From Cloacibacillus evryensis DSM 19522 (GTDB lineage: Bacteria > Synergistota > Synergistia > Synergistales > Synergistaceae), in contig NZ_KK073872.1 of NCBI RefSeq assembly GCF_000585335.1, positions 1,198,501 through 1,262,500 of the forward strand: a DNA stretch of 64,000 nt. The letters run 5' to 3'. Position numbers and translations under genes: made by a program. The notes beneath the pieces were generated by a model. The model ran no database searches, was not told the DNA's origin, and was given only the letters and a program-made list of their open reading frames with translations. Below, in pieces: positions 1 to 64,000 of the stretch. Each line of letters opens with the position of its first letter. The first letter of the stretch is position 1.

Positions 1-110
1 GTACCACCGCCATCGTGCCGACTCTGGCGATCGCCGTCGCGGCTTTTGTGGCCGGAAGCCTTTTGGGCCGTCCCGAGAGCGCCGAAAAGCTCAAAATGTT
101 TGAAATTTAA
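1..110 (+). CDS. C-terminal end of a membrane protein (partial)
   Basis: An open frame (codons starting at base 3) enters from the left edge and ends in TAA at 108-110. The 35 visible residues are a strongly hydrophobic stretch (AIAVAAFVAG, about 20 residues) followed by a short charged tail ending KLKMFEI. This looks like the last transmembrane helix and cytoplasmic tail of a transporter or other integral membrane protein. The family cannot be determined from this fragment. A terminator-like hairpin follows at 142-185. Confidence 0.5.
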   Translation, partial: TTAIVPTLAIAVAAFVAGSLLGRPESAEKLKMFEI

Positions 111-141
111 CGCCGCGGACTCTGACGGAGCGGTTTTTGGG

Positions 142-186
142 GACCTCGCGCGGCCTGGGGGAGCCGGGCTGCGCGAGGTCTTTAAA
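142..186 (+). terminator. Terminator after the left-edge gene
   Basis: A perfect 10-bp inverted repeat GACCTCGCGC / GCGCGAGGTC surrounds a 19-nt loop and is followed by TTTAAAAATA. The U tract is short, so efficiency may be modest. It separates the left-edge gene from rpsB. Confidence 0.6.
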
Positions 187-257
187 AATATAAGCCGCTA
201 TCTGCCATTTTCATGACCTTTGCCGATACGTCCTCCCTGTGGATTCAATAAAAAAAT

Positions 258-287
258 TTGCTTTTTTAAAGAGCACTATGGTATACT
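258..287 (+). promoter_or_regulatory. Promoter of rpsB-tsf
   Basis: A TTGCTT -35 box and a TATACT -10 box are separated by 18 bp. Transcription would start near 294 and give a leader of about 100 nt before rpsB. Leaders of rpsB often carry ribosomal-protein autoregulatory structure, but I could not identify a specific S2 site here. Confidence 0.6.
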
Positions 288-393
288 AAGGAGCGGTGTA
301 TAGCACACACAGGCGTTGACGCAAAAGATGTTCCCGGAGACCGGGTCCTGGCGCGGGTGATACGTCTGGAGGAAAAAAACAGGAGGGATTCAC

Positions 394-1221
394 ATGGGAG
401 TAGTAAGCATGAAACAGCTTCTTGAATGCGGCGTCCATTTCGGACACCAGACGAGACGCTGGAACCCGAAGATGAAGCCGTTCATCTTCACGGAGCGCAA
501 TGGGATCTATATCATCGACCTTCAGAAGACTGTCAAGGGGCTTGAAAAGGCCTATGATTTTGTCCGCGAAGTCTCGAAGTCGGGCGGGAGCATTCTCTTT
601 GTGGGAACCAAACGCCAGGCGCAGGACCCGATCCGCGACGAGGCGCTCAAGGCCGGTCAGTTCTATATCAACCAGCGCTGGCTCGGAGGCCTCCTCACCA
701 ATTTTGCGACGATCCGCCGCCGAGTCATGCGTATGACGGAGCTCCAGCAGATGGAAGAGGACGGCAGCATCAACAAGTACCCGAAAAAAGAGATCATTCA
801 GCTCCGCAAAGAGCGCGATAAGCTTGAGAAGTACCTCTCCGGCATCAAAGACATGAAGGACGTTCCCGACGCCATCTTCATCATCGACCCGCGCCGTGAG
901 ACGATAGCCGTGCTCGAGGCTCATAAGCTCGACATTCCCGTCATCGCGATCGTAGATACGAACTGCGATCCCGACGTCGTCGACTATCCCATTCCCGGAA
1001 ACGACGACGCCATCCGCGCGATAGAGCTCGTTGTCGGACTGATGGCCAACGCCTTCATCGAGGGACGTCAGGGACAGGACTCGCGCGTCGCGGAAAAGGA
1101 AGAGGCCGCCGCTGCGGAGGAAACGCCCGCCGAGCCTCCGGTCGAGGATATTTCGGAAGATGAGATGAAGCTCCGCGCGAAAGAGCTTGCGGATCAGAAG
1201 GGCTGGAAGGAGACTAACTAA
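394..1221 (+). CDS. rpsB: 30S ribosomal protein S2
   Basis: S2 binds the head-body junction of the small ribosomal subunit and helps recruit S1. The N-terminus matches the family ([20 protein letters not shown], then [19 protein letters not shown]), and the core continues to about residue 230. The last 45 residues are an acidic, Ala/Glu-rich extension, making the protein 275 aa against about 240 in E. coli. The start at 394 is set by an AGGAGG box about 8 nt upstream. tsf follows 1 base after the stop, the usual rpsB-tsf operon. Confidence 0.97.
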
Positions 1222-1222
1222 G

Positions 1223-1819
1223 ATGGCAGAAATCACAGCAGCAATGGTGTCAGAGCTTCGCGCCCGCACGTCAGTCGGCATGATGGACTGCAAAAAGGCG
1301 CTCGTAGAGTGCGCCGGGGATATGGAGAAAGCCTGCGACTATCTTCGCGAGAAGGGGCTTGCCAAGGCCGCCAAGAAGGCCGAGCGTACCGCGGCCCAGG
1401 GCAGGATGTTCACCTATGTCCATAATAACGCGAAACTCGCGGTCCTCCTCGAACTTGACTGCGAGACAGACTTCGTAGCCCGCACGGAAGAGTTCAACAC
1501 GCTCGGACATGAGATCGCGATGCATATAGCGGCAGCCAACCCCACATATATCAAGCCGGAGGATGTTCCCGCCGACGTTATCGAACACGAGAAGACGGTC
1601 ATCATGGCCCAGGCCCGCGAAGAGGGCAAGCCGGAAAAGATGCTTGAAAAGATCGCCGAGGGGCGCATCAATAAATTCTACGAGGAAAACTGCCTCCTGG
1701 AGCAGAAATACATACGTAATCCCGACGTCAAGATAAAGGACCTCGTCGTCGAGAACATAGCGAAGATCGGTGAAAACATCGTCGTTCGCCGTTACGCCCG
1801 CTTCATGATAGAGGGCTAA
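1223..1819 (+). CDS. tsf: Elongation factor Ts (short form)
   Basis: EF-Ts is the nucleotide exchange factor for EF-Tu. The N-terminal UBA-like module (residues 1-50, with RTSVGMMDCKKAL) and the TDFVAR motif at about 82-87, which contacts the EF-Tu Mg2+/nucleotide site, are both present. At 198 aa it is the compact form seen in Thermus-like lineages rather than the roughly 280-aa E. coli form. The ATG at 1223 lies just after the rpsB stop, and its ribosome site (AAGGAG) is inside the end of rpsB. A terminator follows at 1837-1870. Confidence 0.96.
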   Translation: MAEITAAMVSELRARTSVGMMDCKKALVECAGDMEKACDYLREKGLAKAAKKAERTAAQGRMFTYVHNNAKLAVLLELDCETDFVARTEEFNTLGHEIAMHIAAANPTYIKPEDVPADVIEHEKTVIMAQAREEGKPEKMLEKIAEGRINKFYEENCLLEQKYIRNPDVKIKDLVVENIAKIGENIVVRRYARFMIEG

Positions 1820-1836
1820 CTCCTAAACGAACCTTT

Positions 1837-1870
1837 AAGGCGGGGGATTTAACGATCCCTCGCCTTTTTT
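1837..1870 (+). terminator. rpsB-tsf terminator
   Basis: AAGGCGGGGGA pairs with TCCCTCGCCTT around a short loop, and the hairpin runs straight into a run of T. It is a typical factor-independent terminator 18 bp after the tsf stop. Confidence 0.8.
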
Positions 1871-1908
1871 ATAAGGAAAAATAAAGCTGTTCGGAAGGTG
1901 GTCAATAT

Positions 1909-2616
1909 ATGGAACGCAAATACAACAGGGTGCTTCTTAAACTCTCTGGCGAGATACTGGCCGGCGACGCTCATTTCGGCCTCGACTATGAGGCCATACG
2001 CGGGATATGCGAACAGATAGTCGAGGTTGCCGGCGAGGGTATCGGCATTTCGATGGTCGTCGGCGGCGGGAACATCATCCGCGGCGCGCAGACGACGAGC
2101 ATCGAGCGCGCCCAGGCCGACTACATGGGGATGCTCGGCACGGTGATCAACGCTCTCGCTCTGCAGGACGCGCTCGAGCGTCTCGGGCAGCCGACGCGCG
2201 TACAGTCTGCGATCGAGATGCGCCAGATCGCCGAAACGGTCATTCGCCGCCGCGCGATACGCCATCTCGAAAAGGGACGCATCGTCATCTTCGCCGCCGG
2301 CACAGGTTCCCCCTATTTTTCCACCGACACGACCGCCGCGCTGCGCGCCTCCGAGATCGGCGCGGATTGTCTGCTGAAGGCGACGAAGGTGGACGGGATA
2401 TATGATAAAGACCCCGCGAAATTCACCGGCGCCGTAAAGATGCCGCATGTTTCATACATGGACGCGCTCCAGATGCAGCTCAAAGTGATGGACGCCGCTG
2501 CTTTCTCGCTCTGCCAGGAAAATAAGATCCCGATAGTGGTGTTTGACGTGCTGAAAAAGGGCAACCTGCGCAGGCTGCTGATCGACGGAGAAAATATCGG
2601 CTCGATGGTCTCTTAG
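1909..2616 (+). CDS. pyrH: UMP kinase
   Basis: PyrH phosphorylates UMP to UDP with ATP and is essential for pyrimidine nucleotide supply. The 235-aa protein shows the amino-acid-kinase fold markers: KLSGE near residue 12, VVGGGNIIRG at about 50-59, and GTGSPYFSTDT in the nucleotide-binding region. It lies between tsf and frr, the common bacterial order. Start chosen at ATG 1909 behind a GGAAGGTGG box. The pathway link to the pyr operon at 6755 is functional; this gene is not part of that transcript. Confidence 0.96.
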   Translation: MERKYNRVLLKLSGEILAGDAHFGLDYEAIRGICEQIVEVAGEGIGISMVVGGGNIIRGAQTTSIERAQADYMGMLGTVINALALQDALERLGQPTRVQSAIEMRQIAETVIRRRAIRHLEKGRIVIFAAGTGSPYFSTDTTAALRASEIGADCLLKATKVDGIYDKDPAKFTGAVKMPHVSYMDALQMQLKVMDAAAFSLCQENKIPIVVFDVLKKGNLRRLLIDGENIGSMVS

Positions 2617-2653
2617 GAAACCGGCCGGGAGGGCGTGCCGTTGATCGGCTTTT

Positions 2654-2673
2654 CTCACCGATTTACCGGTGAG
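2654..2673 (+). terminator. Hairpin after pyrH (weak terminator)
   Basis: CTCACCG pairs with CGGTGAG across a 6-nt loop. A run of four T occurs 7 nt downstream rather than directly, so it may be a weak terminator or an RNA end-stabilising hairpin. Confidence 0.35.
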
Positions 2674-2692
2674 GAGGCGTTTTCCCCCTTCC

Positions 2693-2720
2693 TTTAACAG
2701 GGACTAGAGAGTATTATAAT
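2693..2720 (+). promoter_or_regulatory. Promoter of frr
   Basis: A consensus TATAAT -10 box (2715-2720) has TTTAAC as -35 with a 16-bp spacer. It would give frr its own transcript. Confidence 0.5.
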
Positions 2721-2748
2721 CATAAAAAACAGATAAGGAGTGACCTGC

Positions 2749-3306
2749 ATGCCTCAGAACGTACTCAAAGAACTGACTTCACGCTGCGAAAAGAGCATCG
2801 AACACCTGAAGGGCTCCATGCTCGGCGTCCGCACAGGAAGAGCGCATCCCGCACTTGTTGAAGAGATAAAGGTGGATTATTTCGGGACGCCTACTCCCAT
2901 CAAGAACATGGGGAGCGTCAATGTGCCGGAGGCACGTCAGATCGTCATCACCCCGTGGGACAAGACCGCGATGAAGGCCATTGAAAAGGCGATCCAGTCC
3001 TCAAGCCTCGGCATCACGCCGCAGAACGACGGCGAATCGATCCGCCTGAACCTGCCGGAGCTTACGCAGCAGCGCCGCGTGGAGCTTAAAAAGATGGTCA
3101 ACAAGATGGCGGAGGAGGGCCGCGTGGCGGTGCGCAACATCCGCCGCGACGCGATCGAAATTCTTAAAAAAATGGAAAAAGAGAGCAAGATAACCGAGGA
3201 CGACCTCAAAAAATTCCAAAAAGAGGCTCAGGACAAGACGGACGCCTTCATCAAGAAGATCGATTCGGTCCTCGCGGATAAAGAAAACGAGATAATGGAC
3301 AAATAA
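2749..3306 (+). CDS. frr: Ribosome recycling factor
   Basis: RRF, with EF-G, splits the post-termination ribosome. The 185-aa protein has the expected length and motifs: RTGRAHPALVEEI near residue 28, the PWD segment, and the long helical C-terminal arm RRDAIEILKKMEKE. The ATG at 2749 is preferred over the in-frame GTG at 2740 because AAGGAG lies about 9 nt upstream of it and overlaps the GTG. It follows pyrH, the conserved pyrH-frr order, and ends in a strong hairpin terminator at 3319-3343. Confidence 0.96.
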   Translation: MPQNVLKELTSRCEKSIEHLKGSMLGVRTGRAHPALVEEIKVDYFGTPTPIKNMGSVNVPEARQIVITPWDKTAMKAIEKAIQSSSLGITPQNDGESIRLNLPELTQQRRVELKKMVNKMAEEGRVAVRNIRRDAIEILKKMEKESKITEDDLKKFQKEAQDKTDAFIKKIDSVLADKENEIMDK

Positions 3307-3318
3307 CAAAAACGCCAG

Positions 3319-3343
3319 GCCGCCGGGGACGGCGGCCTTTTTT
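3319..3343 (+). terminator. frr terminator, abutting the cca start codon
   Basis: GGCCGCC-GGGGAC-GGCGGCC followed by TTTTTT is a strong factor-independent terminator. The next start codon (3353) lies only about 10 nt after the T run. Confidence 0.85.
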
Positions 3344-3352
3344 GTCGCCGCC

Positions 3353-4582
3353 ATGACCGAGAGAGAATTTTTCAAAAAGGTACAAGAGGCCGGGGGGGCC
3401 GCCTACCTTGTGGGCGGCGCCGTCCGTGACAGGCTGATGGGGCGCGCGGTCCATGACCGCGACTACGTCGTCTGCGGCCTTTTGCCGGAGACATTCCGCT
3501 CTCTCTTCCCGGAGGCGCGCCGGGTCGGACGTTCCTTTCCCGTCTTTCTCCTGGAGATAGACGGGCTTCTCTGCGAGACCGCCTTCGCGCGCCGGGAGAG
3601 AAAAAGCGGCTTCGGCTACAAGGGCTTCGACGTCTTTTGCGCGCCGGGGATAACGATAGAGGAAGATCTTTACCGGCGCGATACGACGGTGAACAGCATG
3701 GCGGTCGGCGCGGACGGCCGCCTGGTAGACCCATACGGCGGAGCGCGCGACATCGGCCTCCGGCTGATACGCGCCACGTCCTGGCACTTTTGCGAGGACC
3801 CCGTGCGCGCCCTTCGCGCGGCGCGGCAGGCGGCGCAGTTCGGCTTTTCGATAGCTCCGCCCACCCTTGCGATGATGGAACGTTGCGCGGAGGAGCTGCG
3901 TTCGGAGCCCAAAGAGCGTAAATTCGCCGAATTTGAAAAGGCGCTAGGCGCCGAACGTCCGTCGATTTACTTTCGCGCCCTGCGTGCCGCGGGGCTCCTT
4001 GAGGGAGAGTTTCCCTGGATATACAGATTGATAGGCAAAGGTCAGCCGCCGGAATATCACCCCGAAGGAGACGCCTTTGAACATACGATGACAGCGCTGG
4101 ATCGCGCCGCCTCGATGACGGACCGGGCCGAGGTGCGCTTCGCCGCGCTGATGCATGATATCGGAAAGGGCGAAACCCCCGAAGAGATGCTGCCGCACCA
4201 TTACGGCCATGAGGAGCGAGGGGCGGCCGTCATGCGGGAGATAACGGCTGTCCTTGGGTTGCCGCGCCTCTGGAGCCGCTGCGCGGAATTTGCGGCGAGG
4301 GAGCACATGCGCCCCTCGCGGATGAAAGATCCCGCGAAGATAAGAGACCTGATCCGCGCGCTTGAAAGGGAGCCTCTCGGTCCCGACGGTTTCGGGACCG
4401 TCGTCGCCGCCGACGGCGGCGAGCTGCCGGGATTTCTCCGTAATTATGAATATTTATTGGCGATAATCAGGACCGCCGCGAAGTGTAAAGTGCCGGAGAG
4501 GCTGACGGGGCCGCAGATAGGCGAATACATCCGGTCGAAAGAGATAGAGGCATTGCGGACGGCGCTGAAGGACTTCCCGTAG
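3353..4582 (+). CDS. cca: CCA-adding tRNA nucleotidyltransferase with HD domain
   Basis: The enzyme adds or repairs the 3'-CCA of tRNAs. The N-terminal class II nucleotidyltransferase head has GGAVRD (21-26), the metal-binding D35-x-D37 and the RRDTTVN signature (108-114). The C-terminal half carries an HD domain (MHDIGKG, 267-273) as in E. coli Cca, whose sequence it resembles along the whole length at 409 aa. The first ATG lies about 10 nt behind the frr terminator, and no Shine-Dalgarno sequence is visible, so initiation may be weak or the transcript short-leadered. A poly(A) polymerase role is an alternative, but the HD domain and similarity favour Cca. Confidence 0.9.
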   Translation: MTEREFFKKVQEAGGAAYLVGGAVRDRLMGRAVHDRDYVVCGLLPETFRSLFPEARRVGRSFPVFLLEIDGLLCETAFARRERKSGFGYKGFDVFCAPGITIEEDLYRRDTTVNSMAVGADGRLVDPYGGARDIGLRLIRATSWHFCEDPVRALRAARQAAQFGFSIAPPTLAMMERCAEELRSEPKERKFAEFEKALGAERPSIYFRALRAAGLLEGEFPWIYRLIGKGQPPEYHPEGDAFEHTMTALDRAASMTDRAEVRFAALMHDIGKGETPEEMLPHHYGHEERGAAVMREITAVLGLPRLWSRCAEFAAREHMRPSRMKDPAKIRDLIRALEREPLGPDGFGTVVAADGGELPGFLRNYEYLLAIIRTAAKCKVPERLTGPQIGEYIRSKEIEALRTALKDFP

Positions 4583-4601
4583 AGGCGGATATCGTTCGCG
4601 G

Positions 4602-6503
4602 CTACATGGACGATAACTTTTCGATCTTCACAAAACACTCCGCATAGGGCGCGCCCCTGCCGGGAGCCTCCTGCGCGGCGGTCAGGGCGTTTAGGCACGG
4701 AAGCCCCTGCATCGCCCACGCCGTATCCGCGGCGAGAGAGCGGTCGAGCGCCGCGCGCATGATGATCTCCGCGCCGTTCACGGAGGCGACGTTCAGCCGG
4801 TCGCCCTCCGCGATCCCTCTTGCCAGGCAAAAATTTTCCGGCAGATTTATGACCGCCTCCAGGCATTTGGCGGGAGCGTCGACATTCTGCCCGTTGATAT
4901 AGAGGTCGGAGTGGACGGTGACGAGGCGCAGACAGCCGGCGGGGATCTTGAGGGGCCGCGGCGCAGCCTCCGGCAGCAGCGCGCGGGAGGCGGGCAGCCG
5001 CCAATAACAGGGTTCGTCCCAGAGATAAAGGTTTTTTGAGACCTCCCGCAGACGCTTATCGGCCGCGACCGCCATATTCATCCGCGAAAAAAGGGCCTCC
5101 ATATCCAAGTCAAGACCGAGCCGCCGGGCCAGAGCGCCATATGCCTCCCAGTCGCTGCGGCACTCCCCGCGCGGCGCGGCGACGCGCTCGTTGTGGCTTA
5201 CGTAGCTATGTCCGTAGCCCCCGATCCAGTCCTCCTCTTCGAGAAAGATCGACGCCGGCAGCACCAGATCGCAAAGCTCGGCGGTACGCGTCATAAAGAC
5301 CTCGCTGCAAACCTTGAAATCCACCGACCCGATCGCCGCTTCGACCAGCCGCGTATCGGGCGACTGCTGCGCCGGGTTGGCGCAATAGATGTTCAGCACC
5401 CGCACGGGCGGCTCCGCCCTCATCAGCTCGGCGGGCCAGGTGGTGACGCCGAAGCGGCGCACATTAGAGCTTGCTTCAAAGAGCCCCTCGGGAAAGACCG
5501 CCCCCTCGTCCTTGCTGAACGAAAGGCCGGCGCGCGCGTTTGAGAATCCGCCGCAGAGCACCGCGAGCGCGAAGATCCAGCGGAACTGCATGTCTCCGTG
5601 CAGATAGCGCTGCGCGCCGTAAGCGGGAATATGAGTCGCCGGGGAGTGCGCAAGGAGCCAGCGGTATATCTCCTCCGCCGCATCCTCTGAAAGCCCGGCC
5701 TGTATCAGCAGCCTCTCCTTATCCATGCCGGCGAGAGTGTTTAAAAAAGCCCCGGGGTTTACCGCCCGCGCGCGCCAGCCGGAAGAATCTTTTTCCTCTT
5801 CGACAAGCCTGCGGCAGAGCCAGGCGGCGAGAGCCCAGTCTCCGCCGGGCGCTATCCGCCAAAACCTGTCGCAGCGCGCCGCCGTCGCCGAGAGGCGCAC
5901 CTCGACGCACGCCGTTTCGCCGCCGCCGCGGCGCAGCGCTTCCAGGCACGGCGTGAGCTGCGGCTGCGTGTGGCTGCTGTTGCGCCCCCACAGCAGCGCG
6001 CCGCCGGCCGTGGAAATATCCTCCGGCGGCACATAAGGGACGCCAAAGCCGCAGGCCGATTCTTTCAGCCCCGCCGAACCGATGGAGGAGCAAAGGCTGC
6101 CCTTTGTGGCGGTAAAGCCGCCGAGGGCGCCGTAGAAGGCGGGGATAAGCTGTTTGGAAAACGTCATGGAGCCGGCGCTGGCGAATGACATTACGGAGAG
6201 CGGCCCATATCGCTTCACCGCCCCGGATATCTTTTCAGCCCATAGATACAGCGCCTCGTCCCAGGAAATATCCACCCAGTCCGAACCGCGCCGCCGCCGC
6301 GGGTGAAGAAGCCGCCGCGGGTCTTCGATCCGCTTGGCGAAACGCAGCCCCTTGGCGCAGAGAAACCGGCTCCGCCTGTTGGCGGGATTGGCGCGCAGCT
6401 CGACCTTCCCGTCCCTTACCCTTGCGAGCATGGAACAGGTGCCGGGACAGTCATAGGGGCAGGCGGTCGTCTTCCATCCGTCGGTTATCGAGTCTCTCTC
6501 CAT
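4602..6503 (-). CDS. Molybdopterin-dependent oxidoreductase, DMSO-reductase family
   Basis: This 633-aa protein resembles the catalytic subunits of bis-molybdopterin enzymes. The N-terminus has a 4Fe-4S motif, CPYDCPGTC plus a distal FLCAKG (Cys 16, 20, 24, 49 from the ATG). The molybdopterin domains follow, and GSLCSSIGSAG near residue 138 contains a cysteine that could be the metal ligand. No Tat signal is visible, so it is probably cytoplasmic. No partner subunits lie beside it, and the substrate is unknown. The ATG at 6503 is chosen over the in-frame GTG at 6509. A TATAAT box lies only 7 nt upstream of it, suggesting a leaderless mRNA. Confidence 0.8.
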   Translation of the reverse strand: MERDSITDGWKTTACPYDCPGTCSMLARVRDGKVELRANPANRRSRFLCAKGLRFAKRIEDPRRLLHPRRRRGSDWVDISWDEALYLWAEKISGAVKRYGPLSVMSFASAGSMTFSKQLIPAFYGALGGFTATKGSLCSSIGSAGLKESACGFGVPYVPPEDISTAGGALLWGRNSSHTQPQLTPCLEALRRGGGETACVEVRLSATAARCDRFWRIAPGGDWALAAWLCRRLVEEEKDSSGWRARAVNPGAFLNTLAGMDKERLLIQAGLSEDAAEEIYRWLLAHSPATHIPAYGAQRYLHGDMQFRWIFALAVLCGGFSNARAGLSFSKDEGAVFPEGLFEASSNVRRFGVTTWPAELMRAEPPVRVLNIYCANPAQQSPDTRLVEAAIGSVDFKVCSEVFMTRTAELCDLVLPASIFLEEEDWIGGYGHSYVSHNERVAAPRGECRSDWEAYGALARRLGLDLDMEALFSRMNMAVAADKRLREVSKNLYLWDEPCYWRLPASRALLPEAAPRPLKIPAGCLRLVTVHSDLYINGQNVDAPAKCLEAVINLPENFCLARGIAEGDRLNVASVNGAEIIMRAALDRSLAADTAWAMQGLPCLNALTAAQEAPGRGAPYAECFVKIEKLSSM

Positions 6504-6510
6504 GGCCACT

Positions 6511-6537
6511 ATTATATGCCATAATTAAATTTTGCAA
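6511..6537 (-). promoter_or_regulatory. Promoter of the molybdopterin oxidoreductase, probably leaderless
   Basis: On the minus strand TATAAT (6511-6516) has TTGCAA upstream with a 15-bp spacer. The predicted transcription start falls at or next to the ATG at 6503, leaving no room for a ribosome-binding site. Confidence 0.5.
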
Positions 6538-6541
6538 CCGC

Positions 6542-6570
6542 TTGCATAATTTAAAAATATACTGTATAAT
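6542..6570 (+). promoter_or_regulatory. Promoter of the pyr operon
   Basis: TTGCAT and TATAAT boxes are separated by exactly 17 bp, one of the best sigma-70-type promoters in the window. It diverges from the oxidoreductase promoter and would start the pyr leader RNA near 6577. Confidence 0.75.
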
Positions 6571-6597
6571 ACCGTCAGTTCAAATCAAAGGGGAGGC

Positions 6598-6639
6598 ATG
6601 ACGGATGAAAGAGCTGATTTCACGAGATATACGGCGTGA
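6598..6639 (+). CDS. pyr leader peptide (13 codons)
   Basis: A short ORF MTDERADFTRYTA begins at ATG 6598 directly behind GGGGAGGC and stops with TGA at 6637-6639. Its last codons overlap arms 1 and 2 of the alternating hairpins in the leader, so a translating ribosome would change which hairpin forms. No family match is expected for a peptide this short. Confidence 0.45.
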   Translation: MTDERADFTRYTA

Positions 6640-6674
6640 TATTCACGGATTTGCCGTGATGCCGGTTATTTTTT
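6619..6674 (+). promoter_or_regulatory. pyr attenuator 1: alternating hairpins and U tract
   Basis: Four arms follow each other: TTCACG (6619), CGTGAT (6635), TTCACGG (6642) and CCGTGAT (6654). Arm 1 can pair with 2, 2 with 3, or 3 with 4. The 3:4 hairpin (TCACGG/CCGTGA) is followed within about 10 nt by TTTTTT and reads as a terminator; 2:3 would be the antiterminator. The leader-peptide stop lies inside arm 2. Confidence 0.55.
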
Positions 6675-6676
6675 AG

Positions 6677-6711
6677 AAGAGGCTGTTCCGTGAGGGGCGG
6701 TCTTATTTTTT
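6677..6711 (+). promoter_or_regulatory. pyr attenuator 2 with PyrR-site-like loop
   Basis: AAGA-GG-CTGTTCC pairs with GGGGCGG-TCTT around GTGA, leaving a GG bulge, and is followed by ATTTTTT. The apical sequence TTCCGTGAGG matches the known PyrR-binding loop pattern UCCNGNGAGG at all but one position. It sits 44 nt before pyrR, where PyrR-regulated terminators or anti-antiterminators occur in other bacteria. Confidence 0.5.
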
Positions 6712-6754
6712 GCAAAAAGTTAAATTTAAAAACAAAAGCTTAGGAGGGATTTTG

Positions 6755-7306
6755 ATGGCGGAACTTAGAGAAAAGGCGAAGCTGATGAACGCGCAGGACC
6801 TTAACCGCGTCATTCGCCGTATCGCCCACGAGATGGTGGAGCACAACAAGGGCACCGACAACATGATACTGGTAGGTATCCACAGGCGCGGCGTCTATAT
6901 CGCGCGCCGGCTTCAGAAGCTCATCGAAGAGGCCGAGGGAGCGAAGGTGCCCTGCGGAGAGCTGGATATCACGCTCTACCGCGACGACCTGACGACGCTC
7001 TCCGAGCAGCCGATAGTCCACAGCACGAGGATGCCCGGAGACATCGCGGGAAAGCATATCTTTCTTGTGGACGACGTGCTCTTCACCGGGCGTACGGTCC
7101 GCGCGGCGCTTGAGGCCCTTGTCGACCTCGGACGCCCGCAGATAGTTCAGTTGGCCGTCATCATCGACCGCGGCCACCGCGAGCTGCCGATACACGCGGA
7201 TATCTGCGGCAAGAACGTGCCGACATCGAAGAACGAAGTCATCGAAGTAAAAGTGGAAGAACTCGACGGAAAGGACGAGGTGGTGATCTGTGAGCGCGAT
7301 GCTTAA
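6755..7306 (+). CDS. pyrR: Bifunctional pyr operon regulator / uracil phosphoribosyltransferase
   Basis: PyrR binds pyr leader RNA in response to UMP/UTP and also converts uracil and PRPP to UMP. The 183-aa protein has the phosphoribosyltransferase signature VDDVLFTGRTVRA (105-117) and the family segment DITLYRDDL (71-79). The ATG at 6755 is set by AGGAGG 8 nt upstream. It is the first gene of the operon and lies right behind a leader with a PyrR-like loop, so autoregulation by attenuation is likely. pyrB starts 17 nt before its stop. Confidence 0.95.
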   Translation: MAELREKAKLMNAQDLNRVIRRIAHEMVEHNKGTDNMILVGIHRRGVYIARRLQKLIEEAEGAKVPCGELDITLYRDDLTTLSEQPIVHSTRMPGDIAGKHIFLVDDVLFTGRTVRAALEALVDLGRPQIVQLAVIIDRGHRELPIHADICGKNVPTSKNEVIEVKVEELDGKDEVVICERDA

Positions 7307-8246
7307 TGAGATCGGACAGATGACCTGGCGTCATCGCAGCGTGATAGACCTTGACTGCTGGACGAGAGAGGAACTCTATTTCTTCCTCGACCAGTCCCGC
7401 CATATGGAGAACGTGATGGACCGTCCGGTCAAAAAGGTCCCCGCGCTTCGCGGCAAGATGTGCGTCAACCTCTTCTTTGAGAATTCGACGCGCACGCGGG
7501 TCTCCTTTGAACTTGCGGAAAAGATGCTCTCCGCCGACGTCGTCAACTGGTCGGTCTCCGGCTCGAGCGCCGCGAAGGGCGAGACGATGCGCGATACCGC
7601 CTGGACCCTTGAGGCGATGGGCGCGGATATCGTCGTAATGCGCCACGGCGCGGTCGGCGCGGCCCAGTACCTTGCCTCAAAGCTCAAGCGCGGCATCGTC
7701 CTCAACGCGGGCGACGGTACCCACGCGCACCCGACGCAGGCCCTGCTCGATGTCTACACCGCCTGGAAGCACTTCGGAGACCTCGAGGGGCGGAAGATCG
7801 CCCTCGTCGGCGACGTCCTTCACAGCCGCGTCGCGCGCAGCGACGTCATAGCCTTCAAAACGATGGGCTGCGATGTGGTGCTCTCCGGGCCGCCGACGCT
7901 GATGCCCCGGGAGATCGAACAGCTCGGCGTCAAATACGACCGCGACCCGCGCAAGGCGGTCGAGAAGGCCGATATGGTATATCTTCTGAGGATACAGCGC
8001 GAGAGGCAGCAGGACGGCCTCTTCCCCTCGGTCGACGAGTACCACCGCTGGTGGGGCGCCGACGAAGAGCTTATGAAGTACGCCAACCCCGGCGCGCTCG
8101 CGATGCATCCGGGCCCGATCAACAGAGGCGTCGAGATCGCCTCCGAAGTTGCGGACGGTCATCAGAGCGTGATACTCGAACAGGTGCGTTCAGGAGTCGC
8201 TACCAGGATGGCGCTTCTCTATCTCTGCGGCGGAGGTGCAAGATAA
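7290..8246 (+). CDS. pyrB: Aspartate carbamoyltransferase catalytic chain
   Basis: ATCase condenses carbamoyl phosphate and aspartate in the second step of pyrimidine synthesis. The carbamoyl-phosphate loop FFENSTRTRVSFE (62-74) and the HPTQALLDVYT motif are intact; the length of 318 aa is normal. No pyrI regulatory chain is present. The GTG at 7290 has AGGTGG 7 nt upstream; ATG 7299 is an alternative start. Overlap with pyrR and with pyrC (TAATG) implies translational coupling. Confidence 0.95.
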   Translation: MSAMLNEIGQMTWRHRSVIDLDCWTREELYFFLDQSRHMENVMDRPVKKVPALRGKMCVNLFFENSTRTRVSFELAEKMLSADVVNWSVSGSSAAKGETMRDTAWTLEAMGADIVVMRHGAVGAAQYLASKLKRGIVLNAGDGTHAHPTQALLDVYTAWKHFGDLEGRKIALVGDVLHSRVARSDVIAFKTMGCDVVLSGPPTLMPREIEQLGVKYDRDPRKAVEKADMVYLLRIQRERQQDGLFPSVDEYHRWWGADEELMKYANPGALAMHPGPINRGVEIASEVADGHQSVILEQVRSGVATRMALLYLCGGGAR

Positions 8247-9550
8247 TGGAAAAATTTCTCTTCAAAGATTTTAAAATATTCAACGGCAAAGAATTCATAA
8301 AAGAGGACTGCCTCCTTGTGGAGGACGGCAAAGTCGCCGGGCTGGGCCGCGATCTCGCCTGCGAGGGCGCGGAGGTGGTCGAGGGCGGCGGACGCCTGCT
8401 GACCCCCGGGTTCATCGACCTGCACGCCCACTTCCGCGATCCCGGCGGCGAGTGGAACGAGGACCTCAACAGCGGGGCGCACGCCGGAGCGGCCGGCGGA
8501 TTCACGACGCTCGTCGCGATGCCGAACACCAAACCTGCGGTCTCCGAGCCGGCGCTAATCGAATATGTCGTCAGCCACGGAGCGGCGGCGAAGGCCTCGC
8601 GCATACTGCCGGCGGGCTGCGTCAGCAAGAACCGCGAGGGCAAAGAGATCTGCGAGATGGAAAAGATGACCGAGGCGGGCGCGGTGTTCTTCACGGACGA
8701 CGGCGCGCCGGTCGCGACGAGCCAACTGCTGCGGCTCGCGCTGCTTTACACGGGCAAAAAACTTCCCCGCGTCATGGAGCACCCCGAAGAGATCAGCCTC
8801 TTTAAGGGCGGACAGGTCCATGAGGGCCGCGTCAGCGCGATGTCCGGACTCAAGGGCATCCCCGGCGCTTCGGAAGAGATCGACGTGGCGCGCGGCATCG
8901 CGCTCGTGCGCGACACGGGCGGACGCATCCACTTTACCCACCTTTCAAGCGCGGGCGCGGTGGAGCTTATCCGCAACGCGAAGCGCGCCGGACTCGACGT
9001 CACCTGCGACACGACATTCCACCACCTCACTCTCAATGAGAACGCGGTCATCAACAGCGGATATAACTCGCGCTTCAAGGTGAACCCGCCGCTGCGCTCG
9101 GCCGACGACCAGAGGGCTCTCTGGGAGGGCATAAAGGACGGCACGATCGACGCGATAGTTACGGACCACGCTCCGTGGCACATGGACGAGAAGGACGAAC
9201 CCTTCCAGGAGGCCCCCTTCGGGATCGCCTCTCTCGAGTGCGCCGTCGCCGTGCTCCTCGACTATCGCAGCCGCAACTATCCCGACGTTCCCCTCGAGCT
9301 GCTCTTCGCCAAGATGACGTCCGCCCCCGCGTCGCTGCTCCCCGAAAAGTGGCAGGGACTCGGACGTATCGAGGCGGGCGCTCCGGCCGACCTCACCGTC
9401 ATCGACGAGGACCGGACGCGCATCGTCGACTGCCGGACCTGGAAGAGCAAAGCCCGCTGCTGTCCCTGGGAGGGCGTCGCGCTGACGGGCTGGCCGGTAA
9501 TGACCTTCGTCGAGGGACGCAGGATCTGGCAGGACGAGGAAGAACTCTAG
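8246..9550 (+). CDS. pyrC: Dihydroorotase (class I)
   Basis: The zinc enzyme cyclises N-carbamoyl-aspartate to dihydroorotate. H60-x-H62 with R64 (HAHFRDPG), the MPNTKP segment and TDHAPW late in the chain are the expected metal and substrate residues. At 434 aa it is the long class I type found in pyr operons of Gram-positive-like organisation. The ATG at 8246 overlaps the pyrB stop (TAATG) and has GGAGG upstream. A gap of about 100 bp with its own signals separates it from pyrF. Confidence 0.95.
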   Translation: MEKFLFKDFKIFNGKEFIKEDCLLVEDGKVAGLGRDLACEGAEVVEGGGRLLTPGFIDLHAHFRDPGGEWNEDLNSGAHAGAAGGFTTLVAMPNTKPAVSEPALIEYVVSHGAAAKASRILPAGCVSKNREGKEICEMEKMTEAGAVFFTDDGAPVATSQLLRLALLYTGKKLPRVMEHPEEISLFKGGQVHEGRVSAMSGLKGIPGASEEIDVARGIALVRDTGGRIHFTHLSSAGAVELIRNAKRAGLDVTCDTTFHHLTLNENAVINSGYNSRFKVNPPLRSADDQRALWEGIKDGTIDAIVTDHAPWHMDEKDEPFQEAPFGIASLECAVAVLLDYRSRNYPDVPLELLFAKMTSAPASLLPEKWQGLGRIEAGAPADLTVIDEDRTRIVDCRTWKSKARCCPWEGVALTGWPVMTFVEGRRIWQDEEEL

Positions 9551-9581
9551 CAGCCGATACCACAACGGAAGCTATTGAAGT

Positions 9582-9633
9582 TATAATATAGAAACTCGAA
9601 CGATAGCACAACTGTGACGAGGTTGTGCTATCG
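9582..9633 (+). promoter_or_regulatory. pyrF upstream site: -10 box and perfect 12-bp hairpin
   Basis: TATAAT (9582-9587) lies about 13 nt before a perfect inverted repeat CGATAGCACAAC / GTTGTGCTATCG with a 9-nt loop (9601-9633). No T run follows, so it is not a terminator. It would form the 5' end of a pyrF-pyrE transcript or act as an operator. The -35 region is weak. Confidence 0.5.
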
Positions 9634-9653
9634 TCGTACGGAGGGACTAATAT

Positions 9654-10364
9654 ATGGAGAACAACAACTGCGGCCTTATAGTGGCGCTGGACCTGCCGGC
9701 GCTTGACGATGCGAGAAGATTCCTTGACAGGCTGGATAAAGCGACAAAATATGTAAAGGTCGGGCCGCGCCTTTACGCGCTCGGCGGCGCCTCCTTCGCG
9801 AAGGAGATAATCGGCCGCGGTTATGAGCTTTTTCTCGACCTTAAACTGCATGACATCCCCAACACCGTAGCCTCGGCGGTCGAGCCGCTTTCCGAGCTTG
9901 GTCTCTGGGCGCTCACTATACACACCTCCGGCGGCTATGAGATGATGGCCCGCAGCGCCGCGATGCGCGACAAGACCGGCAGCCGCATGAAGCTGCTTGG
10001 CATCACCGTGCTCACCAGCCTGGGCGGAGAGCTATGGAGCGACGTCCATCCCGGCTGCGACATGCGGCAGGCGCTGATCGGGCGCGCGGAGACGGCGCAG
10101 CGCGCGGGACTCGACGGCATCGTCTGTTCGCCGCTTGACCTTGAACTTCTCAGGGGCCGCGCGGAAAATTTGCTGCGCGTCGTCCCGGGGATCCGCGCGA
10201 AAAAGGTGAGCACCGAGGACCAGACGCGCGTCGCCACCGCAAAGGACGCGGCGGAGGCCGGAGCCTCGTACATAGTCGTCGGACGCCCGATACTCGAGGC
10301 GGCCGATCCCATCGCCGCGGCGAAAGATATACTTAAAACATTAGGGGAGGCTTCACACAGATGA
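9654..10364 (+). CDS. pyrF: Orotidine 5'-phosphate decarboxylase
   Basis: OMP decarboxylase makes UMP from OMP. The D-x-K-x-x-D catalytic array is seen in LDLKLHDIPNT (61-71: D62, K64, D67), and VVPGIR and VVGRPI near the end bind phosphate. At 236 aa it is the bacterial group I form. The start ATG 9654 follows GGAGG. Its stop overlaps the pyrE start (ATGA). Confidence 0.95.
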   Translation: MENNNCGLIVALDLPALDDARRFLDRLDKATKYVKVGPRLYALGGASFAKEIIGRGYELFLDLKLHDIPNTVASAVEPLSELGLWALTIHTSGGYEMMARSAAMRDKTGSRMKLLGITVLTSLGGELWSDVHPGCDMRQALIGRAETAQRAGLDGIVCSPLDLELLRGRAENLLRVVPGIRAKKVSTEDQTRVATAKDAAEAGASYIVVGRPILEAADPIAAAKDILKTLGEASHR

Positions 10365-10960
10365 GCTGTTCTTGCGAAAAAAACGAAATTTCAAAGAAGA
10401 TACTTGAAATGATGAAGGAGAGCGGCGCGCACCTTCAGGGCCATTTCAAACTTACCTCCGGGCTGCACAGCGACAACTATATGCAGTGCGCCTTGATGCT
10501 GCGCTATCCGAAGTTTGCCGCCTGCGCCGGCGAGGAGCTCGCGAAACTGCTCGCGCCCGCGAAGCCCGATTTTATCCTTTCACCCGCGCTCGGCGGCCTG
10601 ATAATCGGCCATGAAGTCGCGCGCGCGCTGGGCGTGCCCTTTATCTTCACCGAGAGGGTGGACGGCGAGATGCGCCTTAAAAGATTCCCTCATCCTGGCA
10701 AACTTCGCTTCGCTCTCGTGGAGGACGTCTGCACGACCGGCAAATCATCGCGCGAAGCGGCGCGGATACTTGCGGCGGAAGGCGCGGAATGGGTCGCCTC
10801 TGGCTGTATCATAGACCGGCGCTCTCCGGACTGCCTGCCGGACTGGGACCTCAAATCGCTCGTAAAGGTCTGCTTCGCCACCTACAGCGCGGAGGAATGC
10901 CCGCTCTGCAAAGAGGGACTGCCCCTTGTAAAGCCGGGAAGCCGTCCCGACGAAAAATAA
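10361..10960 (+). CDS. pyrE: Orotate phosphoribosyltransferase
   Basis: The enzyme joins orotate and PRPP to OMP. The PRPP loop ALVEDVCTTGKSS is at 118-130 and the GHFKLTSGLHSD segment at 27-38. A C-terminal CPLCKEGLPLVKPGSR stretch is typical of this subgroup. It overlaps pyrF by 4 nt. carAB, pyrD and pyrK are not in the window, so carbamoyl-phosphate synthesis and dihydroorotate oxidation are encoded elsewhere. Confidence 0.95.
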   Translation: MSCSCEKNEISKKILEMMKESGAHLQGHFKLTSGLHSDNYMQCALMLRYPKFAACAGEELAKLLAPAKPDFILSPALGGLIIGHEVARALGVPFIFTERVDGEMRLKRFPHPGKLRFALVEDVCTTGKSSREAARILAAEGAEWVASGCIIDRRSPDCLPDWDLKSLVKVCFATYSAEECPLCKEGLPLVKPGSRPDEK

Positions 10961-11818
10961 ATGAAGAAAATAGAGCCGCGGCGCGGCGCGTTCTTGGCGC
11001 TGCGCGTCCTGGCCGTTGTTTTTATATTTCTCCTTGGCTGCCGCGGCGCGGAGGCCTCGGCAGCCGCCGTTATGAAGATCGCGGTCACCTCGCCGTGGCT
11101 CTATGAAGTGGCCTCCTTCGTCGGCGGCAGGCAGGTGCAGGTGCGCGCCCTTTCGTCATGGAACGAGGCCGGGAATACCGTCGTCACGGGGCGGCCCCGC
11201 GGCGGCGAGCTGGTGATCGCCTTTGATCCCGCCGACGCCACCCGCTTCAGGATCGGCCCGCAAAATAAAAACCTCAAGCTGCTGTATCAGAAGACGCCGA
11301 TGGACGAGGACAAACTGCGCGCGGCTTTCTTCGATCCCGCGATGCTGCCGTTCATCGCGCAGGAGATAATGAAGATAATCGCCGCCGCCGACCAGAAAAA
11401 CTATTCCTACTACCAGCGGAGGCTTGCGGAATTTCAATCGCGCATCGACAGCACGATGGGAGTCGGGCGTCATCTGCTCTCGGGGGCAAACATTCTTGAC
11501 CTCACCGGCGCGGAGGGGACCTGGGTGCGTTCCTCGATATCGGGCGTCGTGCGCCCGCCGGAATCCGTCTGGACCGGCTGGCTTGCCGGGGACGCCGCCG
11601 CGCTCCGCGCCGCGCTGGACGAGGCTTCGCGCCGCGGCTGGCTGCTGCTGCTCGACCCCTGGACGCCGGATGTCATCCGCGCCGCCGCCTCCGCCTATCC
11701 CTACCGCCTCACGCTGCCGGTGCCGCCGAAGGATACGGAGTTCTTCGTCTTTCTGCACGAAATATTCACGATCATCGCCGGGCGGGTAAAATCCGCCGCG
11801 CCAAAAGTTAAAAATTAG
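10961..11818 (+). CDS. Putative lipoprotein resembling zinc-uptake solute-binding proteins
   Basis: The 285-aa protein begins with a basic stretch, a hydrophobic segment and a lipobox-like LLGC (Cys 27), so it is probably a lipid-anchored periplasmic protein. The mature part (KIAVTSPWLYEVASFVGG, later PFIAQEIMKIIAAAD) resembles ZnuA/TroA-type metal-binding proteins, but the histidine ligands of that family are not evident; only two His are present, at atypical places. It starts directly at the pyrE stop, so it may be read from the pyr transcript. Function unknown; fold assignment tentative. Confidence 0.5.
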   Translation: MKKIEPRRGAFLALRVLAVVFIFLLGCRGAEASAAAVMKIAVTSPWLYEVASFVGGRQVQVRALSSWNEAGNTVVTGRPRGGELVIAFDPADATRFRIGPQNKNLKLLYQKTPMDEDKLRAAFFDPAMLPFIAQEIMKIIAAADQKNYSYYQRRLAEFQSRIDSTMGVGRHLLSGANILDLTGAEGTWVRSSISGVVRPPESVWTGWLAGDAAALRAALDEASRRGWLLLLDPWTPDVIRAAASAYPYRLTLPVPPKDTEFFVFLHEIFTIIAGRVKSAAPKVKN

Positions 11819-11839
11819 TATATCGTCGCTTCTATAAAG

Positions 11840-11869
11840 TTGATGAAAATAATCAATACATATCATAAT
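11840..11869 (+). promoter_or_regulatory. Candidate promoter for lptA-lptB-murJ
   Basis: TTGATG and CATAAT are separated by 18 bp in an AT-rich stretch between the lipoprotein gene and lptA. The resulting leader would be about 190 nt; I see no gene in it. Confidence 0.35.
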
Positions 11870-12067
11870 AAATAATGTAAAATAAACGCGTGCGGCAAAC
11901 ATCTCCGGGCGCTTGTCCTCTGTTGTTTCGTTGTGTTTTGAGCCGGGAGGGGCTGCGCGCGGGATTCATCTGGACGCGCGTTCTTTCGCGGCCGCCCGCT
12001 GAGAAGAGCTTTGCCGCCGGACGCTGATGCCGTGCGGTATTACTTTAAGGGAAAAGAGGAATACTCT

Positions 12068-13123
12068 GTGATAATAGAAAAAAGACTGAGAAGATTCTGC
12101 GCCGTGACGGCGTTCTGCCTGATATGCGCCGCTTTGCCGGCCGCGGCGGCTCCAGCGGAGACCGTCAAGCGGCAGAACACGCTTTCGGCCGATGATATCC
12201 AGTATAACGTAAACACCGGAGACGCCCGCGCGAAGGGACGCGTCGTGATAACGAGGGACGGCTCCGTCCTCAAAGGCGACGAAGCCGAAGGCAATACCGA
12301 AAAAGAGGTCATGACGATCCGCGGGAATGTGGACGGCAGCTTCCCCGGGCAGCAGGCGACGCTGAAATCGGAGAGCGCGACCTGGACGGGGGACAAAACG
12401 AAAAAAACGGACGGCGTCGTTGAGGCCTTTGGAAAGGTACTGCTGACGCGCGCGCCCAAAGACAGGCTCAACGCAGACTATGTCCTCTGGGAGATCGGCA
12501 CCGAAAACTACAAGGCCCGGGGGAATGTCGACGGGATATTGGATAACAGGATACTGAAAGCCGCCGAGGCGACGAGGACCGGAGACAAATTCTGGGCGCG
12601 CGACGTGCGCCGCTACGAGGACCTTGTGCAGAAGTTCGTCCTTTCCTCTAAGACGATGGAGGGACGCCTCGCAAAAGACGCGAAAAGCGGGCAGGATACC
12701 CTTCAGGAGATGGTGGCGGATCAAAACGTGGTTTTTGACTATGTGGACAAGGATGGGCTCAAAACGAGAGTCACCGGCGATAAAGCCGTCTATTCCAAGG
12801 CGCGCGGTACGATCGTCGTCTCCGGCAATACGAAAGCGGTGCGCAGCGACGGGAAGACGGTGACCGCGGACACCATGGTCGTACACGAGGATACGCGCAA
12901 CATCGAAGCCAAAGGGAACTCTAAGATAGTCTTTGTCGTTGAGGAAAAGGCCAAGAAGGAAGAGGACGCAAAAAACACTGGCACGGCGAAGGCCGGCGCG
13001 CCCGCAAAGAAGGGATCGCCGTCCGCGGCTGAAACCAAGCCTGCCTCGGAAGATAAAAAGCCGGCGGCTGAAACGAAAAATTCGCAGTTGACCGACGAAG
13101 AGAAAAATTGGGTGGAAAAATAA
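12068..13123 (+). CDS. lptA: LptA/OstA-like lipopolysaccharide transport protein
   Basis: LptA-type proteins form a periplasmic beta-jellyroll bridge that carries LPS to the outer membrane. A GTG start at 12068 with AGAGGA 7 nt upstream gives a clean signal peptide (basic RLRR, hydrophobic core, cut near AAAAPA). Repeated strands such as DDIQYNVNTGDARAKGRVVITRDGSVLKG are typical of OstA-like domains, apparently more than one in tandem. The last 60 residues are a Lys/Ala/Glu-rich low-complexity tail. At 351 aa it is about twice the E. coli size. It overlaps lptB (TAATG). Confidence 0.8.
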   Translation: MIIEKRLRRFCAVTAFCLICAALPAAAAPAETVKRQNTLSADDIQYNVNTGDARAKGRVVITRDGSVLKGDEAEGNTEKEVMTIRGNVDGSFPGQQATLKSESATWTGDKTKKTDGVVEAFGKVLLTRAPKDRLNADYVLWEIGTENYKARGNVDGILDNRILKAAEATRTGDKFWARDVRRYEDLVQKFVLSSKTMEGRLAKDAKSGQDTLQEMVADQNVVFDYVDKDGLKTRVTGDKAVYSKARGTIVVSGNTKAVRSDGKTVTADTMVVHEDTRNIEAKGNSKIVFVVEEKAKKEEDAKNTGTAKAGAPAKKGSPSAAETKPASEDKKPAAETKNSQLTDEEKNWVEK

Positions 13124-13872
13124 TGTCACAGCCGATAGAAGAAAAAGCGGCGACGCTGCTGCGCGCCGAAAAACTGGTCAAAGCCTTCGGGGGACGCCGT
13201 GTCGTCAACGAGGTCAGCGTGGAGATAAAAAAGGGCGAGATCATCGGGCTGCTCGGCCCCAACGGAGCGGGGAAGAGCACGACATTCTATATGATAGTCG
13301 GCCGCATCCTTCCCGACTCCGGCTGCGTATGGCTGGGGGACACCCAGCTCTCCGACCAGCCGATGTACCAGCGCGCGCGCGCCGGGATAGGCTACCTGCC
13401 GCAGGAGGCCTCTGTATTCAGAAGCCTCACCGTGCGCCAGAACCTGGACCTCGTCCTTGAGGAATCAGGCGTCCCGCGCGACGTGCGGGGAGATAAGATC
13501 TCCCGTCTGCTCAAAGAATATGGCCTCAGCCATCTTGAAGATACCAAAGCGGTCTCCCTTTCGGGCGGCGAGCGCCGCCGGGTCGAGATAGCGCGCTGCC
13601 TCGCGCTGGAGCCGCTCTTTATACTTCTCGACGAACCGTTCAGCGGAATAGACCCGATAGCGGTCGCCGACCTGCAGTCGATAATCCGCGAACTCAAAGA
13701 GCGCGGCTACGGGATATTGCTCACAGACCACAACGTCCGCGAGACCCTTTCGATAACGGACAGGGCCTATCTCATTTACGAGGGCAAGGTCTTCCTGGAG
13801 GGCAAGCCCGATTACATAACCGAAAATAAAGACGCCCGCAAGTTCTACCTCGGAGAAGACTTCAGCTGGTGA
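13123..13872 (+). CDS. lptB: LPS export ABC transporter ATP-binding protein
   Basis: LptB powers extraction of LPS from the inner membrane. Walker A GPNGAGKST is at 44-52, the signature SLSGGERRRVEIA in the middle and Walker B LFILLDEPF after it, followed by the H-loop LLTDHNVRE. Length 249 aa is normal. The ATG at 13123 overlaps the lptA stop and has GGGTGG upstream; the next gene, murJ, overlaps its stop (TGATG). Confidence 0.93.
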   Translation: MSQPIEEKAATLLRAEKLVKAFGGRRVVNEVSVEIKKGEIIGLLGPNGAGKSTTFYMIVGRILPDSGCVWLGDTQLSDQPMYQRARAGIGYLPQEASVFRSLTVRQNLDLVLEESGVPRDVRGDKISRLLKEYGLSHLEDTKAVSLSGGERRRVEIARCLALEPLFILLDEPFSGIDPIAVADLQSIIRELKERGYGILLTDHNVRETLSITDRAYLIYEGKVFLEGKPDYITENKDARKFYLGEDFSW

Positions 13873-15755
13873 TGCCGGAAGCCGCGAAAAACGGCGCCGT
13901 TTCGCCGGAGACGGCGGAAAAGCCCGCTGAAACGCAAGATCCCGAAAACACCATAGGGAGCAAGCGTCCCGATGCGCTTACGGGCTGCGCCGCTCCCTCT
14001 TCGTGCGAAGCACGAAGTTCCGAAAATACCATAGGGAGCAAGCGTCCCGATGCGCTTACGGGCTGCGCAGACCTCCCCTTGCGCGAAGCGCAAGGATTTG
14101 AAAATACCACAGAGGTCAAGCGTCCGGATGCGTTAACCGGCTGCGCCGCTCCCTCTTCGTGCGAAGCACGAAGTTCCGAAAATACCACAGGGAGCAAGCG
14201 TCCGGATGCGTTAACCGGCATGGTCTTCCACGCGATGCGCATGATGGCGGGTACGCTCGTCAGCCGCGTGCTCGGCCTCATCCGTGAGATGCTCACCGCG
14301 GCGCTCTTCGGGGCGACGCGCCAGCTTGACGCCTTTTTCGTAGCCTACACGCTCGCGAACCTTTCGCGGCAGCTGCTCGCGGAGGGCGCGCTCTCCGCGT
14401 CGTTCGTCCCCGTATTCTCGCGGACCCTCTCCGCCGACGGGAGGGACAGCGCGAGAAAGCTTGCGAACGAGGCTTTGACGGTGCTTATCTTCGGATGCAG
14501 CTTCGTCGTCGCCGTAGGACTGATATTCGCGCCCGTATTTGTCGATATAATGGCCCCCGGCTTCGCCTCGCACGAACGCGCGCTGGCGATCTCGCTTACG
14601 CGCATAATGTTCCCCTTCCTCATGCTGGTCTCCATCGGCGCGCTGGCCATGGGCGTGCTTAACAGTATGGGAAGTTTCTTTGTCCCGGCCATCGCGCCCG
14701 CCGTCAGCAACCTTGTCTACATACTCTTCCTGCTTGCCATGAGAAGCAGGCTCTCCATATGGAACCTGGCGGTCGCCGTCCTGCTCGGCGGAGCCTTTCA
14801 CATGCTGCTGCAAGTCTACTGGTGCGGCAGGCTGAAGATGACGCTGCGCCCGGCGCTGCCCAATCGCCGCGATCCGCAGCTGCGGAGCATGATGGTGCTC
14901 TTCCTGCCCTACGCGGCGGGGCTGTCTCTGAACCAGCTCAACCCGGTGATCAGCAGGATGCTCGGCTCCTACCTCGCCGCCGGTTCGATCTCGGTGCTCA
15001 CCTACGCCGACCGCGTCCTTCAGCTGCCGCTGGGACTCTTCGTCATCGCCATCTCCCAGGCGGTCCTGCCGATGCTGTCGCGCCAGGACCCCAACAAGAC
15101 GGGGGAATTCCGTGACTTTATCCGCGACGCTATGCGTTTCAACCTCTTCGTCGTACTGCCGGTGGCGGCCGGGCTCTGCATCGTCTCGAGCGAAGTCGTC
15201 CACATACTCTTCTATCGGGGGGCTTTTTCGGTATGGGCGTGGCACGCCACGGCGACGGCCCTTTCTCTCTATGCGCTGGGCCTGCCGGGAATGGCGAGCA
15301 GTACGGTGATAATGCGCGCCATATATGCGCGCCGCATGCCGCGCGCGGCCGTGATGATCACAGGAGTTACCGTCGCCGTGAACCTCTGCGCCAGCGTCAT
15401 ACTCATGCGTTTTTTCGCCTACGCCGGGCTTGCCGCCGCTTCGGCCTCCGCGTTCACCGCCGCGAGCTTCTTCGCGGCCTGGATGCTTTCGCGCAATATC
15501 GGTGAAAAACTCGGCATATTCGATATGAAGTGGCTCTGGAAAGTAATGTTCCCGCTCCTGCTGATGGGGGCCGCGCTGCTGGCCTTTAAGCATATTCTGC
15601 CCTATCCCGCGGAGGCGAAACTCCTCTTGCGGGTGCTGTGGCTTGCCGTATCGATAGCGGGCGCGGCTCTGATCTATGCCGTCGCCACGATGGCGCTGCG
15701 CTGTCCCGAATGGCGGTGGATAAAGGACGCGGCCAGGGGAAGAGCCAAAGCGTGA
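13872..15755 (+). CDS. murJ: Lipid II flippase MurJ with repeat-bearing N-terminal extension
   Basis: MurJ flips the peptidoglycan precursor lipid II across the inner membrane. The canonical part begins at about residue 117 (MVFHAMRMMAGTLVSRVLGLIREML) and runs through about 14 hydrophobic helices to the end. In front lies an extension of some 116 residues, mostly 26-residue repeats (ENTIGSKRPDALTG then CAAPSSCEARSS), unlike MurJ in other bacteria as far as I know. An ATG at 14220 could start the canonical protein, but it has no ribosome site, whereas ATG 13872 overlaps the lptB stop. Confidence 0.88.
   Translation: MPEAAKNGAVSPETAEKPAETQDPENTIGSKRPDALTGCAAPSSCEARSSENTIGSKRPDALTGCADLPLREAQGFENTTEVKRPDALTGCAAPSSCEARSSENTTGSKRPDALTGMVFHAMRMMAGTLVSRVLGLIREMLTAALFGATRQLDAFFVAYTLANLSRQLLAEGALSASFVPVFSRTLSADGRDSARKLANEALTVLIFGCSFVVAVGLIFAPVFVDIMAPGFASHERALAISLTRIMFPFLMLVSIGALAMGVLNSMGSFFVPAIAPAVSNLVYILFLLAMRSRLSIWNLAVAVLLGGAFHMLLQVYWCGRLKMTLRPALPNRRDPQLRSMMVLFLPYAAGLSLNQLNPVISRMLGSYLAAGSISVLTYADRVLQLPLGLFVIAISQAVLPMLSRQDPNKTGEFRDFIRDAMRFNLFVVLPVAAGLCIVSSEVVHILFYRGAFSVWAWHATATALSLYALGLPGMASSTVIMRAIYARRMPRAAVMITGVTVAVNLCASVILMRFFAYAGLAAASASAFTAASFFAAWMLSRNIGEKLGIFDMKWLWKVMFPLLLMGAALLAFKHILPYPAEAKLLLRVLWLAVSIAGAALIYAVATMALRCPEWRWIKDAARGRAKA
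13944..14219 (+). repeat. 3.5 in-frame 78-bp tandem repeats with palindromic cores in murJ
   Basis: Units begin at 13944, 14022, 14100 and 14178 with an exact period of 78 bp; the last is truncated to 42 bp. Each full unit contains an 8-bp palindrome capped by GAA. Units 1 and 3 have CTTCGTGC-GAA-GCACGAAG; unit 2 has CCTTGCGC-GAA-GCGCAAGG. Three arm positions differ, and each is matched by the complementary change in the other arm. Confidence 0.9.
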
Positions 15756-15919
15756 TAAACCGGCCGGCAAGGTCGTACATCCCCGCTTGACGCCGCCCTT
15801 TTGCGGAGACATAGAGTTTATGGAGGGGGCTATATTGTGCTATGATATCCGGCTGTAGGGGGACGAAAGATATACACGCCGCCTGCGGCTGAAATCTTTT
15901 TTGAAGGAAGGATAATAAA

Positions 15920-16468
15920 ATGAAAAAATCATTTTTTGCGATTGCCGCCCTCGTCGCGCTGACGATCTTAACGGCAGAGAGGGCTTTTGCCGCCCCCTCC
16001 GACAACGCCCCTGACGTCTCGGAGCTTCTTGACGCGCGCCAGGCCGACGTGTGGGTAGAGGGCGAGCGCCTCGGCGACCTGGTGATCGGCGCGCGCGGCG
16101 CGATACAGATGATCTACGTCGACGAACAGCTGTCGCGCGCGATCACCGCCGACAGCCGCCTTCAGGACTGGGTCTACGATATGGCGCAGTATTACGGGAC
16201 GGACGCGACCAGAAAAAAGAGACTGTTTATCGCTCACATCGACGTATACAAGCCGTGGGATTTTGACTATACACAAATATTCGTCGGCGATTATCACTTA
16301 CAGAAGGGCGACGTGCTCTCCCCGAGCATGACGAATCCGTTCGGCCCGCAGCCGTCGAAGAGCGACGGTTTCTTTGCCTTTGTCGTCCCCGCCTCGGCGG
16401 CCAAAGCCGGCGCGGAGATAAAGATCGGTTATGGAGATGATTCGGAGACATGGAAAGTACCGAAATAA
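15920..16468 (+). CDS. Exported protein of unknown function
   Basis: The 182-aa protein has a clear signal peptide (MKKSFFAIAALVALTILTAE, probable cut after AFA near residue 24). The mature part is soluble and mixed, with phrases such as YKPWDFDYTQIFVGDYHL; I see no cysteines or known catalytic motif and do not recognise a family. GAAGGAAGG precedes the ATG. The next gene starts inside its last 19 bases, so it shares a transcript with the zinc-ribbon protein and tsaD. Confidence 0.7.
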   Translation: MKKSFFAIAALVALTILTAERAFAAPSDNAPDVSELLDARQADVWVEGERLGDLVIGARGAIQMIYVDEQLSRAITADSRLQDWVYDMAQYYGTDATRKKRLFIAHIDVYKPWDFDYTQIFVGDYHLQKGDVLSPSMTNPFGPQPSKSDGFFAFVVPASAAKAGAEIKIGYGDDSETWKVPK

Positions 16469-16647
16469 AGGCCTCGCACACATATAAGTGCGCCGAATGC
16501 GGCCTCGTTTTTGAGACGGAAAACTTTGCCGAAAGGTGTCCCCGTTGCCGCTGCCGCGTGCTCATCCACAAAAGCGGCGAAATGCGCCGCGCGAAGAGCT
16601 GTAACTGCGGCGGAAACTGTGCCGGCTGCGGAGGCTGTTCGCACTGA
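16450..16647 (+). CDS. Small zinc-ribbon protein
   Basis: A 65-aa protein with CAECGLVFE and CPRCRCR knuckles (two CxxC pairs about 17 residues apart), the pattern of FmdB-like or rubredoxin-like zinc ribbons. It ends in a cysteine/glycine-rich tail (CNCGGNCAGCGGCSH) that could bind further metal. It overlaps the upstream gene by 19 nt and tsaD by 1 nt (TGATGG). The role is unknown; translational coupling to tsaD suggests a housekeeping function. Confidence 0.75.
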   Translation: MESTEIKASHTYKCAECGLVFETENFAERCPRCRCRVLIHKSGEMRRAKSCNCGGNCAGCGGCSH

Positions 16648-17678
16648 TGGCGGAGGAGAGAGATAGGTTCCTGACCCTCGGCATCGAAACCAGCTGCGAC
16701 GACACCGCTCTCGCCGTCCTTGAGGGCGGACATAATGTCCTTGCTGAAGCCATATCGAGCCAGATAGATTCCCACAGCGCTTATGGAGGGGTGGTGCCGG
16801 AGCTCGCCTCGCGTATGCACCAGGAGGCGATACTGCCGCTGCTTGAACGCGTGCTCGCCGGGGCTGGGATCGCGGAGCCGGCGCGGGAGCTGGACCTTAT
16901 CGCCGTCACCTCCGGCCCCGGGCTGATGGGTTCCCTGCTCGTCGGCGTGATGACGGCAAAGGCGCTCTCGCAGGGCTGGGGCGTGCCGCTGATCGGGGTC
17001 AACCATCTGGAGGGGCATATCTTCGCGAACGCCGCCGTATCCGAAGCGCTGAAGCCGCCCTTCATCTCGCTGATAGTTTCCGGCGGCCATACCGAAGTGG
17101 TGCTCGTCCGCGCCTTCGGAGACTACGAGCTGCTCGGCTCCACGCGTGACGACGCCGCCGGGGAGGCCTACGACAAAGTCTCCAAAGTGCTTGGGCTCGG
17201 GTATCCGGGCGGCCCGGTCATCGACCGGCTCGCCGCCGGAGGAGATCCCCGCGCCTTCGCGCTGCCGCTGCCGCTTGCCTCCACAAAAGAGATAGAATTC
17301 AGCTTCAGCGGCCTCAAAACCGCCGCGATGACGCTCATCGGTGACAAGACCGCGCTCGGCGAGGAATTTCCGCTGGCGGACATCTGCGCCTCGTTTCAAA
17401 AGGCTGTGGTCGACAGCCTGCTCGTGAAAATAAAACTGGCGGTCAACCGCACCGGGGTGAAACGTCTCACCGTATCCGGCGGGGTCGCCGCGAATTCCGG
17501 GCTGCGCGCCGCCCTGGCGGAATATTCGCGCGCAAAAGGCGTGGAGCTCTTTCTGCCGCCGCGCGGGATGTGCACCGACAACGCGGTGATGATCGCCGCC
17601 GCCGGCTATAACTCCTACATGCGCGGGAACCGCTCCGGCCTGCGTCTCTCGCCGAATCCCTCGTGGAGCATCTGGTAA
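16647..17678 (+). CDS. tsaD: tRNA N6-adenosine threonylcarbamoyltransferase
   Basis: TsaD transfers threonylcarbamoyl to A37 of ANN-decoding tRNAs, working with TsaB and TsaE. The start GIETSCDDT (12-20), the iron-binding H120-x3-H124 (NHLEGH) and a C-terminal SGGVAANSGLR segment are all present; 343 aa is the usual length. The start overlaps the preceding stop. The gene converges on a hipA remnant through a shared hairpin. Confidence 0.95.
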   Translation: MAEERDRFLTLGIETSCDDTALAVLEGGHNVLAEAISSQIDSHSAYGGVVPELASRMHQEAILPLLERVLAGAGIAEPARELDLIAVTSGPGLMGSLLVGVMTAKALSQGWGVPLIGVNHLEGHIFANAAVSEALKPPFISLIVSGGHTEVVLVRAFGDYELLGSTRDDAAGEAYDKVSKVLGLGYPGGPVIDRLAAGGDPRAFALPLPLASTKEIEFSFSGLKTAAMTLIGDKTALGEEFPLADICASFQKAVVDSLLVKIKLAVNRTGVKRLTVSGGVAANSGLRAALAEYSRAKGVELFLPPRGMCTDNAVMIAAAGYNSYMRGNRSGLRLSPNPSWSIW

Positions 17679-17686
17679 AAAATATT

Positions 17687-17742
17687 ATACCCGATAGGTT
17701 ATAAAAACAGTTTAAACGAGTGTTTTATACCCTGTCGGGTAG
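17687..17742 (+). terminator. Bidirectional terminator between tsaD and the hipA remnant
   Basis: A 20-nt imperfect inverted repeat (TATACCCGATAGGTTATAAA with TTTATACCCTGTCGGGTA, two positions unpaired) sits between the convergent genes. A/T runs flank both sides. The hipA stop codon lies inside the right arm. Confidence 0.6.
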
Positions 17743-18324
17743 AATTTTTAACCTTGCCGCGCGGGCGGCGATCAGCTCCCGATATTGACAGCGTTTCTCC
17801 TCCGGCAGGAAGCTCCGCTCTATGAGGTCGAGCATCGCGGGGAGCCGTTTTGCGAATCGGGCCGCCGCCCTTTTGTAATGCTTTTCGTTCAGCCCCGCCG
17901 ACTCGGTAAACTTAAGGAAATCGGCCTCTTTAAAATTGCTCTTTTTGCCGTTCATCGGCATGGCAAACTCCTCGGGGTCGTCCTTTGCGGGAATGACCAG
18001 CCGTGTTGAGAGCAAATCGTAGGCGGGAGCGAGCCTCCTTTCTCCTCCGTCGTAAATAAGCGAAAAATTTTTCAGGTGCATATCGCTGTTGCCGGTGAGG
18101 AAGATAAAGACCGCCGTGTCAAGCAGAATGGAGAGGTCGTAGCCCGGTGCCGCGGAATAACGGCGCAGATTCTTCGCGACAAGCTCCATTGATCCCCGGT
18201 ATTTATTTTCCGTCATATGCTCCGTGATCTGGCAGAAATCTTCCATGTGCCTCAGCCTCTTTTTGGCTTCATACCTTTTTATGCCGGCTCTGTCCATCAT
18301 AAAATCATAAAATAGGGGTTGCAA
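17725..18324 (-). pseudogene. C-terminal remnant of a HipA-like Ser/Thr kinase
   Basis: The 199-aa frame matches the C-terminal lobe of HipA toxins: HMEDFCQITEHMTENKYRGS, the catalytic-loop GNSDMHLKN with Asp, His, Lys and Asn, and APAYDLLST. The whole N-terminal lobe, including the ATP-binding loop and the autophosphorylated serine region, is absent. Upstream the frame closes at a TAA (18346-18348) inside the rex promoter. The first codon is only a TTG with no ribosome site, and no hipB is adjacent. It is therefore most likely a truncated, inactive copy. Confidence 0.75.
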
Positions 18325-18354
18325 AATCTCACTATCGATATATAATTATCGATA
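18319..18354 (+). promoter_or_regulatory. rex promoter with two TATCGATA operators framing the -10 box
   Basis: TTGCAA and TATAAT are 16 bp apart. The -10 box is flanked exactly on both sides by the self-complementary octamer TATCGATA (18333-18340 and 18347-18354). Such symmetry around a -10 element indicates a repressor site. It does not resemble the known Rex consensus, so a different regulator is likely. Confidence 0.65.
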
Positions 18355-18387
18355 ATGAAATAAAGCAGAACTTTGGAGGGCAAGCCG

Positions 18388-19044
18388 GTGCCAAATACAA
18401 AACCTTTAAGCATATCACGACAATCATTGCAGCGCATGCCGCTCTACCTTGAGCATCTCAAGAAGCTGCGCGCCGACGGCAGCAGCCATGTGTCGGCGGC
18501 CTTTCTCGCGGCGGAGCTGGGGCTCCACCCGGTACAGGTGAGGAAGGATCTCGCCGCGGTCTCAAAGGTCGACGGCAACCCGCGCGTTGGCTTCGCGCTC
18601 GAAGGGCTGATCGAGGATATGGCGGAGTTTCTCGGCTGCAAAAATGCCCACGAGGCGGTCGTCGCCGGCGTGGGGAACCTTGGACGCGCCCTTCTTTCAT
18701 ACAAAAACTTCGACCGTTACGGCCTTTCGATCATCGCCGGCTTTGACAGCGACCCCGCAATTATCGGGACGACGGTCCACGACAAAGAGATCTTCAACGT
18801 GTCGCGGCTTTCCGAACTCTGCGGCCGCTTCGCGGTCCATATCGGCATCATCACGGCCCCCGCGCAGTTCGCCCAGGATATCTGCGACGCGATGGTGCTC
18901 GGCGGCATCAAGGCGATCTGGAACTTCGCCCCCGTACACCTCAATATTCCCGACGATGTGATAATAACGAACGAAAACCTCGCAGCCTCGTTCGCGGCGC
19001 TGTCAAGCAGGCTGCGCCAGCGCGGGGAAGGTCTTGGCGTATGA
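18388..19044 (+). CDS. rex: Redox-sensing transcriptional repressor Rex
   Basis: Rex senses the NADH/NAD+ ratio and represses fermentation and hydrogen genes when NAD+ is high. The N-terminal winged helix has GLHPVQVRKDLA. The Rossmann fold with GVGNLGRALLSY and the C-terminal domain-swap helix follow. A GTG start at 18388 with GGAGG 8 nt upstream gives 218 aa, the normal length. A Rex-box-like sequence occurs 270 bp downstream, at 19315. The hydrogenase and glycine operons in this window are plausible targets. Confidence 0.93.
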   Translation: MPNTKPLSISRQSLQRMPLYLEHLKKLRADGSSHVSAAFLAAELGLHPVQVRKDLAAVSKVDGNPRVGFALEGLIEDMAEFLGCKNAHEAVVAGVGNLGRALLSYKNFDRYGLSIIAGFDSDPAIIGTTVHDKEIFNVSRLSELCGRFAVHIGIITAPAQFAQDICDAMVLGGIKAIWNFAPVHLNIPDDVIITNENLAASFAALSSRLRQRGEGLGV

Positions 19045-19091
19045 GTCTGTATTCATAGCCGCTTAGTCAGTGTTTTCTGGTAAGCTCCATT

Positions 19092-19130
19092 GCCCGGCGC
19101 CGGTAAAAGTTTTCCCGGCGCCGGGCTTTT
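19092..19130 (+). terminator. rex terminator
   Basis: A perfect 12-bp GC-rich stem GCCCGGCGCCGG / CCGGCGCCGGGC with an 11-nt loop, followed by TTTT. The rest of the 378-bp gap between rex and the next gene holds a small GTCCGT/ACGGAC hairpin near 19240, a Rex-box-like palindrome at 19315, and no ORF I can support. Confidence 0.8.
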
Positions 19131-19314
19131 CTCTATCCCGAGATGTCCGGCCCTGATCGATACGTCTTTCTCACGATGCCGCGGAATGTTTCCTGATAAA
19201 CCGCGGTCCTTGTGGGCCTTTTGACCTTTGAACAGGGAAGTCCGTGCTTTTTACGGACCTATCAATTTATATAACACTGTATGCAATAATCCCCACTACG
19301 CAAAAAAGAATTAC

Positions 19315-19332
19315 TTGTTACAATTTTAACAA
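19315..19332 (+). promoter_or_regulatory. Rex-box-like operator
   Basis: TTGTTAC-AATT-TTAACAA matches the clostridial-type Rex pattern TTGTTAA-N4-TTAACAA in 13 of 14 fixed positions. It lies about 90 bp before the SGNH hydrolase gene, upstream of a TTATAC/TATACC -10-like sequence (19351-19357). Confidence 0.55.
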
Positions 19333-19422
19333 AGAGGATTTGTGGCGTAATTATACCGAACATGTTAGTCTGCGCTCCGCTTTTTAGCACGGCCGCAGAC
19401 ATGAAAAAACGGAGGGGCAGCC

Positions 19423-20019
19423 ATGAAAATTGTGTGCTTGGGATGCAGTCTTACCGCCGGCTACGGCGTCAGCCGGGAGGATAGCTGGGTAGGTATTCTC
19501 TCCAGGACGACGTGTGATACGTGGATCAACGCCGGCATCTGCGGCGACACTACCGGCGGCATGTTGGCACGGCTTGGGGAAAGCGTTTTTTCCCATTCGC
19601 CCGACAGCGCGCTGCTGATGGGCGGGATCAACGATATTCTCGCCTCCGGCTCCTGGGATTGCGCCAGAGCGAACATGATGGCTATGGTACATCAGTGCGT
19701 CGCCCGGGGTATCCGTCCCATCGTCGGCATCCACATCCCCCTTTACCCTCAGACGCCGCACCCGTACGGATCATTTTTGAATTTTACGCTCGTGGCGGAG
19801 CAGGCGCAGGCTTATGCCGGCTGGCTTCGCCTTTTCGCCGGAGGACTCCGGCTGCGGACGATAGATTTCGGCAGAGCTTATGAAGCCTACATCGGTGAAT
19901 CAGGCTGGAGCAGGGCGTATCTGCCGGACGGGCTTCACCCGTCCGTGGAAGGGAATCGCGTCATGGCCGATACGGCGGCGCGGCAGCGGTTTTTGCATCA
20001 AAATCCCGGAAATACATAA
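19423..20019 (+). CDS. SGNH/GDSL-family lipase/esterase
   Basis: A 198-aa cytoplasmic hydrolase with all SGNH blocks: GCSLTAG (nucleophile Ser 9), GDTTGGMLARL (Gly 41 region), GGIND (Asn 70) and DGLHP (Asp 169, His 172). Substrates of this family range from acyl esters to acylated lipids and cannot be predicted here. The start has GGAGGGG just upstream. It stands alone between rex and the glycine-cleavage genes, behind a Rex-box-like palindrome. Confidence 0.85.
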   Translation: MKIVCLGCSLTAGYGVSREDSWVGILSRTTCDTWINAGICGDTTGGMLARLGESVFSHSPDSALLMGGINDILASGSWDCARANMMAMVHQCVARGIRPIVGIHIPLYPQTPHPYGSFLNFTLVAEQAQAYAGWLRLFAGGLRLRTIDFGRAYEAYIGESGWSRAYLPDGLHPSVEGNRVMADTAARQRFLHQNPGNT

Positions 20020-20028
20020 GGTGAATAT

Positions 20029-20056
20029 ATCCGTTAAACGGATGATATTTAATATC
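20029..20056 (+). promoter_or_regulatory. Two adjacent perfect palindromes upstream of gcvT
   Basis: ATCCGTTAAACGGAT (20029-20043) and GATATTTAATATC (20044-20056) are both perfect odd-length palindromes lying back to back, 47-74 bp before the gcvT start. No riboswitch-like glycine aptamer is recognisable in the 83-nt gap. Protein-binding operators are the simplest reading. Confidence 0.5.
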
Positions 20057-20102
20057 TCTATTGAGTTGCAACAGATAAAAATATTTAAGGAGGAAAAAAG
20101 TT

Positions 20103-21194
20103 ATGGAACACAAGACCGCTTTGTACGATCGTCATGTAGAGCTGGGGGGAAAGATGGTTCCTTTCGCCGGATATATGCTGCCGGTCCAGTTCAAAAAAGG
20201 TATTCTTGAGGAACATATGATCGTCCGCGAGCACGTCGGCATGTTTGACTGCAGCCACATGGGCGAGGCGCGCCTGGACGGGCCCGACGCCCTTAAGAAC
20301 GTCAACAATCTCTTCAGCAACAGCTTTGACAGCATGAAGGACGGCAGCTGCCGGTATTCTATCATGCTTTACGAGGACGGCGGCTGCATCGACGACCTGA
20401 TCGTCTACCGCCGCAGTCAGGACAGCTACTACGTGATCATCAACGCCTCCAACGCGGCGAAGGACGTAGGCTGGATACGCGATCATCTCATCGGCGACGT
20501 CAAACTGACCGACATGTGCGACGGCTACTCGCAGATCGCGGTGCAGGGCCCCGAGGCGCTGAAGATGAACAGCATTATCAGCGGCTCCCCGCTTCCGGAA
20601 AAGTATTACACGTTTACGGAGCATGTGATCATCGCCGGAGTGGACTGCTTTATCTCCCGCACGGGTTACACCGGATCGTTCGGCTACGAGCTCTTCATGC
20701 CCAACGAGGGCGCCGTCGCGGTATGGAACGCACTGCTTGAGATCGGCGTCGAACCCTGCGGATTGGGTTCGCGCGACACGCTGCGCACAGAGGCGGCGCT
20801 CCCGCTCTACGGACACGAGATCACCGAAGTTATCGACCCGCTGACGGCCGGCCTCAATTTCGCCGTCAAGATGGACAAGCCGGACTTCATCGGCAAGTCG
20901 GGGCTCGTCAAGCGCGGAACGCCTACGAAGAAACGCGTCGGCATTAAGGTGGTCGGCCGCGGCGTCATACGCGACCATCAGGACGTGTACGATGGCGACA
21001 AGCTGGTCGGCTTCGTCTCTTCCGGCACGTTCATGGCATGGATAAACGCAAGCGCCGGCATGGCCTTTGTGGAGCCGGACGTAGCGGTCGAAGGCAAGCG
21101 CCTCGAAGTCGACGTCCGCGGCAGGAGAGTCCCCGTCGAGGTCGTCCCGCTGCCCTTCTACAACACGGCGCGCGAAGTTCCCGTTCTTAAGTAA
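20103..21194 (+). CDS. gcvT: Glycine cleavage system T protein (aminomethyltransferase)
   Basis: GcvT moves the methylene group from aminomethyl-lipoyl GcvH to tetrahydrofolate, releasing ammonia. The opening HKTALYDRHVELGGKMVPFAGYMLPVQF, the MFDCSHMGE segment and GGCIDDLIVYR with the catalytic Asp are family hallmarks; 363 aa is normal. AAGGAGG lies 9 nt before the ATG. First gene of gcvT-gcvH-gcvPA-gcvPB-lplA-lpdA, a complete glycine cleavage operon. Confidence 0.96.
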   Translation: MEHKTALYDRHVELGGKMVPFAGYMLPVQFKKGILEEHMIVREHVGMFDCSHMGEARLDGPDALKNVNNLFSNSFDSMKDGSCRYSIMLYEDGGCIDDLIVYRRSQDSYYVIINASNAAKDVGWIRDHLIGDVKLTDMCDGYSQIAVQGPEALKMNSIISGSPLPEKYYTFTEHVIIAGVDCFISRTGYTGSFGYELFMPNEGAVAVWNALLEIGVEPCGLGSRDTLRTEAALPLYGHEITEVIDPLTAGLNFAVKMDKPDFIGKSGLVKRGTPTKKRVGIKVVGRGVIRDHQDVYDGDKLVGFVSSGTFMAWINASAGMAFVEPDVAVEGKRLEVDVRGRRVPVEVVPLPFYNTAREVPVLK

Positions 21195-21229
21195 GAATTA
21201 TCGAATAAAAATCCAAGGAGGATATTACA

Positions 21230-21607
21230 ATGAATATTCAGAGCGATCTTAAGTACACGAAATCACACGAGTGGGTCAAAGACCTCGGCGGCAACTGCGC
21301 GCTTCTCGGCCTTGACGATTATGCCCAGGATCAGCTTGGCGAGCTCGTATTCATCAACCTGCCCGAAGTCGGCGACGAAGTGACGGCGGGAGAGGCTTTC
21401 GGCGACGTTGAAAGCGTAAAGGCCGTATCGGACGTATTCTCCGGCGTTACCGGCAAAGTTGCCGAGGCCAACGCGGAGCTGGCCGACAAACCCCAGAAGG
21501 TCAATGAGGACCCGTTCGGCGCCTGGCTTATCAAGGTCGAGGATATCACGGCCTACGGAGATCTGATGGACGCGAAAGAGTACGAAGCATACTGCGCATC
21601 GCTGTAA
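21230..21607 (+). CDS. gcvH: Glycine cleavage system H protein
   Basis: The lipoyl carrier shuttles the aminomethyl and reducing equivalents between GcvP, GcvT and the dihydrolipoyl dehydrogenase. The lipoylation site is Lys 64 in GDVESVKAVSDV. The 125-aa length and the HEWVKDLGGNCALLGLDDYAQ start are typical. A lipoate ligase gene in the same operon can charge it. Confidence 0.97.
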   Translation: MNIQSDLKYTKSHEWVKDLGGNCALLGLDDYAQDQLGELVFINLPEVGDEVTAGEAFGDVESVKAVSDVFSGVTGKVAEANAELADKPQKVNEDPFGAWLIKVEDITAYGDLMDAKEYEAYCASL

Positions 21608-21646
21608 ATATATTTCCGATAATTTGAGACAGAAAGGATGATATTT

Positions 21647-22969
21647 ATGGGCAGTTACGTCCCATCCACAATGGAACAGCGGCTTGAGATGCTCAAAGCC
21701 GTAGGCGTGGCCTCTTTCGACGAGCTGTACGCCGACGTTCCGGAGAGCATGCGCCTTAAAGAAGGCGCGCTGGACCTCCCCGATGGAATGTCCGAGATGG
21801 AAGTTCTGGCCCGCATGAAAGAAATGGCGGGCAAAAACAAGGTCTTCCCGTCCATTTTCCGCGGAGCCGGCGCCTACTGTCATTACATACCGTCGATAGT
21901 CAAACGCATAACCTCCAAAGAGGAGTTCGTTACGGCATACACTCCGTACCAGTCTGAGATCAGCCAGGGGATACTGCAGTCCATCTTCGAATATCAGACG
22001 ATGATCTGCGAGCTTACCGGCATGGACGCGTCAAACGCTTCCGTCTACGACGGCGCGACCGCGGCCGCCGAGGCTGCCGCCATGTGCCACGACCGCAAGC
22101 GCAGCAAAGTCGTCGTCTCCGGCGCGGCTCACCCCGACGTCATTAAGGTAATGCGGACATACTGCTTCGGCTCCAACTCGGAGTGCGTGGTCGTCCCCCC
22201 GAAAGACGGCGGAACTGACCTTGAGGCGCTGAAGGCGGCCATGGACGACGCGACGTCATGCGTCTATGTCCAGCAGCCGAGCTTCAGCGGGATACTTGAG
22301 GACTGCACTGCCGCGGCCGAAGCCGCGCACGCCGCCGGAGCCAAGTTCATCATGGGCATAAACCCCATCGCCGCGGCGATCGTAAAGACGCCGGCCGAAT
22401 GCGGAGCCGATATCGCCGTAGGCGAGGGACAGCCGCTCGGCATCCCGATGGGCTTCGGAGGACCGTACCTCGGTTTCATGGCCTGCACGGAAAAGATGCA
22501 GCGCAAGCTGCCGGGCCGCATCGTCGGACAGACCTCCGACGCCAAGGGGAACAGATGCTTCGTCCTGACGCTTCAGGCCCGCGAGCAGCATATCCGCCGC
22601 GAAAAAGCGTCCTCCAACATCTGCTCCAACGAGGCGCTCTGCGCCCTCACCGCGGCCGTATACATGGCCGTCATGGGCCCGGAGGGCATGCGGAAGACGG
22701 CCGAACAGTGCTTCGCGAAGGCGCACTATCTGGCCGCGAGGATCACATCGCTCCCCGGTTTCAAAATGGTCAATCCCGGCGAGTTCTTCCATGAATTTGT
22801 GACGACCTCTCCCGTCTGCGCGAAAAAGCTGCTCGACGCTCTCGAAGAGAAGGGCATCCTGGGCGGCCTCCCCGTAGAGGGCGGCATCCTGTGGTGCGCC
22901 ACCGAGATGAACGGCACGGAGCAGATAGAAGAGCTTGTTTCCGTACTTAAGGAGGTGTCGGGCAAATGA
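21647..22969 (+). CDS. gcvPA: Glycine dehydrogenase (decarboxylating) subunit 1
   Basis: First half of the split P protein, which decarboxylates glycine on PLP and passes the aminomethyl group to GcvH. The sequence MEQRLEMLKAVGVASFDELY, the FRGAGAYCHYIPSIV segment and GLPMGFGGPYLGF-like GIPMGFGGPYLG are diagnostic. The ATG at 21647 is preferred over 21638 because AAGGA lies 9 nt upstream. At 440 aa it has the length of the two-subunit type and overlaps gcvPB by 4 nt. Confidence 0.95.
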   Translation: MGSYVPSTMEQRLEMLKAVGVASFDELYADVPESMRLKEGALDLPDGMSEMEVLARMKEMAGKNKVFPSIFRGAGAYCHYIPSIVKRITSKEEFVTAYTPYQSEISQGILQSIFEYQTMICELTGMDASNASVYDGATAAAEAAAMCHDRKRSKVVVSGAAHPDVIKVMRTYCFGSNSECVVVPPKDGGTDLEALKAAMDDATSCVYVQQPSFSGILEDCTAAAEAAHAAGAKFIMGINPIAAAIVKTPAECGADIAVGEGQPLGIPMGFGGPYLGFMACTEKMQRKLPGRIVGQTSDAKGNRCFVLTLQAREQHIRREKASSNICSNEALCALTAAVYMAVMGPEGMRKTAEQCFAKAHYLAARITSLPGFKMVNPGEFFHEFVTTSPVCAKKLLDALEEKGILGGLPVEGGILWCATEMNGTEQIEELVSVLKEVSGK

Positions 22970-24399
22970 AGCTGATCTACGAAAGAAGCGTCCCCGGACG
23001 CGAAAGCGCGATCCTGCCTGCGAGCGCTCTGCCGTTCGGCGGTATCTCCGCCGGCATGAAGCGCGAGAAGCCCCTTCGCCTGCCGGAACTTTCCGAGGTG
23101 GACGTATGCCGTCACTATACCGCTTTGAACAAGCAGGTTTACGGCGTCAACTGCGGATTCTATCCCCTCGGATCCTGCACGATGAAGTATAACCCGGCCG
23201 TCAACGAAGAGGTCGCGGCGCTCCCCGGTTTCCAGAACATACACCCGCTGCAGCCGGAAGAGACTGTCCAGGGATGCCTTGAAGTCCTTGAGGCGCTCGG
23301 CAGCCGCCTCTGCGAGCTCGTGGGCATGGACGCCATGACGTTCCAGCCCGCCGCGGGCGCGCACGGCGAGTTCACCGGCCTGCTGCTTATAAAAGCCTAT
23401 CTGCGCGATAACGGCGGAGCGGCGAGGAACAAGATCATCGTTCCCGACTCCGCTCACGGAACGAATCCCGCCTCCACCTCCATGACGGGCTTCCAGATCG
23501 TGAACATCCCATCCGCCCAGGACGGCAGCGTCGACCTCGACGCGCTGCGCGCGGCGGTCGGCCCCGATACGGCCGGCCTGATGCTCACGAACCCGAACAC
23601 GCTCGGCATGTTTGACAAAAATATTCTTGAGATCACGCGCATCGTCCACGAAGCCGGCGGCCTCTGCTACTACGACGGTGCCAATATGAACGCCATCATG
23701 GGCACGGCGCGCCCCGGAGATATGGGCTTTGACGTCATCCACCTTAACCTGCACAAGACCTTCTCCACGCCTCACGGCGGAGGCGGTCCCGGAGCGGCGG
23801 CGGTCGGAGCCAAGGAGATACTTGCGAAGTATCTGCCGGGCCGTTCCGCCGTAAAGACGGAAACAGGCTACGCCTTTAAGGACGATCCCGCCTCCATCGG
23901 CGCGGTCCGTTCCTTCTACGGCAACTTCCTGGTCTGCGTCCGCGCGCTCTGCTACGTTCTTTCGCTCGGAGGCAAGGGCCTGCACGAAGCCTCGCAGAAC
24001 GCGGTGCTGAACGCAAATTACCTGCGCGTCCTGCTGAAGAAGCACTGCCCGACCTCCAACGAGGGCCTCTGTATGCACGAGTTCGTCCTGACGCTGGAAG
24101 AGCTGCATAAGGAAACGGGCGTTTCGGCGAGCGATCTGGCCAAGGGAATGCTGGACTGCGGCATGCACCCGCCGACGATGTACTTCCCGCTGATCGTCCA
24201 CGAGGCGCTGATGTTCGAGCCAACCGAGACGGAGACGAAGGATACGCTGGATGAGGCCGCGGAAGCCGTAATATCGCTTCTGAAAGAGGCGCGGAGCAAC
24301 CCCGAAGCGCTTCACAGCGCGCCCGTCACCACCCCGATCGGGCGTCCCGACGAAGTCGCCGCGGCGCGTACTCCTATCATCCGCTGCGCGTTAGACTGA
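22966..24399 (+). CDS. gcvPB: Glycine dehydrogenase (decarboxylating) subunit 2
   Basis: Second half of the P protein and the PLP-bearing subunit. The PLP lysine is Lys 264 in HLNLHKTFSTPHGGGG. FYPLGSCTMKYNP near residue 65 and AHGTNPAS near 163 are conserved. Length 477 aa. It overlaps gcvPA and lplA by a few bases, so the subunits are made together. Confidence 0.96.
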   Translation: MKLIYERSVPGRESAILPASALPFGGISAGMKREKPLRLPELSEVDVCRHYTALNKQVYGVNCGFYPLGSCTMKYNPAVNEEVAALPGFQNIHPLQPEETVQGCLEVLEALGSRLCELVGMDAMTFQPAAGAHGEFTGLLLIKAYLRDNGGAARNKIIVPDSAHGTNPASTSMTGFQIVNIPSAQDGSVDLDALRAAVGPDTAGLMLTNPNTLGMFDKNILEITRIVHEAGGLCYYDGANMNAIMGTARPGDMGFDVIHLNLHKTFSTPHGGGGPGAAAVGAKEILAKYLPGRSAVKTETGYAFKDDPASIGAVRSFYGNFLVCVRALCYVLSLGGKGLHEASQNAVLNANYLRVLLKKHCPTSNEGLCMHEFVLTLEELHKETGVSASDLAKGMLDCGMHPPTMYFPLIVHEALMFEPTETETKDTLDEAAEAVISLLKEARSNPEALHSAPVTTPIGRPDEVAAARTPIIRCALD

Positions 24400-25391
24400 T
24401 GATAAACAGAGCCGTTTTTGTCATTGCAGACGGAGCAGTCCCTTATCGCAACCAGGCCGTTGAAGAATATCTTATGCGGACTGTCGAGGCGGGGAGCTGC
24501 GTCCTCTATCTCTGGCAAAACCAGAGAACGGTCGTTATCGGCCGCAATCAAAACGGCCGCGCCGAATGCCGCGTAGAATTGCTTGAAAAGGACGGCGGGT
24601 ATCTTGCCCGCCGTCTTTCAGGAGGAGGCGCGGTCTTCCACGATCTGGGGAACCTGAACTTTTCCTTTATCGCGGCGGACCCCGATTACAGCGTCGCGCG
24701 GCAGCAGGGGGTCATCCTCGCGGCCGTGCGCTCACTGGGACTCTCCGCGGAGCTCTCGGGCCGCAACGACATCACCGTCGGAGGCCGGAAATTTTCCGGC
24801 AACGCCTTCATGTCAAGCGGCAGACGCCATTGCCACCACGGCACGCTGCTCATCAGCGCCGACACGTCTGATATGGCTAAATATCTGAACGTGGACAAGG
24901 ATAAGCTGGAGAGCAAGGGCGTCCGCTCCGTCCGTTCGAGGGTCGTGAATCTCTCCGAGCTCGACGGCGGCATCACTGTGGAGACGATGACCTCGGCCCT
25001 GCGCGAGGCATTCGGCGGCGAATACGACGTCGAGCCGGAAAATTTGGCGGTCTCGGATCTTGACGAAGCGCTCCTTGATTCCATGACGCAAAAGTTCGCC
25101 TCTCCGGAATGGCGGCTCGAGGCGGAGCCGGATTTCGTTTTCCGCAGAAAACGGCGTTTTGACTGGGGCGGGGCCGAACTGTGCCTCACCGTCTCGGAGG
25201 GCAATGTAACCGCCGCGCGCCTTTTTACGGACGCGCTCGATCCGGATTTCTCGGAAACGGTAGAAAAAACTTTAACGGGAGCCGCTTTTACGACGGACTC
25301 TCTCCGCGGCGCGCTCATAGGCACAAATTGCCGGGAGGAGCGGGAACGTATGCTCCTCGACATCTCTTCTCTCTTGATGGAGGCGGAATAA
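24399..25391 (+). CDS. lplA: Lipoate-protein ligase
   Basis: LplA activates lipoate with ATP and attaches it to lipoyl domains, here presumably GcvH Lys 64. RRLSGGGAVF (71-80), DLGNLNFSF and GGRKFSGNA (Lys 131) form the adenylate-binding site. The C-terminal accessory domain is present (330 aa). It overlaps gcvPB by one base and lpdA by one (TAATG). Confidence 0.92.
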   Translation: MINRAVFVIADGAVPYRNQAVEEYLMRTVEAGSCVLYLWQNQRTVVIGRNQNGRAECRVELLEKDGGYLARRLSGGGAVFHDLGNLNFSFIAADPDYSVARQQGVILAAVRSLGLSAELSGRNDITVGGRKFSGNAFMSSGRRHCHHGTLLISADTSDMAKYLNVDKDKLESKGVRSVRSRVVNLSELDGGITVETMTSALREAFGGEYDVEPENLAVSDLDEALLDSMTQKFASPEWRLEAEPDFVFRRKRRFDWGGAELCLTVSEGNVTAARLFTDALDPDFSETVEKTLTGAAFTTDSLRGALIGTNCREERERMLLDISSLLMEAE

Positions 25392-26797
25392 TGGACAGTT
25401 ACGATCTGATTATCATAGGAGCCGGCCCCGGAGGTTACGTGGGCGCCGTCCGCGCGGCGCAGCTCGGCCTTAAGGTCTGCGTCATAGAGCGCCGCGACGT
25501 CGGCGGCACCTGCCTGAACCGCGGCTGCATCCCGACGAAATCGCTGCTCTACACATCGGAGCTCTTTGCCAAGGCGAACCATGACTTTGAGCTGCTCGGC
25601 CTTCACGCGGACAACGTCTCGTGCGACCCGGTAAAGATGTATGACCGTAAAGATCAGGTCGTAGGCAGGCTTCGGAGCGGCGTGGAACAGCTTCTCAAGG
25701 CGAACGGCGTCGTCCGCCTCTTCGGCTGCGGCTCCGTCGCCGGCCCCGGCAGCGTGAAATTTACCTCGCCGGACGGCGAAGAGACGATGCTCACGGCGAA
25801 GAACATCCTGATCGCCAGCGGCTCGAAGCCGTCGCGCACGCAGTTCCCGGGCTGCGATCTGCCGGGCGTCATCACCAGCGACGAACTGCTCGCCGACAGC
25901 GGCGTAGTGAAGAAAAAGCTGCTGGTCTTCGGCGCGGGCGTCATCGCCGTGGAATTCGCCACCGTCTTCGCCAACCTCGGCTGCGAAGTTGCAATGGTAG
26001 TGCGCAGCCGCCTGATGCGCGTATGGGACGACGATATATCGAAGAACTTCGGCACGGTCCTTAAAAAACGCGGCATAAAAGTCTACGGGAAATCCGTCGT
26101 CAAAGAGGTGGTAAGGGCCGGGGACGGCCTGCTCTGCCGCTTTGCCTCCGACGGAAAGGATTTCGAGCTGGAGGCCGACAGCATCCTCGTCGCCAACGGC
26201 CGCGAGCCGGATACGGAGGGGCTCTACTGCGGCGGCTTCACGCTGCCGATGAAGAACGGCTGCATCGAGGTAAACGACAGCTTCGAGACCTCCGTGCCGG
26301 GGATATACGCCATCGGAGACGTGATCGGCGGCATGCAGCTGGCGCATCTGGCCTCCGCGCAGGCGATCAGCGTCTGCGAACGGCTCGCCGGCGAAGAGCC
26401 GAGCGTCTGCCTTGAGTTCATTCCAAACTGCATCTACACCGCCCCTGAGATCGCAAGCGTCGGGCTGACCGAGGCCGAAGCCGCGGAGCGCGGGCGGAAG
26501 GTTATAATCGGTAAATATATGATGATGGGCAACGGAAAAACCATCATCGAAAACGGGGAGCGCGGCTTTATCAAGCTGGTCTTTGACGCCGATACCGACG
26601 TGCTCCTGGGCGCGCAGCTCATGTGCGAACGCGCCACTGACATGATCGCGGAGCTTGCCACCGCCTGTGTCAGCCGGCTGACGGCGGAACAGCTTACGCG
26701 CGTCGTCCGTCCTCACCCCACTTTCTGCGAGGCTGTCACAGAGGCTGTTGAGGCCGCCCACGGCAGGTCCATCCACAGCGCTCCTGCTAAAAAGTAA
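25391..26797 (+). CDS. lpdA: Dihydrolipoyl dehydrogenase (L protein)
   Basis: The flavoprotein reoxidises dihydrolipoyl-GcvH with NAD+. The FAD motif GAGPGGYVGAVRAAQLG (10-26), the redox disulfide GGTCLNRGC (Cys 41, Cys 46), a second nucleotide motif around GAGVIAVE and the C-terminal RPHPTFCEAV with the catalytic His are present. Length 468 aa. Start overlaps lplA. NADH made here would feed the hydrogenase or Rex-controlled pathways. Confidence 0.95.
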   Translation: MDSYDLIIIGAGPGGYVGAVRAAQLGLKVCVIERRDVGGTCLNRGCIPTKSLLYTSELFAKANHDFELLGLHADNVSCDPVKMYDRKDQVVGRLRSGVEQLLKANGVVRLFGCGSVAGPGSVKFTSPDGEETMLTAKNILIASGSKPSRTQFPGCDLPGVITSDELLADSGVVKKKLLVFGAGVIAVEFATVFANLGCEVAMVVRSRLMRVWDDDISKNFGTVLKKRGIKVYGKSVVKEVVRAGDGLLCRFASDGKDFELEADSILVANGREPDTEGLYCGGFTLPMKNGCIEVNDSFETSVPGIYAIGDVIGGMQLAHLASAQAISVCERLAGEEPSVCLEFIPNCIYTAPEIASVGLTEAEAAERGRKVIIGKYMMMGNGKTIIENGERGFIKLVFDADTDVLLGAQLMCERATDMIAELATACVSRLTAEQLTRVVRPHPTFCEAVTEAVEAAHGRSIHSAPAKK

Positions 26798-26849
26798 CAA
26801 GTAATCACGCCCCGGCTTAGCCGGGAGCCTAACCTTCTAATATGTATTG

Positions 26850-26899
26850 CCGGTCGGGAAGGTTTCACCGGAAAATTTTTCGCTGACCTCCCCGGCTGG
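26850..26899 (+). promoter_or_regulatory. Long imperfect hairpin in the fhs leader
   Basis: CCGGTCGGGAAGGT pairs with ACCTCCCCGGCTGG in 13 of 14 positions (two wobbles) around a 22-nt loop. It lies about 130 nt before fhs. A smaller CCCGGC/GCCGGG hairpin at about 26810 precedes it. No T run follows, so it is not a simple terminator. The 232-bp gap holds no gene. Confidence 0.4.
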
Positions 26900-27029
26900 G
26901 ATATTTGTGCCGCCGTTAAACCGGAATAGCTGTTTGTACCCGCGCCTTCCCGTGTTTATTCATAACGGATGACGGCGGCGGCGTGCGGACACACGCGTCA
27001 AATGTAAATACGATAAGGAGGAATTTTTA

Positions 27030-28697
27030 ATGAAGACAGACATTGAGATCGCCCAGGAAGCACCTTTGCTGAAGATCAACGAGATCGCCGCCCGATGCGG
27101 GGTCGACGAGAAATATATCGAGCAATACGGAAGCTATAAGGCCAAGATCGACTATAAACTGCTGAAAGAGACCGCAAAGCCGGACGGCAAGCTGATACTC
27201 GTCACCGCCATCACGCCCACTCCGGCGGGCGAGGGCAAGACCACGACGACCGTCGGGCTTGCCGACGGGATGCGCCGCATCGGCAAAAACGCCGTCGTCG
27301 CGCTGCGCGAACCTTCGCTGGGGCCCGTATTCGGCATCAAGGGCGGCGCTGCCGGCGGCGGATACGCCCAGGTCGCGCCGATGGAAGATATAAACTTGCA
27401 CTTCACGGGAGACTTCCACGCCATCGGCGCCGCGAACAACCTGCTTGCCGCGATGCTGGACAACCACATCCAGCAGGGCAACGCGCTCGGGATAGACGCT
27501 AAAAAAATTACATGGAGGCGCGCCGTCGATATGAACGACCGCCAGCTCCGCAATATAGTTGACGGGCTCGGCGGCAAGGCGCAGGGAGTGCCGCGCGAAG
27601 ACGGCTTCGACATCACGGTCGCGTCGGAGGTCATGGCAGTCCTCTGCCTGGCCGCGGACATCACAGACCTTAAAGAGCGCCTCGCGCGCATGATCGTGGG
27701 CTATACGTTTAAAGACGAGCCCGTGACGGCCGGCGACCTGCACGCGGCCGGCGCGATGGCCGCCCTGCTCAAAGATGCGCTGAAGCCGAACCTCGTCCAG
27801 ACGCTGGAGCATACGCCCGCATTTATCCACGGAGGCCCCTTCGCCAACATAGCGCACGGCTGCAACTCCATCACCGCCACCCGCATGGCGATGAAGATGG
27901 GGGATTACGCCATCACGGAGGCGGGATTCGCCGCCGACCTCGGCGCGGAAAAGTTCCTTGACATCAAGTGCCGCATGGCCGGCCTCAGCCCCACCGCGGT
28001 CGTCGTCGTAGCCACCGTCCGCGCGCTCAAGCATCACGGCGGCCTCGCCAAGAGCGAACTGAACAGCGAAAATCTCGAAGCCCTTGAAAAGGGCCTGCCG
28101 AACCTGCTGCGCCACGTCGACAACATCAAGAACGTCTTCGGCCTGCCGTGCGTGGTAGCGATCAACGCCTTCCCGACAGATACGAAGGCCGAGCTGGACC
28201 TCGTCGAGAAGAGATGCGGCGAACTCGGCGTCAACGTCGCGCTCTCCGAAGTGTGGGCGAAGGGCGGCGAAGGCGGCATGGCCCTCGCGGAAGAGGTCGT
28301 GCGCCTCTGCGATGGCCCCAACGATTTTAAATTCAGCTATGAGCTGGAAAAGCCGATAGAAGAAAAACTCGACGCCATCTGCCGGCGCGTTTATCACGCG
28401 GACGGCGTGCAGCTGACCTCCGGCGCGAAAAAACAGGCGCAGCGCCTGACAGAGCTGGGCTTCGGCGATCTTCCGATCTGCATGGCGAAGACGCAGTATT
28501 CGTTCTCAGACGACGCGGCGAGCCTCGGCGCGCCCGACGGATTCACGATCACCGTGCGCAACCTTAAGGTCTCCGCCGGAGCCGGCTTCATCGTGGCGCT
28601 GACGGGCGACATAATGACGATGCCCGGCCTGCCGAAAGTTCCCGCGGCCGAGAAGATCGACATCGACGAAAACGGCGTGATCAGCGGACTGTTCTAG
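27030..28697 (+). CDS. fhs: Formate-tetrahydrofolate ligase
   Basis: Fhs interconverts formate + THF + ATP and 10-formyl-THF + ADP + Pi. Run in reverse after the glycine cleavage system, it yields ATP and formate. The P-loop [11 protein letters not shown] is at 64-74, followed by [20 protein letters not shown], and the chain is the normal 555 aa. AAGGAGG precedes the ATG. It heads fhs-fchA-folD, directly after the glycine operon. Confidence 0.97.
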
Positions 28698-28757
28698 CCG
28701 TCAAACCGCGGGGCGCCTCTTCCGGCGCTTCGCGGTAATTTTAAGGAGGAATGCTTC

Positions 28758-29381
28758 GTGAGCGGCAAACTAGTTGAAAAAAGCTGCGTCGAATTTGCGG
28801 AGGCGCTGGCCTCCAAAATGCCGACGCCGGGAGGCGGCGGAGCCGCCGCGCTCTGCGGCGCGCTGGGAACGGCGCTCTGCTCTATGGTCGGCAATTTCAC
28901 GACGGGCCGTAAAAAATACGCCGCCGTGGAGGAAGATATAAAAGTCATACTCTCAAAGGCGGAAAAGATCAGGCAGAGGTTTTTGGAGCTGGCGGACGAG
29001 GACGCCGCCGCCTTCGAGCCGCTTGCGAAAGCCTATTCCATTCCAAAAGAAGACCCCAAACGCGAGGAAATATTAGAGAGGGCGACCCTTGACGCCTGCC
29101 GTGCGCCGCTCGAAATGATGCATTACAGCTGCATGGCGGTCGGCCTGCTGGATGAGATGAAGGAAAAGGGCAGCGTCATGCTCATGTCCGATGTGGCGTG
29201 CGGGGCGCTATTCTGCAAAGCGGCGCTGGAAAGCGCCGCCGTCAACGTATTCGTAAATACAAAAACGCTGCGGAACAGGGAGAGGGCGGCGGAGCTTGAG
29301 TCGGATGCCGACGATATGCTGCGCCTGTATTCGCCGAAAGCTCAAAAAATAGCCGACGAAATAGCCGGCGGACTGAGGTAG
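28758..29381 (+). CDS. fchA: Methenyltetrahydrofolate cyclohydrolase (FchA type)
   Basis: A 207-aa member of the formiminotransferase-cyclodeaminase family, the stand-alone cyclohydrolase that opens methenyl-THF to 10-formyl-THF in anaerobes. TPGGGGAAALCGALGTAL near residue 24 and the helical body are typical. A GTG start follows TAAGGAGG. With fhs and folD it completes the methylene-THF to formate route. Its presence fits the apparent loss of cyclohydrolase residues in the neighbouring FolD. Confidence 0.9.
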   Translation: MSGKLVEKSCVEFAEALASKMPTPGGGGAAALCGALGTALCSMVGNFTTGRKKYAAVEEDIKVILSKAEKIRQRFLELADEDAAAFEPLAKAYSIPKEDPKREEILERATLDACRAPLEMMHYSCMAVGLLDEMKEKGSVMLMSDVACGALFCKAALESAAVNVFVNTKTLRNRERAAELESDADDMLRLYSPKAQKIADEIAGGLR

Positions 29382-29399
29382 GCGGGGAAGGAGATAGCT

Positions 29400-30287
29400 A
29401 TGTCGATCGTTTTAAAAGGGGCGCCTGTTGCAAACGCGCTGACGGAAGTTCTGAAAGAACGCGCGAAAAAGCTGAAAGAAAAAGGCGTGACGCCGACGCT
29501 TGCCATTCTGCGCGTCGGCGAACGCGAGGATGACCTGGCCTATGAACGCGGCGCGAAAAGCCGCTGCGGAAAAGTCGGCGTGGATGTGCGCTGTTTCGTG
29601 CTGCCCGGCGGCTGTTCACGCAACGAACTGTTGGACGCGGTGAGAACGATCAACGAGGACGATTCCATACACGGCTGCCTCATGTTCAGGCCGCTGCCCG
29701 TCAAGGGCGACGAGCTGGCGGCCTGTGCCCTGCTCTCGCCGGAAAAAGATGTGGACTGCATCACCGGCGGATCTTTAGAGTCGGTATTCATCGGCGCCGG
29801 CACGGGCTTTCCCCCCTGCACCGCTCAGGCCTGCATAGAAATGCTGGACTACTACGGTTACTCCCTGCAAGGGAAGCGGGTAACGGTCATCGGGCGCAGC
29901 CTGGTCATAGGCAAACCGGTTTCCATGATGCTGCAGGCGAGGCACGCCACCGTCACCATGTGCCATACAAAGACCGCCGACATAGCCGCGGCCTGCCGAA
30001 ACGCGGAGATCCTGATCGCCGCCGCGGGAAAGGCCGGCGTTGTCGGCGCAGACTACACGAACCGTGAACAGGTGATCATCGACGTGGGGATCAACGTGGA
30101 CGCGGAGGGCAAACTCTGCGGCGACGTACTTTTTGATGCGGTGGAGCCGCTGGTCGCCGCCATCACCCCGGTACCCGGCGGCGTCGGGACCGTCACCTCG
30201 GCGGTGCTTGCCAAGCACGTTGTTGAGGCGGCGGAGAAAACGCTGGCGCTTGTACCGGACTTGGCGGCTGCGTGCTGCTCCCTCTGA
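29400..30287 (+). CDS. folD: Methylenetetrahydrofolate dehydrogenase (FolD family)
   Basis: FolD oxidises methylene-THF to methenyl-THF with NAD(P)+. The Rossmann segment VTVIGRSLVIGKPVSMML, KDVDCIT and PVPGGVGTVT are conserved and the length (295 aa) is normal. In the catalytic region, Tyr 48 is present, but the lysine expected four residues later is Ala 52 (AYERGAKSRC), and the glutamine of the usual VQLPL motif is replaced (LMFRPLP). These are the residues needed for cyclohydrolase activity, so this copy may be dehydrogenase only, with FchA doing the second step. Confidence 0.9.
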   Translation: MSIVLKGAPVANALTEVLKERAKKLKEKGVTPTLAILRVGEREDDLAYERGAKSRCGKVGVDVRCFVLPGGCSRNELLDAVRTINEDDSIHGCLMFRPLPVKGDELAACALLSPEKDVDCITGGSLESVFIGAGTGFPPCTAQACIEMLDYYGYSLQGKRVTVIGRSLVIGKPVSMMLQARHATVTMCHTKTADIAAACRNAEILIAAAGKAGVVGADYTNREQVIIDVGINVDAEGKLCGDVLFDAVEPLVAAITPVPGGVGTVTSAVLAKHVVEAAEKTLALVPDLAAACCSL

Positions 30288-30360
30288 AAGACAGGCCGCA
30301 CGGGGCGTTCTTTTTACCGTAGGGCCGTTTGCCGTCCGTACCTTCGGCCCTGGCCTCTGT

Positions 30361-30690
30361 CACGGCAAGGTATGCTTATCCCTTGGAACAAAGCCGCCGG
30401 ACAGCCTGCTCAGTATTTTCATTCTCTCGGCTCTGTGCAATATCCTTATTTATATTGCCGCGGAGGGTTATAATAATATTGACAACGAAGTAGGGAAATA
30501 CCTTTCTTTGTTTCTGGGCGTGATGGTTTTTATTCTGTGCGGCTTTGAACATTGTGTGGCTAATATGTTTTTCTTTGTCATGGCGGGCGCGTGGAGCGGC
30601 GAGACAATTATTTATCTGCTGTCCATGACCGTCGGCAATGCCGTGGGAGGAGTCATCTTTCCCTTGGTGCGGGGCTGGATTCATGATTAA
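30361..30690 (+). pseudogene. C-terminal remnant of a formate/nitrite transporter
   Basis: After the folD stop an open frame, running on from inside folD in another frame, encodes about 100 residues that look like the last half of a FocA/NirC-family channel: ALCNILIYIA, then GFEHCVANMFFFVMAG and TVGNAVGGVIF. Three hydrophobic helices are visible. The N-terminal half is missing, and there is no good start codon or ribosome site. A formate channel beside fhs-fchA-folD would make biological sense, so this is probably the relic of one. Confidence 0.6.
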
Positions 30691-30840
30691 ACCGGCAAAA
30701 AAATGGCGTAAAGGAGACGACACTTTAAAGAGTGATATATAAAACGATGACCTCTTGTGAGATGCGTTGTACAAGGACGATGCCTCTTTTTTCTTTGTGG
30801 TGATTTTCTCGTCCCGCCGACGCAAGCGAAAGGAGATTCT

Positions 30841-31764
30841 ATGAATATACTCCAGTGGGAATACGCGATTGAAGTAGCCCGGCTAAGCTCGATCAACAAA
30901 GCCGCTGAAAAGCTGCTGGTCGCGCCGCCCAATTTGAGCCGCGCGATCAGAGAGCTGGAAGAAGACCTTGGCATCGTCATATTCAATCGTTCCTATAAAG
31001 GTATGACTTTAACGCCGGAAGGTGAAAACTTCATCGGTTACGCGAAAAGGATTATCGGGCAGATAAATGAAGTTGAGTATATGTATAAAAGCGGCGCGTC
31101 GGTAAAACAAAAATTTTCCGTATCCGTACCGAGGGCAAGCTACATATCCGACGCGTTCGCCCGTTTTTCAACATGCGTCAGCGCGGAACAGGCGGAAATA
31201 TATTATAACGAAACCAGTTCGCTGCATACCATGGACAGCGTGATTTCCTCCGAGTACGATCTGGGGATAGTAAGGTATGCCAAAAAATTCGACAAATATT
31301 TTGAGAAATCATTTGAGGAAAAAGGGCTGCTCTACGAACTGATTACGGATTTTCATTATGTCCTGATCATGAACCGCGACAGCCCGCTTGCCGCTCAAGA
31401 CGCGATACGCCTGTCTGACTTGACGCCCTTCATTGAGATCGCGCATGCCGATCCGTTCGTGCCCTCGCTGGCGCTGTCCGCCGTCAGAAAAGAGGAGCTG
31501 CCGGAAGAGATCAAGCGCAGGATATTTGTCTTTGAGCGTGCAAGTCAATTCAGCCTGCTGCTTCACAACAAAGAAACCTTCATGTGGGTATCTCCCGTCC
31601 CGAATCAACTGCTGGAACAGTTCCAGCTTGTACAAAAGGAATGTGCGGATAACCGAAAAACCTATCGTGATGTTCTGGTCCACAGAAAGGACTATCCGCT
31701 TTCCGAACTGGACAGGCGGTTTATCACAGAGCTCATCCGGGCAAAAAGGCGCTGCCTGCCTTAA
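30841..31764 (+). CDS. LysR-family transcriptional regulator
   Basis: A 307-aa LysR protein. The N-terminal winged helix-turn-helix is clear (LQWEYAIEVARLSSINKAAEKLLVAPPNLSRAIRELEEDLG, residues 4-44). The effector domain follows and is divergent. The ATG at 30841 has AAAGGAGA 7 nt upstream. It lies just before the hydrogenase operon in the same direction, so that operon or the lost formate channel may be its target. Effector unknown. Confidence 0.85.
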   Translation: MNILQWEYAIEVARLSSINKAAEKLLVAPPNLSRAIRELEEDLGIVIFNRSYKGMTLTPEGENFIGYAKRIIGQINEVEYMYKSGASVKQKFSVSVPRASYISDAFARFSTCVSAEQAEIYYNETSSLHTMDSVISSEYDLGIVRYAKKFDKYFEKSFEEKGLLYELITDFHYVLIMNRDSPLAAQDAIRLSDLTPFIEIAHADPFVPSLALSAVRKEELPEEIKRRIFVFERASQFSLLLHNKETFMWVSPVPNQLLEQFQLVQKECADNRKTYRDVLVHRKDYPLSELDRRFITELIRAKRRCLP

Positions 31765-31805
31765 CGTCAGTTTTTATACTCGCGGGATAGTTTTCCGGCC
31801 TTCTG

Positions 31806-31843
31806 ACAAGCGCTTGTATATCGTAAATAAAATGAGTTATAAT
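31806..31843 (+). promoter_or_regulatory. Hydrogenase operon promoter with overlapping palindrome
   Basis: TTGTAT and TATAAT are 18 bp apart. A perfect 12-bp palindrome ACAAGCGCTTGT (31806-31817) overlaps the -35 box, which is where a repressor would block polymerase. It shares the ACAA/TTGT ends of Rex sites but not their spacing. Confidence 0.6.
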
Positions 31844-31877
31844 CAAAAAATAATGAATGACGGAGAGGAATGTTATC

Positions 31878-32360
31878 GTGACAGAAAAATTTGATTACGC
31901 GCTCATCGATAAGATACTTGAAGAGCATGAGTCTTCAGGTACGGCTATTATCGCGATATTACAGGATATCCAGGAACATTACCGTTATCTGCCCCGCGAG
32001 ATTTTCCCCTATCTCTCCAGAAAGCTGAGGGTGCCCCAGGCGCGTATCTACAGCGTCGCCACCTTTTACGAAAATTTTTCCCTCAACCCGAAGGGGAAAT
32101 TTGTGATAAAAGTCTGCGACGGCACCGCCTGCCACGTGCGCAAGTCGATCCCTATCCTTGAACAGCTGCGCTCGGAGCTCGGCCTCTCCGATAAGAAGGT
32201 GACGACCGACGACCTCGGCTTCACCGTGGAGACCGTCTCCTGCCTCGGCGCCTGCGGCCTCGCGCCGGTGCTCACCGTCAACGACAAAGTATACCCTGCG
32301 ATGACGCCCGACAAGGCCTCGGCGCTCCTCTCCGCGCTGAAGGAGGGGCTTATAAGATGA
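31878..32360 (+). CDS. NADH-linked [FeFe]-hydrogenase, small [2Fe-2S] subunit (HydC/HndA/NuoE type)
   Basis: A 160-aa thioredoxin-like ferredoxin that passes electrons between the NADH/FMN subunit and the rest of the complex. The four cluster cysteines are Cys 80, 85, 122 and 126 (VCDGTAC, SCLGAC). The GTG at 31878 is chosen because AGAGGA lies 8 nt upstream; an ATG 21 nt earlier is possible. It overlaps the next gene by 4 nt, giving the HydC-HydB-HydA order of multimeric, often electron-bifurcating, hydrogenases. Confidence 0.88.
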   Translation: MTEKFDYALIDKILEEHESSGTAIIAILQDIQEHYRYLPREIFPYLSRKLRVPQARIYSVATFYENFSLNPKGKFVIKVCDGTACHVRKSIPILEQLRSELGLSDKKVTTDDLGFTVETVSCLGACGLAPVLTVNDKVYPAMTPDKASALLSALKEGLIR

Positions 32361-34231
32361 TAAAGACCCGTGAAGAACTGCGGAAACTGCGCGAAATATA
32401 TGCCGCGAGCCTTGGTGAAGAGGACAAAAAAATACTCATCTGCGCCGGCACCGGCTGCATATCGAGCGGTTCGCTGGAAATATACGACGAATTGAAAAAG
32501 ATAATGGAGGAGCGCGGCATCAACGTCGCCGTCGAGCTCAGGGAAGAACCGCACGAACACTCGGTCGGCCTTAAAAAATCGGGCTGCCACGGCTTCTGCG
32601 AGATGGGGCCGCTGGTGCGGATCGAGCCGCAGGGCTGGCTCTATGTCAAGGTCAAGCCCGAGGATTGCTCTGAGATCATCGAAAAGACGATCGTCGGCGG
32701 AGAGCACATCGCGCGCCTCGCCTACGCCAAAAACGGCGAGATATACAAGAAGCAGGGCGAGATCCCCTTCTACAAGAAACAGACGCGCCACGTGCTCGAG
32801 CACTGCGGCCACATCGACGCCACCTCGATCAAAGAATACCTTGCGATCGGCGGCTACTCGGCCTTCGAACGCGCCCTCTTTGACATGAACGGGGACGAGA
32901 TCGTCGGTATGATCGAAGAGTCGAACCTCCGCGGGCGCGGCGGCGGCGGTTTCCCCACCGGGCGCAAGTGGAGCCAGGTAAAACGCCAGAACGCCGAACA
33001 TAAGTACATCGTCTGCAACGGCGACGAGGGCGACCCCGGGGCCTTTATGGACCGCAGCATCATGGAGGGCGACCCGCACCGGATGCTCGAAGGCATGATG
33101 ATCGCGGGGCTCGCCTGCGGAGCGCAGAACGGTTACATCTACGTGCGCGCCGAATATCCGATGGCCGTCTCGCGGCTGCGCACGGCGATCGCGCAGGCGG
33201 AGGAGCTGGGGCTGCTCGGCGGCGACATCCTCGGCAGCGGCTTCTCCTTCCGTATGCACATCAACCGCGGCGCGGGAGCCTTCGTCTGCGGCGAGGGCAG
33301 CGCGCTGACCGCCTCCATCGAGGGCAAACGCGGCATGCCGCGCGTCAAGCCGCCGCGCACCGTCGAACACGGCCTCTTTGACAGCCCGACGGTGCTCAAC
33401 AACGTCGAGACATTCGCGAACGTCCCGCTCATCATCAACAAGGGCGTGGCATGGTACAAGACGCTCGGCCCCGAGAAGAGCCCGGGAACGAAGGCCTTCG
33501 CGCTGACGGGAAACATAGAGAACACGGGACTCATCGAAGTGCCGATGGGGACGACGCTGCGCGAGATCGTCTTTGAGGTCGGCGGCGGGATGCGCGGCGG
33601 CGCGGATTTCAAAGCCGTCCAGATCGGCGGCCCCTCCGGCGGCTGCCTTACGGTCAAGGATCTTGACCTGCCCCTTGACTTCGATTCGCTGAAGGCGGCG
33701 GGGGCGATGATCGGTTCCGGCGGCCTCGTCGTCATGGACTCCAGGACCTGCATGGTCGAGGTGGCGCGCTTCTTCATGAACTTCACGCAGAACGAGTCCT
33801 GCGGCAAATGTGTCCCCTGCCGCGGCGGCACCAAGCAGATGCTCGCGATACTTGAACGCATCGTCGCGGGGGAGGGGCGCGAGGGCGACATCGACCTGCT
33901 GCTCGAACTCGCCGATATGATATCCCACACCGCCCTCTGCGGCCTCGGCAAGACCGCCGCGCTGCCGGTCGTCAGCACCATCAAAAACTTCCGCGAGGAA
34001 TACGAGGCCCATATCAGCAAAAAATACTGCCCCGTGGGGGCCTGCGCGAAGCTCAAAAGCTTCGAGATCGATCCCGCGCTCTGCAAAGGCTGCTCGAAAT
34101 GCGCGCGCGGCTGTCCCGTGGAGGCGATCTGCGGTAAAATAAAAGAACCCTTTACGATAGACAAAGAAAAATGCATCAAATGCGGCGCGTGCGTCACGGC
34201 GTGCCCCTTCCACGCGGTCAAGGAGGTCTAG
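32357..34231 (+). CDS. NADH-linked [FeFe]-hydrogenase, NADH/FMN subunit (HydB/HndC/NuoF type)
   Basis: A 624-aa flavoprotein. The N-terminal thioredoxin-like domain has CAGTGC and GCHGFC (Cys 29, 34, 77, 81). The NuoF core follows with RGRGGGGFPTGRKW (FMN/NADH), an SLBB region, and the 4Fe-4S motif CGKCVPCRGG. The C-terminus has two ferredoxin-type clusters (CKGCSKCARGC, CIKCGACVTAC). It should exchange electrons among NADH, ferredoxin and HydA. Bifurcation is inferred from the domain layout. Confidence 0.93.
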   Translation: MIKTREELRKLREIYAASLGEEDKKILICAGTGCISSGSLEIYDELKKIMEERGINVAVELREEPHEHSVGLKKSGCHGFCEMGPLVRIEPQGWLYVKVKPEDCSEIIEKTIVGGEHIARLAYAKNGEIYKKQGEIPFYKKQTRHVLEHCGHIDATSIKEYLAIGGYSAFERALFDMNGDEIVGMIEESNLRGRGGGGFPTGRKWSQVKRQNAEHKYIVCNGDEGDPGAFMDRSIMEGDPHRMLEGMMIAGLACGAQNGYIYVRAEYPMAVSRLRTAIAQAEELGLLGGDILGSGFSFRMHINRGAGAFVCGEGSALTASIEGKRGMPRVKPPRTVEHGLFDSPTVLNNVETFANVPLIINKGVAWYKTLGPEKSPGTKAFALTGNIENTGLIEVPMGTTLREIVFEVGGGMRGGADFKAVQIGGPSGGCLTVKDLDLPLDFDSLKAAGAMIGSGGLVVMDSRTCMVEVARFFMNFTQNESCGKCVPCRGGTKQMLAILERIVAGEGREGDIDLLLELADMISHTALCGLGKTAALPVVSTIKNFREEYEAHISKKYCPVGACAKLKSFEIDPALCKGCSKCARGCPVEAICGKIKEPFTIDKEKCIKCGACVTACPFHAVKEV

Positions 34232-34236
34232 GCGAG

Positions 34237-35934
34237 ATGGAGACGAAAAAATACATGACGATAGACGGGCTCCCCGTCGAAATAAGCGGCGAGAAAAACA
34301 TCCTTGAAGTCATCCGCAAGGCCGGCATCAAACTCCCGACCTTCTGCTACTATTCCGAGCTCTCCATCTACGGCGCCTGCCGCATGTGCATGGTCGAAAA
34401 CAAATGGGGCGGCCTCGACGCGGCCTGCTCGACCCCGCCCAAAGAGGGCATGGAGATCTGGACGAACACCGAGCGCCTACGCAAATACCGCAAAATGATC
34501 CTCGAACTGCTGCTCGCCGACCACTGCCGCGACTGCACCACCTGCGGCAACAACGGCAAATGCAAGCTGCAGGAGCTCGCGATGCGCTTCAACATCGACG
34601 GCGTGCGCTTCCCGAACGGGGCCGAGACCCCGCGCCGCGACGAATCCTCTCTCTGCATCACGCGCGACCAAAACAAATGCATCCTCTGCGGCGACTGCGT
34701 GAGGATGTGCAACGAGATACAGCGGGTCGGCGCGATCGACTTCGCGGGGCGCGGCTCAAAAATGACCATCAGCACCGTATTCGACATCCCCATCAGCGAA
34801 AGCGTCTGCGTCGGCTGCGGCCAGTGCGCCGCCGTCTGCCCGACCGGCGCGATCGTTATCAGGAACGACAGCGCGAAAGTCTGGAAGGCGCTCGACGAAA
34901 AAGAGACGCGCGTCTCCGTGCAGATAGCGCCCGCCGTGCGCGTCGCGCTCGGAAAAGAGCTCGGCATCGGCGACGGCGAAAACGCGATGGGCAAAATCGT
35001 CGCCGCCCTGCGCCGTATAGGCTTCAACGAGGTATTCGACACCTCGACGGGAGCGGACCTCACGGTACTCGAAGAGTCCGCGGAATTCCTCGCGCGGCTC
35101 GGCGAAGGCGAACATGAGATGCCGCTCTTCACCTCCTGCTGTCCCGCCTGGGTGAACTACGCGGAGAAGAACGAGCCCGAAGTGGCGGAAAACCTCTCCA
35201 CCTGCCGTTCGCCGATGCAGATGTTCGCGGCGGTGATCAAAGAACACCACAAACACTCGCCGAGAAAACACGTGCACGTGGCGGTCATGCCCTGCACGGC
35301 GAAAAAGGCCGAGGCGGCGCGCGAAGAATTCCGCGGCGAACTGGGGCCTGATGTGGACTGCGTGATCACGACGCAGGAGCTCATCCAGATGATCAAAGAA
35401 TCCGGGCTGGTATTCTCCGAACTGGAGCCGGAGGCGGTAGACATGCCCTTTGGCACCATGAGCGGCGCCGGCGTCATCTTCGGCGTTACCGGCGGCGTCA
35501 CCGAGGCGGTGCTGCGCCGGATCGTCTCCGACAAATCGGCGGCGGCGCTGCAGGCGATCGCCTTCAAGGGCGTGCGCGGCAATGAGGGCCTCAAAGAGGC
35601 TACCGTGAAATACGGCGGCCGCGAACTTAAGATCGCGGTGGTGAGCGGCCTCGGCAACGCCCATGAACTGATAGGCCGCATCAAAAACGGCGAACGCTAC
35701 GACTTCGTGGAAGTCATGGCCTGCCCAGGCGGCTGCGTCTGCGGCGCGGGACAGCCCTTCGTCCTCCACGAGGGCAAAGAGAGCCGCGGCAAAGGGCTCT
35801 ACTCGGCGGACAAAATGTCGAGCATAAAACGCTCCGAAGAGAACCCGCTGATGATGGCGCTCTACAGCGGGCTGCTCAAGGGTCGCGTCCACGACCTGCT
35901 CCACGTACACTACCGCGCGAACGGGGAGGCGTAA
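34237..35934 (+). CDS. hydA: [FeFe]-hydrogenase catalytic subunit
   Basis: The enzyme makes or takes up H2. The order is a plant-type [2Fe-2S] domain (FCYYSELSIYGACRMC), a His-Cys cluster motif (HCRDCTTCGNNGKC), two 4Fe-4S clusters (CILCGDCVRMC, CVGCGQCAAVC) and the H-cluster domain. TSCCPAW, MPCTAKKAE and the third motif MACPGGCVCGAGQP hold the H-cluster ligands. The third motif departs from the usual CxxGGGQP, with an extra Cys and an Ala. The ATG at 34237 follows AGGAGG; 565 aa. Maturation genes hydEFG are not in the window. Confidence 0.93.
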   Translation: METKKYMTIDGLPVEISGEKNILEVIRKAGIKLPTFCYYSELSIYGACRMCMVENKWGGLDAACSTPPKEGMEIWTNTERLRKYRKMILELLLADHCRDCTTCGNNGKCKLQELAMRFNIDGVRFPNGAETPRRDESSLCITRDQNKCILCGDCVRMCNEIQRVGAIDFAGRGSKMTISTVFDIPISESVCVGCGQCAAVCPTGAIVIRNDSAKVWKALDEKETRVSVQIAPAVRVALGKELGIGDGENAMGKIVAALRRIGFNEVFDTSTGADLTVLEESAEFLARLGEGEHEMPLFTSCCPAWVNYAEKNEPEVAENLSTCRSPMQMFAAVIKEHHKHSPRKHVHVAVMPCTAKKAEAAREEFRGELGPDVDCVITTQELIQMIKESGLVFSELEPEAVDMPFGTMSGAGVIFGVTGGVTEAVLRRIVSDKSAAALQAIAFKGVRGNEGLKEATVKYGGRELKIAVVSGLGNAHELIGRIKNGERYDFVEVMACPGGCVCGAGQPFVLHEGKESRGKGLYSADKMSSIKRSEENPLMMALYSGLLKGRVHDLLHVHYRANGEA

Positions 35935-35937
35935 GTC

Positions 35938-36180
35938 ATGGCCGTCGTAAGAATATGCATCGGCACGTCATGCTACCTCAAAGGGGCCTACAACGTGCTA
36001 CAGCTATTCCAGCACGAAATAGAGAAGAGAAAGCTCCACGACAAAATAGAGATAAGCGGCTCCTTCTGCATGGGGCAGTGCCAGAACGACGTATCGGTCG
36101 ACGTGGACGGAAAAATATACAGCGTGTCGCCGGAAACGGCCCACGAATTCTTTGAAGAGACGATCGCGACTCGCCTGTAA
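35938..36180 (+). CDS. Small thioredoxin-like [2Fe-2S] ferredoxin
   Basis: An 80-aa protein with CIGTSC (Cys 7, 12) and CMGQC (Cys 44, 48), the spacing of NuoE-like [2Fe-2S] proteins. It starts 3 nt after hydA behind GGGGAGG and ends the operon before a strong terminator. It is likely an accessory electron carrier for the hydrogenase. Confidence 0.85.
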   Translation: MAVVRICIGTSCYLKGAYNVLQLFQHEIEKRKLHDKIEISGSFCMGQCQNDVSVDVDGKIYSVSPETAHEFFEETIATRL

Positions 36181-36203
36181 TAAAAGCAGCGCGCAAAAAC
36201 ATC

Positions 36204-36247
36204 CGGTGAGAGGGACCCCAGCATGGCCCCTCTCACCGTTTTTTTTT
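36204..36247 (+). terminator. Hydrogenase operon terminator
   Basis: CGGTGAGAGGG pairs with CCCTCTCACCG around a 12-nt loop and runs into eight or nine T. A textbook factor-independent terminator 24 bp after the last stop. Confidence 0.9.
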
Positions 36248-36481
36248 GAGGGAAGCTGCGCGCCGCGTAAATGAGCGCGCGTCTCACCGCTGGCCGGATA
36301 GACGAGAAGAGTGGCATAGAGGCGGACTACGATAAAAACATCAGTTTGATAAAAAATCATCGGAAAATAAGTATTTACCCGTAAGATTTAATAAAGTCAA
36401 AAATTTTTATGGATAATAAAGCAAATCGAAGATAAAGCAATATTACAGAGTAAAACGAAAAATATTTGCCTATAATCATAT

Positions 36482-36510
36482 TTGAGAAAAGCGCCGTCAG
36501 TCAGTAAAAT
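36482..36510 (+). promoter_or_regulatory. groESL promoter
   Basis: TTGAGA and TAAAAT are 17 bp apart, with transcription expected near 36517, just before the CIRCE element. A second TATAAT at 36471 lacks a good -35 box. Confidence 0.55.
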
Positions 36511-36527
36511 TTCAGGCGTAAAGAAAA

Positions 36528-36554
36528 TTAGCACTCAATGAATGTGAGTGCTAA
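36528..36554 (+). promoter_or_regulatory. CIRCE operator (HrcA site)
   Basis: TTAGCACTC and GAGTGCTAA are separated by exactly 9 nt, a perfect match to the CIRCE consensus. HrcA binds it to repress chaperonin genes without heat stress. hrcA itself is not in the window. The 418-bp gap before groES holds only this site, the promoter and the upstream terminator. Confidence 0.97.
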
Positions 36555-36598
36555 CACAAAAAACAAATTGCTTTAAAAATAACAGGAGGGATCTCTTA

Positions 36599-36889
36599 AT
36601 GAAACTTAAGCCACTTGGAGACAGGATCGTAGTAAAGGCAGCGCCGAACGAAGAGAAGACTAAGGGCGGCCTCGTTCTTCCGGACACAGTGAAAGAAAAG
36701 CCCGTCGAGGGCATCGTCGTAGCGGTCGGAGCCGGCAAAGTCCTGGACAACGGACAGCGCCAGCCGATGGAAGTCAAAGTTGACGACAAAGTCATCTACA
36801 GCAAATATTCGGGAACCGAAGTCAAAGTCGACGACGAAAACTACCTCATCATCGGTGAAAGAGACGTTCTCGCGATAATCGAGAAGTAA
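36599..36889 (+). CDS. groES: Co-chaperonin GroES
   Basis: GroES caps the GroEL folding chamber. The 96-aa protein has the opening [13 protein letters not shown], the mobile loop around [11 protein letters not shown] and the [10 protein letters not shown] end. The ATG at 36599 is set by AGGAGG. It is controlled by the CIRCE element 45 bp upstream and is co-transcribed with groEL. Confidence 0.97.
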
Positions 36890-36901
36890 TTATTTAGATA
36901 G

Positions 36902-38569
<1,668 letters not shown>

Positions 38570-38612
38570 GTCCGGGCGCATAATCCACAGACCGCAAAAA
38601 AAACGAAACAAT

Positions 38613-38646
38613 AAAGAGGCCGGGGACGTCAGTCTCCGGCCTCTTT
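38613..38646 (+). terminator. groESL terminator
   Basis: AAAGAGGCCGGGGAC and GTCTCCGGCCTCTTT form a 15-bp stem with a 4-nt loop (one G-U pair). Confidence 0.85.
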
Positions 38647-38732
38647 CGTGGGATAACGGCGGCCGCTGCGCGGAGATTGGCGGAGGCAGCTCTGGGGGGA
38701 TGCGCTCACTAATTGGACTTGTAAAAACAACC

Positions 38733-38761
38733 TTGATCGGTAACGTAATTTACGTTACAAT
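38733..38761 (+). promoter_or_regulatory. relBE promoter with a 19-bp palindromic operator
   Basis: TTGATC and TACAAT are 17 bp apart. A perfect palindrome GTAACGTAATTTACGTTAC (38740-38758) fills the spacer and enters the -10 box. This is the expected place for the antitoxin or toxin-antitoxin complex to autoregulate. Confidence 0.8.
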
Positions 38762-38783
38762 GTCTATGGAAGGAGTTGATCTT

Positions 38784-39089
38784 ATGGAAAAGTCTACGAC
38801 GCTAAACCTGCGGGTAAATCCCACAGTAAAGATGCAGGCAGAGGATGTTTTGAAGCAGTTGGGCGTTCCGATGGCGACCGCTGTGGATATGTTTCTGCGC
38901 CAGATCACTTTGACCGGAGGCATTCCCTTTGAAGTATCCCTGCCCAAAGTGCCGGCCGCCGTCAATGCCGACGCCATGTCGGCGGAGCGGCTTCGCGCGG
39001 AGCTAATGGCCGGCTATGAGGAGATGAGACAAGGCAGCACACAGGATGCTTCCACCGCCTTTGCCAGATTTCGTGAATCGCACAGATGA
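38784..39089 (+). CDS. RelB/DinJ-family antitoxin
   Basis: A 101-aa antitoxin with a ribbon-helix-helix N-terminus (TTLNLRVNPTVKMQAEDVLKQLGVPMATAVDMFLRQI) and a C-terminal part expected to wrap the toxin. GGAAGGAG lies 8 nt before the ATG at 38784. It ends inside the toxin start (ATGA), so the two are translationally coupled. A perfect palindrome in its promoter fits autorepression. Confidence 0.88.
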   Translation: MEKSTTLNLRVNPTVKMQAEDVLKQLGVPMATAVDMFLRQITLTGGIPFEVSLPKVPAAVNADAMSAERLRAELMAGYEEMRQGSTQDASTAFARFRESHR

Positions 39090-39403
39090 AACAATATCAA
39101 ATAAAAATCACCAACAAAGCGTTGGAGGACATGGCTGAGATTTACGAGTATATCGCGGACAATCTCAAAGTTTCGGATACGGCGATGAAACAATACGACC
39201 GCATTGCGGATGGGATTGAATCACTAAATGAATTCCCGGAGCGGTATAAATTATTTGCGTTCCAGCCGGAGTGCGACTTATGTTTGAGACAACTGCCTGT
39301 CGGGAATTACTCCGCAATCTATGTGGTGGAGGGAGATTGTGTCACGGTACTGCGCGTATTGTATAGCTCTTCTGACATCATCACTCGTTTGCGAAACGGA
39401 TAA
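39086..39403 (+). CDS. RelE/ParE-superfamily toxin
   Basis: A 105-aa toxin of the RelE/ParE fold (YQIKITNKALEDMAEIYEYIADNL, PERYKLFAF, LRQLPVGNYSAIYVV). Whether it cuts mRNA or poisons gyrase cannot be told from sequence alone; the ALEDMAEIYEYIAD helix and the lack of an obvious catalytic triad resemble ParE-like or YafQ-like members. It overlaps the antitoxin by 4 nt. Confidence 0.85.
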   Translation: MKQYQIKITNKALEDMAEIYEYIADNLKVSDTAMKQYDRIADGIESLNEFPERYKLFAFQPECDLCLRQLPVGNYSAIYVVEGDCVTVLRVLYSSSDIITRLRNG

Positions 39404-39437
39404 AATCCCGCGGCAAACGCGTCAAGAAAGGCCGGAC

Positions 39438-39720
39438 AAATCGCGGTTTACTCAATTACAAGGAAAAGATAAACTGCGATTTATGCCTTTTAAGCCTCCC
39501 TCGCCGAGGCGGCCAGGGAGCCAAATCAGAGTTTTGCTGATTTGTGCGACTCGGCTGGTAGTTACACCAGAGGTGGGCCGGCGCGCGATTTTTGCGCCGG
39601 GTCGGAAGGAGTGTTGTACTGTTTGGCGCGGTTTTTCGCGCTAAACAGTGCCCGCGGCAGAAGCCGCGGAAGAGGATAAGGTCAGAACCAAGGTCAACCC
39701 TCCTCCACCGGCTTCGCCGG
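39438..39720 (+). repeat. Array of consecutive hairpins between the toxin gene and the IS
   Basis: Inverted repeats follow one another with little space: 39438-39482 (13-bp arms, AAATCGCGGTTTA), 39498-39522 (CTCCCT/AGGGAG), 39524-39546 (CAAATCAG/CTGATTTG), 39557-39572, 39580-39602 (CCGGCGC/GCGCCGG), 39618-39649 (13-bp stem, ACTGTTT outer part), 39652-39669 (CCGCGGC/GCCGCGG) and 39708-39720 (CCGGC-TTC-GCCGG). No ORF is convincing here and the 329-bp stretch is otherwise empty. Confidence 0.75.
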
Positions 39721-39789
39721 AGCCCCCTCGCCTGAACAGAGTCCCGCAAACCGGACAACGCTATAAAAGCTCCCAAGGGTATCAAAAAT

Positions 39790-40660
39790 TTATTCAATAA
39801 AGAGACTTCGATATTGCATCGGAGCCTTTTTCAATTTTATCTGTATCCTGTCGTTATTATAATACCTTATATATTCGTCTATAGCATCTTTGGCCTCCTC
39901 GTAGTTCTCCCATTTTACTCGGTTGACGAGTTCTGATTTAATGTGACTAAAGAAGTTTTCTGCACAGGCATTATCCAAACAATTTCCTTTCCTTGACATC
40001 GAGACCTTGAGTCCGTATCTTTGTGTCAGGTTGAAATATGCATGGCTTGTATATTGAAACCCCTGGTCGCTGTGGAGGATTGGTCCATCAGCGACCACCT
40101 TATTATTATTTTCAAATGCTTTCTTCAATGTATCGGTTACTAACTTAATATTATTATTACGACTGATTTGATATCCCTGTATGGAATTATCAAAGAGATC
40201 TTTTATCATGGAGAGGAATATATTACCCTTTTTGTTCGTATATATGTGATATCAGTAACCAGTTTCTGGTTTGGTCTGTCGGAACGAAATTCTCTGTTCA
40301 GGATATTCTCATAGCTGTGGATATTTCCTGACATCACTTTAAACTTTTTCTTTTTCTTATTTCCGCTTGAAGTCCCGCTTTTTTCATAACACGCCTTACC
40401 CTCTTATTGTTTACATGAATGCCAATGAAGTTGTTGAGCCACAGAGTCATTCGCCTGTACCCATAAGTGTTTTTGTTGATATTCTGTCCCGTTCTTATTG
40501 CTTCTATGAGAGGACCGTCTTTATCTTCCATTCCACGCCGCTTTAGCCAACTGTAGTATGTCGAACGAGATACGGACAAAAATCTACACATTACACAGAC
40601 AGAATGTTTTGTTGAAAATTCAAAAATGATTCTGTATTTAATATTTCTTTCTATCACCAC
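39790..40660 (-). pseudogene. IS3-family transposase OrfB, frameshifted
   Basis: The integrase-like transposase is split over three frames. Residues up to RKRKSLK come from 40660-40334, a middle part can be read in another frame (VTDITYIRT with the first catalytic Asp), and the end comes from 40209-39790 (LHSDQGFQYTS with the second Asp; CLDNACAENFFSHIKSE with the Glu). Inserting one A at the runs at 40345-40355 and one at 40229-40233 restores one continuous DDE protein. Confidence 0.85.
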
Positions 40661-40670
40661 CTTTGCAGCT

Positions 40671-41095
40671 CTAAGGCTTTTTTAATACATCGACCTGCAT
40701 TTCCAGCTCTTTAATCTTTTCTATGCTATTTGTAACTTCCAATTTCTTATCTGGACAGTCTTGTTTTGAACTAGAAATATCCCCTTGTTCGATAAATTCC
40801 TTACACCATCGTCTTAAAAGAGAGGGACTTGAAATGTTAAAAGATGAGGTAACATCTACCATAGTACGTCCCTCTTCTAAATGAGCCGAAACAGCTTCAA
40901 GTTTTACAGCCTTGCTGTAGGTTCTTTTTTCCTTGTATCATCCAGTAAGTCCTTCTGTCCGCTCTTATATAAAGATATCCATGTTTTAACAGAATCATGA
41001 CTAACACCAAGTTCTTCAGCAATCCGCCTTCGTGGAATTCCCTGTTTGTGCATCTCAATTGCTTTTATTCTTTCTTCTGTTTTACGTTTACGCAT
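40671..41095 (-). pseudogene. IS3-family OrfA (helix-turn-helix), frameshifted
   Basis: The N-terminal part (41095-40904) has an HTH: RIKAIEMHKQGIPRRRIAEELGVSHDSVKTW. The frame stops shortly after an A6G run at 40924-40930. One base of -1 shift restores RTYSKAVKLEAVSAHLEEGR and joins to the second part, which ends in a leucine-zipper-like KIKELEMQVDVLKK at 40671. This may be a mutation from A7 to A6 or a second programmed frameshift. Confidence 0.75.
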
Positions 41096-41225
41096 AGAAG
41101 AGCCCCCTTTATATGTATTTAGTTTTATTATAATCCAGGGGCTTTATTTGGCTGTCCGATTTTCGGGACTCTGTTCAAAAGAGGGAGCCAAAGGTCTTTG
41201 GTAACCCGCCGTTTACCGCTTTGCG

Positions 41226-41254
41226 TTGACTTTTTTCGCTAATAACTATATTCT
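41226..41254 (+). promoter_or_regulatory. Promoter of the pilC/gspF-like gene
   Basis: TTGACT and TATTCT are separated by 17 bp, 36 bp before the start codon. It lies just outside the IS. A CCAAAG-GT-CTTTGG hairpin is a little upstream (about 41188-41201). Confidence 0.6.
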
Positions 41255-41289
41255 CTCAGACGTAAGCGTTTAAGCGGGAGTTGGTTTTG

Positions 41290-42537
41290 ATGGAATTTTA
41301 CTATGAGGCTAAGGACAAGAGCGGGAAGACGGTCAGCGGCACACGCAACGAGCCGGGCGAGCCGGAGGTCCTCTCGTGGATACGCGGCAACGGCTGGGTC
41401 CCGCTCAATGTCTCGCAGCAGCTGGAAATATCGCTCTCCGCCCCGGGCGACAAGCTTGCCGCCGATCCGAAGGGCAAAAGCGAATTCTGGGACCTTTCCC
41501 CGCGCATCAAGCTGCGCGACAAGCTCATCTTCTTCCGCCAGCTCTCGACGATGATCGCCGCCGGCATCCCAGTCACCTCCTCGCTCGCTATCCTCGTCGA
41601 CCAGACGCAGAACCGGCGCTTCCGCCGCGTGCTCACGCGCGTCTACAAACGCGTCAGCGCCGGCACGACGCTCGGTAGCGCCCTCGCCGAGAACCCCAAA
41701 TGCTTCGACGCGATCACGATACCGCTCGTGCGCTCCGGCGAGGAGTCCGGCACGCTTGACATGAGCCTCGCGAAGATCGCCTCCTTCATGGACGACCAGG
41801 ACAACCTCCGCAAGAAGATCATCTCGGCGATGACCTACCCCGCGGTGGTCATCGGCATCGCGCTGCTCGTCCTCGGCGTGATGGTCGCCGTCGTCATCCC
41901 GCAGTTTGAAAAGGCCTTTTCCAACCTTAACATAAAACTCCCCGCGCTGACGCTGATGACCTTCAAATTCGGCCGCTGGATGGAGCACAACTGGTATATC
42001 ATCCCGCTTGCCGTCGTCGCAATCGTCCTCCTTTTCAGCCAACTGCGAAAGATGAAATCGATGAAGCTGCCGCTAGACTCCTTTATGCTTAGGATACCGG
42101 TATTCGGCGACATCGCCTTCAAGGCCTCGCTGACGCGCTCCTTCCGCACGATGGGCTCGCTGCTGCGCTCCGGCGTCCCCGTGCTCTCCGCGCTTGAGAT
42201 GACGGCCGACGTCGCGGGTAATGAGAAGATAAAGCGCGGCTTCCTCGAAATGCGCGACGGCGCCGCGATGGGGCGGGCCCTCAACGATGTCGTGCGCGAG
42301 AAAAAGCTCTTCCCGCCGATGATCGGCCACATGATCGCCGTCGGCGAAGAGACGGGGCGCACCGACGAGATGCTCGAGAAGGTCGCCGACTGGTACGACG
42401 CGGAGCTCTCGGAGAAGATCAAGCGGCTCAGCTCGATCCTCGAGCCGGTCATGGTCGTCTTCGTCGGCGTCATCGTCGGCTTCATGGTGCTCGCCATCTT
42501 CCTGCCGATCATCTCGGCGATCCAGGCTTTTATGTGA
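41290..42537 (+). CDS. Type IV pilus / type II secretion inner-membrane platform protein (PilC/GspF)
   Basis: A 415-aa platform protein that connects the assembly ATPase to pilin polymerisation. The N-terminal soluble region (FYYEAKDKSGKTVSGT) is followed by two T2SSF domains, each opening with an RQLSTMIAAGIPVTSSL-like or FRTMGSLLRSGVPVLSAL segment, and by three hydrophobic helices (about 185-205, 235-255 and at the C-terminus). The ATG at 41290 has GCGGGAG 9 nt upstream. A pilin gene follows; the ATPase, peptidase and secretin genes are elsewhere. Confidence 0.92.
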   Translation: MEFYYEAKDKSGKTVSGTRNEPGEPEVLSWIRGNGWVPLNVSQQLEISLSAPGDKLAADPKGKSEFWDLSPRIKLRDKLIFFRQLSTMIAAGIPVTSSLAILVDQTQNRRFRRVLTRVYKRVSAGTTLGSALAENPKCFDAITIPLVRSGEESGTLDMSLAKIASFMDDQDNLRKKIISAMTYPAVVIGIALLVLGVMVAVVIPQFEKAFSNLNIKLPALTLMTFKFGRWMEHNWYIIPLAVVAIVLLFSQLRKMKSMKLPLDSFMLRIPVFGDIAFKASLTRSFRTMGSLLRSGVPVLSALEMTADVAGNEKIKRGFLEMRDGAAMGRALNDVVREKKLFPPMIGHMIAVGEETGRTDEMLEKVADWYDAELSEKIKRLSSILEPVMVVFVGVIVGFMVLAIFLPIISAIQAFM

Positions 42538-42613
42538 TATATGGCAAATTTGAGCATTTTAAGAGATATATTGCTGCGATTTATGGCAAATTCGGCCCTT
42601 TTAAGAAATACAT
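42537..42613 (+). repeat. Two copies of a 42-bp imperfect direct repeat after gspF/pilC
   Basis: ATGGCAAATT occurs at 42541 and 42583, each followed by a TTTTAAGA and AT-rich tail (period 42 bp). The copies differ at about a quarter of positions. They lie between the pilC-like gene and the pilin leader. Confidence 0.55.
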
Positions 42614-42639
42614 CTCTTTCCTTTTGTTGAAATTGATAC

Positions 42640-42819
42640 TATAATCAGGATGGTAACAGCGGAGCCGCCAGGCGCGGCTCGGAAAAATTATAGATATAAA
42701 CAAACGGAGATATCATCGAGGGAGGGATATGCAAGGGCATATCTGTCAAATCAAACGGGGGACCGGAAGGCGAGTCCGGTCCGAGCAGGGTGGGCGCGCG
42801 CGCGGCATTCGGCAAAAAT
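42640..42819 (+). promoter_or_regulatory. Structured leader of the pilin gene
   Basis: TATAAT at 42640-42645 (poor -35 box) begins a leader of about 190 nt with three perfect hairpins: GAGCCGC/GCGGCTC (42662-42680), GATATGC/GCATATC (42726-42743) and GGACCGGA/TCCGGTCC (42760-42782). A 30-codon ORF starts at ATG 42729 and stops at 42819-42821, just before the pilin ribosome site. No known riboswitch family is recognised. Confidence 0.45.
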
Positions 42820-42840
42820 AGATTGGGAGGAAAAATGTAA

Positions 42841-43302
42841 ATGAAAAAGATGATCAAAAAGTACCGCAAAGCGAAAGGCTTCACCCTCGTAGAACTGCTT
42901 ATCGTTATAATCATTATCGGCATACTGGCCGGGATGATGATGCTGTCGACCGGTTCGGCGACGGATACGGCTGAGGCAACAAAAATTGTATCAGATATGA
43001 GAAACATTAAATCTGCCTGTTTAATGTATTATGCAGAAAATCGTGTATGGCCCAAAGCAACAGACATCGAGAGTGTTGACAAATATTTGGATACACAAAC
43101 CGATACGACAAAGTATAATCTCGAAGCAGGAGTTAAGTCAGGGGATTTGAACGTTACGGGAACTACGAAGGAGGCAGGTGTCCAGAAAAAACTTGTGACT
43201 ATGGCAGCTGATGCAGGTTTATATGATGATAATACTGCTACTAAGATTATTAAAACCCCACAAGACAAGGTACATATGATAATTAAAAAAGACAAAGACT
43301 AG
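42841..43302 (+). CDS. Type IV pilin-like protein
   Basis: A 153-aa prepilin with a short basic leader cut before Phe in the signature GFTLVELLIVIIIIGILAG, then a hydrophobic helix that packs in the fibre core. The variable domain after about residue 45 shows no cysteines. The first 130 bases have the GC-rich codon use of the neighbours, but from about 42970 the gene becomes AT-rich, as if the surface domain had been exchanged. GGGAGG precedes the ATG. A terminator follows at 43328. Confidence 0.9.
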   Translation: MKKMIKKYRKAKGFTLVELLIVIIIIGILAGMMMLSTGSATDTAEATKIVSDMRNIKSACLMYYAENRVWPKATDIESVDKYLDTQTDTTKYNLEAGVKSGDLNVTGTTKEAGVQKKLVTMAADAGLYDDNTATKIIKTPQDKVHMIIKKDKD

Positions 43303-43327
43303 ATTAATAGCTAAAGATAAATTCAAT

Positions 43328-43355
43328 GGGGGTGCTGCTATAGCATCCCTTTTTT
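43328..43355 (+). terminator. Pilin terminator
   Basis: GGGGGTGCT and AGCATCCC form an 8-bp stem with a short loop, followed by TTTTTT. Confidence 0.85.
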
Positions 43356-43505
43356 CGTCTTTTTACATACTCAAATAAAAGCATTCACGCAAACAAAAAA
43401 CTCCCGCCCGCCGAATCTATCTCAAAAAACCTCGCAAACACCGAACCGCACCTGCTGCGCGGCGCGAAGCGCCAATAAACATGCCATCGCGGCGGAATTC
43501 CCCCA

Positions 43506-44426
43506 TCACGCCACCAGCCGTGCCATCCTGCCTCTGTCGGGCAGAGGGGCGTCCTTTATCCCGCGCGCCGTCCCGATGAAGGCCTCCATCGCCTCCGTCA
43601 TGTATTTGTTTTTGTGGTAGACGAGGGAAAAGACCCTGTCCCAGTCGCCGCTGCCGCTGCAGATCGCGCGGATGCCGCCGGCGTCGAGGTGCGGTATCAG
43701 CAGGCGGATGGAGGCGACGCCGATGCAGCCCTCTTCGCGCACCGCGCGCAGCGTCGAATCGAAGCAGGCCACCTCCCATTTGATTTTCAGTTTCCTCTTA
43801 TGCTCGACGATGAAGTTCTCAAATATCTCCCTTGTGCCGCTGCCATGTTCGCGCATCACGAAGTTTTCGCGGCAGAGCTCGTCGAGGCTGACGTACTTTT
43901 TCCCCGCGAAGGGGTGGTCCTTGGCGCAGAAGAGCGCGACGTAGTCGTCCATCAGATGAAAGCGGAGGAGGTCGGGATTTCTTATCTTCCCTTCGACGAC
44001 CGCCGCGTCCAGCTCCGAGCGCAGCAGCATCTCCTCTATCGTCCGCGTGTTGTTGACGTAGCTGTAGATGTCGGTATCCGGCCTTGTTTCGGAGAATTTT
44101 CTGACGACGGCCGGCATCACGCACATTCCCACGGTGACGGAGGAGCCCACGCGGAGGGTGTCGCGGCGCACGGCGGGAGACATGTTGTATTCAAGGTTTT
44201 CATAGGCGCTTATCACCTCCCGCGCGTAGCCGAGGAGCCTTTTGCCCTCCTCGGTGATATGGAGCCTTTTGGAGAGCCGCTCGAACAGCGCGGCGGAGTA
44301 GTATTCTTCCAGCTCCCGGATGATCTGGCTCACCGTCGGCTGTGAGAGGTGGTGATCGCGCGCGGCCGCGCTCATCCTGCCGCTCTCCGCGACGGCGATG
44401 AAGATTCTAAGGTGATGAAGGGTCAT
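43506..44426 (-). CDS. LysR-family transcriptional regulator (CysL/CbbR-like)
   Basis: A 306-aa LysR protein. The HTH is at residues 2-45 (LHHLRIFIAVAESGRMSAAARDHHLSQPTVSQIIRELE). The effector domain contains REHGSGTREIFENF, a phosphate or sulfate-ester-binding-type segment common in CysL/CbbR relatives. It is divergent from the CoA-disulfide-reductase and sulfite-reductase genes, which it probably controls, and an ATAGGT-TTT-ACCTAT palindrome lies between them. Confidence 0.88.
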   Translation of the reverse strand: MTLHHLRIFIAVAESGRMSAAARDHHLSQPTVSQIIRELEEYYSAALFERLSKRLHITEEGKRLLGYAREVISAYENLEYNMSPAVRRDTLRVGSSVTVGMCVMPAVVRKFSETRPDTDIYSYVNNTRTIEEMLLRSELDAAVVEGKIRNPDLLRFHLMDDYVALFCAKDHPFAGKKYVSLDELCRENFVMREHGSGTREIFENFIVEHKRKLKIKWEVACFDSTLRAVREEGCIGVASIRLLIPHLDAGGIRAICSGSGDWDRVFSLVYHKNKYMTEAMEAFIGTARGIKDAPLPDRGRMARLVA

Positions 44427-44443
44427 TTTGTTCCTCCCGGTAT

Positions 44444-44458
44444 ATAGGTTTTACCTAT
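44444..44458 (+). promoter_or_regulatory. Candidate LysR operator
   Basis: A perfect 6-bp inverted repeat with a 3-nt centre (ATAGGT-TTT-ACCTAT) lies 18 bp before the LysR start and about 90 bp before the divergent gene. The length and the T-N11-A pattern fit LysR-type sites. A TATAAT at 44504-44509 is the likely -10 box of the divergent operon. Confidence 0.6.
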
Positions 44459-44546
44459 GATATAAATTATATTTTATTACTTTTAATAATCAAAAGATAG
44501 CCCTATAATTGGCTGCGGCAAATAATATTACAAGGGGCGTGGAATT

Positions 44547-46178
44547 GTGAAGATTCTTGTGATCGGCGGCGTGGCGGCTGGCACGAAGGTCGCGGCGAAG
44601 CTTAAGAGGGAAGACCGCGGCGCGGAAGTCCGCATATTGGTAAAGGATAAGGATATCTCCTACGCGGGCTGCGGCCTGCCCTATTATGTCGGCGGCGTCA
44701 TCGCCGACAGGGGGGCGCTTATCGTCAATACGCCGGAGAAGTTTTCCGCGCTGACGGGCGCCGCGGTGCTTACGGGCAAGGAGGCCGTCTCGCTGGACAG
44801 GGAGGCGAAGCTGGTGACCGCCGTCGACACGGAGACGGGGGAGAGGGAGGCTTATTCTTACGACAAGCTGGTCATTGCGACGGGCGCGAGCCCCGTGGCG
44901 CCGCCCTTTCCCGGGATAAATCTGAAAAATGTATTTTTTATGAGGAAGCCGGAGGACGCCGTGTCTCTGCGCGCGGCGGTCGATACGGGGGAGATCCGGC
45001 GCGCGGTCGTCTGCGGCGGCGGTTTTATCGGCCTCGAGGTGGCGGAGAATCTCGCTGCGAAGGGCGTCAGGGTTTCGGTCATCGATATGGCGGAGCAGAT
45101 CCTTCCCGGCTTTGACCCGGAAATGGCCGCTTACGCCGAAAGGCATCTCGCCGACCACGGCATCGCCTGCTTCACCGGGGCGAAGCTCGAGGAGATCATC
45201 GGCGGCGAAAAGGTGGAGAAGATAAGGACCGATAAGCGCGCGATGAAGGCGGACGCAGTGGTGCTGTCGCTCGGCATCCGTCCGAACACGGCGTTTCTAG
45301 CCGGCAGCGGCATCGAGCTCGCCCCCGGCGGGACGATAAAGGTCGACGGGCAGATGCGTACCAACGACCCAGACGTGTATGCCGTCGGCGACTGCGCGAT
45401 GGTGACGAACCGCGTCACGGGAGCCCCAGCCTGGTCCCCGATGGGCTCTTCCGCCAATATAGAGGGACGCCTGGCCGCCAGGGTGCTCGCGGGGGAGGCG
45501 CTTTCATATCCCGGCGTGCTCGGCACGGGCGTCTGCAAGCTGCCGGAGCTCAACGTCGGCCGCACGGGCCTCACGGAGGCGGCGGCGAAAGAGGCCGGCT
45601 ATGACGTGGTGACGGTGACGGCGGTCGTAGACGACAAGGCGCATTATTATCCGGGCGCGTCAAATTTTATCGTTAAGATGATCGCCGACAGGCAAAGCGG
45701 CAAGTTTCTCGGCCTGCAGGCGCTCGGCAAGGGCGCGGTCGACAAAATGGTCGATATCGCCGTCGTCGCGCTGACGCTGGGAGCCTCGCTGCATGACCTT
45801 GAAAACATGGACCTTGCCTACGCGCCGCCGTTCTCAACGGCGATACATCCCTTCGCCCATACGCTCAACGTGCTTCTCAACAAGATAAGCGGCGGGCTGG
45901 ATTCGTTCACTCCCGCGGAATACGCGGCGGGACTGGCGGATGATTATAAGATAGTGGATGTTTCGATAAATCCGTCGCTGGAGGGCGCGCCCTATGTCGA
46001 TCTTACGAAGATAGCCGGGCCGCTGCCGGAATACGGGACCGGCGATAAGCTGCTTCTCGTCTGCGCCAAGGGCAAGCGCGCCTATCTGACGCAGAACCGC
46101 ATGAAATTTTACGGCTATGATAATACGAAGGTGCTCGAAGCCGGGCATATCTTCAATGAAATAGATATCGAAGAATAA
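44547..46178 (+). CDS. CoA-disulfide reductase-like flavoprotein fused to a rhodanese domain
   Basis: A 543-aa pyridine nucleotide-disulfide oxidoreductase. FAD motif VIGGVAAGTKVAAKLKR (5-21), single redox cysteine Cys 42 (YAGCGLPYYVGG), NAD motif CGGGFIGLEVAENL and a dimerisation domain are present. The last 80 residues are a rhodanese domain whose active loop CAKGKRA (Cys 506) is intact. Such fusions reduce CoA persulfide or polysulfide, and in other bacteria support sulfur respiration or detoxification. The neighbour is a sulfite-reductase-like protein. Confidence 0.88.
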   Translation: MKILVIGGVAAGTKVAAKLKREDRGAEVRILVKDKDISYAGCGLPYYVGGVIADRGALIVNTPEKFSALTGAAVLTGKEAVSLDREAKLVTAVDTETGEREAYSYDKLVIATGASPVAPPFPGINLKNVFFMRKPEDAVSLRAAVDTGEIRRAVVCGGGFIGLEVAENLAAKGVRVSVIDMAEQILPGFDPEMAAYAERHLADHGIACFTGAKLEEIIGGEKVEKIRTDKRAMKADAVVLSLGIRPNTAFLAGSGIELAPGGTIKVDGQMRTNDPDVYAVGDCAMVTNRVTGAPAWSPMGSSANIEGRLAARVLAGEALSYPGVLGTGVCKLPELNVGRTGLTEAAAKEAGYDVVTVTAVVDDKAHYYPGASNFIVKMIADRQSGKFLGLQALGKGAVDKMVDIAVVALTLGASLHDLENMDLAYAPPFSTAIHPFAHTLNVLLNKISGGLDSFTPAEYAAGLADDYKIVDVSINPSLEGAPYVDLTKIAGPLPEYGTGDKLLLVCAKGKRAYLTQNRMKFYGYDNTKVLEAGHIFNEIDIEE

Positions 46179-46206
46179 ATCAAGGGAATAAGGGGAGAAA
46201 TCAGTT

Positions 46207-47160
46207 ATGGCAAACGGTTCTGTTACGCCCGAGGAAGAGAAGTCCGTCAAGGCGCTGGGTTTTTTGAGGAACAGGGGCACGAATAATTTTTCAGGGAGGA
46301 TCATCACCGTAAACGGCAAGATAACCGCCGACCAGATGATATGCCTGTCCGAAGCGGCCAAGCTCTACGGGAACGGCGTCGTCACGATGACGACGCGGCT
46401 CACAGTCGAATGTCAGGGGATACCGTTCGACAAGATAGAGGATTTTCGCGCCCATGTCGCGAAGGCGGGGCTCTCGACCGGAGGCACCGGCTCCAAAGTG
46501 CGCCCCGTCGTCTCCTGTAAGGGGACGACCTGCCAGTACGGCCTTATCGACACTTTTGAGCTGTCAGAGGAGATCCACGAGAGATTCTACAACGGTTACA
46601 GGTCTGTGAAGCTGCCGCACAAATTTAAGATCGCCGTCGGCGGCTGCCCGAATAACTGCGTCAAGCCGGACCTCAACGACGTCGGGATCATCGGCCAGCT
46701 GATCCCCAACTTTGACGAAGAGAGCTGCAACGGCTGCAAAAAGTGCGCGGTCGTGAGCGCCTGCCCCATGAACGCGGCGAAGGTCGCGGACGGCCTGCTT
46801 CAGATAGACGGCGCGAAGTGCAACAACTGCGGACGCTGCGTAGGCAAGTGCGGCTTTGACGCCATCGAGGACGGCACGCGGGGATATAAAATATACATCG
46901 GCGGCAGGTGGGGGAAGTCCACCGCCGTGGGCAGGCCGCTCGGCAAGGTATTTACCGACAGGGAAGAGGCGCTCGCGGCCATAGAACGGGCGATATTGCT
47001 CTTCTGCGAACAGGGAAAGACCGGAGAACGTTTCGCCTCCACCATCTCGCGCCTCGGTTTTGAGTACGTGGAAAAGGAACTGCTCGACGGCGGCATCCTC
47101 TCAAGAAAAGACGAGATCCTGGCAGCCGGCCTCCACGCAACAGGCGGCGCCACCTGCTAG
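46207..47160 (+). CDS. Siroheme sulfite/nitrite reductase with ferredoxin domain (AsrC-like)
   Basis: The 317-aa protein has the siroheme/4Fe-4S ligands of the sulfite reductase superfamily: SCKGTTC (Cys 104, 109) and GGCPNNC (Cys 147, 151), with R-x-T-x-E-C in the N-terminal substrate domain. Two ferredoxin clusters are inserted after them (CNGCKKCAVVSAC, CNNCGRCVGKC). This resembles anaerobic sulfite reductase subunit C. The partners AsrA/AsrB are absent, so electrons may come from ferredoxin or the upstream flavoprotein. GGGGAG lies upstream of the ATG. Confidence 0.85.
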   Translation: MANGSVTPEEEKSVKALGFLRNRGTNNFSGRIITVNGKITADQMICLSEAAKLYGNGVVTMTTRLTVECQGIPFDKIEDFRAHVAKAGLSTGGTGSKVRPVVSCKGTTCQYGLIDTFELSEEIHERFYNGYRSVKLPHKFKIAVGGCPNNCVKPDLNDVGIIGQLIPNFDEESCNGCKKCAVVSACPMNAAKVADGLLQIDGAKCNNCGRCVGKCGFDAIEDGTRGYKIYIGGRWGKSTAVGRPLGKVFTDREEALAAIERAILLFCEQGKTGERFASTISRLGFEYVEKELLDGGILSRKDEILAAGLHATGGATC

Positions 47161-47364
47161 AAACGTGACGAAAGAGGGCGGCGGAGCTCGATTGCCCCCG
47201 CCGCCCCGCCCGACGCGCTCATTCGCCGGCCTAACCCCTAACCCCCAAGCCGCCGGGCTCCGGCTCGCAGGCCGGAGCGACGGGAAATATGTCGTAATTA
47301 TGAGTTTGTTGGTAAGGGTATGCGGCAACGATCATTTTCACAGCCGCGTTCTTTGGGTATATAT

Positions 47365-47401
47365 TCAAAAAAATAACCCGGCTTAAAAAGCCGGGATTTT
47401 T
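47365..47401 (-). terminator. Bidirectional terminator after the tRNA
   Basis: CCCGGCTT-AAA-AAGCCGGG has T runs on both strands (ATTTTT on plus, TTATTTTTTT on minus). It ends the minus-strand ferredoxin-tRNA unit. The rest of the 47161-47364 gap has only a GCTCCGGC/GCCGGAGC hairpin near 47256 and no gene. Confidence 0.8.
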
Positions 47402-47406
47402 GTCGG

Positions 47407-47483
47407 TGGTGGGCCCATCAGGAATCGAACCTGAAACCATCCGGTTATGAGCCGGGAGCTCTAACCAATTGAGCTATGGGCCC
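47407..47483 (-). tRNA. tRNA with CAU anticodon, probably tRNA-Ile2 (lysidine type)
   Basis: A full cloverleaf with encoded CCA: acceptor GGGCCCA/TGGGCCC (7 of 7 bp), D arm GCTC/GAGC, anticodon loop CTCATAA, T arm TCAGG-TTCGATT-CCTGA. Anticodon CAU could read Met or, after lysidine modification, AUA Ile. The acceptor pairs C4-G69 and C5-G68 are those favoured by TilS in tRNA-Ile2, so Ile2 is preferred over elongator Met. The top anticodon-stem pair (27-43) is a C-A mismatch. Confidence 0.9.
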
Positions 47484-47502
47484 TTATGTCAGGGCGGCAG
47501 GG

Positions 47503-47682
47503 CTAGTCTATCGTTATAGCCGATACCGGGCAGCTGTCAGCCGCCTCTTTAGCCGAAGAATTGACTTCATTGCTTATGACCATGCATTTGCCTTCATCTT
47601 CGTCTAGCTTAAAATTTTGTGGACAAAGCTCGAAGCACACGCCACAGCCGATGCAGTCATCAAGGTTAACTTTTATACCCAT
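47503..47682 (-). CDS. Small ferredoxin
   Basis: A 59-aa ferredoxin: MGIKVNLDDCIGCGVCFELC opens the protein, and a distant CPVSAI near the end supplies the fourth cysteine, so it carries one 4Fe-4S cluster (CxxCxxC...C). An acidic body, typical of electron-carrier ferredoxins of anaerobes. GGGAGG precedes the ATG at 47682. It may serve the hydrogenase or sulfite reductase, but that link is not shown by position. The tRNA lies immediately downstream. Confidence 0.9.
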   Translation of the reverse strand: MGIKVNLDDCIGCGVCFELCPQNFKLDEDEGKCMVISNEVNSSAKEAADSCPVSAITID

Positions 47683-47769
47683 GGCGAGTCACCTCCCTTC
47701 CACGAGGTAAGATTCTACGACATTTTCAGTGATACGTCAAACACTTTTTTATAAATGGGCCGAGGGACG

Positions 47770-48576
47770 CTACTCCCTGCCCGGCGTCACGGCGAGGCGG
47801 TTCTGCCCCTCCGAGCTGTGCTTCAGCGTCAGCAGCGACCGGTAGTTGGGGACGGTCTTTTCTTTCGGCTCGTCGTAGGCGATGAAGACGCCGATCCCCG
47901 CGACTTCGGCGTCGAACTGCTTCGCCATGAGCAGCATGCCGGACGCGGTGCTGCCGCCGCGCATGAAGTCGTCTACGATGAGGACGCGGCAGCCGCGGCG
48001 CATTTGGCGGGTGCCTATATACATGGTTTTGACGTCTCCGCTCGCGGTCGGATAGTGCACGCCCACGGCGGCCCCGTCGCTGGGGCGATTGCGGAAGCGG
48101 CAGACGGCGAGGGGAACGCCGAGCGCGTAGGCGGCGAACATCGCGATGGGGATGCCCTTTACCTCGGATGTCATGACGACGTCGGGTTCGGCGTCGGTGA
48201 ACAGCGAGGCCATGCAGTAACCGAGCGAGAGGGCCGTTTCTGGGTTGAAGATAAGGTCGCTGTAGTAGATCAGTCCGCCGGGCAGGTTCCTCTCCGGGTC
48301 TGTCAGTTTTTCGGCGATCTCGGAGAGCAGCGTCTGGCGGTATTCTGGCGTGCATATCGGAACGAAGCGCGCGCCGCCGCTGCGTCCGCGGTCGACCTGC
48401 ATCTGTCCGAATCCCTCCGCTACCATCGCCGAATTGATGACTTCGACGTCGTCGCTGATGACGGTCTTTGAGACGTTGAATTTGCTTGCAAGATCTGTCA
48501 GGGATATAAGCTTCGACGGACAGAGCATAAATTTTGCCGCTAACCTGACCAGTCTTTCTGTTCTTTGACCCCTCAT
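47770..48576 (-). CDS. purR: PurR-type purine operon repressor
   Basis: A 268-aa regulator of the Bacillus PurR family, a winged-helix domain joined to a phosphoribosyltransferase-like domain. RTERLVRLAAKFMLCPSKLISLTDLASKFNVSK is the DNA-binding part, and VLIVDDFMRGGSTASG is the PRPP-binding loop. PRPP normally relieves repression of purine synthesis genes. The ATG at 48576 is preferred because GGAG lies 8 nt upstream. The ispE-purR order is the same as in Bacillus. Confidence 0.93.
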   Translation of the reverse strand: MRGQRTERLVRLAAKFMLCPSKLISLTDLASKFNVSKTVISDDVEVINSAMVAEGFGQMQVDRGRSGGARFVPICTPEYRQTLLSEIAEKLTDPERNLPGGLIYYSDLIFNPETALSLGYCMASLFTDAEPDVVMTSEVKGIPIAMFAAYALGVPLAVCRFRNRPSDGAAVGVHYPTASGDVKTMYIGTRQMRRGCRVLIVDDFMRGGSTASGMLLMAKQFDAEVAGIGVFIAYDEPKEKTVPNYRSLLTLKHSSEGQNRLAVTPGRE

Positions 48577-48581
48577 AGTGA

Positions 48582-49448
48582 TCACTCCATATTAAATGTT
48601 TTTAATATCCAGCCTTCATTGTTATATATCTTTTCGGCACGAAGCGCCTCTTCCCGGTCAGCGTAGAGGCCAAAGAAAGCGCTTCCGCTGCCGCAGAGCC
48701 CCCAGCCGCGGGCGCCCGTTTCCGAGGCTATCTCCTCCGCGACCGCGTACTCGCGGTGCTCCTCTGTAAGTATAGGGAAAAAATCGTTGGGCAGCCGGTT
48801 CGCCCGATGTCCTTCCCTGAGCCGACGCAGGCATTCGGCGGCCTCTGCCGCGATCTCTTCCTCCGACGGCGGAGCCTCGTTTTTGTTCTCGGCGCGCATG
48901 GCGTCCAGCTTCGCGTAGGCCTCTTTCGTGTCGGAACTCCACTTGGGAAAAGCAAGCACCCATCCCAGCTTTGGAGCCTCTCCGCCCGGGGTCAAAATTT
49001 CTCCTATGCCGCGCGCTGCCGCCATTTCACTGTCGGAGGCGAGAAAGGCGATATCCGCGCCTAGCCGTCCGATTTCTTTTTCCGTCATCTCAAGACGGAA
49101 ATTTTCCCTTAGCCACTTCAGCAACGCGGCCGCGTTGCCGCTCCCGGCCCCTATCCCGCTCCCGGCAGGAAAAAATTTATCAAGCCGTATTTTGAGGGGC
49201 GGGATGTTCGCCGCGCACTCCCTTGCCGCCGTGAGAGCTTTTGTTACAAGGTTTTCTCCTATTATCGGCATTCCTGTTACTTCCAGAAAATCTCCAATAA
49301 TTTCATCGCAATTTGCCCGAATTGTCAACCTCTCTACCGCTCTTTTCTGCCAAAATAGTGAATATATTTCATGATATCCGTCACTGCGCCGGGAGAGTAT
49401 CCGCAGTGTCAGGTTTATTTTGATAGGGGAGTTTATTATGCTTTGCAC
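48582..49448 (-). CDS. ispE: 4-diphosphocytidyl-2-C-methyl-D-erythritol kinase
   Basis: IspE is the GHMP kinase of the non-mevalonate isoprenoid pathway. KINLTLRILSRRSDGYHEI at the start, PAGSGIGAGSGNAAALL (ATP loop, usually PxxxGLGGGSSNAA) and GLCGSGSAFFGLY near the end are family motifs. The ATP loop is slightly divergent. Length 288 aa. It ends 6 bp before the purR start, so the two are co-transcribed. Confidence 0.9.
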   Translation of the reverse strand: MQSIINSPIKINLTLRILSRRSDGYHEIYSLFWQKRAVERLTIRANCDEIIGDFLEVTGMPIIGENLVTKALTAARECAANIPPLKIRLDKFFPAGSGIGAGSGNAAALLKWLRENFRLEMTEKEIGRLGADIAFLASDSEMAAARGIGEILTPGGEAPKLGWVLAFPKWSSDTKEAYAKLDAMRAENKNEAPPSEEEIAAEAAECLRRLREGHRANRLPNDFFPILTEEHREYAVAEEIASETGARGWGLCGSGSAFFGLYADREEALRAEKIYNNEGWILKTFNME

Positions 49449-49470
49449 CTTGATCCTCCTGAAGATATAC

Positions 49471-49500
49471 TAAAACGCCCCGGCTCGTCTGCCGGGGCGT
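49471..49500 (-). terminator. veg terminator
   Basis: On the minus strand ACGCCCCGGCA and GCCGGGGCGT form a 10-bp stem followed by TTTTAG. It separates veg from ispE-purR. Confidence 0.75.
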
Positions 49501-49517
49501 AGTCAGTCAAAGAATTT

Positions 49518-49763
49518 CTAAAAGAGATTTTCTCCGCTGGGTTCCAGCTGCAATTCAACTTCTTTGGTGAGGAGATCCGTATAGCTGAAAGAGATCGTAC
49601 TCTGCTGGGATTCTATGAATACCGTAAAGAGGCTGGGGTACGTCTCCTTTATTATCCCTGTGCGCTCCTCAATCTTGCGCCTGCCGTTGGCCGCGCGGTA
49701 TGAGATTTTGGACCCTTTGTGGAGAGACACTATCTCACGAATTGATTCTAAAGTATACGCCAT
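49518..49763 (-). CDS. veg: Veg-family protein
   Basis: An 81-aa SH3-like small protein matching Bacillus Veg (SIREIVSLHKGSKISYRAANGRRKIEERTGIIKETYPSLFTVF). Veg affects biofilm gene expression in B. subtilis, but its molecular role is not settled. The ATG at 49763 has GGAGG 9 nt upstream. As in Bacillus, it lies just upstream of ispE and purR in transcription order. Confidence 0.88.
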   Translation of the reverse strand: MAYTLESIREIVSLHKGSKISYRAANGRRKIEERTGIIKETYPSLFTVFIESQQSTISFSYTDLLTKEVELQLEPSGENLF

Positions 49764-49867
49764 ACACAACACCTCCACAAGTCGTCAAGTAATTGTACAT
49801 CAAAATTGGCGAGATTGCAATACAATCTTGAAAGGGAGGTGCGTTTACCAGCCTTTTATGCAAACAT

Positions 49868-51778
49868 TTATTTTTTCATTAATATGCGCTTGTCGCCGAC
49901 CCGTCTGGTGATCCCCTTGCTGTCAAAGTATTCAAGCAGCGGCAGAGCGTATTTTCTGCTGCTGCCGGTCGCGTCGCGCACCGCGGCGAGCGTAATGTCG
50001 CCGGAAATATTTGCTAACTTTTCTTTGAAATCAGCCTCAATTTCAAGGAATAGAAGGAACGCGCCCGTTATGAGCGCGAGTTCTTTTTTCTCCTTGAGGT
50101 AGGCGATAATGCGTTTCATCTCTTCCGCGGTGAAGCCCAGGGCAGCCTGCGCCTCTTCGACGCTTGGCATGGAGTAACCCATTTTGACGGCGTATTTTTT
50201 CAGCGCCGTGACATTGGCGGAGAAAAGTTCCTCGTCAAAGGGCTCGAAGTTGGCGAGACGCGCCCGCTCGTCTTCAAATTTTATCACGCCCTGTTTTTCA
50301 AAGAGCGTGAGAAGTTCGCGGGTAAACTTCGTATCCTGCAAGTCAATGGCCTTTGCGCATTCTTCGGCGGGCATTCCCTTTCTCTCAGGGTGTTCCCTGT
50401 GGAAGGAGGCGAGGGCCTTTGCGAGCCCGGAGCCGAGTTCTTCCATTTTGCCCTTCGAGAGCAGGACGGCGCTGCCGCCGCGGATCACGCCGATCTCCCC
50501 CCTCGCCTCAAGCGGAGAGAGCGCGCGCATAAGCTCCGCGATGTTTATCTCGTTCATCCTCGCGGCGTCGGCCGCGTTTATCAGCCCTTTGTAGTTTATC
50601 AGCGCAAGCAGCCTCTCTTTTAGCTGCGGTTCTTCGGAGAGCCTGTCGAGATATTCCAGCAGGGCGGTCTTTGACTGCCTGTTTTTAGGGCGTTCGCCCG
50701 CGGGCATCAGTATCTTTCCGCCGGCCACCGTCACCAGCGGGCTGTATGTCCTCAGTATGAAGCAGCTGTTCATCGAGGCGACGACGGGGTCTTCCGTTAT
50801 CAACTGAGCCGCCGCGCTTTCGCCGGGAAGTATCTGTTCCCTGTCGAGCAGCGAGACACGGGTCACGGTGTCCGTGGTCCCCACGTGGAGCCTCAGCCTC
50901 TGCCAGTGTTTAAGCGGCTCGGCGGACGGCAGCAGCCTGATGCTGACGTCGAGGCACTTGGAGGCGGTGAAACAGTCTTTCGCCGTTACGACGTCCCCGC
51001 GTCCCACATCGCTGAGCGATATTCCAGCAAGGTTCACCGCGACGCGCTGTCCCGCCGTGGCGACGGAGACAGGCGCGCCGTGTACCTGTATGGAGCGTAC
51101 CTTTGAGGGGAAGCTCCGCGGCATCACCTCTACCTCGTCTCCCTCGCGGACTTCGCCGTTGATGGCCGTGCCGGTGACTACGGTGCCGAAGCCTGAGATG
51201 TGGAAAGCCCGGTCGACGGGGAGGAAGAAAGCGCCTTTGCGGCTCTTGGCGTCCGCCGTTTCTGTCATCCGCTGCAGCGCCTTTTTGAGTTCTTCGATGC
51301 CCGCTCCCGTGTAAGCGGAGACCGGTATGACCGGCTTATCGGCCAGAAATGTATCCGCAAGCAGCGATTTGGCGTCGTCCACCGCCATTTCGAGCATCTC
51401 TTCGTCGACGAGGTCTATTTTGTTGATAACTGTCAATCCGTTTTTTATGCCCAGCAGCGAGAGGATGGCCAGGTGTTCGCGCGTCTGCGGCATCACGCCG
51501 TCGTCGGCGGCGATGACGAGCATTACCGCGTCTACGCCCGCCGCTCCCGCCACCATTTGGCGGATGAATTTTTCATGTCCGGGAACGTCGACGATGCTTA
51601 TCGTCTGCCCCGACGGCAGGGTGAAGGGGGCAAAGCCCAGCTCGATCGTCATGCCGCGCTTTTTTTCCTCCGCTAGGCGGTCGCAGTCGACGTCGGTGAG
51701 GCGCTTTACGAGGGTCGTCTTGCCGTGGTCTATGTGTCCGGCTGTGCCGATGACAAATGGGTACTCGTTGTTGGCCAT
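49868..51778 (-). CDS. selB: Selenocysteine-specific elongation factor
   Basis: SelB delivers Sec-tRNA to UGA codons that carry a SECIS hairpin. The G domain has GTAGHIDHGKT (11-21), DVPGHEKF and NKID, followed by domains II/III and C-terminal winged helices that read the SECIS (636 aa in total). The ATG at 51778 lies 2 bases after the selA stop, so selA-selB form an operon. selD and tRNA-Sec are not in the window. Confidence 0.93.
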   Translation of the reverse strand: MANNEYPFVIGTAGHIDHGKTTLVKRLTDVDCDRLAEEKKRGMTIELGFAPFTLPSGQTISIVDVPGHEKFIRQMVAGAAGVDAVMLVIAADDGVMPQTREHLAILSLLGIKNGLTVINKIDLVDEEMLEMAVDDAKSLLADTFLADKPVIPVSAYTGAGIEELKKALQRMTETADAKSRKGAFFLPVDRAFHISGFGTVVTGTAINGEVREGDEVEVMPRSFPSKVRSIQVHGAPVSVATAGQRVAVNLAGISLSDVGRGDVVTAKDCFTASKCLDVSIRLLPSAEPLKHWQRLRLHVGTTDTVTRVSLLDREQILPGESAAAQLITEDPVVASMNSCFILRTYSPLVTVAGGKILMPAGERPKNRQSKTALLEYLDRLSEEPQLKERLLALINYKGLINAADAARMNEINIAELMRALSPLEARGEIGVIRGGSAVLLSKGKMEELGSGLAKALASFHREHPERKGMPAEECAKAIDLQDTKFTRELLTLFEKQGVIKFEDERARLANFEPFDEELFSANVTALKKYAVKMGYSMPSVEEAQAALGFTAEEMKRIIAYLKEKKELALITGAFLLFLEIEADFKEKLANISGDITLAAVRDATGSSRKYALPLLEYFDSKGITRRVGDKRILMKK

Positions 51779-51779
51779 A

Positions 51780-53213
51780 TCAGGCTCCGCGCTCCGACGG
51801 CATGTGGAGGATCTCGTCAAGGGCGTCGATGATCCGCCTGTCGTCTCCCGGCCGCATGGTGCGCAGGTGGAAGAGTACTTTGTCTTCGGCCGCGCCCGTG
51901 ATCACCGGATGGCTTCCCCGGCGCAGCTTTTCCGCGAGTTTGCCCGCGCTGCCCATCTCGGGCAGGCGCAGGGCCACCGCGTATCCCGCGAGCTCCGACT
52001 GCGGAAAGGTGCCTCCGCCCACGGTGTCGTTTACGGGGACGACTTCGATCATCAGCCGCTGTATCCTCGTGTTCTTAAAATAGCTCTTGAGCCGGCGGCT
52101 GAATCTCTTCGCATCCTCAAGCAGCTCCTCTTTGGTTTTAAAGATCATGTCCACCGTCGGTATCGCGCGGCCGTCCCCGCGCAGGTAGAGGCGCAGCGTC
52201 GCCTCGCAGGCGGCCAGCGTCATCTTGTCGACGCGCAGCGCGCGCAGCAGCTGATGCGATTTCAGTTTTTCTATCAGCTCTTTTTTACCGACGATCGCCC
52301 CGATCTGCGGGCCGCCGAGCAGTTTGTCGCCGGAGAAGGTGACGATGTCGCAGCCGGCTTTGAGCGATTCCGCGACGGTGGGGTCGTTTTCGCTTGAGAG
52401 TCCCGCCGCCGAGGTGTCTATCAGCATGCCGCTGCCGAGGTCCTCCATGAAGACCAGGCCGCGGGCGCGGGCGAGCGCCGCGAGTTCTTCGCGCGGCACG
52501 GCGGAGTGGAATCCCGTAACGCGGTAATTGGACGGATGCACCTTCAGGAGTACCGCGCATTCTTCCGTGATCGCCGTTTCGTAATCTTTGAGGTGCGTGC
52601 GGTTTGTCGTGCCGACCTCGACCATCCTTGTGCCGGAAAGGGCCATGATGTCCGGGATGCGGAAGGAGCCGCCGATCTCGACGAGTTCCCCGCGCGAGAC
52701 GACGGATTCTTTATCATTCGCGAGCGCCGAGAGGGCCAGGATCACCGCCGCCGCGTTGTTGTTGACGACGAGCGCCGCCTCCGCCCCCGTGAGGCGGCAG
52801 AGCAGCCATTCCACGTGGTTGTTGCGGTGGCCGCGCGCGCCCTCTTCGAGTGAATATTCAAGGGTGTTGTATGAGCCGGCGATCTCAAGGACCTCTTTTA
52901 CCGCCTCCTCCGCGAGCAGCGATCGTCCGAGGTTGGTGTGGATGACGACGCCGGTCGCGTTGACGACGCGGCGCAGGCTCGGCGTCGATTTTTTATCGAG
53001 CAGCCGCCTCGCGTCGTTTTCGATCGATTCAAAGTCGAAGGCCGTGTCTGGGTCTTTAAGTATCCTGGCGCGCTGGGCGGCGAGCAATTCGGTCAGCAGC
53101 AGCTTCACCGTCTCGCGTCCAAGTTTTTTTTCGTATCCGTCTATCCACGGCAGAGCCAGCAGCTTGTCCATGGAGGGGATGTTTCTCATTATCTTTTGAA
53201 TGTTCGCGTCCAA
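51780..53213 (-). CDS. selA: L-seryl-tRNA(Sec) selenium transferase
   Basis: SelA converts Ser-tRNA(Sec) to Sec-tRNA(Sec) with selenophosphate on PLP. The PLP lysine lies in FSGDKLLGGPQIG. RRVVNATGVVIHTNLGRSLL and the EYSLEEGARGHR segment near the active site are conserved. Length 477 aa. It is followed by selB. The pair implies that the organism makes selenoproteins, for example glycine/betaine reductase or formate dehydrogenase, outside this window. Confidence 0.95.
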   Translation of the reverse strand: MDANIQKIMRNIPSMDKLLALPWIDGYEKKLGRETVKLLLTELLAAQRARILKDPDTAFDFESIENDARRLLDKKSTPSLRRVVNATGVVIHTNLGRSLLAEEAVKEVLEIAGSYNTLEYSLEEGARGHRNNHVEWLLCRLTGAEAALVVNNNAAAVILALSALANDKESVVSRGELVEIGGSFRIPDIMALSGTRMVEVGTTNRTHLKDYETAITEECAVLLKVHPSNYRVTGFHSAVPREELAALARARGLVFMEDLGSGMLIDTSAAGLSSENDPTVAESLKAGCDIVTFSGDKLLGGPQIGAIVGKKELIEKLKSHQLLRALRVDKMTLAACEATLRLYLRGDGRAIPTVDMIFKTKEELLEDAKRFSRRLKSYFKNTRIQRLMIEVVPVNDTVGGGTFPQSELAGYAVALRLPEMGSAGKLAEKLRRGSHPVITGAAEDKVLFHLRTMRPGDDRRIIDALDEILHMPSERGA

Positions 53214-53279
53214 GGGAAGTCCTCCCTGTCATTTATATTGGTATTGACCACCTAATTGTATATGAAAATCCTGAAAAAG

Positions 53280-54389
53280 TTATATTATTTCAGACCAAAT
53301 CAGGTTTGCGACCCTCAGTCCCTTCCGGGTCAGCCTGATCCCCCGCCCGTCGTTCTCATAAAGGTCGCGGGGAAATTTTCGCAGCGACGCGGTCAGGGAA
53401 TCGAGGGCTTTTTCTCCGTACCTCTCCGTGAAAGCCGTCCTGTCGATGCCGGAGGTCATCCTTAACCCCAGCACCGCCGCCTCGCGCGCGCTTTTTTCAA
53501 GGGGGAGCCTTTCTTCCTCTTCGACCGGCAGCCGCCCTTTCGTCAGCTCCGCCGCGTATCGCCGCAGTTCGCCGAAGTTTTTATAGCGAAGCCCCGACAG
53601 ATAGCCGGCGGCCCCCGGCCCGGCTCCGAAGTATTCCCCCTCGCGCCAGTAGTTGATGTTGTGGCGGCTCTCGCGCCCCGGTTTCGCGAAGTTTGCGACC
53701 TCATACTGCGCGTAGCCCTTGCGCGGAAGGTACCACTGGGCCCACCGGTAGGCAGCGTATCCGTCGCCGAGGATCTTTTCATCGAGCGATCCCCACGGCG
53801 TGCCCTCCTCAAGCGACAGCTGGTAGAGCGATATATGATCCAGGCCGCAGCGCGCCGCCTCGCGCAGGGTGCGCCCCCAGTTGGCGAAGCTCTGATAGGG
53901 CAGCCCGAAGATAAAATCCGCGCTCACGGAGAAGCCGGAGGCGAGCGCCGCGGAGATCGCGCCGTGCGCCTGGCGCGGGCTGTGCAGCCGTCCCATCAGC
54001 GAGAGTTCGGCGTCGTCAAAGCTCTGTACGCCGATGCTGACGCGCGTCACACGCCAGTCGCGCCAGGTCAGCAGATGCTCAGCCCGCAGTGAATTTGGAT
54101 TCGCCTCGACCGTGACCTCCGCTTTCTGATCGAAGTCGAAGTACCTCTCTATAAGCTCCGTCAGCGCGAGCCATTGCGGCCCGGTGAGCGTTGTCGGCGT
54201 GCCGCCGCCGACGTAACAGGTCGCGAGCCTCGGCCTCTCCGCGGAGGAGAGGCGAAGCGAAAATTCGCGCTCCAGCATCGACAGCCAGAGCTCGCGCTCG
54301 CCCTCGCGCGGCACGGCGCTCTCAAAGGCGCAGTAATTGCATTTGCGTTCGCAAAACGGAACGTGGATATAGAGAGAACGACAGCTCAT
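53280..54389 (-). CDS. hemW: HemW-like radical SAM protein
   Basis: A 369-aa radical SAM protein with the CxxxCxxC motif CERKCNYC (Cys 13, 17, 20) and the extra cysteine-like position typical of HemW filled by Phe (CAF). GGGTPTTL, EANPNSL and GVQSFDD follow, as in HemN/HemW proteins. HemW binds heme and is thought to act as a heme chaperone rather than coproporphyrinogen oxidase. It lies directly after lepA, the common lepA-hemW order. The hairpins usual for a terminator are not evident at its end. Confidence 0.9.
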   Translation of the reverse strand: MSCRSLYIHVPFCERKCNYCAFESAVPREGERELWLSMLEREFSLRLSSAERPRLATCYVGGGTPTTLTGPQWLALTELIERYFDFDQKAEVTVEANPNSLRAEHLLTWRDWRVTRVSIGVQSFDDAELSLMGRLHSPRQAHGAISAALASGFSVSADFIFGLPYQSFANWGRTLREAARCGLDHISLYQLSLEEGTPWGSLDEKILGDGYAAYRWAQWYLPRKGYAQYEVANFAKPGRESRHNINYWREGEYFGAGPGAAGYLSGLRYKNFGELRRYAAELTKGRLPVEEEERLPLEKSAREAAVLGLRMTSGIDRTAFTERYGEKALDSLTASLRKFPRDLYENDGRGIRLTRKGLRVANLIWSEII

Positions 54390-54476
54390 GGAGTTACCTT
54401 TCTACCGGCCCCTGACACAGCGCCGCGGCCTGTGTCCGCCCGTGGCGCTGATGATGTTTATGATCGGCGGCGATCC

Positions 54477-56288
54477 CTATTTATCCTCGGCTTTGGTGAC
54501 GTCCATGAAGGCGAGGAACGCCTCCTGCGGTATGGAGACGCGCCCCACCTGCTTCATGCGCTTTTTGCCCTCTTTCTGCTTCTCGAGCAGCTTGCGTTTG
54601 CGGGTGATGTCGCCGCCGTAGCACTTGGCGAGAACGTCCTTGCGCACCGCCTTGATGTTCATGCGGACGATGACCTTCTTGCCGACCGCCGCCTGTACCG
54701 GCACCTCAAATAGCTGGCGCGGTATCAGCTCCTTGAGCTTGCCGACCACGGCGTGTCCGCGATGGTACGCCTGGTCCGCGTGGCAGATGAAGGAGAAGGC
54801 GTCGACCGGCTCCTCCTGGAGCAGCACGTCCACCTTGACGAGCTTCGAGGCGCGGAAACCCGTGTGGTCGTAGTCCAGCGAGGCGTAGCCGCGCGTGCAT
54901 GACTTGAGCCTGTCGTGGAAATCAAGGATGAATTCCGCGAGCGGCATGTCGTAGGTGAGGCGCACGCGCTCCGGCGTTATGTAATCCATCGAGACGTAGG
55001 TGCCGCGCTTGTCCTGGCAGAGCTGCATCGCCGCGCCGACGAACTGTTCGGGCATAAATATCGAGAGTTTTATGTATGGCTCGCGTATCTCCTCGATGCG
55101 GACGGGGTCGGGAAAGTCGGAGGGACGGTGCGCCTCGATGATCGAGCCGTCCGTCTGCACGATCTGATAGACGACGTTCGGCGCGGTCGCCACAAGGTCG
55201 ACGCCGAACTCGCGGTTCAGCCGCTCCTTCGCGATCTCCATGTGCAGCAGCCCGAGGAAGCCGCAGCGGAAGCCGAAGCCCAGCGCCGCGGAGTTCTCCG
55301 GTTCAAAGCTGATCGCAGAGTCGTTTATCTGTAATTTTTCCAGCGCCTCGCGCAGCTGGTTGATGTCCTCGCGCTCCACGGGGTAGAAGCCGCAGAAGAC
55401 GACCGGCTTCACCTTTTTATAACCCGCGAGCGGCGCGGAGGCGGGCTTCGCGCTGTCGGTTATCGTGTCGCCGACATGCGCTTCGTCGATCGTCTTTATG
55501 CTTGCGCAGATAAAACCGACCTCTCCGGGGCCGAGCCTCTCGACCTTCAGCATGTCGGGCTTGAATACGCCGACCTCGTCTATCTGGTAATCGCGCCCGG
55601 TCGCCATGAAGCGGACATTCTTCCCCGCCGCCAGCGTTCCGTTCATCACGCGGACATAGCAGATGACGCCCTTGTAGTTGTCATACACGGAATCAAAAAT
55701 GAGCGCCTGCAGCGGGGCCTCCGCCTCGCCGACCGGCGCGGGGACGTCGCGCACGATGCGCTCCAGCAGCTCTGGGATGCCCTCGCCGGTCTTTGCCGAG
55801 ACGGGGACCGCCTCTTCGGCGTTGATGCCGATTATCTCCTCGAGCTCGCGCTTCACCTGTTCCGGGTGGGCCGAGGGGAGGTCTATCTTGTTCAGGATCG
55901 GCACGAGCTCGAGGTCGAGGTCCGCGGCAAGATAGCTGTTCGCCACAGTCTGCGCCTCGACGCCCTGCGCCGCGTCGACGACCAGCACCGCCCCCTCGCA
56001 GGCCGCGAGCGAACGCGAGACCTCGTAGGAGAAGTCGACGTGTCCCGGGGTGTCGATGAGATTCAGGATATATTCCCTGCCGTCCTGCGCCAGATAGTTC
56101 ATCCGCACGGGAACGGACTTTATGGTGATGCCGCGCTCGCGTTCGATGTCGAGCCGGTCGAGCAGCTGCGCCTTCATGTTTCTCTTGTCTATCGTACCCG
56201 TCGCTTCGAGAAGCCGGTCCGAAAGCGTCGACTTTCCATGGTCGACGTGGGCGATGATGCTGAAATTCCTGATATTTTCCAATTTCAT
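54477..56288 (-). CDS. lepA: Elongation factor 4 (LepA)
   Basis: EF4 is a translational GTPase that acts on stalled or initiating ribosomes. [23 protein letters not shown] (G1), [16 protein letters not shown] (G3) and NKIDLP (G4) are intact, as is the unique C-terminal domain ([37 protein letters not shown]). The 603-aa length is standard. Confidence 0.97.
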
Positions 56289-56433
56289 TCGCGTAAATTC
56301 ACTCCCTCAAAATCACATTGTATTTTATCCGATAATGGCGGTGCAGGGCAATGTATAATTTTCCCAACTTAGATGTTAAAATACAAAGGCGGCCTCCGCG
56401 CCGCGAAAATTCCTACGAAAGCATGGACTGCAG

Positions 56434-57309
56434 ATGGCGGATAAACGGCATTTTATACATAACACCGATATTGGACAAAATTTTCTGATCGACCGCGGCG
56501 TCGTCGAGTTTATATTAAAAAGGTCGGAGCCGGCGGCCGGCGACGTCGTGCTTGAGATAGGCCCCGGCGACGGCATCCTTACGCGCGGTTTGCTGACGAC
56601 GCCGCTGGCGGCGCTTTATTCCGTCGAAGTCGACGACCGGCTGCGCGACGGCATTGAGAGGATCGCCGCGCACGACGGGAGGTACCGCTGCTTCTGGGGC
56701 GATGCGGTGCGGTTCGATTACGTGCGCGAACTGCCGGAGATGCCGGCAAAAATCATCGCGAACCTGCCATACCATATAACGACGCCTTTGATGTGGGCCT
56801 TCCTCGAACAACTGGTCCCGGATAAGACCGATTACATGCTGCTGATGGTGCAGTTGGAATCGGCGGAGCGCATCGCCTCTCCCGCCGGCCACCGCGAGCG
56901 CTCGCCGCTGGGAATAACCGTCGAGGCTATGGGCAGCGCGGAGATCGTCAGGAAGATCCCGCCGTCGGCCTTCAATCCGCAGCCGCGCGTGAACTCGGCG
57001 CTTATCGAAATAAAAATAGAGAGAAACAGGGAGCTGGCCAACGACCGGACCTGGCGCGGGCTGCTCGCGCGCTCCTTCACACAGCGCCGCAAGACCCTTG
57101 TGAACAACTGGACGGCGGGCTACGGCGGCAGCGGCGTGACGCGCGAGACGGCCCTTGAGATACTTGCCGCGCATGACCTGAGGGCGACCGCCCGCGCGGA
57201 GGAGCTTCCGCTTGAAAAATGGTTCGAGCTTGCGAAGGTACCGGAATTTCATCTGAAAAATAAAAAGAGCGGAGAACGGATAAATAAAGATGTTGTGGAA
57301 TCTCAATAA
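56434..57309 (+). CDS. rsmA: 16S rRNA (adenine1518/1519-N6)-dimethyltransferase
   Basis: RsmA (KsgA) dimethylates two adenines of the helix 45 loop late in 30S assembly. IGQNFLID (13-20), the SAM loop VLEIGPGDGILT and the target-base motif NLPYHITTP are present. Length 291 aa. It overlaps trmB by 20 nt and is divergent from lepA across a gap of about 145 bp. Confidence 0.95.
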   Translation: MADKRHFIHNTDIGQNFLIDRGVVEFILKRSEPAAGDVVLEIGPGDGILTRGLLTTPLAALYSVEVDDRLRDGIERIAAHDGRYRCFWGDAVRFDYVRELPEMPAKIIANLPYHITTPLMWAFLEQLVPDKTDYMLLMVQLESAERIASPAGHRERSPLGITVEAMGSAEIVRKIPPSAFNPQPRVNSALIEIKIERNRELANDRTWRGLLARSFTQRRKTLVNNWTAGYGGSGVTRETALEILAAHDLRATARAEELPLEKWFELAKVPEFHLKNKKSGERINKDVVESQ

Positions 57310-58225
57310 AGTCATAATCAGCCAAAACGACGGGCTGCCGGTCGACTGGCGCGGAATGTCGCCGTCTGGGCGCGTCCTTGTCGAGATCGGATTCGGCAAC
57401 GGGGAATTCCTCGAATTCCTCGCCGGCAGCAACCCCGACGCGCTCATCGTGGGCGTCGAGGTCTCCCAGTGGTGCGCCGCGAAGGGCGCGCGCCGGATAC
57501 TCGCCGCCGGCTATGAAAACGCGCGCGTGATGCACGGGGACGCCCGCTTTCTGCTGCGCCATTGCTTTGCGCCGGAGAGCGTGGAGCGCGTATACATGAA
57601 CTTTCCCTGCCCGTGGCCGAAGACGAGGCACGCCTCGCGCCGCGTCACGGTGCCGTCATTCGCCGATCTGATGAAATACCTCATCAGCCCCGGCGGCGCC
57701 TTAGAGCTCGCGACCGACGTCGATTGGTACGCGTTGGAGACGGCGGAAGTCTTTTCCGGAGATCCCGCCTTCCGCGCCGATCCCGTGGCGGTAAACCCGG
57801 CGCGCCCGTACGTGACGAAATACGAACGCAAATGGAAGGCGATGGGAAAGGATACCTGGCATTTGACGATACACAAGGATGTAAAACTTACGGAAAAACC
57901 GGCGGGGGAGGACGACTGGCCAATGGAATGTGAAGCGTCGACGAAAAAGAGCGTCAAAGAGGTCATAGATTCGCTGAAAGACTGCGAGGGAGAGGGAGTC
58001 GGCGGCAAAGGACACTGGGTGTTCCGCGACGCATTTCTCTCCGACGGCGGAGTGGGGCTGATGCTCGTCATCACCGCCGACGAAGAATTTGAACAGCATT
58101 TCTACCTCAAGGTGATCCCCAACCCGCGAGGCGTCACCATCAAAGTCGACTCCGTGGGACATCCCTACAGGACTCCGGCGATGAGGGCGGCGCTGCTGAA
58201 GGCGCTGGCCGCGGCTGAAAATTAA
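57290..58225 (+). CDS. trmB: tRNA (guanine46-N7)-methyltransferase with C-terminal extension
   Basis: TrmB methylates G46 of tRNAs. VEIGFGNGEFLEFLA (SAM loop, 31-45), FPCPWPKTRHASRR and TDVDWYA mark the family. The motif is usually FPDPWPK; here the Asp is Cys. At 311 aa it is about 90 residues longer than E. coli TrmB. The added C-terminal domain starts near residue 215 (EASTKKSVKEVIDSL), similar in extent to extensions seen in Aquifex/Thermotoga-type TrmB. Overlap with rsmA suggests coupled translation. Confidence 0.9.
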   Translation: MLWNLNKVIISQNDGLPVDWRGMSPSGRVLVEIGFGNGEFLEFLAGSNPDALIVGVEVSQWCAAKGARRILAAGYENARVMHGDARFLLRHCFAPESVERVYMNFPCPWPKTRHASRRVTVPSFADLMKYLISPGGALELATDVDWYALETAEVFSGDPAFRADPVAVNPARPYVTKYERKWKAMGKDTWHLTIHKDVKLTEKPAGEDDWPMECEASTKKSVKEVIDSLKDCEGEGVGGKGHWVFRDAFLSDGGVGLMLVITADEEFEQHFYLKVIPNPRGVTIKVDSVGHPYRTPAMRAALLKALAAAEN

Positions 58226-58269
58226 CGCCCTCGTTATCTTTGATAATATTTGTTTTCATACGATGTGAA

Positions 58270-58298
58270 AAAGGGCGGAGCGCGGTTGTTCCGCCCTT
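58270..58298 (-). terminator. Terminator between trmB and the MFS gene
   Basis: AAGGGCGGA and TCCGCCCTT form a 9-bp stem. The minus strand continues into TTTTTC, so it mainly ends the exporter gene; on the plus strand the T run is weak. Confidence 0.65.
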
Positions 58299-58312
58299 GC
58301 TAAAATTCAAGC

Positions 58313-59506
58313 CTATTTTTTGAGCAATTTTTTGCCTATATACAATAAAGTAACGAGCCACGGCAGGAAAGCGACGGCATTGAGCGTCGCCTGCAGCCCC
58401 GCGATGTCGGCGATGATGCCGACTGGCGTGACGAAGAGATTGGCGATGCCCCATGACACCCCGTTGGACAACGAGCTTACCATACTGCGGGAATCGGGGC
58501 AGCGTCTTTGCGCCATAGCCGTGGTAACCGGGGTGCTGGCCTGTAAAAAAGCAAATCCAACCATCAGCGAGAGCAGGCAAAAGAGATTCGAGGCATGGAG
58601 GCCGATGATGAGAAAGAGCGGGGAAGCGGCAAGCGCCCCGAAAAGCACCTTCTCGTCGCCGATCATATCTGCCAGCTTTCCTCCCACGATACCGGCGAAC
58701 GTCGCTGAAAGCGTGGCGGCAAATAGGACCATGCCGCCCATCGCGATGGTACTGCCGCGTGTGATGAGCAGCATCGGCAGGAATATCTTGATCGACTGGA
58801 AAACGGCGTCGCGGATGCTCGTTATCGAGACGATCCAGCCTACCCTGGAAATAAGATAACGCAGGTTGCGCAGGAACTGCGGGCGCTCGCCGGCCTCGCG
58901 GGCGGCTTCATCAGCCCGCCGTCCCATGCGGCGCCAGAGTGACAGGCAGACGCACGCCGCGACGGGAATGATGACGAGGGGAAAGCCCGGCTTGCCCAGC
59001 ATCGAGATCATAAAGACGACATATATCGGTCCGATGGCGCTGCCAAAACTGCCGCTGGCCTGAAAGAGCGAAAGATAAAAGGCGAGGGCGTTCTCACCCG
59101 CCGTCGCGCCGCATCTGCCCGTGCCCTGCGGATGAAAAAGCGCCGTCCCCACGCTCATCATCCCGACGAAGATGAAAGCCGTGCCGTAACTCGGCGAAAG
59201 GGGGAGCAGCGCCGCGCCCGTGACGGAGAGCAGCGGTCCCCAGACGGCGAACCACGGGCGTCTGAGCCTGTCGGCAAAGAAACCGAAGACCGGCTGTCCG
59301 AAAATATTCGTAATGCCGAAAAGCGCGTTCAAAAGCCCCGCCTGGCTCATCGTCAGCGAAATAGACTGTGCCAGCATCGGGATGATCGTCGGCAGCGCCG
59401 TCGAATGCATATCGTTGAGGCCGTGGAGAAAGATCACTCCGAACAGCGTGCGTTTGTTTCTCTTAGAAATGGCGCGGCAATCATTACAGGCGGCGGTCGA
59501 ATCCAT
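58313..59506 (-). CDS. MFS transporter, fosmidomycin-resistance (Fsr) type
   Basis: A 397-aa major-facilitator protein with twelve predicted helices. The first cytoplasmic loop FGFFADRLRRPW matches the MFS GxxxDRxGRR motif, and the start LHGLNDMHSTALPTIIPML resembles Fsr-like exporters. The ATG at 59506 has GGGGGAT upstream; ATG 59527 is an alternative. Substrate unknown. It is unrelated in function to the rRNA genes beside it. Confidence 0.82.
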   Translation of the reverse strand: MDSTAACNDCRAISKRNKRTLFGVIFLHGLNDMHSTALPTIIPMLAQSISLTMSQAGLLNALFGITNIFGQPVFGFFADRLRRPWFAVWGPLLSVTGAALLPLSPSYGTAFIFVGMMSVGTALFHPQGTGRCGATAGENALAFYLSLFQASGSFGSAIGPIYVVFMISMLGKPGFPLVIIPVAACVCLSLWRRMGRRADEAAREAGERPQFLRNLRYLISRVGWIVSITSIRDAVFQSIKIFLPMLLITRGSTIAMGGMVLFAATLSATFAGIVGGKLADMIGDEKVLFGALAASPLFLIIGLHASNLFCLLSLMVGFAFLQASTPVTTAMAQRRCPDSRSMVSSLSNGVSWGIANLFVTPVGIIADIAGLQATLNAVAFLPWLVTLLYIGKKLLKK

Positions 59507-59588
59507 AAAAAATCCCCCAATATCCATATATACATCAAAACTATCCGATATTATACTCTTTGTGTGAAACAGTGGGAGGAATAAGTTT

Positions 59589-60086
59589 ATGAAAGAAATG
59601 AGACCGACGACCGGCAAAGTGACGCTGGCGCTCTTCAATATATTGGGCAACATCCACGGCAGAAGCTTTCTCGACCTTTTTTCCGGCAGCGGCCAGATCG
59701 CTTTAACGGCGGCGAGGAAAGGGGCCGCGCCGGTCGTATCTGTCGAATCGGAGCGGAAGCGCCACGCCGAGATCGTCAAAAAAGCGCCCGCGGGGGTGAA
59801 ATGCCTCTGCTTCGACGTGCGCCGCGCCGTCGCCAGATTCGCGAAAAACGGCGAACGATTCGATATAATATTTGCCGACCCACCCTATAATTTAGGCTGG
59901 GGCGAAGAATTTCCCAAACTGATGGCGGCGAACGGGGAGATTTTAGCGCCGAACGGCGTTATAATCTTTGAACATTCCGAAGAGGAAGAGCCGGCCGCGA
60001 TGGACGAGGCGGAGTGGGAACGCGAAGACAGAAGATACGGCGGCACGGTACTGAGTTTCTACAGCAGGAGGAATAACGATGATTAG
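59589..60086 (+). CDS. rsmD: 16S rRNA (guanine966-N2)-methyltransferase, N-terminally short
   Basis: RsmD methylates G966 of 16S rRNA. RPTTGKVTLALFNIL (5-19), SFLDLFSGSGQIALTAARKGA (SAM) and DPPYNLGW (catalytic) are present. At 165 aa it lacks about 20 N-terminal residues found in typical RsmD (the GGxxxGR region); no upstream in-frame start is seen, so the short form seems real. It overlaps coaD by 8 nt, the common rsmD-coaD pair. Confidence 0.88.
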   Translation: MKEMRPTTGKVTLALFNILGNIHGRSFLDLFSGSGQIALTAARKGAAPVVSVESERKRHAEIVKKAPAGVKCLCFDVRRAVARFAKNGERFDIIFADPPYNLGWGEEFPKLMAANGEILAPNGVIIFEHSEEEEPAAMDEAEWEREDRRYGGTVLSFYSRRNNDD

Positions 60087-60567
60087 GGCAGTATACCCGG
60101 GGTCTTTCGACCCGATAACCAACGGACATCTATATATATCGGAACGGGCGGCGGCGCTCTTCGACGAACTGATCGTCGCCGTGCTGGTCAACCCGGAAAA
60201 ACGCTCCACCTTCAGCGAGGAAGAACGCCAGATCATGGCGCGCGAGGCGCTCGTCCACCTGCCGAACGTCAAGGTAAAATACTTCAACGGCCTGCTCGCG
60301 GACTTCATGCGCCAGCAGCAGAGCCGCATCATCATCCGCGGCCTGCGCGCCCTTTCCGACTTCGAGTACGAATTCCAGCTCGCGCAGATGAACCGCCAGC
60401 TCGCGCCGGAGATAGAGACCTTCTTCATCGTCACCGACGCCAAATACTCCTACCTCTCCAGCCGCGCGATCAAAGACGCCTTCCAGTTCGGCGGCGCGGT
60501 AAGAGACATGGTCCCCCCGGGGGTCTACAGAAGGCTGCGCGAAAGGATACCGCCGCGAAATCTGTAG
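60079..60567 (+). CDS. coaD: Phosphopantetheine adenylyltransferase
   Basis: CoaD adenylates 4'-phosphopantetheine in coenzyme A synthesis. GSFDPITNGHLYI (8-20) with the HxGH-like nucleotidyltransferase motif, RGLRALSDFEYEFQLAQMN and YSYLSSRAIKD (ISSTxVR-like) are diagnostic. Length 162 aa. It overlaps rsmD. Confidence 0.96.
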   Translation: MIRAVYPGSFDPITNGHLYISERAAALFDELIVAVLVNPEKRSTFSEEERQIMAREALVHLPNVKVKYFNGLLADFMRQQQSRIIIRGLRALSDFEYEFQLAQMNRQLAPEIETFFIVTDAKYSYLSSRAIKDAFQFGGAVRDMVPPGVYRRLRERIPPRNL

Positions 60568-60628
60568 GCGCCGCATATCCATATCCGCCGGTTACCTTCT
60601 CTTCGCCGGGATCGCGGTGGTCCAAATA

Positions 60629-61066
60629 TCAGCGTTCCGGCCGCGGCCGTCTTATCTCCATCAGGTCCTGCGGCCGTTTGGTGGGGACGAAGCCCTTTTT
60701 GCGGTAGAGGCCGTGGGCGTCTTTGGTGATCAGCAACCACTGATAGACGTCGGAAAGTTCAGGCGCGCCGAGGACCCGGTCTATCATTTCCTGTGCGATG
60801 CCAGCGCCGCGATACTCTTCCTCGACGTAGAAATCGGTCAGGTAAGCGAAGCGGGTTCTGTCCGATATCACGCGCCCATATCCTATCTGCCGCCCCTCTT
60901 CGCCGAAGGCTCCGATCACAAGCGCTGAGTTTTGCGCGGCTTTTGTCACCTCGGCGAGCCCGATGCCGGGCGACCAGTAGGTTTTTGAAAGCATATCCCT
61001 CACCCTTGCCATATCCATATTCTTCAGGCCTGTTTTGTATGTGACGTTCATACCGCCCTTTTTCAT
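60629..61066 (-). CDS. GNAT-family N-acetyltransferase
   Basis: A 145-aa GNAT protein with the acetyl-CoA loop in YVEEEYRGAGIAQEMID (R/QxxGxG/A) and the later GLYRKKGF motif. The acceptor is unknown. The start ATG overlaps the tmcAL stop (ATGA), so the two are co-transcribed on the minus strand. Confidence 0.88.
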   Translation of the reverse strand: MKKGGMNVTYKTGLKNMDMARVRDMLSKTYWSPGIGLAEVTKAAQNSALVIGAFGEEGRQIGYGRVISDRTRFAYLTDFYVEEEYRGAGIAQEMIDRVLGAPELSDVYQWLLITKDAHGLYRKKGFVPTKRPQDLMEIRRPRPER

Positions 61067-62274
61067 ACCATAATTACCTTCCTTTTATGTTCTTCGCCGT
61101 AGCTGCCGTTGGGGATCAGCTCCTCCCATAATTCGCAGGCCAGCGCCTCATAGCGCGCGGCCTTTGCGGCGTACGGCGATACCCGCGCCGCCTTGCCGTA
61201 TGTCGTGACTACGGGCAGCGCGGATCTTTCCCTCATCTCGCGGAGCAGCGCGCGCCCTTTTTCGTTCATGCCGAGCACGCGGATGTACGGCGGCCCAAGG
61301 CGCTGGGCGGCGCGGTTCGTCCAATGGTCCAGCCCCAGCGCGGCGTGGACCGCCGAGCGGCGGATGCGTCCGGCGGGGTAGCGTTTCGAGGTGCAGGCGT
61401 CGGTCCATTCTTTGAAGCTTTTCGCTTCGCGCGCCGCTTCGCGCATTTTATATTCGACGCCCTCGCCGATCTCCGCGCAGTTTGCCAGCTCTTCCGTTTT
61501 TGTACGCAGGATCACGGCCCGCAGCAACTTCCAGAATGTATCGTGGCTGACGCAGGCGCGCCCCGTGTTGAGCGCGTCCTCTAAGATTCCCGCCGCCGCC
61601 GCGGGCATGTAAAGGAGCGCCTCGCTCCTTCTTTCCTCTCGCAGCGCCGCGCGTATCGCCGTGGCGCTGGGGATTTCTTCGAGTTCCGCGCAGTTGTAAG
61701 CGGAGCCGAGGCGTTTGACCGGCACCGGGCGCATAGGGTAGTTTTTCTTTTTTATCCTCATCATGTAGGAGAGCGCGAGCGTGTTGTTGCTGCCGGCAAG
61801 CAGCGCGGCGCTCCCGGGAAGCAGCTCCTCCGCCGCGCGCGCGCGCGCCTCGACGTATGAAAACCCCGCCGTCAAATATTTTTTCAAAGATAACTTGAAA
61901 GGTTCGGGTTCTTCTAGTAAGATATCAATAATACTGTCCACAAGGCAGTCTGGGTTTTCCGCGCCAAAGGAAAGATGCGTCACGGCGCCGGTCGCGGCAA
62001 GTATGTCTACGGCCGCGTTCGCGAAGACGCCGGCGTTGTGCGAGGAGAATATTACGGGCAGCTCGAGGACCAGATCTATCCCGCACGAGAGAGCCGTTTT
62101 TGCCCTTGTCCATTTATCGAGCAGAGCCGGTTCCCCGCGCTGGACGAAGTTTGAAGAGAGCACGGCGACGGCGGCCTCCGCGCCGCACGTTTCACGGGCT
62201 CTTTCGGCGTGGTAAAGATGCCCCTTATGGAGCGGATTATATTCGGCAACAATCCCGGCGACGGGGTAAAGCAT
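61063..62274 (-). CDS. tmcAL: tRNA(Met) cytidine acetate ligase
   Basis: TmcAL (YlbM family) uses acetate and ATP to form N4-acetylcytidine at the wobble base of elongator tRNA-Met. The start PVAGIVAEYNPLHKGHLYH contains the HxGH nucleotidyltransferase signature (His 16, His 19), followed by LSSNFVQRGEPALLDKWTRA. The ATG at 62274 has GGTGG 6 nt upstream, giving 403 aa. ackA, whose product handles acetate, is divergent. The modification helps keep tRNA-Met distinct from tRNA-Ile2, a likely version of which is at 47407. Confidence 0.9.
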   Translation of the reverse strand: MLYPVAGIVAEYNPLHKGHLYHAERARETCGAEAAVAVLSSNFVQRGEPALLDKWTRAKTALSCGIDLVLELPVIFSSHNAGVFANAAVDILAATGAVTHLSFGAENPDCLVDSIIDILLEEPEPFKLSLKKYLTAGFSYVEARARAAEELLPGSAALLAGSNNTLALSYMMRIKKKNYPMRPVPVKRLGSAYNCAELEEIPSATAIRAALREERRSEALLYMPAAAAGILEDALNTGRACVSHDTFWKLLRAVILRTKTEELANCAEIGEGVEYKMREAAREAKSFKEWTDACTSKRYPAGRIRRSAVHAALGLDHWTNRAAQRLGPPYIRVLGMNEKGRALLREMRERSALPVVTTYGKAARVSPYAAKAARYEALACELWEELIPNGSYGEEHKRKVIMV

Positions 62275-62354
62275 AGAGGTCCACCGTCCTTTCATATTCA
62301 TTAGGATACCATAAAGGGCGGTGCAAACAGATTAAGGGAGGCAACTCGGTTCTA

Positions 62355-63563
62355 ATGAAAATTCTTGTTCTCAATTGCGGCAGCTCATCTCTGAAGTATC
62401 AGCTCATCGAAATGGATGGCGAAAAGGTCCTGGCCAAGGGGCTGGTGGAGCGTATCGGCATCGAAGGCTCGCGTATCAAGCACACAAAGACCGGCATGGA
62501 CTCTGTGACGCGCGAAGTGCCGTTCCCCAACCACTCCGCGGCGATCAAGTACGTCCTCGACATTCTCGTCGATCCCGAGCTCGGCGTGCTCAAGAACCTT
62601 GACGAGCTTTACGCCACGGGCCACCGCATAGTGCACGGCGGAGAAAAGTTCACCAAGTCCGTGCTCGTTACGCCCGAGGTCGTCAAGGGCATCGAAGAGG
62701 TCATCCCTCTCGCGCCGCTCCACAACCCGGCGAACCTTCAGGGTCTCAAGGCCGTAATGGAGGCTCTCCCCGGAAAGCCGAACGTCGTCGTCTTCGACAC
62801 CGCGTTCCATCAGACGATGCCGCCGAAGGCTTTCATTTACGGAACACCCTACGACTGCTACGAGAAGGACCGTGTGCGCCGCTACGGCTTCCACGGCACC
62901 AGCCACGGGTATGTCGCCGGCAGGGCGGCGGAGATACTCGGCAAGGATATCAAAGACCTTAAGATAATCACCTGCCACCTCGGCAACGGCAGCTCGATCA
63001 CGGCTGTGGACGGCGGGAAGTCTGTGGATACGTCGATGGGATACGGCACGGCCGAAGGAGTCCTCATGGGCACTAGAAGCGGCAACGTCGATGTCTCCGT
63101 CATGATATACCTGATGGAGCGTTACGGCGACGTGCAGAAGGTCAGCGACATCGTCCACAAACAGTCTGGGCTCCTCGGCGTCTCCGGCGTCTCCGGCGTC
63201 TCCAGCGACCTCCGCGACGTCGAAGAAGCGGCGGCGAACGGCAACCAGCGCGCGAAGATTGCGCAGGACATCCTTATTACCGGCGTCAAAAAATACATCG
63301 GTTCCTATGCGGCGGAGATGGGCGGCGTGGACGTCGTCGTCTTCACAGCCGGTATCGGTGAAAACGGCATCGGCTTCCGCAAAGAGGTCTGCGAGAATAT
63401 GGAGTTTATGGGCATCAAGATCGATCCCGAGAAGAACAACTGCCGCGGCAAAGAGGTCATCTTCAGCACGCCCGATTCAAAGGTCACGGTGATGGTCGTC
63501 CCGACAGACGAAGAAATGGCCATCGCGCGCGATACCAAGAGATGCGCAGAGGAAGCGAAGTAG
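62355..63563 (+). CDS. ackA: Acetate kinase
   Basis: AckA makes ATP and acetate from acetyl phosphate, a main energy step of anaerobic fermenters. LNCGSSSLKYQLIE (5-18), the HRIVHGGEKF segment, FHGTSHGYV and GTRSGNVD are conserved. The chain is 402 aa. No pta lies next to it in the window. GGGAGG lies upstream of the ATG at a spacing of about 12 nt. Confidence 0.97.
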   Translation: MKILVLNCGSSSLKYQLIEMDGEKVLAKGLVERIGIEGSRIKHTKTGMDSVTREVPFPNHSAAIKYVLDILVDPELGVLKNLDELYATGHRIVHGGEKFTKSVLVTPEVVKGIEEVIPLAPLHNPANLQGLKAVMEALPGKPNVVVFDTAFHQTMPPKAFIYGTPYDCYEKDRVRRYGFHGTSHGYVAGRAAEILGKDIKDLKIITCHLGNGSSITAVDGGKSVDTSMGYGTAEGVLMGTRSGNVDVSVMIYLMERYGDVQKVSDIVHKQSGLLGVSGVSGVSSDLRDVEEAAANGNQRAKIAQDILITGVKKYIGSYAAEMGGVDVVVFTAGIGENGIGFRKEVCENMEFMGIKIDPEKNNCRGKEVIFSTPDSKVTVMVVPTDEEMAIARDTKRCAEEAK

Positions 63564-63570
63564 GGAAGTA

Positions 63571-64000
63571 ATGGAAAAATATCTGGAGGCGGCTCCCAAA
63601 AGCTGGAAGCATCGACTCGTGCTCTCCGCCGTTCCGAAAGACGGCGCCCCGTACGAGGACAGCTTTTCTGTACACCTGGACAGGCCGGTGAGCTACTGGG
63701 ACCAGATATACACGCTGCTGTCGGACCCTCTGGTAAAGGTGGAGTCCTGCCGTTCGGAGGGGCGCGTGGTCGTCATCGTCTCCCTTCGGACGGAGGTCGG
63801 CGTTCCTTGCGCACGCTGCCTTGAACCGGCCCGCTCCGAGATCGGCGGAGAGCTGCGGTATATTTTTTCGCTTCGCCGCGACGAACGGCAGCGGGAAGAA
63901 TCGGAAGAGGGGCAGGACGGGGAAGAGGAGATGATCGTTCTCGACTCATGGGAAGATGAGATCGATCTGGGACAGCTCATCTGGGAGGTCCTCATCACGG
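63571..64000 (+). CDS. YceD/DUF177-family protein (partial)
   Basis: The frame starts at ATG 63571, 8 bp after ackA and behind GGGAAG, and runs off the right edge after about 143 residues. The CARCLEP motif (VPCARCLEPARSEI) and the following acidic stretch (EEGQDGEEEMIVL) are typical of YceD/DUF177 proteins. These often precede rpmF, and in plants and some bacteria they act in 23S rRNA maturation. It is probably in an operon with ackA, an arrangement seen in other bacteria. Confidence 0.85.
   Translation, partial: MEKYLEAAPKSWKHRLVLSAVPKDGAPYEDSFSVHLDRPVSYWDQIYTLLSDPLVKVESCRSEGRVVVIVSLRTEVGVPCARCLEPARSEIGGELRYIFSLRRDERQREESEEGQDGEEEMIVLDSWEDEIDLGQLIWEVLIT

Follow-up and report, generated by a model that had tools for sequence, protein, structure and literature searches.

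Pyrimidine attenuation of the pyrBI type and of the PyrR type are usually regarded as having been invented separately by enterics and by Firmicutes. The pyr leader described here raises the question of whether both can act on a single RNA: an earlier note, made from the DNA letters alone, had claimed that a leader-peptide attenuator and a PyrR-binding terminator stand in series in front of the operon. Here, we examine a segment (G000:C1:1198501-1262500) from the 3.49 Mb genome of a member of the Synergistota (“the window”, i.e., the whole stretch of 64,000 nucleotides that was analysed; the phylum was read from named relatives), together with a comparison set comprising the regions upstream of pyrR from 118 Synergistota genomes. 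Our preferred answer is that control of the pyr operon probably rests on a LacI-type DNA operator and a single RNA terminator coupled to translation, and not on a pair of RNA attenuators in series. The leader is flanked on one side by a divergent molybdopterin oxidoreductase gene and on the other by the pyrR-pyrB-pyrC-pyrF-pyrE genes:

6755..7306, plus strand: pyrR, bifunctional regulator/uracil phosphoribosyltransferase (NCBIfam NF003549, 249 bits against a cut-off of 138)
7290..8246, plus strand: pyrB (NF002032)
8246..9550, plus strand: pyrC (TIGR00857; start codon picked by eye from the ORF)
9654..10364, plus strand: pyrF (NF001273)
10361..10960, plus strand: pyrE (TIGR01367)

Two pyrR genes per genome are present in G030, G031, G032, G043, G103 and G122. 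Far downstream in the window, on the minus strand (17725-18324), an ORF resembles the C-terminal part of a HipA kinase, the N-terminal part being apparently missing as judged by eye.

Between the promoter and pyrR, the leader contains the following elements:

6590..6596, plus strand: Shine-Dalgarno (SD) sequence of the leader ORF (GGGGAGG), with an anti-SD duplex of −11.2 kcal/mol for the ATG at 6605
6605..6676, plus strand: leader ORF of 23 codons, MKELISRDIRRDIHGFAVMPVIF, with an SD spacing of 8; the sister genome also has 23 codons
6632..6665, plus strand: hairpin 1, formed by the arms described in the earlier note; stable here, not conserved
6666..6674, plus strand: U-rich tract adjoining the terminator, a possible UTP-sensitive pause region (from the U fraction in 15 family leaders)
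6679..6711, plus strand: intrinsic terminator (the attenuator), with a 10–11 bp stem, a GUGA loop and a U6 tail; covariation with 13 relatives

The terminator, which had been described as the second of two U-tract hairpins, is confirmed, and it is the only element with strong comparative support. In an alignment with 13 relatives from the same family, 95% of the cells for its 11 pairs are paired, 7 of the 11 pairs have double changes, and covariation is 0.55, as against 0.38 for shuffled and ≤0.24 for slid alignments. By contrast, the four alternating arms that end in the first U-tract hairpin are present and fold well here (z of −3.75 for hairpin 1 and −3.3 for the whole region) but are absent from the sister species (0.8 and 0.1, respectively) and from nearly all relatives, with z near 0 for the hairpin 1 region in most of them; as a conserved device, the alternating arms were rejected. 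The proposed leader peptide, a 13-codon ORF with a good ribosome site (6598-6639), met the same fate: the ORF is there, but its ATG lies 1 nt past the SD, and it is kept in the sister species alone. Comparison with the leaders of relatives thus leaves the arms and the 13-codon ORF unconserved and the terminator at 6679-6711 conserved. The ribosome-coupled half of the earlier claim is nevertheless supported, by way of a different ORF (6605-6676) and a different terminator (6679-6711).

Several features of this ORF are consistent with a role in attenuation. Its stop codon is 2 nt ahead of the terminator, and it starts ~29–36 nt past the −10 box in most relatives. Leaders with the operator described below contain a strong-SD ORF, beginning as a rule ~30 nt past the −10 box, that runs up to or through the terminator in 48 of 52 cases as scored; the four exceptions, all from family f3, reflect the start chosen by the script, and a neighboring start gives an open ORF. 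Counted by genus, 21 of 22 have a leader that is open as far as the terminator, compared with 12.2 ± 2.1 expected from shuffles, while the openness of this one leader's ORF, taken singly, has a chance of 0.38. Translation would thereby be brought to an intrinsic terminator ahead of the first gene, in a geometry conserved across genera. Substitutions in close pairs exhibit no codon-position bias (46/40/49), and an excess at third positions, considered as proof of a selected peptide, was not found; therefore, what is kept is the openness and length of the ORF, and not the peptide. An open frame without peptide conservation would be expected of a leader that senses position, as pyrL does, but not of an amino-acid leader. 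Consistent with this, the leader ORF has no codon run of the kind found in his or trp leaders, and its peptide is unconserved. Among the 15 leaders of the window's family, U makes up a fraction of 0.43 of the final 25 nt ahead of the terminator and 0.30 of the remaining ORF; the pre-terminator fraction is 0.29 in other families, such that U-richness is clear in the window's family only.

As an attenuator, this is a version of a type described before. Published experiments show that the ribosome represses terminators located a few bp past a stop codon (PMC4824070), and that coupling over pyrL prevents termination at the pyrBI terminator (PMC5021804). The pyrBI leader and that of the window share a strong SD, a leader ORF beginning 25–34 nt after the −10 box, a U-rich stretch, and a terminator overlapped or abutted by the ORF. 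In the E. coli sequence, the ATG is at +25 after the −10, the ORF has 44 codons and the pre-terminator U fraction is 0.36; the corresponding values in the window are +34, 23 codons and 0.40. The two differ in that the window's ORF of 23 codons stops 2 nt before the terminator, its first gene is pyrR, and a LacI-type operator lies upstream; a response to UTP is something we infer here.

That operator, which the earlier note did not mention, overlaps the promoter:

6533..6546: palindromic operator TGCAACCGCTTGCA over the −35 box (from exact genome sites and recurrence across the phylum)
6542..6570, plus strand: promoter, TTGCAT (6542-6547), 17 bp, TATAAT (6565-6570), with spacing fixed among relatives

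The promoter claimed in front of the operon is real, and the transcription start (+1) is predicted from the −10 spacing to be near A6577. The 14-bp palindrome TGCAACCGnTTGCA covers the −35 box and has a central CG, as expected for a LacI-family operator. Exact TGCAACCGnTTGCA sites occur twice in the 3.49 Mb genome, once in the pyr leader and once in that of an NCS2 nucleobase permease gene (family models leave both uracil and xanthine possible as substrate), and a weaker variant precedes the genome's only LacI-family gene. In clade relatives, the operator is found ahead of the same two genes. Across the phylum, it is upstream of pyrR in 62 of 118 genomes, with conservation mostly of 1.6–1.9 bits per core base and a gap to the −10 box of 17–18 nt in all operator leaders.

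The single LacI-type regulator gene (L248, G000:C1:2433213-2433791) tracks this site. A homologue is present in 59 of 62 genomes with the operator and missing from 49 of 56 others; at the genus level, Fisher's test for co-occurrence of gene and palindrome gives p=1e-10, a figure inflated by shared descent across the phylum. Six of the seven genomes with a homologue and no pyrR operator belong to f7 (g50, g51); where the upstream region of these was read, pyrR is not the operon head, and several carry a single operator site at another place. The regulator gene also has the site at its own promoter: an operator variant is positioned 28–34 nt before its start in all genomes examined from the window's clade, as well as in G009 and G182, with three mismatches in this genome. 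The protein is 193 aa long here and 191–197 aa in the window's clade (L248; relatives L249-L259, L300-L317), compared with 258–282 aa in other families, so its ligand domain is reduced; it looks as if that domain had been trimmed and the DNA-binding part retained. It scores under every NCBIfam cut-off. From these patterns, the LacI-type protein presumably binds the palindrome and would respond to a ligand. With PurR, CytR and UriR of the LacI family, the system shares a palindrome with a central CG, a LacI helix-turn-helix (PF00356) and targets in nucleobase metabolism; it differs in the regulator's length of 193 aa and in its candidate targets, the de novo pyr operon and an NCS2 permease. The parts of a large LacI regulon survey covered by a term search contain neither Synergistota nor uracil and place pyrimidine biosynthesis under PurR alone (PMC4052901).

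What is established is the anatomy of the leader, with its geometry and conservation, and the fact that repressor gene and operator occur together; these findings suggest control in two stages. At the first, the sole LacI-family repressor would limit initiation from the −35 palindrome, and the same repressor would also govern the nucleobase permease gene and its own gene. The second would be one attenuator that works through ribosome coupling, as in E. coli pyrBI. On reaching the stop codon, 2 nt before the terminator, a ribosome would mask the terminator's 5′ arm, such that polymerase continues into pyrR; if polymerase runs ahead of the ribosome, as could plausibly happen when UTP is abundant and there is no pause in the U-rich tract, the terminator would form. 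Neither stage would require PyrR bound to this leader, and PyrR would serve here mainly as an enzyme.

Relatives place this arrangement in a wider context. Synergistota pyr leaders fall into four states: (i) a classic PyrR attenuator; (ii) a PyrR hairpin over the ribosome site of a leader ORF; (iii) a leader ORF without a PyrR hairpin, as in the window; (iv) the operator alone. Operator and PyrR box are nearly exclusive, with 54 of the 118 genomes having the operator only, 35 the box only, 8 both and 21 neither. The Rfam model of the box (RF00515) matches before pyrR in many relatives, with E down to 9e-9. Box-bearing leaders form two groups. The first (most of f6, and g10-14 of f1) has no strong ribosome site after the box. 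In the second (f2, f4, g2, g22), the 3′ arm AAGG of the hairpin merges with or abuts the SD of a leader ORF of 16–49 codons (29–34 in operator-bearing genomes). A PyrR hairpin overlapping the leader SD is found in L023-L025, L031-L033, L102, L104, L136, L140, L145 and L155, and is absent from the window leader. A PyrR hairpin and a leader peptide do occur combined in a single device in relatives. The pyrR leader of Thermus ZO5, which reportedly combines PyrR with a translating ribosome and no antiterminator in a proposed mechanism, likewise has a leader ORF and a terminator in front of pyrR-pyrB; the hairpin over the leader SD in f2, f4, g2 and g22 fits that proposal, whereas the window has no PyrR hairpin. 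In a PyrR tree, the first group falls in one clade with strong support (100/100), which includes an f6 g31 member of ambiguous status and a single boxless leader, and the second is scattered among boxless leaders; the tree is midpoint-rooted and does not give the direction of change. At the other extreme, the operator and a short 5′ UTR are all that remains in the leaders L026, L099, L113, L122 and L193 (f7 g49). Bases near the promoter (GCCUCC) could pair with the pyrR ribosome site (GGAGGC) in these leaders. The in-between designs of relatives appear to link the window's arrangement to classic PyrR control.

Bacillus-type PyrR attenuation (RF00515) resembles the arrangement here in that pyrR heads the operon behind a terminator and the PyrR protein is encoded; no PyrR hairpin was found in the window, whereas classic elements occur in other Synergistota. 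The serial arrangement of the earlier note, in which leader-peptide attenuation is followed by PyrR on the loop of the second hairpin, with PyrR-UMP directly stabilising the terminator, is highly improbable. The reported 9 of 10 matches to the PyrR pattern are literally true, and UUCCGUGAGG conforms to CNGNGA and is identical to the core of the f4 PyrR hairpins (L136, L140), but the pattern is common by chance: allowing at most one mismatch, the window has 102 occurrences of TCCNGNGAGG, against an expectation of 74. A small enrichment at the loop does remain after the match was otherwise mostly rejected as a binding site. In a set of 262 terminator-like hairpins, CNGNGAGG spans the loop in four, of which three belong to pyr leaders of the window's clade as their attenuators; two of the three (the window and L007), however, look like shared ancestry, and a GNRA loop closed by C-G easily yields the pattern. 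In the sister species the loop is disrupted (GUUGG), and it varies within the clade; this leader has no hairpin combining a lower stem, an AAA bulge and a CNGNGA loop. RF00515 has no match in the leader even at E=10, and none among the matches listed for the genome. Without a model match, a lower stem or an AAA bulge, and with a variable loop, control by both in series is therefore unsupported in this genome, and contact between PyrR and the terminator loop is unlikely. PyrR also has H in place of the R146 of classic PyrR (numbered as in B. subtilis, by alignment). This position is R in nearly all PyrR-box genomes without the operator, f4 having H, and is H, Q, S or A in every operator-bearing genome examined, PyrR-box carriers included. 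Loss of this RNA-contact residue is not decisive proof of lost RNA binding, because f4 has H together with a true box.

Two further alternatives concern the extreme 5′ end. A diverged PyrR site might cover the leader ribosome site there, as a true hairpin does in the gated relatives; the arrangement in f2, f4, g2 and g22 makes PyrR-gated leader translation a plausible ancestor, and AGUUCAGA...GGAGG near +1 recurs in several families. We consider this very unlikely for the window, given that the PyrR model has no match, the would-be stem is mostly upstream of the predicted +1, with no hairpin from +1 on, and the pairing specificity is just p=0.04. Even less credible is a start-site switch like that of E. 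coli pyrC/pyrD, in which a 5′ hairpin, CCGUCA/UGACGG, would hide the leader ribosome site with upstream starts only. Some relatives (L107, L026) have strong hairpins, and pairing of the first nine bases after the −10 with the SD region, own versus swapped, was equalled by 854 of 20000 permutations, a weak signal on which this candidate was set aside. Moreover, initiation 2–3 nt after the −10 is required, the sister species loses one pair, and the hairpin is absent in L008, L015 and L021. The remaining alternative, unlikely though deserving of more weight, holds that the terminator acts as a fixed brake, with the leader ORF either letting a constant share of transcripts through or sensing general translation, and that only the LacI-type operator responds to pyrimidines. 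The unconserved peptide and the U-rich tract, which is not phylum-wide, agree with this, as do close relatives that keep the operator and have lost the terminator. The short pyr leaders L006, L010 and L011 (G169, G171, G172; PyrR ~92% identical) retain the operator and have no convincing terminator, so the attenuator is dispensable. Against a fixed brake, leader ORF and terminator are kept in most operator-bearing lineages, and the U-rich tract and stop-terminator spacing of the window's own clade fit UTP-sensitive coupling.

A broader reading of the phylum, which we put forward tentatively, is that pyrimidine synthesis and nucleobase uptake in Synergistota are under the control of a short LacI-type repressor, autoregulated and not described before, and that the PyrR RNA site was lost stepwise in the presence of this repressor. 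The site may have been fused first over the leader-ORF ribosome site and then dropped, leaving a pyrBI-like attenuator before pyrR, whose protein would no longer regulate this RNA. Searches of the open-licence literature, whose coverage is incomplete, turned up no report of this operator, of Synergistota pyr attenuators, of a LacI-type pyr regulon, or of a PyrR-gated leader state in the phylum. Synergistota would hold both kinds of control in one phylum, together with an intermediate in which the PyrR hairpin sits atop the ribosome site of a leader ORF. The operator of the candidate LacI-type repressor largely replaces the PyrR box, such that a switch between RNA-based and DNA-based pyrimidine control becomes testable with few leaders, and a poorly studied phylum gains a concrete candidate regulon. 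Lastly, window positions 6571-6594 and the corresponding regions of several families have C-rich bases between the −10 and +1 and an AGUUCAG-like start, beyond what a promoter needs.
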